Source of the DNA: a virus
Length of the DNA stretch: 23,785 nt
Strand: one strand, 5' to 3'
IMG/VR virus record: IMGVR_UViG_3300017730_000089
Coordinates: 1-23,785 of that record
Under the pieces are notes generated by a model. That model was not told the DNA's origin, did no database searches, and saw only the letters and a list, made by a program, of their open reading frames with translations. Of the stretch, positions 1 through 23,785 are shown one piece after another. The translations under genes were made by a program, and so were the position numbers. How positions within the stretch are numbered: position 1 is the stretch's first letter; every line of letters begins with the position of its first letter.

Positions 1-2645
1 AAATAAACTGTTGTTCCATCATGGAATAGTACTATCTTTAAAGTTTGATAATCACTATCTGTGGAATTTGTAACTTGTACTGTATATTCAGCACTTCTAA
101 ATACTGATGCGCTGAATGAGTTAAGTGTGAATTGTGCTGTAGAAGATGAACTTCCTGTACCAACATCCATACCAGCTACTTCGTCTATGTGGAATTTTTG
201 TGGTGGATTTGGGTCTTGAATACCAATAAGCTGTGCTTTTAATCTTGTAGAAGCATTAACTATTGCTATCTGTGCAGTACCTGTAAATGATTGCCCACTT
301 AAAGCATCTGATTTAAGTTCAGAAGCTGATACTGAGTTAGCTGCTATCTCACTTGACCCAACAGCGTTTGCTTGTATCTTTGCGGCTGTTACAGAGTTAC
401 CTGCTAGTTGAGCAGTGTTAACCTGTGCATCGTCAATATGTCTAGTAAGAATACTATTCTGTGCTATCTTTGTGCCATCTACTGCGTTATCTGCAATATT
501 ACCAGTTGCAATTGTGTTTGCGGCTATCTGGTCAGTAGTAATTTGGTTATCATCAATATGCTGTGTTAATATAGCATTGTCTGCTATTTTAGCTGATGTA
601 ACTGCATCATCTGCAATCATTAAAGTTGTAATACTATTGGTTGCTATTTTAGCAGTAGTAATTGCATTATCTGCTACGTCTGCTGTTGCAATAGTGCCAT
701 TTGATATTAAGTCTGATGTAATTAGACCGCTTGATATAAATGCTACACTATTGATAGCGTTATCTCCTATCTTAGCTGATGTTACTGCATCACTTGCTAA
801 TTGAGCTGCTCCTACTTGTCCATCGTCAATATGTTGAGTAAGAATACTATTCTGAGCAATCTCACTTGAACCTACTTGGTTAGCCCCTATCTTAGCTGAT
901 GTTACTGCGTTTGCTGCAATGTGTATTGCATCTATACTGCCAGTTACTAATTCTGCGCTATCTACTGTGTTTGCGGCTAAAGATGTTGATAAAGCTACTG
1001 CAGCTCCGCCATTAAAGTTAATAGCTGAAGCAGTTACATCTCCTGTTAAAGAGAAAGCTCTTGTTGTTGCTAGAGTAGTTGCTGTATCAGCGTTACCTGT
1101 TAAAGCACCTGTTACATCTCCATAAAGTCTACCTGCTTGTATATTTGCATTTGTAAGAGATAAGTCTCCAGTTGATGCACCTGTTGCTGTTGTAGTTGCA
1201 AATCTTACTCTGTCTGCACTTTCATCCCAACCTATGAATACATTATCAGAACTTCCTCTTTCGAGAACAATACCCATATCTCCTGATGGAGAACCTGATG
1301 TGCCGTTTGCAAGTTCGATTAACTTATCTGAAATAACTGTGTTTGTTGATGCCGCAGTAGTTGTTGTACCATTAACTGTTAAGTTACCTGATAGTGTGAC
1401 ATTACCTGTGAATGTTTGACCACCAAGTGCATCTGATTTAAGTTCAGAGGCTGATACAGCGTTAGCTGCTATCTCGCTTGAATCTACTGCACCAGCTGCT
1501 ATGTGTTTAGCTAGTACTTGGTCTGTTGCTATTTTTGCTGAAGTTACATTGTTATCTACAATTTTTGCTGTTGTTATATTACCTGCAGCAATATGAACAG
1601 TATCAACACTACCATCTACAAGATGTTCGCTGTTAATTGCATCATCAGCTATCTTAGTACCGTCTACTGCGTCAGCGGCTAGCTGTGCAGTATCTACTTG
1701 ACCGTCATCTATATGTTTTGTTAAAATACTATTTTGAGCAATCTTAGTTCCATCTACAGCATTATCTGCTATATTGGATGTTGCAATAGTATTTGCTGCT
1801 ATATCTCCTGATACAATAGTACCATCTGTGATATGGTCTGAAGCTATAACTCCAGAAGGTAACTTAGCTGCTGTAATTGCATTGTCTGCTATTTTTGCTG
1901 TTGTTACATTTGCGTTTAGTATCTTTGCAGTAATAACTGCATCACTTGCTATATCCCCTGCTACTATTGTTGCATTGAGTATTTGGTCTGTTGTAATCTG
2001 ACCATCGTCTATGTGTCTTGTTAAAATACTGTTTGATGCTATCTTTGAACCATCTACTGCATTATCTGCTATGTTCGCAGTAGCAATTGTATTTCCTGCT
2101 ATCTGGTCAGTAGTAATTTGATTGTCATCAATATGTCTTGTTAAAATACTATTCGATGCAATTTTTGTTCCGTCTATAGTGTTATCTGCTATTGCTGTAC
2201 CTGTTACGGAATTTATTGCTAGTTCACTCGCATTGATTGAGTTGAGTGCGATTTCTGTTGAAGAGACTGAGTTTGCTGCTAACTCTGAGTTAGTTACTTG
2301 GTCTGCTCCTATTTTAGCAGTTGTAACTGCTCCTGTTGCTAAATGAATAGCGTCTATTGAACCTGTGACTAATTCTGAAGAATCTACTGAGTTTTCTGCT
2401 ATAGCAGCTGCGTCAATAGAGTTATCTGCTACGGCTGTAATAGCACTTGCTTGTAACTGAGCTGCTGCAATAGCGTTAGTAGCAATCTCAGATGTTCCAA
2501 CAGCGTTTGCTGAAATCTCTGAACTACCAACAGCGTTTGCTGCTATTTCACTCGCAGTTACGGAATTAGAAACAATTTCACTGCTTCCTACTGCATTTGC
2601 TTCAAGTACTGAAACTAATGCGTTTTGTTTTCCTATAAGTGCCAT
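1..2645 (-). CDS. Distal tail fibre protein with decapeptide repeats (3' end outside window)
   Basis: This partial reading frame starts at ATG 2645 and stays open to the left edge, giving 881 codons without a stop. The start is supported by GGAG ten bases upstream and by lying one base after the preceding stop. Three parts are visible. Residues 1 to about 390 and about 557 to 765 are tandem 10-residue repeats of the type IADNAVDGTK / IASNSILTRH. Between them lies a non-repetitive domain (about 395-555) that includes GDMGIVLERG and VFIGWDE. After the second repeat block an apparent C-terminal domain begins (from about 770) with KFHIDEVAGMD. The linker ASELKSDAL occurs once after each repeat block. 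I infer an extended, probably trimeric fibre shaft with globular inserts that reaches the host surface. It is the last gene visible in a run of fibre genes behind the promoter at 5738-5766. The exact family and adhesin tip are not visible. Confidence 0.85.
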   Translation of the reverse strand, partial: MALIGKQNALVSVLEANAVGSSEIVSNSVTASEIAANAVGSSEISANAVGTSEIATNAIAAAQLQASAITAVADNSIDAAAIAENSVDSSELVTGSIDAIHLATGAVTTAKIGADQVTNSELAANSVSSTEIALNSINASELAINSVTGTAIADNTIDGTKIASNSILTRHIDDNQITTDQIAGNTIATANIADNAVDGSKIASNSILTRHIDDGQITTDQILNATIVAGDIASDAVITAKILNANVTTAKIADNAITAAKLPSGVIASDHITDGTIVSGDIAANTIATSNIADNAVDGTKIAQNSILTKHIDDGQVDTAQLAADAVDGTKIADDAINSEHLVDGSVDTVHIAAGNITTAKIVDNNVTSAKIATDQVLAKHIAAGAVDSSEIAANAVSASELKSDALGGQTFTGNVTLSGNLTVNGTTTTAASTNTVISDKLIELANGTSGSPSGDMGIVLERGSSDNVFIGWDESADRVRFATTTATGASTGDLSLTNANIQAGRLYGDVTGALTGNADTATTLATTRAFSLTGDVTASAINFNGGAAVALSTSLAANTVDSAELVTGSIDAIHIAANAVTSAKIGANQVGSSEIAQNSILTQHIDDGQVGAAQLASDAVTSAKIGDNAINSVAFISSGLITSDLISNGTIATADVADNAITTAKIATNSITTLMIADDAVTSAKIADNAILTQHIDDNQITTDQIAANTIATGNIADNAVDGTKIAQNSILTRHIDDAQVNTAQLAGNSVTAAKIQANAVGSSEIAANSVSASELKSDALSGQSFTGTAQIAIVNASTRLKAQLIGIQDPNPPQKFHIDEVAGMDVGTGSSSSTAQFTLNSFSASVFRSAEYTVQVTNSTDSDYQTLKIVLFHDGTTVY
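355..975 (-). repeat. Second decapeptide (30-bp) repeat block of distal fibre gene
   Basis: Degenerate in-frame 30-bp repeats encode units such as IGANQVGSSE and IADNAVDGTK. Hydrophobic residues (I, L or V) recur every ten residues beside small and polar ones. Copies of the ILTRHIDD / ILTQHIDD unit are seen near 436, 556 and 829. The block ends at the repeated linker ASELKSDAL. Confidence 0.85.
1480..2630 (-). repeat. First decapeptide (30-bp) repeat block with 120-bp higher-order copies
   Basis: In-frame 30-bp repeats encode units such as GSSEISANAV and IADNAVDGTK. A longer 40-residue (120-bp) period is superimposed: the ILTRHIDD unit begins at 2131 and again at 2011, exactly 120 bp apart, with a related ILTKHIDD copy at 1711. 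Similarity at DNA level is high between neighbouring 120-bp copies, which suggests recent expansion. Confidence 0.85.
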
Positions 2646-2646
2646 C

Positions 2647-2979
2647 TTATGTTTGCTCCAAATATGAAAGTACTACGTCCATGCTACTGGCTACATTGCT
2701 TTTAACCTTTATAGCGTCGCCGGCCTCTAGTACTACCTTTGCATCTCCACCGATTGCAGCAACTGTTGAATCACCAGCGATTGGTGTTCCAAATAATATA
2801 CTTACATGATTCGTTGAACTTGCGTCATAAAATTGTAAGTCTGCCTCTATCTGACCACCACTCTGATTACAGATATAACAACCAATAATAGTTGAAGTGG
2901 TACTTCCAGGGCAGGTATATACAGTAGTGAGGGAAGTCCCTACATTTACTGAACTTGCTGATTTAAATGCTGATGCCAT
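2647..2979 (-). CDS. Small beta-rich virion protein of fibre cluster
   Basis: A 110-residue protein with no membrane segment or signal peptide, predicted to be mostly beta strand with alternating hydrophobic residues. The C-terminal half contains GGDAKVVLEAGDAIKVKS and ends SMDVVLSYLEQT. From memory this pattern recurs in small proteins near tail fibre genes of marine phages, where they are annotated only as structural or hypothetical. AGGA nine bases before the ATG serves as ribosome binding site. Its stop lies one base before the start of the large fibre gene, so the two are probably co-translated. A baseplate or fibre accessory (beta-sandwich) role is an inference from position. Two closely spaced cysteines (GCYIC) are notable, but their role is unknown. 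Confidence 0.8.
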   Translation of the reverse strand: MASAFKSASSVNVGTSLTTVYTCPGSTTSTIIGCYICNQSGGQIEADLQFYDASSTNHVSILFGTPIAGDSTVAAIGGDAKVVLEAGDAIKVKSNVASSMDVVLSYLEQT

Positions 2980-2983
2980 AATT

Positions 2984-3193
2984 TTATCCTAATGCGATTG
3001 CGAACGCTAGTACGTCTCCTTCTGTAGCTCCGGCTTCTGACCTGGTTGCTACTTCTACTATTGAACCGTTGGCTGCTTTAGTAAATAACTTACCGTCATT
3101 TACGTTCATTGCAATCTCGTGTGTTGATAGGTCGGATGCAGAAGGAGTTGACCCTGCTGTTTCTGACCTTTTTACTTTAATCGTGTGAGACAT
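2984..3193 (-). CDS. Short protein with tropism-determinant-like N-terminal module
   Basis: A 69-residue protein that consists almost entirely of one module. It begins MSHTIKVKRS and contains STHEIAMNVNDGKLFTKA. The same layout (TIKIKRS, then a small gap, then GELAYSSNSQKLYVG) forms the first 40 residues of the 593-residue fibre protein directly upstream. The pattern matches the N-terminal domain seen in many phage fibres and in major tropism determinant proteins (Mtd_N type), which attaches a fibre to the tail. Here the module stands alone, so it is a paralogue or a stripped-down copy of its neighbour. It starts one base after the upstream stop and lies four bases before the next gene. Function as a fibre attachment or cap subunit is inferred. 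Confidence 0.75.
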   Translation of the reverse strand: MSHTIKVKRSETAGSTPSASDLSTHEIAMNVNDGKLFTKAANGSIVEVATRSEAGATEGDVLAFAIALG

Positions 3194-3194
3194 A

Positions 3195-4976
3195 TTAGAA
3201 TGTTCCTCCGTCTAATGTGTTGCTCCATGTTACTGTTCCATTATTCCCAACTTGAAGTACTTGTCCTACTGAATTTGTTGAGTCGTATGTGCCTATTGCT
3301 AGAGTGGTAAATTGACCACCTGTATTTGCTCCGAATATTAAATCACCTTCGGAGATAGCGTTGTCTAATCCTTTAATTTGTAGAGTATCAGAAACTATTT
3401 CTAATGAAGTATTATCTACATTTACTGATAAAGTATTACCTGATTTACCAAGACCAGTTCCTGCTGTAACTTGTCCAGCTCCTGAGAACTGTGTAAATGT
3501 GAGGGCGTCTGAGCCCATAGTTGCTGTACCTGTGATAGATGTTAATACATAAGCGTTGTCAGCGTTTGTAGAACCTGATTCAACGAATGTAAATAATCCA
3601 CCTGTAACTTGTGCTGAACTATCAGCGTCTTCAACTCTTGTGAAAACTCCTGCTACACCGACAGCACCTGCTGTGCTGACTTTATAGATACCATTCTGAA
3701 CTCCTGATGATTGGTCTTTTATTAAGACTCTATCATTTACTGCACTTACTACACCATCAATTGTGACAGTTCCTGATGCATCCATAGTAAGAGTTGCTCC
3801 TACTCCAGATGACCCATTGTTGTAAGCTGCTGCTAAATTAGCTGTTGTTGCTAATTTTACTGAATCTTTTATATCTAGTGCTTGTTTGACACTATCTACA
3901 TAACCTTTAGTTGCTGCATCAGTTGTTGCTGTTGGAGTTGCTACACCCTGGACTCTGTTACTACCCATATTGATAGTTTGTGAGCCTGCTACTGTGAAGC
4001 CTCCGTCAAAATCTGCTGATGGAGTAAATGTTGCTGTACCTGTAACAGTAACGGTATCACTACCTGCGTTACCTAAAGTAACATTACCATTTAGAGTTGT
4101 TGCTCCATCTACATTCAAAGCTGCATCGCAATCTACATCGCCATTTGCAGTAAGTGTACCAGCTACATTTGTATTACCTGAACCTGCGGTTACATTAAAT
4201 TTGTTATTGTTTACACTAAAATTACCTGTTGATTCTAGTGTTCCAGAGATGTCTACCGCACCATTCATATCAATAGTTGTACCATTGATTTCTATTTCAC
4301 TGTCAGATACTAAGTCTAAAACTCCGTCTGCTGATTGGTGAATGTATGTGCCTGAATCTCCGAATTGTAATTGTCTTGTTGAGTTAAGTAGTAAACCTGT
4401 ATCATGTACATGAGTTACACTTACATCTTTACCTGCTCCGAAATTAAGAACTGCTGCATCTGATAGCAATGATACATCATTAGCCATTTCGATATCTTTA
4501 CCGATAACAACTTTTTCGCCACTATTTGTAGTAGTACATTTGATGTATGAATTTCCGCCTTCATTTATATCAAGAGCTGCTGCTTGGTTGTCTATAATTG
4601 TAAGAGAGGTTGCTTGGTTATCTAAGTCTAAAGTTCCGCCATGTGCTAAGACTAAGTTACCTGCTGCTGAGAGTGTTAATGCTCCTGAGCTTGTTGAAAT
4701 TGTATCTGATGACCCAGTAACTACTATGTTACCAGATTTTAGCTGATTAATCTTACTACTTGCATCAACAATAATTGCTGAACTTGCTGTAAGTGTACCA
4801 GCTGTGTGGTCGAGCATATTTACATATAAATCTCCACCTATAGCTGTAACTGTTCCGTCACTCGGAGCTCCGACATAAAGTTTCTGCGAATTACTAGAAT
4901 ACGCTAACTCACCAGCTACCAGAGAACCAGGAGCGGCGGTGCTACTACTTCTTTTAATTTTAATGGTTTGTGCCAT
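3195..4976 (-). CDS. Tail fibre protein with tropism-determinant-like N-terminus
   Basis: A 593-residue structural protein. Residues 1-40 form an attachment module (AQTIKIKRS, then AGELAYSSNSQKLYVG) of the Mtd_N kind. Residues about 50-345 are rich in short beta repeats with many T, N, G, A and D residues (for example LSAAGNLVLAHGGTLDL), as in fibre shafts. A conserved-looking segment begins at about 350 with ATKGYVDSVKQALD, followed by NDRVLIKDQ and NGIYKV, a combination common in phage tail fibres. The protein ends NTLDGGTF, similar to DTVDAGSF at the end of the gene before it. AGGAAA lies eight bases upstream of the ATG. There is no peptidase or glycosidase motif I can recognise. It is probably a receptor-contacting or side fibre; the receptor is unknown. 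Confidence 0.82.
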   Translation of the reverse strand: MAQTIKIKRSSSTAAPGSLVAGELAYSSNSQKLYVGAPSDGTVTAIGGDLYVNMLDHTAGTLTASSAIIVDASSKINQLKSGNIVVTGSSDTISTSSGALTLSAAGNLVLAHGGTLDLDNQATSLTIIDNQAAALDINEGGNSYIKCTTTNSGEKVVIGKDIEMANDVSLLSDAAVLNFGAGKDVSVTHVHDTGLLLNSTRQLQFGDSGTYIHQSADGVLDLVSDSEIEINGTTIDMNGAVDISGTLESTGNFSVNNNKFNVTAGSGNTNVAGTLTANGDVDCDAALNVDGATTLNGNVTLGNAGSDTVTVTGTATFTPSADFDGGFTVAGSQTINMGSNRVQGVATPTATTDAATKGYVDSVKQALDIKDSVKLATTANLAAAYNNGSSGVGATLTMDASGTVTIDGVVSAVNDRVLIKDQSSGVQNGIYKVSTAGAVGVAGVFTRVEDADSSAQVTGGLFTFVESGSTNADNAYVLTSITGTATMGSDALTFTQFSGAGQVTAGTGLGKSGNTLSVNVDNTSLEIVSDTLQIKGLDNAISEGDLIFGANTGGQFTTLAIGTYDSTNSVGQVLQVGNNGTVTWSNTLDGGTF

Positions 4977-4994
4977 GATTGTTTCCTATATGAG

Positions 4995-5378
4995 CTAAAA
5001 GCTCCCTGCGTCTACCGTGTCTGAATCACTCGAAGCGTTCCCTATCATTATAGGTACAAATTGAAATGTTCCAGCGCTAATCTCTCGGTAGATCTTTAAC
5101 TGATTGTCATCAGTATCATAAAATAAGTCTCCTTCTGCTAGGTTTGTTGTTCCTGCAGTAGGAGCTGATGTTTGCACAAAGAAATTATTTGCAAGATAAT
5201 TTAATGCGTCTTTTATATTATTGTTAGCGCCATCAAATCCAGAGACCGCATTTTCGAAAGTTATACCTGCTGCGTCAGAGGATGCCCCTCCAACTGCTGA
5301 TGATATCGTAAGCGTTGTAGTGTTACTGGTGGCTGAAATTGCTGTTGTATTAGGAGTAATAGTTAATTTGGTAGCCAT
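4995..5378 (-). CDS. Small fibre/baseplate accessory protein
   Basis: A 127-residue protein with a Thr/Ser-rich N-terminus (beta repeats in residues 1-30), a helical stretch around NNNIKDALNYLANNFF, and a C-terminal part with NLAEGDLFYDTDDNQLKIY. The latter resembles the EGELAY...KLYVG core of the tropism-determinant-like module in the two fibre genes downstream, but here it sits at the C-terminus. The last residues DTVDAGSF echo LDGGTF at the end of the 593-residue fibre protein. Its ATG overlaps the upstream stop by one base (TAATG), so it depends on translation of the preceding gene. I infer a structural adaptor in the fibre assembly. No enzymatic motif is visible. Confidence 0.75.
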   Translation of the reverse strand: MATKLTITPNTTAISATSNTTTLTISSAVGGASSDAAGITFENAVSGFDGANNNIKDALNYLANNFFVQTSAPTAGTTNLAEGDLFYDTDDNQLKIYREISAGTFQFVPIMIGNASSDSDTVDAGSF

Positions 5379-5716
5379 TATCGTGTAACTTCCTGTGTGA
5401 CTCTTGCGACGCCTTGAATTAGTCTAGTTACAGTACTTGTATTTGTATTTACTAGTTCTAAATCGTAATAATATTTTCCTGCAGATATACCTGCTGTGAC
5501 TGTGTTAGTCAAAGCCATCTTCATAACTCCATTAGCGGCATCGCTAATAGAACAAGTGAAGTCTGCAGTTTTTGTTGCTGAACTAGGAGTTGGACGCAGT
5601 TGTGCTCGTACGGAATGTGTACTTAAGTTCACATTCGACCCGTCTTGTGCTATCTGTATTTGAATTGTAAAGTCAGACCCTTGGTCGACTACAATATCAT
5701 AAGTTCCTGCTGCCAT
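5378..5716 (-). CDS. Ig-like/BppU-like structural protein, first gene behind late promoter
   Basis: A 112-residue, beta-strand-rich protein that begins AAGTYDIVVDQGSDFTIQIQ and ends LIQGVARVTQEVTR. The layout (GxYDI, QGxxF, a strand with xVRAQLRP, then AGKYYYDLEL and VTRL) matches small phage baseplate or fibre N-terminal domains of BppU type as I remember them; the assignment is by pattern only. It is the first gene after the consensus promoter at 5738-5766, with a strong ribosome binding site AGGAGT six bases before the ATG. The leader is very short, about 15 nt. It probably anchors or decorates the fibre complex, and being first and well translated suggests several copies per virion. Confidence 0.8.
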   Translation of the reverse strand: MAAGTYDIVVDQGSDFTIQIQIAQDGSNVNLSTHSVRAQLRPTPSSATKTADFTCSISDAANGVMKMALTNTVTAGISAGKYYYDLELVNTNTSTVTRLIQGVARVTQEVTR

Positions 5717-5722
5717 ATTTAT

Positions 5723-5728
5723 ACTCCT
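5723..5728 (-). promoter_or_regulatory. Ribosome binding site AGGAGT
   Basis: AGGAGT on the minus strand, six bases upstream of ATG 5716. With the promoter just upstream, it gives the first fibre transcript a strong initiation signal and fixes the start of the 112-residue protein. Confidence 0.85.
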
Positions 5729-5737
5729 ATATGCTAA

Positions 5738-5766
5738 ATTATATCAAAAACTCGAGGTCATGTCAA
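5738..5766 (-). promoter_or_regulatory. Consensus sigma70-type promoter
   Basis: On the minus strand, TTGACA occupies 5766-5761 and TATAAT occupies 5743-5738, separated by exactly 17 bases. Both hexamers match the bacterial consensus at all twelve positions. An A-rich stretch (CCCAAAAATAG) lies just upstream and could act as an UP-like element. The predicted start of transcription is near 5731, about 15 nt before the ATG of the next gene. It sits in the only intergenic gap of this size (92 nt), so it is well placed to transcribe the fibre genes separately from the tail module. It reads leftward. Confidence 0.92.
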
Positions 5767-5808
5767 GAACTATTTTTGGGAAGCATTGGAACAACGCATA
5801 AGTAATGG

Positions 5809-6252
5809 TTATCCATAGGTACCTGAGCCATATAGTACCGTGGCAAATTGTATCTCTAACGCTTGAGCTTTGTCGCTATCTGCCATTATAGTCTTTGCCC
5901 AATTTAACATCATTGTTTCCGTTACATTTTCGTAGGGGGTAACAAAGCCAGATAACTCGCCATTTGCTTTATGTCTCCAAGGAAGTGGTATACTTAATGT
6001 TTCAGAATGAGTTTGGTCTGATTGTCCGCTAGTTAAACTAGAGGCATTACCAGTAGTTGTATCTGTTCCTGTAACTGTCATAGATACAGTTTTTACCATA
6101 TCTGATTCTCTTCTTCTTGGCATACATTGATTATTAACAAAGTTTTGTGTTTCATGTCCTACATAGGCATAAGTCCAATTCCATTGCACATCAAGTGTGG
6201 TTGTTATTGGGTCTCCATTACCATCTGTTCCTGTTTGTATTATCCAATTCAT
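5809..6252 (-). CDS. Conserved-position hypothetical protein downstream of J
   Basis: A 147-residue protein I do not recognise. It starts MNWIIQTGTDGNGDPITTTLD, and tryptophans cluster early (W3, W24, W26). The middle is Thr/Ser/Asp-rich and the C-terminal third contains a helical segment NWAKTIMADSDKAQALEIQF. There is no signal peptide, membrane segment or catalytic motif. Its ATG overlaps the stop of J by one base (TAATG), and an AGGAGG at 6268-6273 lies inside the end of J. It ends 92 nt before the promoter, so it is the last gene of the tail-module transcript. Tight coupling to J suggests a tip-associated or J-chaperone role, but that is only inferred from position. Confidence 0.7.
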   Translation of the reverse strand: MNWIIQTGTDGNGDPITTTLDVQWNWTYAYVGHETQNFVNNQCMPRRRESDMVKTVSMTVTGTDTTTGNASSLTSGQSDQTHSETLSIPLPWRHKANGELSGFVTPYENVTETMMLNWAKTIMADSDKAQALEIQFATVLYGSGTYG

Positions 6253-6746
6253 TATTGTTTCTGATTGCCTCCTACGTTATGTGCTATATATCCATTACCA
6301 TTACCACCTTTAACTACATAAGTATCATCTTCTTCCACATCCATATTATAAGTAAGACAATTTATTGTTTTTTGTGGTATTGCAAATATCTCTTCTCTTG
6401 AGCCGTCCTCTAATATTAAATAGTCACCGACTGCTAGATTTGAGACTTCTACGAATTTGAATACTCCATCTTTAAAAGCTAACATTGGATGTTCGTTTGT
6501 AACTTTTAGATTGTAATTAATCCAATAGTAATTATTATATTCATGAGCATCTGTTCTTGCTTTTACTGTTGAAGTACCAAAACTTCCACTTGCAATTTCT
6601 GTAGCAGTCCAAGTTTCCCATGCATCCTCACTACTTGCGTCTAAGGTAGAGTGCTTAAATGATTTTACACTATCATTTACAGCGACTGCTTCTATTGCTT
6701 TCAATGAACCATCTGACATAACGACAGGAGTTCCTTCAACAAAGCA
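6252..6746 (-). other. C-terminal Hint (intein-like) domain of J
   Basis: The last 164 residues of J carry the recognisable blocks of a Hint fold. Block A starts with Cys2083 (CFVEGTPVVMSDGSLKAIEA). Block B is KVTNEHPML with the T-x-x-H arrangement (His2168). Block F is CLTYNMDVEEDDTYVVKGG. Block G is GYIAHN, ending in His2238-Asn2239. The residue after Asn is Val2240, not Cys, Ser or Thr, and only seven residues remain, so a normal splicing C-extein is missing. No endonuclease domain fits in this length. The domain resembles bacterial intein-like or Hedgehog-type autoprocessing modules. Cys, TxxH and HN are all intact, so self-cleavage at Gly2082-Cys2083 is plausible but unproven. Confidence 0.88.
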
Positions 6747-9700
6747 GCCTCCGCCACCTCCGCCTCCACCTCCGCCTCCAGAGGTGCCTCCTGTTGTTAC
6801 TGAAAAACCTTGTGTACTTTCACCGATAGTGACTACTGTACTTCTAGTAGTTGAATTACTTGATGCAGAAGTTATTTCTACATTTATGTAACTACCGTTT
6901 GCAATATTTACTGAAGAATTTCCAAATGCTCCGCCATCGATACTAAATCTTGTGAATGAAGGATTAGTTACACTTACAGTTTTAGTCCCTGCAAATCCAC
7001 CAACAACTTGTGTGTTAGAGAAAAAAGTACTACTCACTGCTACACCTGTTTGGTTAGCAAAACTATATATTGGGTCTGTAGTTCCAAACTTGATAAATCT
7101 TGCTTCAGCTGACCCTAATGTTTCTGCTCCATCTCCCTGTGCTCTTACAAAAGCTGCAATAGTTGAGGAGCCTGTATAACTAAATGCAATCGGCATATTA
7201 GCTGTTTGTGCACTAGAGAATAGTCTACCTTCTGATAGGTTTCCTGCTGTATATTGGTCTACCCTAGGAGTTTCATATATTAGATTTCCTTCACTTGCTG
7301 TAGAACTTCCGTCTCTGATTTGGATTGAAATAGTCTTAACATGGTTTGTTCCCCCTGTTAATCTTACAAAGCCTTGATAGAATCCTGCTCCTGTTCCAAT
7401 AGTAGTAATAAACTTATTGTCCATAGTATTGTTTTGGAAAGTTCCTATTGTACCACCTGCTGTATTTGCACCTGATGAAGGTAGAATTAAGTTTCCGTTT
7501 ACGGTTATATCATCTCCTTCTAGTGTTCCTTTGAACTTAGCATTTCCTGATGAGTCAATATGGAATTCTTTTGCATGAATTGACCCTGCACTATTTAATT
7601 GTATTCCCTGATTTGTAAAATTGTTTGCTTGTACTGTTGGACTTCCACCTGAGAAAGCACCAGAGGTAACTGTCCAGCCCCCTGTTGTTCCTCCCTCAAT
7701 ATTTAGAGTTAAAGAATCTGATGAGGATATTTTAGCATTTGTAATAGCATTTCCTTTTATGGTTGCGTTTTCAACAGCGTCTGCAGCTATCAATGCATTT
7801 GTAATCTGATTTGAAGCAATATGTATAGTATCAATACTACCTGTTTTTATTTCTGCTGTATCAATAGAATTTGCAGCTATTAGTGCTGATGTGATAGCAC
7901 ACGCGGCTATTTGTGCAGTGCCTATTGTTCCTGTAAGTGTGCCAGCCGCGACTGACCCAATCATAGCACTAGTAATATTACCGTTTGCGGATATTTTTGC
8001 ACCATCAATGTCTCCATCGGACACGGATATTTTTGCAAATGTAATTCCTGCTGAAGCATTTATTTCTGCATTAGTTATAGTACCACCTACAATTTTTGCG
8101 GCAGTAATTGAGTTAGCTGTTATATTATCTCCAGTTACCCCATCATTTTGAATAACAACACTATTTACAGAGTTAATTGCTATTTGATTATTAGTAATAG
8201 AGTTTGCAGCTATAAGAACTGCATTTACTGAGTTTGCTTGAATTTCTGAAGTTTGAATAGCATTTGCTGCAACAAGAGCTGCTGTAATACTGTTGGCAGC
8301 TATCATACTAGTATCAATTACATTGGCTGCAACTATTCTTGAATCATTTATAGAGTTGTCTGCTAACTTAGTTCCTGAGATAATAGCATTTCCTAATTTA
8401 CCTGCTGCATCAATAGCTCCATCTGCTATGATAATACCATTTACAGAGTTAACTGCTATTTCACTACTTCCTACTGAATTTCCTATTAGTATTGTACCAT
8501 TAACTGAATTAGCAGCTATTTCTGAACTGCCTATACTGTTTGCGGCGATTTCTACATTTGTAATACTATTAGCTGTGACTGTAAAAGAGCCTACTGCGTT
8601 TGATGTTAACTGTGAGGATGTAATACTATTAGCTGCAATCGCTACTGTTCCAATTGAATTAGCTGCAATTTCTGAGCTTCCTATAGCATTAGCTGTAACG
8701 GCTACACTACCTATTGAGTTTGCAGATATTTCTGAACTACCTATTGCGTTGGCTGTTATAGCTGCACTGCCTATTGAGTTTGCTGATATATGGGAAGAAT
8801 CTATTTCTCCTGCTACTATTTGTGCAGAATCTATTGAGTTTGCTGCTATGTGTGAGTTGTTAATCTGCCCTGCTACTATTGCTGCTGCTCCTATTGAATT
8901 AGCTTGAATAATAGTAGAGTTAACAGAGTTTGCTAATATCTGTACTGATGTGATTGTATTACCACCGATTTCATCAGAGGTATCAACTTTCATTTTATTT
9001 GTAAATGGAGTATAACTATAAGTACTTCCACTTCTTGAAATTTGTCCTAAAATACTATCTTTTAAATGGTCGTATGTTAAACCTTGTTTATGAACAGTTT
9101 TTCCACTATATGCTCTACTTGGGCTACTATCCATTACTAGAGAAGTATCGCTTTCTATCTCTACAATTTTTGCCATAAATCTAGTGGCTCCTGCTGTATC
9201 TATTGCGATAACATCTCCTTCCGTAAAGTCAGAAGTAAAAGTTGTACTACTACCTGTAAGTTCTGGTAATCCTGCTGTTGCTGATACTGTTCCACTTGCT
9301 TGAGTTAAGTCATTATTCGATGCTCCAAGCTGTGCCATAAATTGATAATTATACTTAGCACTTGTTACTGCATCTATTGCACTTGTATCTTCTACAAGGG
9401 TAATTGCTTTTAAAGGGTCACTAGTATCACTATAATCATATAGTAAGAAACCTGTGCCACCATCTGCTAAATTATTGAATCCGTCTTGTACTGTTTTTGC
9501 GGCATTACCGTTTGAAACTGTTATTGCTGGAACACTATTTGGTGGAGTAAATACATAAGTAGTATTTGCAAAAGTTGTAGTACCATTAGTACTATTTACA
9601 TTTACAACTGTTGTTAGTATACCACCTTTTTGTATTAAGTGATTCATACCAGCAGATATAGCTCCTTGTCCAAATATTGCATAAGCACTATCTGGGAAGC

Positions 9701-12700
9701 TTACTTGTCTTTGTACCCAACCAGAAGTTCTACCATTTGTAGCTACTGTTTGAACTCTAAATTTATAAGCTGCTCCTGGTACAACATTACTAAATACATA
9801 GTCTGATTTATTATTAGAGTCTAAGAATACAGTTGTAAATTCTCTATTACTATCTCTATCATCATTTTCTAAGTCTAAATTATGTTGAATATTATAACCT
9901 ACTAAATGTTCATAAACATCTACTAAATCATTACCATTTGAATCTGTTCTTTGTGTAGTTGGGTGAGTCCAATTTAATACGATAGAGTAGTCATTATTGT
10001 TATCTCCATCTCCTACATTGTCTCCTCCATTTGAACTTCCTGGTACTATCTGTGCAGTTAATCCTATTGGTACAGGAATTTCATCTGTTCTTGCGGGAGG
10101 TTTATATAAAGTATCGGGATATTCTGGAACTTTCCAACCTCTATCTACTGCATCAAATTTGCCTGATTCATAAGCTGCTGCTGCAATACTTACTTGCATA
10201 TCATCTTCATGTTTTATACTCGAAATAATATACTCTTTAAAACTACCTGCAATTTTAACATTATCATCAGTCTCTCCTGAAACTGTATATATTACTTCAC
10301 CGTTTGGTGCAGAACTAAATGCGCTTGATACAGTTATAGATGTAGTATTAAAAGAGCTTACTGCTTGAGTTTCTATTCTAAGGTCATCTGACCAATAAGT
10401 TTGTACAACTGCTCCACTATCATCTTTTATATTACTAGCTTTAGCGTGACTATCAACAGCTGCTCCATCTTCATCAAGTAGTATTAAATCTCCTTGTGTA
10501 TAAGAAGTTGAATTAATAGTAGCCAGAGGCTGTGCCAAATAAGCACCACCATTTGGGTATATTAAGTGTAATTTAAAATTATCACTATTATTTAAGAATG
10601 AACTTAAATCTCTGTCTGTTCTTATAATTGTTGTTGTAGAAGAAGCTGAAGTAGTAACACGACCACTTGCAACTATATCTTGTAAATCTGAATCTTGTAC
10701 TTTTATGACATCACCAGGTTTTAAACCTAATGCATTTAATCCTGTTTTAAATGTTACTACTTCTTTTTCAAGTTGTTCTGATAACAATTGGTATTTACCA
10801 TGTCTTACAGCTTGTCCTTGTGAAGTACAGCCATAGGCTGCAACATTTTTTCTTCTAACTTTACCTGTTTTTGCAATGTCATCGTGGTCTTCTACAACTT
10901 CTACTGCTTGTTTATAGCCATTCTCTGGGTCATTCCAACTTACTGCTATCTGATTATTTCTAAATCTACCTGCCGTACCTGCATAATTAAATTCTCCATC
11001 AATTACATTTGATTTTGAGAAAGTATAAATAGCTCCTTTTTGTTGATTCATTCCAAGAGTTACTTGTCCATTGTACCATACTAACATGGCTCTTAGTTGA
11101 GAAGCTAAGTTCTTTAAAAATTTAATTGCGTCTTGGTCTTTCTGAACATATAAGTTAGTAGTAAATCTAGGTTCTGTTCCACCTTTTCCATCAGGAACTA
11201 ATTCATCACAATACTTTGCTAATTGAAATAAAGTATATTTATCTATGCTACTAAAGTCAAAGTCTTCATCTAAGTATTTACCTAATCCGTATCTTTGATT
11301 TGTTAGTAAGTCATAAAATACCCAAATAGGGTTGTTTGTATATACTGGTTCATAGTTTGCATGAGTAGCACTTGTAAAAGTTTTTTGGTCTCCTCTAAAA
11401 TTACCATCCCAATCTTGTACGGAACTTTCTTCTGCTCCTGTACTTACATTTCTTTGATAAGAAGCTGTAGTTCTTCTTACTCCTGTTGCTGTGTTTGCTT
11501 CATCAAGCGGAAAATAATTTGTAGGAACTTTTACTTTTAGTCCACGAATTTCATAACTTCTTTTTGGTATTTGTTGAAAATCTTTCGCATCTACAACAAC
11601 CCCTGCATATGCAGAATATGGGAAAGTTAATTTATCAGTAATAATATTTTCAATTTGTTTTACAGTACCACTATTATTTTGTTGCCAACTATTTTCTTTT
11701 TGATTAACTGCTGAGATTCTTTCAATTGTTAATCTGTAAGCATCAAATGGTTGATATTTACTTATATCAAAAGTATAAACATGATTGAATGGTTGTTTAG
11801 TTTTTGCTGATATAATGCCACTTTGTGCGTCTTTTGTTCTACCATTTCTATGATAAGAGGATGTACTAGTAGCAATTGTAGCTCTACCTACTTTTGTTAC
11901 ATCTGTATAACTACTTCCACCGTCTCTAGAATATCCAAATTTGATTCTGTATTCAGCAAACCCAGGACCAAGCTTACCATTTTCTTTTTGTGAAATCATA
12001 GTATTAAACTGTAAAGTTACTTTAACTGCATCTACTTCTGAAGGATTTCCAACTCCCATTGTAGAAGAAGTTACTACTAAAGCATTTCCTGAGTATGATG
12101 TTGTTTCTTTAAACCCAAAAGAACTTGCACTAGGATATCCTGTATTTTGTGTAGTACCAAGAGCTCCTCCTGATACTGAGTGAGCAATAGAAGCACTACC
12201 TATACCTGCTGGAGTAGGTAACCATTCTTGTTCACGCTCTCCTGTTCTAAATGCAAATCCAAAGTTTTCGTAGTTATATAAAGGTTGTTGTTGTTCTGTT
12301 CGAGAAGGACTTCCCATTTGTACACCAGTATTTGCAACAGTTACTCCTGCGGCTGTAATAGTAGCAGTATTACCACTAAAACTATCTACAGTATCTTTTA
12401 AATCTAAATATGCTTTTGTATTTGTTACAGTTGTCATAGGAACTGTATCTACTCTTATTGCAGTTGTGTTTATTTGTTCTGTGATTCCTGCTATGAGTTG
12501 TCCGCCATTACGCCCAGCCCCATCAATACGAATCATTGGTTGTATACCAACGCCATCCCAAACATCACTTGCTGCAAAAGACATATTTCCACTATTTGTA
12601 GAAAGAACAATATTGTTACCTGCTACACAATTAATAGAAGAAGTTGTTCTTTTACTTGCGCCTTGTACTATTATTTCTCTTGTTCCATCGGATATAGAAG

Positions 12701-12992
12701 CACCGCTAAATATATTACCTGTTGAATTATCTGTAATTACTCCTGTTCCGTGAACATAACCAGCATCAAAAGATCTTTGCGGAGATATTGCAGTAGCATT
12801 TGTAGCATTTGCAACAGGATTGTCGTTTAATCTAATACTTGCAACACCATCTACCAGTCCTTCAATAGGTCCTTCAGATAATAAATCATAGATAACGGCA
12901 GTTTGAGCACGAATAAGTCCACTAGACTTTACTCCTGCTGAATCGAGAGGCGCTGAACCTCTTGTATTACCTTGTGATGTATTTTGTGCCAT
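6252..12992 (-). CDS. J: Tail tip / host-specificity protein J with repeat stalk and C-terminal Hint domain
   Basis: A 2246-residue central tip protein, equivalent to lambda gpJ (about 1130 residues) but twice as long. The N-terminal third begins with a gpJ-like segment (VIYDLLSEGPIEGLVDG near residue 35) and continues through NQRYGLGKYL and VRHGKYQLLSEQLEKE to about 900, the part that folds onto the tip hub. A fibronectin-III-like domain follows (about 970-1100, GYNIQHNLD, then AYKFRVQTV). Residues about 1344-1757 are decapeptide repeats, then a beta segment (SAGSIHAKEFHIDSSGNAKF), an Ig-like domain (about 1975-2065), eleven glycines, and a Hint domain (2083-2239). The start is fixed by a perfect AGGAGG seven bases upstream and by a TAATG overlap with gene I. 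It likely recognises the host and triggers DNA release. The size, repeats and intein-like end are unusual. Confidence 0.93.
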   Translation of the reverse strand: MAQNTSQGNTRGSAPLDSAGVKSSGLIRAQTAVIYDLLSEGPIEGLVDGVASIRLNDNPVANATNATAISPQRSFDAGYVHGTGVITDNSTGNIFSGASISDGTREIIVQGASKRTTSSINCVAGNNIVLSTNSGNMSFAASDVWDGVGIQPMIRIDGAGRNGGQLIAGITEQINTTAIRVDTVPMTTVTNTKAYLDLKDTVDSFSGNTATITAAGVTVANTGVQMGSPSRTEQQQPLYNYENFGFAFRTGEREQEWLPTPAGIGSASIAHSVSGGALGTTQNTGYPSASSFGFKETTSYSGNALVVTSSTMGVGNPSEVDAVKVTLQFNTMISQKENGKLGPGFAEYRIKFGYSRDGGSSYTDVTKVGRATIATSTSSYHRNGRTKDAQSGIISAKTKQPFNHVYTFDISKYQPFDAYRLTIERISAVNQKENSWQQNNSGTVKQIENIITDKLTFPYSAYAGVVVDAKDFQQIPKRSYEIRGLKVKVPTNYFPLDEANTATGVRRTTASYQRNVSTGAEESSVQDWDGNFRGDQKTFTSATHANYEPVYTNNPIWVFYDLLTNQRYGLGKYLDEDFDFSSIDKYTLFQLAKYCDELVPDGKGGTEPRFTTNLYVQKDQDAIKFLKNLASQLRAMLVWYNGQVTLGMNQQKGAIYTFSKSNVIDGEFNYAGTAGRFRNNQIAVSWNDPENGYKQAVEVVEDHDDIAKTGKVRRKNVAAYGCTSQGQAVRHGKYQLLSEQLEKEVVTFKTGLNALGLKPGDVIKVQDSDLQDIVASGRVTTSASSTTTIIRTDRDLSSFLNNSDNFKLHLIYPNGGAYLAQPLATINSTSYTQGDLILLDEDGAAVDSHAKASNIKDDSGAVVQTYWSDDLRIETQAVSSFNTTSITVSSAFSSAPNGEVIYTVSGETDDNVKIAGSFKEYIISSIKHEDDMQVSIAAAAYESGKFDAVDRGWKVPEYPDTLYKPPARTDEIPVPIGLTAQIVPGSSNGGDNVGDGDNNNDYSIVLNWTHPTTQRTDSNGNDLVDVYEHLVGYNIQHNLDLENDDRDSNREFTTVFLDSNNKSDYVFSNVVPGAAYKFRVQTVATNGRTSGWVQRQVSFPDSAYAIFGQGAISAGMNHLIQKGGILTTVVNVNSTNGTTTFANTTYVFTPPNSVPAITVSNGNAAKTVQDGFNNLADGGTGFLLYDYSDTSDPLKAITLVEDTSAIDAVTSAKYNYQFMAQLGASNNDLTQASGTVSATAGLPELTGSSTTFTSDFTEGDVIAIDTAGATRFMAKIVEIESDTSLVMDSSPSRAYSGKTVHKQGLTYDHLKDSILGQISRSGSTYSYTPFTNKMKVDTSDEIGGNTITSVQILANSVNSTIIQANSIGAAAIVAGQINNSHIAANSIDSAQIVAGEIDSSHISANSIGSAAITANAIGSSEISANSIGSVAVTANAIGSSEIAANSIGTVAIAANSITSSQLTSNAVGSFTVTANSITNVEIAANSIGSSEIAANSVNGTILIGNSVGSSEIAVNSVNGIIIADGAIDAAGKLGNAIISGTKLADNSINDSRIVAANVIDTSMIAANSITAALVAANAIQTSEIQANSVNAVLIAANSITNNQIAINSVNSVVIQNDGVTGDNITANSITAAKIVGGTITNAEINASAGITFAKISVSDGDIDGAKISANGNITSAMIGSVAAGTLTGTIGTAQIAACAITSALIAANSIDTAEIKTGSIDTIHIASNQITNALIAADAVENATIKGNAITNAKISSSDSLTLNIEGGTTGGWTVTSGAFSGGSPTVQANNFTNQGIQLNSAGSIHAKEFHIDSSGNAKFKGTLEGDDITVNGNLILPSSGANTAGGTIGTFQNNTMDNKFITTIGTGAGFYQGFVRLTGGTNHVKTISIQIRDGSSTASEGNLIYETPRVDQYTAGNLSEGRLFSSAQTANMPIAFSYTGSSTIAAFVRAQGDGAETLGSAEARFIKFGTTDPIYSFANQTGVAVSSTFFSNTQVVGGFAGTKTVSVTNPSFTRFSIDGGAFGNSSVNIANGSYINVEITSASSNSTTRSTVVTIGESTQGFSVTTGGTSGGGGGGGGGGGCFVEGTPVVMSDGSLKAIEAVAVNDSVKSFKHSTLDASSEDAWETWTATEIASGSFGTSTVKARTDAHEYNNYYWINYNLKVTNEHPMLAFKDGVFKFVEVSNLAVGDYLILEDGSREEIFAIPQKTINCLTYNMDVEEDDTYVVKGGNGNGYIAHNVGGNQKQ
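6268..6273 (-). promoter_or_regulatory. AGGAGG Shine-Dalgarno inside the last codons of J
   Basis: AGGAGG on the minus strand is encoded within the Val-Gly-Gly codons (GTA GGA GGC) that directly follow the His-Asn end of the Hint domain. The spacing to ATG 6252 is 15 bases, longer than ideal, so initiation probably also relies on the TAATG overlap. Confidence 0.55.
6747..6779 (-). repeat. Eleven-glycine linker tract (GGN repeat)
   Basis: Eleven consecutive Gly codons, mostly alternating GGA with GGC or GGT, sit immediately before Cys2083 of the Hint domain. In an AT-rich gene this is a marked G-rich patch on the coding strand. It is a flexible linker in the protein and a low-complexity DNA tract prone to slippage or exchange. 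Confidence 0.9.
7720..8960 (-). repeat. Decapeptide-repeat stalk of J
   Basis: About 40 in-frame degenerate 30-bp units encode decapeptides such as NSIGSSEIAA. Ile or Val recurs at fixed positions, Asn-Ser or Asn-Ala before a hydrophobic residue. A 60-bp sub-period is clear around 8641-8800, where units alternate between GSSEI and GSVAV/GTVAI types. The repeat language is the same as in the distal fibre gene at the left edge. Confidence 0.85.
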
Positions 12993-13687
12993 TAATGAGC
13001 CTCCTGTTGAATCCAGTTTGAATTACCGCCACTATTATCTGAGCCACCAGCTCCACCGCCACCGCCACCAGAACCTTCGCCGTTTCTTGTTCCTTTACTA
13101 ACGAATTGATATCCTTGATTACCTTGAATTCTAGTGTCTGTAAATCCGAAGTTTACTACCGCTCCACCTACTTCCATTTTTCCGAAACATAAAGGTACGG
13201 GCACTCCTGATTTAGTGTTATTTATTGGGCCATTGAACATACTAGATTCTTCCTCATTGAGGACGTCGGGCTCATCAGTTAGTAATGTTACTATACCTTG
13301 TAAAGCTAAAGATGTACCAATAGATATTAAAAGTTGTGCTCCTCTACTTACTGTTTCTGGGTCCCCCATACTAAAACCAACAATAATTAATATTACTCCA
13401 ATAATAAGTTCTGTAAGACCATCTTTTGCAGAACCTCTAGGAACTGGAGTAATAATTATATCATCTTTTCCTAACTCTATTCCTGCAGTTTGATTTGATA
13501 AGAAATCCTCTCCTTTTTGTACTGAAAATTTTACATTATTTTCTGTACAGTCTATAAGATATTGACGAAGACCGCCTTTCATAGTATCTATTGCATGCAT
13601 AGCTTCCTGAACTGTCTTCACATTCAGTCTATGATGCTCTCCGAATAGTTTACCCATTCTTCCTTTTAAATAAATATTTCTAGTCAT
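12992..13687 (-). CDS. I: Tail assembly protein I (lambda gpI-like)
   Basis: A 231-residue protein when started at ATG 13687, close to the 223 residues of lambda gpI. I choose this start because it gives an ATGA overlap with gene K and begins with MTRNIYLKGRMGKLFGEHH, the typical gpI opening; the longer frame from 13756 would overlap K by 73 bases and has no ribosome binding site. The N-terminal part looks like a ubiquitin-type fold (LFGEHHRLNVKTVQEAMHA). A hydrophobic segment follows at about 91-105 (LTELIIGVILIIVGF), then the conserved-looking GVPVPLCFGKMEVGG, and a Gly-rich tail (about 204-221). gpI is needed for tip assembly in lambda and is not always found in the mature particle. It overlaps J by one base. 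Confidence 0.88.
   Translation of the reverse strand: MTRNIYLKGRMGKLFGEHHRLNVKTVQEAMHAIDTMKGGLRQYLIDCTENNVKFSVQKGEDFLSNQTAGIELGKDDIIITPVPRGSAKDGLTELIIGVILIIVGFSMGDPETVSRGAQLLISIGTSLALQGIVTLLTDEPDVLNEEESSMFNGPINNTKSGVPVPLCFGKMEVGGAVVNFGFTDTRIQGNQGYQFVSKGTRNGEGSGGGGGGAGGSDNSGGNSNWIQQEAH
13000..13005 (-). promoter_or_regulatory. Perfect Shine-Dalgarno of J
   Basis: AGGAGG seven bases upstream of ATG 12992 and within the last codons of gene I. It decides the J start and should give strong initiation independent of upstream translation. Confidence 0.85.
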
Positions 13688-13995
13688 GGTTGTATAATTG
13701 TGTATTCTTTGTCGGGATAAGAAACGATTAAATAAGGTATTCCAATCTCTCGACATTGTATCTTGTCAACTTCGCTTGGCGTTGATTTTTGGTCATAGTG
13801 ACTATGGACTACATATTTTATTTTCGAATTTAATTGATATTGTGCGAAAGTTTTTGAGTCCATTTCAAATGTATTTTTTTGTGGGGAAATATTTTCCATA
13901 GGAATATATTTTTCATTAATACCCTCTTGTATAACAAGCCCACAGCACTCCCTTGGTGCTTCTTTACTAGCGTGTGTATAAATTTCTTCCATCAT
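13684..13995 (-). CDS. K: Tail tip protein K-like, JAMM metallopeptidase domain only
   Basis: A 103-residue protein with a full JAB1/MPN/Mov34 zinc-site signature: Glu16 in PRECCGLV, then His64-Ser-His66, Ser74 and Asp77 in VVHSHYDQKSTPSEVD (HxHx7Sx2D). Lambda gpK (about 199 residues) has this domain followed by an NlpC/P60 peptidoglycan hydrolase domain; here the second domain is absent. The family role is tail-tip assembly, and the JAMM part may act as a peptidase on tip components. It overlaps L upstream and I downstream by ATGA in both cases, so translation is coupled. A second ATG directly follows the first; starting there would lose one residue. Confidence 0.88.
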   Translation of the reverse strand: MMEEIYTHASKEAPRECCGLVIQEGINEKYIPMENISPQKNTFEMDSKTFAQYQLNSKIKYVVHSHYDQKSTPSEVDKIQCREIGIPYLIVSYPDKEYTIIQP

Positions 13996-15218
13996 GTGAA
14001 CGCCTTAGATGCTGGATAACCGCCAAAAGGTAAGTTTGCATCCGTATTAGTACTAGCTTTACCAGTAGAACTTGCTGTTCCTACTGATTTAGGAGCAAAA
14101 CCAAATCTCATTTTACATCCTTCAGTTCGTTTACTACATCCATCTCCTCTTTCCCAAACTCCTGCTCCTGGAATTGGGTGTGTACTTTGATTTGCTTTCT
14201 TTGCTTTCCATAATAAGACTTTGCCATTTGTAGAAGAGCTTGCTGTATTGTCTGTAAAAACTACATAATCATTATCTCTATCATCACTATAAGTAAAATA
14301 TTCAGTTCCATGTGAGTATGCGGCATAAACTCTAACTCTTTTATATGCAGTATTATCATCTGCTGGAGTCCCTGGAGCATTGTTAGCTGCAACGGCTTGC
14401 CAGTAGTTATTTAGAGTTACGCTAGAAGTTGTACCATCAGCATTGTATCTTGTTATTGTCTTTGTTGTTTTATAATAACTATCTGCTGTAACAGCTCCAC
14501 TTGTATATGTAGAAAAACTTGTACTACTAGGAATGATATATTCGTCATCTGTATTTACATAGAGAGTATATTCTGTTCCGTCTGCGTACGCGGCTACATG
14601 AGATTTATACTTACCTTCTACATGCCAAGTACAACCACTTTGTGCTTTTTTATAATTATCTAAATGTTCTCCTGCTCCTTGATAAATAAAAGGACATCTA
14701 TCAGGAAGTACATTTCTTGCTGGAATTTTTACTCCCTGTAAGTCAAAGGGAGCAACACATTCTATCTGTACAGTAGTTTTAGTTTTTCCTTTAATTCTAT
14801 CCATGAGATAAATGTCTCTTGGAAACTCAGTTGGTGGATTAGTTGCTGAACCTTCCCCATGTAAGTACTTTTTCAATGTTGTTCTTTTTATAAATTTTAA
14901 TCCAAGAAAAGTATCGTAATCTATAGTACCGATTGCATTTGAAAAAGCGTTACTTGCATTTGCTATGGTTACTGAAGGTCTGGCTATAGCTCCGTCATTT
15001 TTATATTCTAATCCTTGCACTTTTGCTGGTATAGCAATATAAGTATTAATTTGAGAGTTTGTATTATAGTCTCTCATTTGAACTGTAGTTAAATCAGTAT
15101 CAAGTCCAGACATGAAGTAAATAAAACTTCCTTTTGCGTATTCTAGCTCATATAGACAGACAAGCTCTGACCCTGGGTCAAGCTTCTGTAAATCTTTTAC
15201 TGCAATATTCTCTGCCAT
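13992..15218 (-). CDS. L: Tail tip protein L with expanded Fe-S region
   Basis: A 408-residue protein equivalent to lambda gpL (232 residues). The N-terminal two fifths match the family layout: VKDLQKLDPGSELVCLYELE, then GLEYKNDGAIARPSVTIAN, then PRDIYLMDRIKGK. Lambda gpL uses four C-terminal cysteines to hold a 4Fe-4S cluster. Here Cys175 (DRCPFIYQ), Cys196 (SGCTWH), and Cys361 and Cys368 (GCSKRTEGC) occupy the expected order, and the last pair keeps the six-residue spacing. Between Cys196 and Cys361 there is a large insertion with two similar copies (AAYADGTEYTLYVNTDDEY and AAYSHGTEYFTYSDDRDNDY), each followed by a W-x-A-x3-N pattern. It forms the tip below the tube. TAATG overlap with M; ATGA with K. 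Confidence 0.88.
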   Translation of the reverse strand: MAENIAVKDLQKLDPGSELVCLYELEYAKGSFIYFMSGLDTDLTTVQMRDYNTNSQINTYIAIPAKVQGLEYKNDGAIARPSVTIANASNAFSNAIGTIDYDTFLGLKFIKRTTLKKYLHGEGSATNPPTEFPRDIYLMDRIKGKTKTTVQIECVAPFDLQGVKIPARNVLPDRCPFIYQGAGEHLDNYKKAQSGCTWHVEGKYKSHVAAYADGTEYTLYVNTDDEYIIPSSTSFSTYTSGAVTADSYYKTTKTITRYNADGTTSSVTLNNYWQAVAANNAPGTPADDNTAYKRVRVYAAYSHGTEYFTYSDDRDNDYVVFTDNTASSSTNGKVLLWKAKKANQSTHPIPGAGVWERGDGCSKRTEGCKMRFGFAPKSVGTASSTGKASTNTDANLPFGGYPASKAFT

Positions 15219-15601
15219 TATGCTTCATATACCCTTTTAAATGTTGCACTTAAAGTATAATAGTCATCATAATCCCAGTTCTGACTAAACTCTTTTACAT
15301 ACACTTTTACAGTTTCTTCGTTACCACTTGCATTTGTATTTGCAAATGTAAAATTAAATGCTGTTACACCATTTGTACTTTCAAAAAATCCAACTATATC
15401 ATCTATTTCTGCTTTTTCTCTAGTTGCAAAACTAACATTAAACTCTTGTTTTAGATTATTTATTCCATTTGCTATTCTTTGTTCGTAGCCATCTCCAAAC
15501 TCAGCAATAAAAACTGCTGGTTCATTTCTTTTAGACATACCTCTATCTGGTACTATTGTTCTATTTCCGAAAGACCCTCCTGTGCTAAATCCTAATGCCA
15601 T
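15218..15601 (-). CDS. M: Minor tail protein M (lambda gpM-like)
   Basis: A 127-residue protein (lambda gpM is 109) with the family pattern: FGDGYEQRIANGINNLKQEF near the first third, a central FFESTNGVTAFNFTF, and a C-terminal VKVYVKEFSQNWDYDDYYTL followed by SATFKRVYEA. The fold is expected to be a tail-tube-like beta barrel that joins the tape measure end and the tube to gpL. It has no catalytic motif. Its ATG overlaps the stop of the tape measure by one base, and its own stop overlaps the start of L the same way, so H, M and L are a coupled translational unit as in lambda. Confidence 0.9.
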   Translation of the reverse strand: MALGFSTGGSFGNRTIVPDRGMSKRNEPAVFIAEFGDGYEQRIANGINNLKQEFNVSFATREKAEIDDIVGFFESTNGVTAFNFTFANTNASGNEETVKVYVKEFSQNWDYDDYYTLSATFKRVYEA

Positions 15602-18600
15602 TATCCTGCTAATATTCCCCCAGGTCTAAGTTCTTTTTCTATAGTGCTTTGTACTGCTGCATCAATTGCTTGTGCAAGACCTGCAGCACCATCACTAGTT
15701 GTCTGTGAACTTCCGTCAGCCATATTGACTGTTATACTTGTATTGTTTGTTGCTCCTGAGCCATTTCCTAAGTCTACAGGAATACTTCTGTTGTTAGGTA
15801 AAGGAACTACTGCTTCATGCTGTTTTCCTTCTCCTACTAAGTAAGTTGGTTGTCTTGCAATACCTCCTGCAGAGTATTTAGCTACACCCCCGTTTGCTAA
15901 TCCTATAACTCCTCCAGTAGCTACTCCAGTAGCGCCTCCAAATATTTTTCCTAAGAATCCTGAGAGCCCACTACCATCTCCGCCTCCAAATAAACCTGAT
16001 AACATTCCACCTTCTCCAAATAAACTTGCACCTATTTTTGAGAACATTCCGCCCTCTCCAAAGATTTTTTTACCTACTTTTGCAAACATTCCATCTGCTC
16101 CAAATACTCTTTCAAATATATTAGGTAGAGAAGTATCAACTTCACCGCCTCCAACAAGTGTTGCTTTTTGCTCGTCTGTTAATCCTTCTGGTAAAGCTTT
16201 CATGCCTGGTGCATGTTTTCTTGTAGGGTCAAGAACGGCAGCATGGTCAAAGCCGCTATATACTTGTCCTTTTTTACCAAATATGAAATCTTTCATTCCT
16301 GATAATTTACCTTTTATTGTATCTACAAAACCACCTTCTAAGTTTGTTTTATCGCCACCAAATAATCCTCCATATGTCATTTGATTTGGGTCTGTTGGGT
16401 CTAGTCCACTTGAACTTACTCCTAAAGAACTTCCTATAGCTTTGGCATGTTGATTTAATATATCTGCTAAAGAGTCTATATGGTATTTGTGTGCTGCCAT
16501 TATCTTTTGTGCTGGGTCTAATTTTTTATTAAGTTTGAATCTTGCAGGAGTTAATTTGTCTGTTACTGAATCTACCATACCTTCTGCCAATGATTTTGCT
16601 GCAGTTTTCTTCAAGTCTTCGGCTAAGTTTTTCATAAACTCTTTACCTCCAAACTCTCCTAAATTTGCAGTATCAATTAAAGTTGCTAAATTTTTAGCGG
16701 CAGATGAATCAAAAGTTTCTAATAAACCTTTCATTAACATTTCTGTTCTATGTAAGCTTGCTTCTAATAATTCTACTTGAACTTCTAATTCTCTATTTAC
16801 AGCCCTGACTCCGTCTGCTTGTCTATCAATATTGTTTTGTTGGTCAGTTCCATATTTAACAAGTTTAGAAAATTTTTGTTCTTCTTTATCGATATTATTC
16901 TGCATTTGCATTCTTAAATCAAATATTTTTTGTTCTGTTTGATATCTTTTTGAAGTTCTAGTATTAACAAATTTTAGATTATTCATTTCAGCTTTTGAAA
17001 GAGCCATTAAAGTTTTAAAAGTATCTAATCTAAAGTCTACTAATCTTAATCTCTCTTTTTCTGCTTCTAATATGTCTTTGGCTTGTTCTGCAGTTAGTGC
17101 TTTTATTGCGAGTTCATCTTCTAGTACTGAAACAATACTAGCAGTTAATTTTAATTCTTCTGAGTTTAAATCTTTTATATTACCTTTTTTATCTACAAAC
17201 TCATTTAATATAGTTTCAATTTGATTTGCATTTTTTTCAATAGTACTAGGTTTAGGTATTTGTTGACCAAATGCTTCTGCTAAAGATTTGGAAGCTTCTC
17301 TTGTTCCTGATAAAATACCTGGCACTCTATTAATTGCTGCTACTAAATCATTCGCTTTTCTTAAAGCTAGTATAAAATTTTCACGTAATCCTGTTATTTC
17401 ATTATTTACAAAGTCAAATTCAAATATTTTAAGAGGATTATCTCCTAACTCCTGTTGTAAGTCTTCCATAAGACCTGCCATTGCTCTACTACTGCCCTTT
17501 GCCTCTGCAAAGCCTTCCATAGCAGAGTCAGCAATTGTATCTCCAAAAGCTGTTGCAAGTAAGTCTCTTGCTTTTACTGTATCTCCTGTTCTCATAGCTA
17601 AAGCAACATTTTCTAATAGTCTTGAAGCCATCAGTTCTGATGCGGCTTGTAAAGCTGCTGAGTCTTGTGTTACCATTTTATAGTTTGGGTCTAACATTTG
17701 TGGTACAGTTTGTACAGCACCACCAGACGCTGACAGAGCATTCATAGTACCACCAAAAGCACTTACTAAACCAGAGTCTCCCATATCTCGTATGGTCTCC
17801 ATTGTAATTTTATCAATGTACTTTTTAAATGCTTTTTCATTCATTCCTAATTCAAGATTACCTGTTAATTTTCCAAAGTACTCTAATTCTGCGTTCGCTG
17901 CTCTAAGAGCTCCAGCTATGGAGTCTACACTACCATCTGATTTAAAGAAAGATTCTTTTATACTTTCTAATTTACTATTTAATAGTCTTTCATCAAAAGA
18001 AAAAGCCATTTCTGTTAAAACTACTTGTGATGCTTTTAATTTTTCTTTCATCTTATCAAGAGCTTCATTTATCTTTTGTATTCCTGGTAAGAAATCTACA
18101 ACAAATTTTAAAGTAAAAAATGCCATCGCTATTCCTAGAGTTGCATTAAATATTGAACCTAATAGGGCTAATTTAGGAGCTGCTGCTACAGCAGCTGTAC
18201 CTATTGCTCCTATTGCTCTTGATGTTAAAATAGCTGGTTGCCTTACCATCATCATTAGATTGGCTCCCATTATTCTTGCGTGTGCACCTAATGTTTTTGC
18301 TGATTTTGCTGATGCCAATTCTATTTTCTTAAACATAGCTTGATAAGAAGCTTGTCTTTGTTTGTTTGCTCTTCCTGTTGCAGACACACCTTTTTTGTCT
18401 TCCATTATCATTTTTTGAATAAGTTTTTTCTGGTCTGCTATTGTCATAGCATTGAAAGATTTTTGAGTGATTCCTCTTCTTTTTAACTCTTTTTTGAACA
18501 TTATATTCTTCTTAGCTTCTGAAGCAATAAATTTAGATTCTATTTCTTTAATTTTTGCTTTTTGTACATTAACATTTGCTTTTAAACTCTTCTGCTGATT

Positions 18601-19572
18601 AGTTGCTGCTACTGATACATCTAAGAAGGATTGTTTCATATTACCGAGAGAAGGGACGATTTGGGATATTATAGAACTTGCAAACATTGTCATAACAACC
18701 ATCAAAGCTCCTATATTTCTAGTTAGAAATTCAACTAAAGAAGAGAAGGCTCCTAAAGGTAATTTTTGTAGTTCTATAACTAAATCTTGAACGGCTACAC
18801 TTAATTTTGAAAATGGATTTAAAAATTCATTTGCTTCATCTTGCATTGCTCCAAAGTTATTTATTAACTGTCTTTGTACTTCTTCGAACACGGCTAATCT
18901 TCTTTCACCGATTGTTAACTTTTCTGCTACTAATCCATTTGCTGCTGCAAAACTTCTTGTTGCAATATCTAGTCTTAATATGATACCTAATTCATCTAAT
19001 AGTTCGGGTTCTGCTTTCGTCACACCTCTTATTAATCTGTTAAAGGAATCTGTTAAATCACGACCAAGAGTAACAGAAGCTAATTTAGCTCCTTCTGAAA
19101 GTTCTACGATTTGGTTTTTTGTGAATCCTGCTGCGGTTGCTATAGCAGTTTGTTGTGCTGCGGTTTGAAAATCGAGCATACCTCCAGTAGCCGCTCTAAC
19201 ACTAGAAGTGATAGCTAACATAGAAGTACCTGTTATTTGTGCTAAGGAACGAAAACCTTTCATTTGGTTTTCTATGTTGGCAGCATTTTCCATTGCTCGG
19301 AAAGCTGCTCCAACTGCGAATAGAGTAGATGCTAGAATAGCGTAAGATTGTACAAGACCACCTGTGCCTTGTTGCATACGAGAAAAACCTTTAGTGCCTG
19401 ATTCGACACGACCTGACATAGACTGTAGATTTCTACGAGTATCCCCTGCAGATTTACCTACTTTCTTTACAGCTTGTCCAGCTTTTTTCGCTTTCTTTTC
19501 AAATAAGGATAGACTACCATCATCATTGATTTTGAAGGTGATGGTGCCGCCTTGTACTTTTTTACCTGCCAT
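15601..19572 (-). CDS. H: Tape measure protein (H)
   Basis: A 1323-residue protein, the longest after J, placed directly after the frameshifted chaperone pair. Charged helical and coiled-coil regions (about 310-440 and about 800-960) alternate with hydrophobic stretches at about 73-94 (LVQSYAILASTLFAVGAAF), 287-310 (IGALMVVMTMFASSIISQIV) and 453-497 (AAVAAAPKLALLGSIFNA, then IAMAFFTLKFVVDF). The C-terminal 200 residues are Gly/Phe-rich (FGEGGMFSKIGASLFGEGG) and end in a typical tape measure motif, YLVGEGKQHEAVVPL at about 1244-1258. It spans the tail lumen, sets tail length and may be released into the host membrane. At about 0.15 nm per residue the tail would be near 200 nm, before any C-terminal trimming. 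The start forms TAATG with the G-T fusion. Confidence 0.95.
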   Translation of the reverse strand: MAGKKVQGGTITFKINDDGSLSLFEKKAKKAGQAVKKVGKSAGDTRRNLQSMSGRVESGTKGFSRMQQGTGGLVQSYAILASTLFAVGAAFRAMENAANIENQMKGFRSLAQITGTSMLAITSSVRAATGGMLDFQTAAQQTAIATAAGFTKNQIVELSEGAKLASVTLGRDLTDSFNRLIRGVTKAEPELLDELGIILRLDIATRSFAAANGLVAEKLTIGERRLAVFEEVQRQLINNFGAMQDEANEFLNPFSKLSVAVQDLVIELQKLPLGAFSSLVEFLTRNIGALMVVMTMFASSIISQIVPSLGNMKQSFLDVSVAATNQQKSLKANVNVQKAKIKEIESKFIASEAKKNIMFKKELKRRGITQKSFNAMTIADQKKLIQKMIMEDKKGVSATGRANKQRQASYQAMFKKIELASAKSAKTLGAHARIMGANLMMMVRQPAILTSRAIGAIGTAAVAAAPKLALLGSIFNATLGIAMAFFTLKFVVDFLPGIQKINEALDKMKEKLKASQVVLTEMAFSFDERLLNSKLESIKESFFKSDGSVDSIAGALRAANAELEYFGKLTGNLELGMNEKAFKKYIDKITMETIRDMGDSGLVSAFGGTMNALSASGGAVQTVPQMLDPNYKMVTQDSAALQAASELMASRLLENVALAMRTGDTVKARDLLATAFGDTIADSAMEGFAEAKGSSRAMAGLMEDLQQELGDNPLKIFEFDFVNNEITGLRENFILALRKANDLVAAINRVPGILSGTREASKSLAEAFGQQIPKPSTIEKNANQIETILNEFVDKKGNIKDLNSEELKLTASIVSVLEDELAIKALTAEQAKDILEAEKERLRLVDFRLDTFKTLMALSKAEMNNLKFVNTRTSKRYQTEQKIFDLRMQMQNNIDKEEQKFSKLVKYGTDQQNNIDRQADGVRAVNRELEVQVELLEASLHRTEMLMKGLLETFDSSAAKNLATLIDTANLGEFGGKEFMKNLAEDLKKTAAKSLAEGMVDSVTDKLTPARFKLNKKLDPAQKIMAAHKYHIDSLADILNQHAKAIGSSLGVSSSGLDPTDPNQMTYGGLFGGDKTNLEGGFVDTIKGKLSGMKDFIFGKKGQVYSGFDHAAVLDPTRKHAPGMKALPEGLTDEQKATLVGGGEVDTSLPNIFERVFGADGMFAKVGKKIFGEGGMFSKIGASLFGEGGMLSGLFGGGDGSGLSGFLGKIFGGATGVATGGVIGLANGGVAKYSAGGIARQPTYLVGEGKQHEAVVPLPNNRSIPVDLGNGSGATNNTSITVNMADGSSQTTSDGAAGLAQAIDAAVQSTIEKELRPGGILAG

Positions 19573-20383
19573 TATCTACTTTTCTGCTTTCGCTCCTCTG
19601 CATCTCTTTTCTGCTTGATTTTCTTATTCAGTGTATCTGAATTATAATATTCTATATGTTTTAAAAAATATAGAGTTGTTTTTACATCTTCTATTTTTAA
19701 TACTTTTATATAAGTGTCTAAAGCAGTATAATCCTTGCCGAGATAATAGCCATTCATTCCATCCCAACGGTCGGAGAGCATATCATGTAAATGGTATGCT
19801 TCCTGTACCTCTACAGGGAGATTACCTCTTTCAAGAGGCATCTTTGCAGGGTCAGGTTCTTCTCCTAGTTGTTCACAAATTGCTAAATATTTGTCAATAT
19901 CTATACTTGTATCTTTAAAATTTTGTTCAATAAGTGCAAGTACTCTTTTTACTTGCTCTGCGTAAAATTTTCCAGGTCACCTACAGTATCGGTTACCCAT
20001 TGATCAAAGTCGCTTGAGTTTTTCATTAGTAACTCCGCATTTTCAGCGTTGAAATCTAATTCTTTCTCAGGGTCTTGTCCACTTATATCTACCAATAGAA
20101 ACTCTTCTAAGTATTTGAATTTTAAGCCTGTCCACCCCTTGATTATTGATGAAACATATTCCTGCATAAATAAATCTTCATCAAGTTTTTCTTCAAAAGC
20201 ACGAGTCTTTTTATTTAAAACTTGTTTGACACATCTATTTCTTAATTTAACTAATTCTTCTCTAGCTAAATAGGTTAGTTCCACACAAAAGCCGTCATAC
20301 CCAGGATAATCTATTGATACTGTTTTGCTTGGAGTCATTAGACTCTTAAGCGATACTGGTTGTTGTTTTACTTGTTCTGTCAT
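19572..20383 (-). CDS. GT: Tail assembly chaperone G-T fusion made by -1 frameshift
   Basis: Ribosomes slipping at A AAT TTT (19970-19964) leave the G frame after Phe140 and continue YAEQVKRVLALIEQ to the stop at 19574-19572, giving a 270-residue product. The extension (130 residues) has no start or ribosome binding site of its own near the junction; the first internal ATG (19841, MPLERG) would drop a third of it. It is helical and ends in a strongly charged tail (KKIKQKRDAEERKQKSR). In lambda, gpGT binds the tape measure through T and recruits tube subunits, and the G:GT ratio matters. The position between tube protein and tape measure is the same. Its stop overlaps the tape measure start (TAATG). 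Confidence 0.9.
19936..19956 (-). promoter_or_regulatory. Stem-loop downstream of frameshift site
   Basis: GCAAGTA (19956-19950) and TACTTGC (19942-19936) pair perfectly, giving a 7-bp stem with a 7-base loop. It begins seven bases after the slippery heptamer, the usual distance for a frameshift-stimulating structure, and the G stop codon lies partly in its 5' arm. I do not see clear pairing of the loop that would make a pseudoknot. Confidence 0.75.
19949..20383 (-). CDS. G: Tail assembly chaperone G
   Basis: A 144-residue chaperone (lambda gpG is 140). I place the start at ATG 20383 (MTEQVKQQPVSLKSL) because AGGAAAAG lies just upstream; the longer frame to 20416 would begin inside the terminator-like hairpin and has no ribosome binding site. 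The sequence has a beta-type N-terminal part (VSIDYPGYDGFCVELTYLA), then helices rich in Glu, Leu and Lys, and an acidic C-terminus (DFDQWVTDTVGDLENF). It has no known catalytic residues. It should coat the tape measure during assembly and be absent from the virion. The last residues after Phe140 are read only by ribosomes that do not frameshift; they end TQSK at TAA 19951-19949. Confidence 0.9.
   Translation of the reverse strand: MTEQVKQQPVSLKSLMTPSKTVSIDYPGYDGFCVELTYLAREELVKLRNRCVKQVLNKKTRAFEEKLDEDLFMQEYVSSIIKGWTGLKFKYLEEFLLVDISGQDPEKELDFNAENAELLMKNSSDFDQWVTDTVGDLENFTQSK
19964..19970 (-). promoter_or_regulatory. -1 ribosomal slippery heptamer A AAT TTT
   Basis: A AAT TTT in the G reading frame fits the canonical X XXY YYZ pattern, so both P- and A-site tRNAs can re-pair one base back on AAA and TTT. 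It lies four codons before the G stop. The downstream frame is open from here to the tape measure start. Confidence 0.9.
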
Positions 20384-20400
20384 TTCTTTTCCTATAAAAT

Positions 20401-20422
20401 GAGAGGGTGTCTCCACCCTCTC
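20401..20422 (-). terminator. Terminator-like hairpin between tube protein and chaperone
   Basis: On the minus strand GAGAGGGTG and CACCCTCTC form a perfect 9-bp stem closed by a GAGA (GNRA-type) tetraloop, followed by ATTTTAT. The GC-rich stem stands out in an AT-rich region. It starts 12 bases after the stop of the major tail protein and ends 17 bases before the chaperone ATG. The T-run is broken, so I expect partial termination or protection of the 3' end of the upstream mRNA rather than full arrest. Confidence 0.8.
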
Positions 20423-20434
20423 GGGTTAGTTCAC

Positions 20435-21703
20435 TTAGCCTGCGGCATAAGTTACTTTCAGTTCGTTTGTTGCACTAGCTTTTGTACCTGAAGATAAATC
20501 TGTTGGTAACGCGTGGAAATTAACGTCCACGGATATCACATCTTCAATACTGTGACTAGGTAACTCAAGGTGACATTTGGCCATCTCAAGATTCATTCTT
20601 GGCGTACTGTTTTGTCCACCAACTGCGAATTTTAAGTCAAATGCGTTTGTAATCACACCTCTTGATTCTTGTAGGTCTTCAAATAATTGTAGTGAACCTT
20701 CACTTGTATCATTTAAATAGCAGGTAAAGTTACCTGATACTGACCTTGTTCCCATTACATGTCCTAATGGGAGGTTAACTGAACCTAATGTTTCTGGTGT
20801 TAGATAAGTTAGGTTATTTTCAATAGTAACATTTCCACCTGTTAGTGTCATACTATAAGTAGTGTTACTTGAACCTAATAAACCTTTTGTTCCAGAAGTA
20901 TTAGCATGGTCATAAACCATTGTTAAGTCTGTTAATTTGTTTCTAACATAGTTAGAGGTTGAACTAATTCCTTCGTTAATCAATCCGTCGCTTGTTTCCG
21001 CTGCTACTGATTGAGAGTTTGAATCATTAGTTGCTGAAGTACCAGTGTTAACTGATGCTGCCTCTTCTATTGATTGTCCTTGACCACTCCATGCTACTTG
21101 AGCAATACCTTCAATATCGAAGTCTACTGATGCAGAACCAACTGAGCAATTTGCTAGTTTGTAGACGGTTACTCCGTCTTGTCCTGTTTCATATAAACCT
21201 GAAGTTGAATCTTTTGCTGCTCCTAACACAAAGAATAAATCAAAGACTCCAAGTGCAACTTGGTTTGAGTTTTGAAAGTCAAATACGTTCGGTCCGTATG
21301 TAGCTTTTGCACTATCAAAGACTTTACCGTCGCCTGAACCAGCGATAGCATTGTCATAAGTGTTTGCTGACATAGCCGCCCATAAAGGACCTTCAACTGC
21401 AAATGCTTTTGCATTACCAGCATGTTGATTAGACGCCGCTGCGGCACCTGTATCAGATGTTGTTGGTCTTACATAAGTACTAAAACTCCATTCAGCTGGT
21501 GCAAAAGAGTCAGTAAACATTGCTCTACCTCTTTTACTATAGCCTGATGAGTTTGCAGCCTCACTTAAAGTCACCTCGGATGTGTTTGTAGATTGAGAAA
21601 ATGAAAATCCATCTAATACGGGCAGCTCATATAGCGCTGTATTATTGGAATCATATGCCCATTTCATAAACACTTTGGTATCTCTACTAAAGAAAAATGC
21701 CAT
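20435..21703 (-). CDS. V: Major tail tube protein (lambda gpV-like position)
   Basis: A 422-residue structural protein. It begins MAFFFSRDTKVFMKWAYDS and continues LYELPVLDGFSFSQSTNTSE, then RGRAMFTDSFAPAEWSFSTY, a beta-rich opening that I recall from tail tube proteins of marine phages. The rest is rich in Ser, Thr, Gly and Asn, with few charged helices, and ends NELKVTYAAG. It is longer than lambda gpV (246), which may mean an added surface domain. AGGAGAA eight to nine bases before the ATG is one of the best ribosome binding sites in the window, and a hairpin follows the gene; both fit a highly expressed protein. It lies just upstream of the chaperone pair, as V does before G/T in lambda. 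Confidence 0.85.
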   Translation of the reverse strand: MAFFFSRDTKVFMKWAYDSNNTALYELPVLDGFSFSQSTNTSEVTLSEAANSSGYSKRGRAMFTDSFAPAEWSFSTYVRPTTSDTGAAAASNQHAGNAKAFAVEGPLWAAMSANTYDNAIAGSGDGKVFDSAKATYGPNVFDFQNSNQVALGVFDLFFVLGAAKDSTSGLYETGQDGVTVYKLANCSVGSASVDFDIEGIAQVAWSGQGQSIEEAASVNTGTSATNDSNSQSVAAETSDGLINEGISSTSNYVRNKLTDLTMVYDHANTSGTKGLLGSSNTTYSMTLTGGNVTIENNLTYLTPETLGSVNLPLGHVMGTRSVSGNFTCYLNDTSEGSLQLFEDLQESRGVITNAFDLKFAVGGQNSTPRMNLEMAKCHLELPSHSIEDVISVDVNFHALPTDLSSGTKASATNELKVTYAAG

Positions 21704-21716
21704 TTTATTCTCCTAA

Positions 21717-22178
21717 TTAATATCGAATCTCACAGACGATTTCACCTACGCCTAGAGGTTCGAGAACTCCTTCATCTGTGTCTACTGTTGCAATTGTAGT
21801 TTGAACTGTAGACTGAGATGTTCCTGTTGAATCTGTATAAACCAGTGGATCATTATCCTCCAGTACACTTTCAACATCTTCTAACAATTCTTCGAGTGCT
21901 AGAATGACATCGTTGTCGTCACTAACATAACATCGAACTGTTATTCTTAAAAATCTAAATCTGAAACCCGCTCCTTCATATTCACGAGTTTCTGCTCCTG
22001 CTCCTACATGTATAGTAGGAAATTCGTTCACTTCGTCCCAAAACTTTAGTCTTCTTTCTACATTAGAGACTGAAGTTCTAAATGGTGCACTACCATTTAT
22101 TTGTTCAAGTTGTGTGCATAGTGCTTCAACTATAGCTCGACGACGCGTTGAATATCTTCTTGCTGTTGCCGTATCCAT
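21717..22178 (-). CDS. U: Tail terminator protein (lambda gpU-like position)
   Basis: A 153-residue protein with a helical N-terminus (ATARRYSTRRRAIVEALCTQ), a strand motif NEFPTIHVGAGAE, a second strand pair RFLRITVRCYVSDDND and a helix ALEELLEDVESVLEDN, ending in TVDTDEGVLEPLGVGEIVCE. The alpha-beta layout (helix, PxI/V strand, long strand, acidic helix, final strand) matches tail terminator proteins of the gpU type, which cap the finished tube as a hexamer and bind the head connector. Lambda gpU is 131 residues. The gene is directly before the tube protein, as U is before V. The ATG overlaps the stop of the preceding gene (TAATG). Confidence 0.78.
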   Translation of the reverse strand: MDTATARRYSTRRRAIVEALCTQLEQINGSAPFRTSVSNVERRLKFWDEVNEFPTIHVGAGAETREYEGAGFRFRFLRITVRCYVSDDNDVILALEELLEDVESVLEDNDPLVYTDSTGTSQSTVQTTIATVDTDEGVLEPLGVGEIVCEIRY

Positions 22179-23665
22179 TAGTTGACTCCTACACCGAATC
22201 TAGTACCAATCATACCTGTTGCTACTTGTCTTACCGTTTTCTTTATTAGTCTTTCGGGGTCTCTTTGGTAAGTATATTTTTTACCCCCTGGAGCAAAAGT
22301 TTCATAAGGGTCTTGTCGATAAGTTGTTTCTATCATTGTATTCCCTCCTCTTGGTCCTTGTGTTACATTTGAAACTCTTACTGAGTTTGCAAATCTCCCT
22401 GTTCTAAATCTAAGTGCTGGAGATGTCATATTTTGGGCTATTGCCTGAGGTAAAATATCATTTAACAAATTTCTTAATGCTATAGGATTTGTTCCTAATG
22501 CATCTGTTCTAATATTGCCTCCTATTGGTGGTAATCCATTTCTTCTAATAAGTTTTACTCTTCCACCTTTCTTCTTTTTAGGTTTTTGAAATCCACTACT
22601 AGCTTTTTTAGGTGTTGCCATTTTCTTAAATAAAGCTTTATTAACTTTTAATCTCATATCAGGGTTACTTTTATGAGGAAAAATACTTTTTACTAACAAC
22701 TTAGGAGTTTCTACTAGTACATTATCTATTATACCTGGACTAGCTCCTATCATTAATTGATTATAAGAGTTTGATGCCATGTGTTTAATTATAAAACTAT
22801 TTATTTTATTTTCAACATCTGCCAAAATACTTTCAATTTTCTTAGCTAGTTTGCCTCCTCTTCCTTCGTCCCATTCTTTCATAGCCTTGGTATAGGCTTG
22901 TCCTTTTGCAGTACTACCTGAGCCTAGTGCAAATTTTACTTGGATTGCTCTAGTTAATACATACTTTTTTGTTACAGGGTTAGGAGTTCTTATATTCCTA
23001 GTTGCCATTACTTGATTTGGTAAGTTATGTAATTGCATTTCAGCATCAATAACATCACTAAATAAACCTACTACAACATCTCTTAAAGTGTCTGCAGGAG
23101 TTCTTTGATTTAAACTATCAATCAAATCTCCTAAACCTGAATCACTTCGTGGCATATTATCTCTAACTGATTCCATACCTAAAGTAGTTTTAGGGTCAGA
23201 TGTTAGAGGTCCACCATGGTGTCCGTGCATACCTGTTTTTAGCCTTGTTCTATGTCCACTTAAAATAGAAACACCAGCTGCCTGTTCTAGAGATTTTAAA
23301 GCTGCTTCTTTTCCTGCACCAGTAGCTTTCTTTTCTCTACTACTAGAGCCTGATTCTCTACTTGCAGTTGTTCTATCTACTTTTACTACTGTTAATTCTT
23401 TTTTAAATCTACTAACATGAAAAGGCTCATTACTTGTTTTAAAACTTTGTTCAGTTGAGTCTAAAAATGCTTTTACCATACCATTTATGTAATTGCCTTT
23501 CTTTTCTAGTCCTAAATACTCACAGCTATATCTAGCCCACTCTTTAATGTACTTTCTATTGTATACATAAGCTTCAATTTTGTGTTTACTTAATTCTGCT
23601 CTTGTTTTATTATTAGCGTCAGTACATATTTTTATTATTTCTTTTTTTAATTGTTTTATTGCCAT
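22178..23665 (-). CDS. Putative tail completion / neck protein (Z or HK97 gp10-like C-terminus)
   Basis: A 495-residue basic protein. The C-terminal part (about 395-495) contains LRNLLNDILPQAIAQNMTSP followed by ALRFRTGRFANSVRVSN. A P-x-x(R)-TG-R-F/L-x-x-S-I/V-x-V pattern is typical of HK97 gp10-like and minor tail Z-type completion proteins. The first 390 residues are an extension I do not recognise: charged helices (1-100), a Ser/Arg-rich linker (about 99-118), a His cluster TGMHGHHGGPL (144-154) and a Lys-rich patch QKPKKKKGGRVKLIRR (360-375). Family members are usually 100-200 residues, so this one is unusually long. It sits where Z lies in lambda, just before the tail terminator. TAATG overlaps join it to both neighbours. 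Structural or tail-completion function is inferred. Confidence 0.65.
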   Translation of the reverse strand: MAIKQLKKEIIKICTDANNKTRAELSKHKIEAYVYNRKYIKEWARYSCEYLGLEKKGNYINGMVKAFLDSTEQSFKTSNEPFHVSRFKKELTVVKVDRTTASRESGSSSREKKATGAGKEAALKSLEQAAGVSILSGHRTRLKTGMHGHHGGPLTSDPKTTLGMESVRDNMPRSDSGLGDLIDSLNQRTPADTLRDVVVGLFSDVIDAEMQLHNLPNQVMATRNIRTPNPVTKKYVLTRAIQVKFALGSGSTAKGQAYTKAMKEWDEGRGGKLAKKIESILADVENKINSFIIKHMASNSYNQLMIGASPGIIDNVLVETPKLLVKSIFPHKSNPDMRLKVNKALFKKMATPKKASSGFQKPKKKKGGRVKLIRRNGLPPIGGNIRTDALGTNPIALRNLLNDILPQAIAQNMTSPALRFRTGRFANSVRVSNVTQGPRGGNTMIETTYRQDPYETFAPGGKKYTYQRDPERLIKKTVRQVATGMIGTRFGVGVN

Positions 23666-23785
23666 TAAATCACAACTCTATACAAATCCAGTACCCTTTT
23701 GATGTGGTCTGGAAAGTCTGTGGAAGTTCTAATTCCTGCAGTACCTTGATTTTGTAAAGTTGCTCCGCCAAGTGTTCTTCTTTCT
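23665..23785 (-). CDS. C-terminal end of upstream gene (partial)
   Basis: The last 39 codons of a reading frame that enters from the right edge and ends at TAA 23667-23665, overlapping the next ATG as TAATG. The visible part includes RRTLGGATLQNQGTAG and ends DHIKRVLDLYRVVI. The position, before a gp10/Z-like gene, suggests a head-tail connector or head completion protein, but too little is visible to assign a family. Confidence 0.7.
   Translation of the reverse strand, partial: ERRTLGGATLQNQGTAGIRTSTDFPDHIKRVLDLYRVVI

Follow-up and report, generated by a model that had tools for sequence, protein, structure and literature searches.

A predicted late-class, host-read promoter ahead of the tail-fibre genes in an uncultured siphovirus related to T5

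A perfect sigma70-type promoter lies directly ahead of the tail-fibre genes in the 23,785-nucleotide stretch of viral DNA analysed here (the window; IMG/VR record IMGVR_UViG_3300017730_000089). We consider it highly probable that this late-class, host sigma70-type promoter starts a separate tail-fibre transcript in an uncultured T5-related siphovirus.

Results

Sequence and setting of the fibre promoter

The fibre promoter lies on the minus strand and consists of a -35 box TTGACA (5766-5761), a 17-nt spacer tgacctcgagtttttga (5744-5760) and a -10 box TATAAT (5743-5738), matching the consensus at all 12 hexamer positions. The spacer ends in TGa, which places a TG one base ahead of the -10 box (extended -10). 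It is the sole 12/12 site in the window, and among window sites scoring at least 10/12 only this one has an upstream extension, the block AAAAATAGTTC (5767-5777, minus), which forms an UP-element-like A-tract directly before the -35 box. The proximal subsite of an UP element is an A-tract around -46 to -41 that contacts alpha-CTD. The conserved AAAAATA of the upstream block lies at a distance that fits this subsite. The discriminator reads TTAGCAT (5731-5737, minus), and transcription towards 5716 is expected to start at about 5732-5730. The leader is predicted to span about 15 nt and to have a Shine-Dalgarno site AGGAG (5724-5728, minus) at its 5' end; ATAGGAGTA is conserved here in relatives. 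Promoter escape can limit perfect consensus promoters, so that the 12/12 score need not mean that this promoter is the strongest.

The promoter is located within a 92-nt gap (5717-5808) flanked by minus-strand ORFs at 5809-6252 and 5378-5716. The remaining operon is nearly gapless, with gaps of at most 18 nt save for one apparent gap of 107 nt at 19842-19948. The latter is bridged by the downstream tail-chaperone frame, which starts to be open at 19976 and thereby overlaps its upstream partner's end. An earlier note on this DNA had described a perfect sigma70-type promoter with a 17-bp spacer in a 92-nt gap of an otherwise gapless operon. This description holds, with its coordinates given on the plus strand and the promoter itself on the minus strand. 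No terminator is predicted ahead of the promoter within the 92-nt gap, and a structured RNA in the gap was rejected after an Rfam search with E values up to 1 gave no match. The frames of the tail-chaperone pair (19572-20416, minus) overlap in a -1 relation, as do lambda G/GT, and the overlap contains the slippery heptamer AAATTTT (about 19970), the layout of a -1 frameshift.

The first gene of the downstream cassette (5378-5716, minus) encodes a 112-aa LtfC/BppU-N-like protein, predicted to act in fibre assembly or attachment (phrog_1084, 3e-27; phrog_3304, 'L-shaped tail fiber protein assembly', 3e-14; PF23926/PF10651 below cut-off). It is followed on the same strand by a 127-aa protein lacking a PHROG match (4995-5378; syntenic in the long relatives G001-G003), a 593-aa tail-fibre-like protein (3195-4976; PHROG matches including tail fibre; 58-72% to G001-G003), a 69-aa tail-fibre N-terminal-like protein (2984-3193; phrog_17885, phrog_1699) and a syntenic 110-aa protein (2647-2979; phrog_26609, unknown function). 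The cassette continues with a repetitive fibre-like protein with NAVGSSEI-type repeats, taken from the ORF list, that runs off the window (3-2645). Upstream of the promoter, the variable 'slot' gene (5809-6252, minus) encodes a DUF7936 protein (PF25590, 1.2e-6) in the window. Beyond it lies a 2246-aa gpJ-like tail-tip protein (6252-12992, minus) with a long repeat region and a C-terminal Hint-type domain (PF05203/PF07591, both below the curated cut-off). ORF translations show degenerate IAANSIGSSEI-type repeats common to the minus-strand fibre (3-2645) and tail-tip (6252-12992) proteins, possibly a common module.

Membership of a genome-wide promoter set probably read by host polymerase

Long relatives of the window comprise G001, G002 and G003 (103-105 kb) and G006-G009 (75-90 kb). 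Between 12 and 16 perfect sites were found in each of G001-G003, against 0.05-0.06 expected in these three and 0.02-0.06 per long contig overall, and spacing among the perfect sites of the long relatives is 17 almost without exception. Counting 11/12 sites with the upstream block, each long contig contains 14-19 promoters. The block AAAAATAGTTC recurs at promoters throughout these genomes, and the fibre promoter is one member of this genome-wide set. In G002, the head operon (38209) and the fibres (14118) each have one promoter in the minus-strand structural block, and this strand has another two farther upstream; the plus-strand replication block contains many promoters of the set.

Comparison of G002 with T5 (AY543070) revealed matches to D2, D3, ligA, ligB, D5, D6, primase, polymerase and D10-D15, as well as to the terL, portal, protease-capsid and tail-tube genes, mostly in T5 order. 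Identities range from 27 to 46% (D5 45%, polymerase 44%). Throughout its tail block the window keeps the gene order of G001 and G002, and it has matches of its own to the tail tube, terminator and tape measure of T5. According to PHROG and Pfam matches the tail tip is lambda-like, while the replication and head core is common with T5. Of the traits that mark the T5 family Demerecviridae, the core genes are therefore present, but the tip is not of the T5 kind. By their gene matches, the long relatives are distant T5 relatives with a lambda-like tail tip.

No match to sigma70 region 2 (PF04542) was obtained in 16 records, with the positive control detected. Single-subunit RNA polymerase (PF00940) likewise gave no match, though here the positive control was also silent; for both searches the contigs may be incomplete. 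As no sigma or RNA-polymerase gene was detected, the fibre promoter is probably read by the host's sigma70-type holoenzyme. Reliance on host RNA polymerase, as the earlier note had proposed, is thus supported by the PF04542 result together with the excess of perfect sites. The term 'sigma70' here denotes a housekeeping sigma of the usual consensus. A host search in GTDB was rejected: the extended promoter pattern matched 86 contigs, mostly at Firmicutes promoters, and the matches sharing phage genes were located on MAG contigs assigned to a mixture of taxa (Gammaproteobacteria, Porticoccaceae, 'Parcubacteria', 'Bacteroidetes'). Such a mixture indicates that binning is unreliable and allows no host assignment.

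The discriminator and promoter timing

T5 offers a precedent for reading promoter class from sequence. Host sigma70 polymerase reads all temporal classes of T5, with strong promoters ahead of both early and late genes (PMC7472727). It is mainly the discriminator that distinguishes its early promoters, which share ATATT there, from its late ones, and gpT5.026 weakens the polymerase contact at this position, with the mechanism of the early/late switch still open (PMC7472727).

In G001-G003, AT[ATG] opens the discriminator in 32/39 promoters outside the late block versus 0/12 inside it, a post hoc split defined once the data had been seen. Four held-out genomes, which had no part in forming the idea, were then classified by strand alone. 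It was found, counting by hand from the listed sites, that AT opens the discriminator in 40/44 replication-strand but only 4/18 structural-strand promoters (p=2e-7). All four structural-strand AT promoters belong to a divergent early cluster, and the four non-AT replication-strand exceptions all represent a single orthologous promoter with a predicted hairpin at the start of its transcript. This early promoter, with the short hairpin GTAAGTGAtaggtTTCACTTGC, occurs at G002 63152(+), G006 5592(+), G007 55773(-), G008 28902(+) and G009 71331(-), and its discriminator alone departs regularly from the AT class.

The fibre promoter has TTAGCAT at this position, and its orthologues have TTAGCA, TTACAA, TTAACA or TCTATT, non-AT in nearly all. 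This places it with the late class, and by sequence correlation it looks like a structural-strand member of the set. The earlier note had suggested that the fibre transcript is perhaps made earlier, and the discriminator, the feature in which T5 early and late promoters mainly differ (PMC7472727), points the other way. An early or constitutive promoter, with fibre proteins preceding the rest of the virion, is unlikely, even though the relatives' early and replication promoters have the same hexamers, spacing and upstream block and a perfect promoter could act as soon as the DNA enters. The discriminator is not of the AT type of the replication block, and T4-like relatives of the LtfC-like gene have a T4 late box as local promoter. 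Early and late promoters alike have the A-tract block, so it cannot alone set the class.

The bases past the -10 box show two further features in this group. Leaderless mRNAs are predicted for 27 of 113 strong promoters of G001-G003 and G006-G009 (loci L202-L213, L221-L226, L325-L343), in which an ORF-opening ATG lies exactly 6 nt past the -10 box, at the predicted transcript start. Examples are G002 74478(+), 51399(-) and 69572(+). The predicted leaderless mRNAs span 10 gene families, including ligA (6 genomes) and terS (4 genomes), for both of which the predicted leaderless ATG aligns with the T5 start codon. In the related contig G005 (L214-L219; 115.7 kb, 44% GC), GGG follows the -10 box in most promoters of the set (TATAATGGG), which constitutes another lineage-specific discriminator.

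Conservation among relatives

Relatives were collected by an IMG/VR search with the downstream 112-aa protein, yielding 80 loci with 61-100% identity. As the loci were gathered by protein and not by promoter, conservation of the promoter is not built into the set. The promoter is present before the LtfC-like gene in 80/80 loci, in the same place and always with a spacing of 17, with hexamers scoring 12/12 in 76 and 11/12 in 4. The earlier note had named loss of the hexamers in close relatives as evidence against the promoter; their retention instead favours it. The claim that the fibre genes have their own transcript also gains support, given that both position and sequence of the promoter are conserved.

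Mean pairwise identity was calculated over 38 non-redundant orthologues, which are not phylogenetically independent of one another. The -35 box reaches 98%, the -10 box 100% and the spacer 71%, rising to 85% over the five positions at its end. The AAAAATAGTTC block (positions -11 to -1 relative to the -35 box) is 91% identical, compared with 34% for upstream DNA (-60 to -21) and 45% for fourfold-degenerate sites of the downstream gene. A second set was gathered by a pattern fixing AATWGTTC, and there only bases outside the pattern count. No near-identical isolate was found in the phage collection, and a short-DNA search of named phages returned weak matches only. A limited literature search found no published account of the promoters of this clade, which is weak evidence of absence.

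Conservation beyond the hexamers, at -11 to -1 and at the spacer end, together with recurrence of the identical extended block across genomes, could also reflect a phage regulator's operator overlapping the promoter. Some relatives have arms, CAAAAATA...TATTTTTG, that hint at an inverted repeat. We regard an operator as the main reason for conservation as quite improbable. The A-tract block sits at the UP-element position, and the arms do not co-vary: one sub-lineage has the left arm CAAATTTA while its right arm is still ATTTTTG, and the right arm in the window is GTTTTTG. The inverted-repeat operator was rejected on this lack of covariation.

The ORF directly upstream of the promoter falls into at least 7 groups without detectable mutual homology among relatives (25, 23, 16, 6 and 6 members plus singletons). 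The promoter and the LtfC-like gene persist while the upstream slot gene is swapped, which suggests a module boundary at the fibre promoter; a recombination site at the promoter itself is not implied. If the element persisted chiefly as a junction for exchanging unrelated slot genes or fibre cassettes by recombination, with promoter activity secondary, this would agree with the contrast between unrelated upstream families and a constant promoter and gene. However, the identical block is present at many other genome loci, where selection for promoter function explains it, and we consider this account very improbable; both functions may hold together. A broader possibility, which we put forward tentatively, is that the fibre cassette is a self-contained module with its own late promoter, whose block doubles as a swap junction for unrelated neighbours. 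If true, any exchanged receptor-binding module would stay correctly timed.

A functionless chance match can be dismissed: the DNA is AT-rich and the first 12 kb of the window contains 35 weak promoter-like sites (shuffles give more), but a 12/12 site is expected only 0.013 times per window (first-order model, spacing 17, both strands), and conservation in every relative refutes the idea.

Discussion

In the mechanism that we propose, host RNA polymerase would bind the perfect -35/-10 pair, aided by the TG ahead of the -10 box, with the A-tract block as a probable alpha-CTD contact. Transcription would start near 5731 and yield a leader with its Shine-Dalgarno site close to the 5' end. Since the hexamers are common to early and late promoters of the phage, they would not set the timing, which may instead be determined by the bases past the -10 box and, as has been proposed for T5, by phage factors that act on the host's polymerase. 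The relatives contain a homologue of T5 D5 (45% identity), annotated in T5 as required for late transcription. With no terminator predicted in the gap, transcription of the upstream tail operon may also read through into the fibre cassette, in which case the fibre promoter would add to the fibre mRNA supplied by the distal part of a long operon.

These data provide a readable transcription programme for a widespread, apparently uncultured group of T5-related phages, in which perfect hexamers are found everywhere and the class appears to be written in the few bases past the -10 box. In many natural promoters of diverged relatives the hexamers are identical and the discriminator is what varies, which renders the T5 switch question testable.

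A parallel is found in the Kyanoviridae, T4-like marine phages that have a homologue of the LtfC-like gene. The T4 late box TATAAATA lies within 60 nt before this gene as an exact match in 5/14 and with at least 7/8 positions in 10/14 of these records, which are related and not phylogenetically independent; shuffled sequences give 0.24 and 3.2, respectively. P-SSM2, Mosig and S-CAM1 lack TATAAATA in these 60 nt. HTVC008M, Melnitz-3, C48C1, DSL-LC02 and S-8S55 thus resemble the present phage in that their homologous fibre gene follows a late-class promoter of local type. T4 late promoters use the phage sigma gp55 and gp33; they have no -35 element, belong to another promoter system and their DNA is not homologous to the fibre promoter. 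A predicted late promoter of local type thus precedes the LtfC-like gene in two unrelated phage families, which suggests that a dedicated late promoter is favoured at this position.

Within T5, the closest counterpart is P-G25 (AY543070 92013-92087), which is likewise of the host sigma70 type, inside the structural block and ahead of the tail-tip and L-shaped-fibre genes. P-G25 scores 11/12 (TTGATA), compared with 12/12 and the AAAAATAGTTC block for the fibre promoter, and it is located between the tape-measure and distal tail protein genes, whereas the fibre promoter comes later, directly before the LtfC-like gene. In the T5-like phage DT57C just 4 nt separate stfB and ltfC, compared with the 92-nt promoter gap here. 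The discriminator of P-G25 reads attgttatt in an AT-rich alignment, hence the T5 rule and the clade rule are alike in place but not identical in letters. The T5 early promoters (P-N25, P-H207 and others) share with the fibre promoter the 17-nt spacing, TATAAT and an A-tract just upstream of the -35 box. They differ in having mostly TTGCTT or TTGCTA as -35 box and an ATATT-like discriminator, where the fibre promoter has TTGACA and TTAGCAT. Judged by its sequence, the fibre promoter is a new addition to the known T5-type set of host-read promoters, in a well-conserved extended form.

Follow-up and report, generated by a model that had tools for sequence, protein, structure and literature searches.

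A BIL-like and probably self-processing Hint domain closes the tail-tip protein of a lambda-like virus

Protein J, the tail tip of an uncultured, lambda-like virus encoded in a 23,785-base record (the whole stretch of DNA that was analyzed, here called the window) ends in a Hint domain that, judged by its profile matches, motifs and predicted fold, is real and catalytically plausible. The reading that we favor, with somewhat better than even confidence, is a self-processing domain of the bacterial intein-like (BIL) kind, similar to the A type, closing a lambda-type tail-tip protein. It probably releases itself by cleavage or joins the tip to an amine; we infer its chemistry, products and role. 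The novelty of the J domain would lie in where BIL-like self-processing takes place, on a phage tail tip and at its very end, and in its belonging to a viral class that recurs. Other virus proteins, tail proteins among them, close with the same design, which has drawn little remark.

The Hint domain of J

The window carries a lambda-like tail cluster on its minus strand. Ahead of J come genes matching lambda M, L, K and I, and the J core is present, as in a lambda J carrier; the I-like gene upstream of J matches PHROG 32 (3e-40) and gives a Pfam Lambda_tail_I match below cut-off. J itself (6252..12992, minus strand), a J-type tail-tip or central tail fiber protein of 2246 residues, carries the Hint domain. 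Its matches to the PHROG profile "central tail fiber J" (E 1.2e-121), to Pfam Phage-tail_3 (2.1e-22) and to NCBIfam lambda_TipJ (1e-61, but at 208.7 bits far under the model cut-off of 1950) mark it as a lambda-type tail-tip protein. The J core matches 1509 records in the phage collection. The repetitive shaft of J (residues ~1380-1680, with IAANSIGSSEI-type repeats) resembles part of a large ORF at the left end of the window (3..2645, minus strand), which suggests fiber repeats shared by the two.

The Hint domain, delimited by Pfam, motifs and predicted fold, spans J residues 2083-2239 (6276..6746, minus strand). It directly follows a glycine-rich linker, GGTSGGGGGGGGGGG (J 2068-2082; 6747..6791, minus strand), that sets 11 glycines immediately before Cys2083. 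Alignment of J-linked domains makes Cys2083 (6744..6746, minus strand) Hint residue 1, the predicted nucleophile of an N-S acyl shift, and places block B at Thr2165-x-x-His2168 (6489..6500, minus strand); block G is His2238-Asn2239 (6276..6281, minus strand). A sequence-only reading of this DNA had claimed a Hint domain with these residues at the extreme C-terminus of J, and all of them are found where it put them. Its statement that Asn is followed by Val also holds, but not its count of seven more residues after that Val: the tail is seven residues in all, VGGNQKQ (J 2240-2246; 6255..6275, minus strand), with Lys2245 at 6258-6260.

The same reading had proposed profile search and structure prediction as checks, and both return a Hint. 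The isolated domain matches two Pfam models above cut-off, Hom_end_hint (8.6e-8, domain residues 1-27 only, just over the curated cut-off) and PT-HINT (1.1e-6, residues 48-157, 29.3 bits against a cut-off of 27.7), and both matches sink below cut-off when the full 2246-residue J is searched. NCBIfam intein_Nterm and intein_Cterm stay below cut-off, and PDB sequence matches are weak, the best (E 0.0083) being an archaeal RadA intein. An AlphaFold2 model built from the 21-row alignment has the Hint fold by both Foldseek and VIA-align. Foldseek returns 49 PDB chains at E <= 1e-3, every one an intein, BIL or hedgehog entry. The top VIA-align match is BIL2 of Tetrahymena BUBL1 (Z 18.3, rmsd 1.7 A, 135 residues), with which a C. 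thermocellum BIL at Z 17.6 counts as tied; inteins follow from Z 17.0 downward (DnaB intein Z 17.0), and Hedgehog 1at0 stands at Z 16.2. The predicted fold is closest to BIL structures, an argument that depends on the single good model among five (pLDDT 81.6, pTM 0.79; the remaining four are poor, with pLDDT 45.8-57.3).

Searching viral contigs with the window's domain gives 19 loci, 17 of them with the same linker-Hint-short-tail end, and a search by profile brought 149 relatives, of which 80 were kept. The J-linked set consists of 21 distinct domains, the window's included. Twelve of them have the J core in direct view within their own ORF or contig; the remaining contigs end before the core, and there the assignment follows from shared domain, tail and next gene. 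Residue 1 is Cys in 18 domains, and its only substitution is to Ser, likewise a nucleophile, in three domains whose linker is acidic and ends in EEEA in place of glycine. T83, H86, H156 and N157 (Hint numbering) are invariant in all 21, and the +1 residue is V, I, N, A or K, never C, S or T. Inteins often have His in block F; the J-linked domains have Asp or Thr in its place. With a median dN/dS of 0.19 (219 of 231 pairs with 0.05<dS<1.5), the Hint is under purifying selection. Conserved active-site residues of this kind indicate catalytic potential and are not proof of activity. In the phage collection at E <= 1e-3, NCTB is the sole match to the window's domain, and a scan of GTDB genome contigs with the Hint gives one locus only, archaeal and distant.

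An accessory module and the gene behind it

Two close J relatives, L102 and L103, have cores 91% and 87% identical to that of the window's J, and both end at ...EARFI(K/R)FG(V/L)S. Beyond this point J of the window and of L112, L130 and L016 adds about 95 residues, the glycine linker and the Hint. Because L102 and L103 stop just before it, we regard this segment, linker and Hint as an accessory C-terminal module (J residues ~1973-2246; 6255..7076, minus strand). The pre-linker segment (J ~1973-2067; 6792..7076, minus strand) is a candidate Ig-like domain, judged by eye; against Pfam it has no match at E <= 1. The 3' ends of J relatives were examined at 47 of 51 loci (four partial matches were left out). 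Twenty of the 47 are complete, with the Hint present in 6 (4 distinct, 2 of the 6 being identical to the window's) and absent in 14; one relative, L109, ends close to the contig end and may be truncated. The Hint is located in a variable region, although the core of J is that of a conserved tail protein.

The next gene (5809..6252, minus strand), whose ATG overlaps the J stop by one base, encodes a 147-residue protein of Pfam family DUF7936. A phmmer search with this protein yields 51 relatives, all 51 directly behind a Hint-bearing ORF, and none lies in the Hint-less J loci that were laid out for comparison. A dedicated partner of the Hint was attractive at first on this count. The gene behind the Hint-less J of L103, however, has a weak DUF7936 match (20.6 bits against a cut-off of 27), and so the DUF7936 gene does not look dedicated; the partial gene behind the Hint-less J of L102 has no DUF7936 match. 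The predicted fold of the DUF7936 product finds no PDB match at E <= 1e-3. Where J lacks a Hint and is more distant, the interval between it and the gene matching window positions 5378-5716 holds five small genes, several of them starting MANR(V/L/I) (L122 13234-15521, L123 8665-10861, L125 8577-10764). Since they fill the slot after J, that slot looks like a swap region.

C-terminal Hints on other viral proteins

The layout of J recurs: a carrier protein, often a Gly-rich linker, a Hint running from Cys1 to His-Asn, a few residues, and the end. Eight isolate proteins were used (three from NCTB and one each from Alexandra, Yoloswag, AD1, Y3 and fHe-Yen9-02), leaving out three further Erwinia phage proteins and the other records of two listings (48 and 41 records). 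Phage NCTB bears the linker-Hint-short-tail end on BN7874_132 and BN7874_136; its BN7874_135 is a degenerate stand-alone Hint copy without Cys1 or the block-B His, and so inactive versions exist. The three NCTB Hint proteins lie inside one tail cluster (L145, 5224-12483). In Alexandra, Yoloswag, AD1, Y3 and fHe-Yen9-02 the C-terminal Hint is on a protein annotated as virion structural protein. The tail or virion proteins of NCTB, Y3, Alexandra and AD1 resemble J in having a C-terminal Hint ("intein domain") and a short Lys-containing tail, and NCTB also has polyglycine before the Hint, one copy being 27% identical to the window's domain; they differ in their carrier proteins, and the Erwinia/Dickeya copies have Thr at +1.

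Among contigs, a lambda I-like tail assembly protein (L267, 1870-3000; PHROG 32, 6.5e-37) ends in a Hint with just one Lys behind its His-Asn (HNK, then stop). The same Hint lineage occurs in L276, L278 and L280, the PHROG 32 scan within it being of L267 only. A J-like tail fiber protein (L224; PHROG 5616, 1.1e-61) also has a C-terminal Hint, and further carriers are proteins of no assigned role. The PHROG 38766 ("virion structural protein") matches of L155, L051, L075 and L062 fall mainly on the Hint, so they do not mark these carriers as virion proteins. One wider scan covered 35 of 80 loci, 11 of them chosen by hand since little follows the Hint; the rest were mostly contigs already in the set, with some further intein-like rows. 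Among the 55 distinct viral Hints at a C-terminus, 37 have Gly immediately before residue 1; residue 1 itself is Cys in 51 of the 55, Ser in 3 and Met in 1. Block B reads TxxH in 41 of 42 C-terminal viral Hints checked for it. Other viral proteins have internal Hints, often with Lys at +1 (one row of six, a false His-Asn assignment in J-Hints, is left out of this tally).

Three loci (L051, L052 and L075) have a second C-terminal Hint, with tails KGASSEP, KGASSEP and KGSNSNPF in an automated pass, and so some viruses carry more than one. In L262-L266, L268, L271, L309 and L310 an internal Hint ending HNKG runs into a second Hint-like N-terminal half (CFxxGTxxxMADGSTK), an arrangement that has the look of tandem Hint pieces. 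L275 (586-3675) encodes a protein in which an S74-like stretch (HNKSDARLKRNI...; Pfam S74 at 20.7 bits, under its cut-off of 22) comes immediately after the Hint; it may combine two devices for self-processing.

GenBank notes on tail proteins of Y3 and NCTB read "contains intein domain", and since databases already list some such domains as "intein domain" or "Hint", this type of domain was known before. The passages and listings consulted, which take in few subscription papers, describe no C-terminal Hint on a J protein and no conserved tail Lys.

Proposed chemistry, the tail lysine and related systems

A-type BIL domains, reportedly the subject of work by Amitai in 2003 and Dassa in 2004, share with the J domain the Hint fold, Cys1, TxxH, a terminal His-Asn, the lack of a +1 nucleophile, small size and a variable location. 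The J domain is unlike them in sitting on a phage tail-tip protein, at its extreme C-terminus, with seven residues after Asn and a pure glycine run before. Its motifs and its fold matches to 6y75 and 2lwy make it resemble the A type. BIL domains are described as having no +1 nucleophile and mainly cleaved products (PMC7664689), and A-type BILs as retaining His-Asn and sitting in variable regions of non-conserved proteins (PMC7765530). BIL2 (6y75, 6tmm), among the best fold matches, is described in PMC8616854 as forming an isopeptide, K(eNH2)-C-terminus, with a Lys of the neighboring C-terminal domain, its own C-flank. BIL2 differs in being a ciliate domain between two ubiquitin-like domains, 25% identical over aligned residues, where J has only a short tail.

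Because of these reports on products and isopeptide, a thioester at Gly2082-Cys2083 followed by loss of the Hint is the most likely course. After J synthesis, Cys2083 would attack the Gly2082 carbonyl and convert the peptide bond to a thioester, assisted by Thr2165 and His2168. Water or an amine would then resolve the thioester, freeing the 18-kDa Hint and leaving the glycine linker as the end of J; cyclization of Asn2239 could release the seven-residue tail. The Hint would be a removable end piece of the accessory tip module and would serve either to help folding or assembly or to cap or link the glycine end. Of the amines that the protein itself offers, that of the tail Lys would be the likeliest acceptor.

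The distribution of that Lys bears on a more specific version of this course, in which a tail Lys of the same or a neighboring chain attacks the Gly-Cys1 thioester and the glycine end is joined to the Lys side chain. A first set of 42 distinct C-terminal Hints, which form 10 lineages at 50% identity, has Lys without exception in the tail of 3-18 residues. This pattern was noticed post hoc; a test was then fixed in advance and run on two new scans. Of nine new lineages eight have the tail Lys, against 3.4 expected from gene ends of the same contigs (P 0.0012), and the combined counts are 54 of 55 distinct domains and 18 of 19 lineages, against 7.2 expected (P 8.9e-8). Control gene ends number 250 in the earlier set and 324 in the later, 55-domain analysis. 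Arg is scarce, being in every member of only one of the 19 lineages against 7.9 expected, so the Lys enrichment is not mere positive charge; none of 12 other residues tested is enriched in the tails. The two scans examined 59 loci (57 of 80 and 2 of 7, with known lineages and 18 short matches left out): 16, of which 13 are distinct, qualified as C-terminal, 21 have more than 20 residues after HN, 12 have no HN, 2 have HN too far on, and 8 run off the contig. An automated pass over all 330 loci, which removes the hand choice of domains, matched 300 frames (141 are C-terminal, 146 lack HN close to the stop, and 13 run off) and finds Lys in 62 of 63 distinct domains and 19 of 20 lineages. A lone Lys makes up the entire tail in one lineage, which comprises 4 distinct sequences.

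These counts and the isopeptide reported for BIL2 (PMC8616854) argue for the Lys version; other observations argue against it, and we hold it only tentatively. The lineages share ancestry, and the signal weakens as they are drawn more loosely, to 9 of 10 at 40% clustering (P 2.7e-4) and 4 of 5 at 35% (P 0.028); at 30% all C-terminal Hint lineages merge into one group. L254 lacks the tail Lys. Lys shortly after HN is also common in internal Hints, and so the tail Lys may be a trait of the Hint clade to which these domains belong. All 18 J-linked sequences with Cys1 have this Lys one residue from the end, and its codon in J stands just ahead of the start of the next gene. A ribosome-binding constraint is a possible reason, yet controls with the same one-base overlap give it no support, having Lys at -2 in only 11 of 108 (10%). 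Slightly more doubtful is the extension of this version to a class of viral terminal "isopeptide Hints", in which the glycine end of a fiber or tip would be activated as a thioester and handed to a Lys of its own or a neighbor's tail. If true, this would be an ATP-free, ubiquitin-like conjugation at the phage tail end.

Beta-rich domains are common at phage fiber ends, and the degenerate NCTB copy would fit a dead Hint, retained as a structural cap or adhesin without chemistry. We consider this unlikely for J, given that all 21 J-linked domains keep TxxH and HN and have only Cys or Ser as residue 1, and given the 51 Cys and 3 Ser against a single Met among the 55. Less probable again is a weapon or glue, by which the tip would couple covalently, via the thioester, to another virion protein or a host-surface amine. 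The Hint does sit at the far end of the host-recognition protein, and BIL2 is a reported precedent for amine attack on a Hint thioester, but no partner was found, and the DUF7936 gene does not look dedicated in light of L103. Least probable of all, although fold and motifs match inteins, is invasion of the J gene by an ordinary mini-intein at its 3' end, which was rejected in agreement with the sequence-only reading: +1 is Val where a class 1 splicing intein has Cys, Ser or Thr, only seven residues follow Asn with no C-extein and no room for a homing endonuclease, and the intein-less relatives L102 and L103 do not join flanks, containing neither the preceding segment nor the tail.

Other known systems share some features with J. 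The Hedgehog Hog domain (1at0, Z 16.2) is likewise a C-terminal Hint that uses an N-terminal thioester; J has no sterol-recognition region, only seven residues after Asn, and keeps His-Asn and a tail, and Hedgehog-like lipid transfer is ruled out for want of a recognition region. PT-HINT toxin delivery shares a profile match with J, but no toxin domain follows the J Hint, and toxin release is ruled out with nothing encoded after it. A divergent Hint-like domain also ends certain bacterial proteins, some of which have signal peptides; it is set beside J for C-terminal placement by description only, from PMC2362128, where it is called unlike intein, Hog and BIL domains. The Peptidase_S74 or endosialidase intramolecular chaperone is a functional analog, a C-terminal, self-removing phage fiber domain of an unrelated domain family.

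Known self-removing phage fiber ends are mainly S74-type chaperones. If the BIL-like reading is true, the J Hint would be a second, chemically different self-removing fiber end, one that places an activated ester at the tip of a host-recognition protein. C-terminal viral Hints might become ready tools for protein ligation, and in the phages themselves the finding would bear on fiber maturation and on possible covalent links made by virions.
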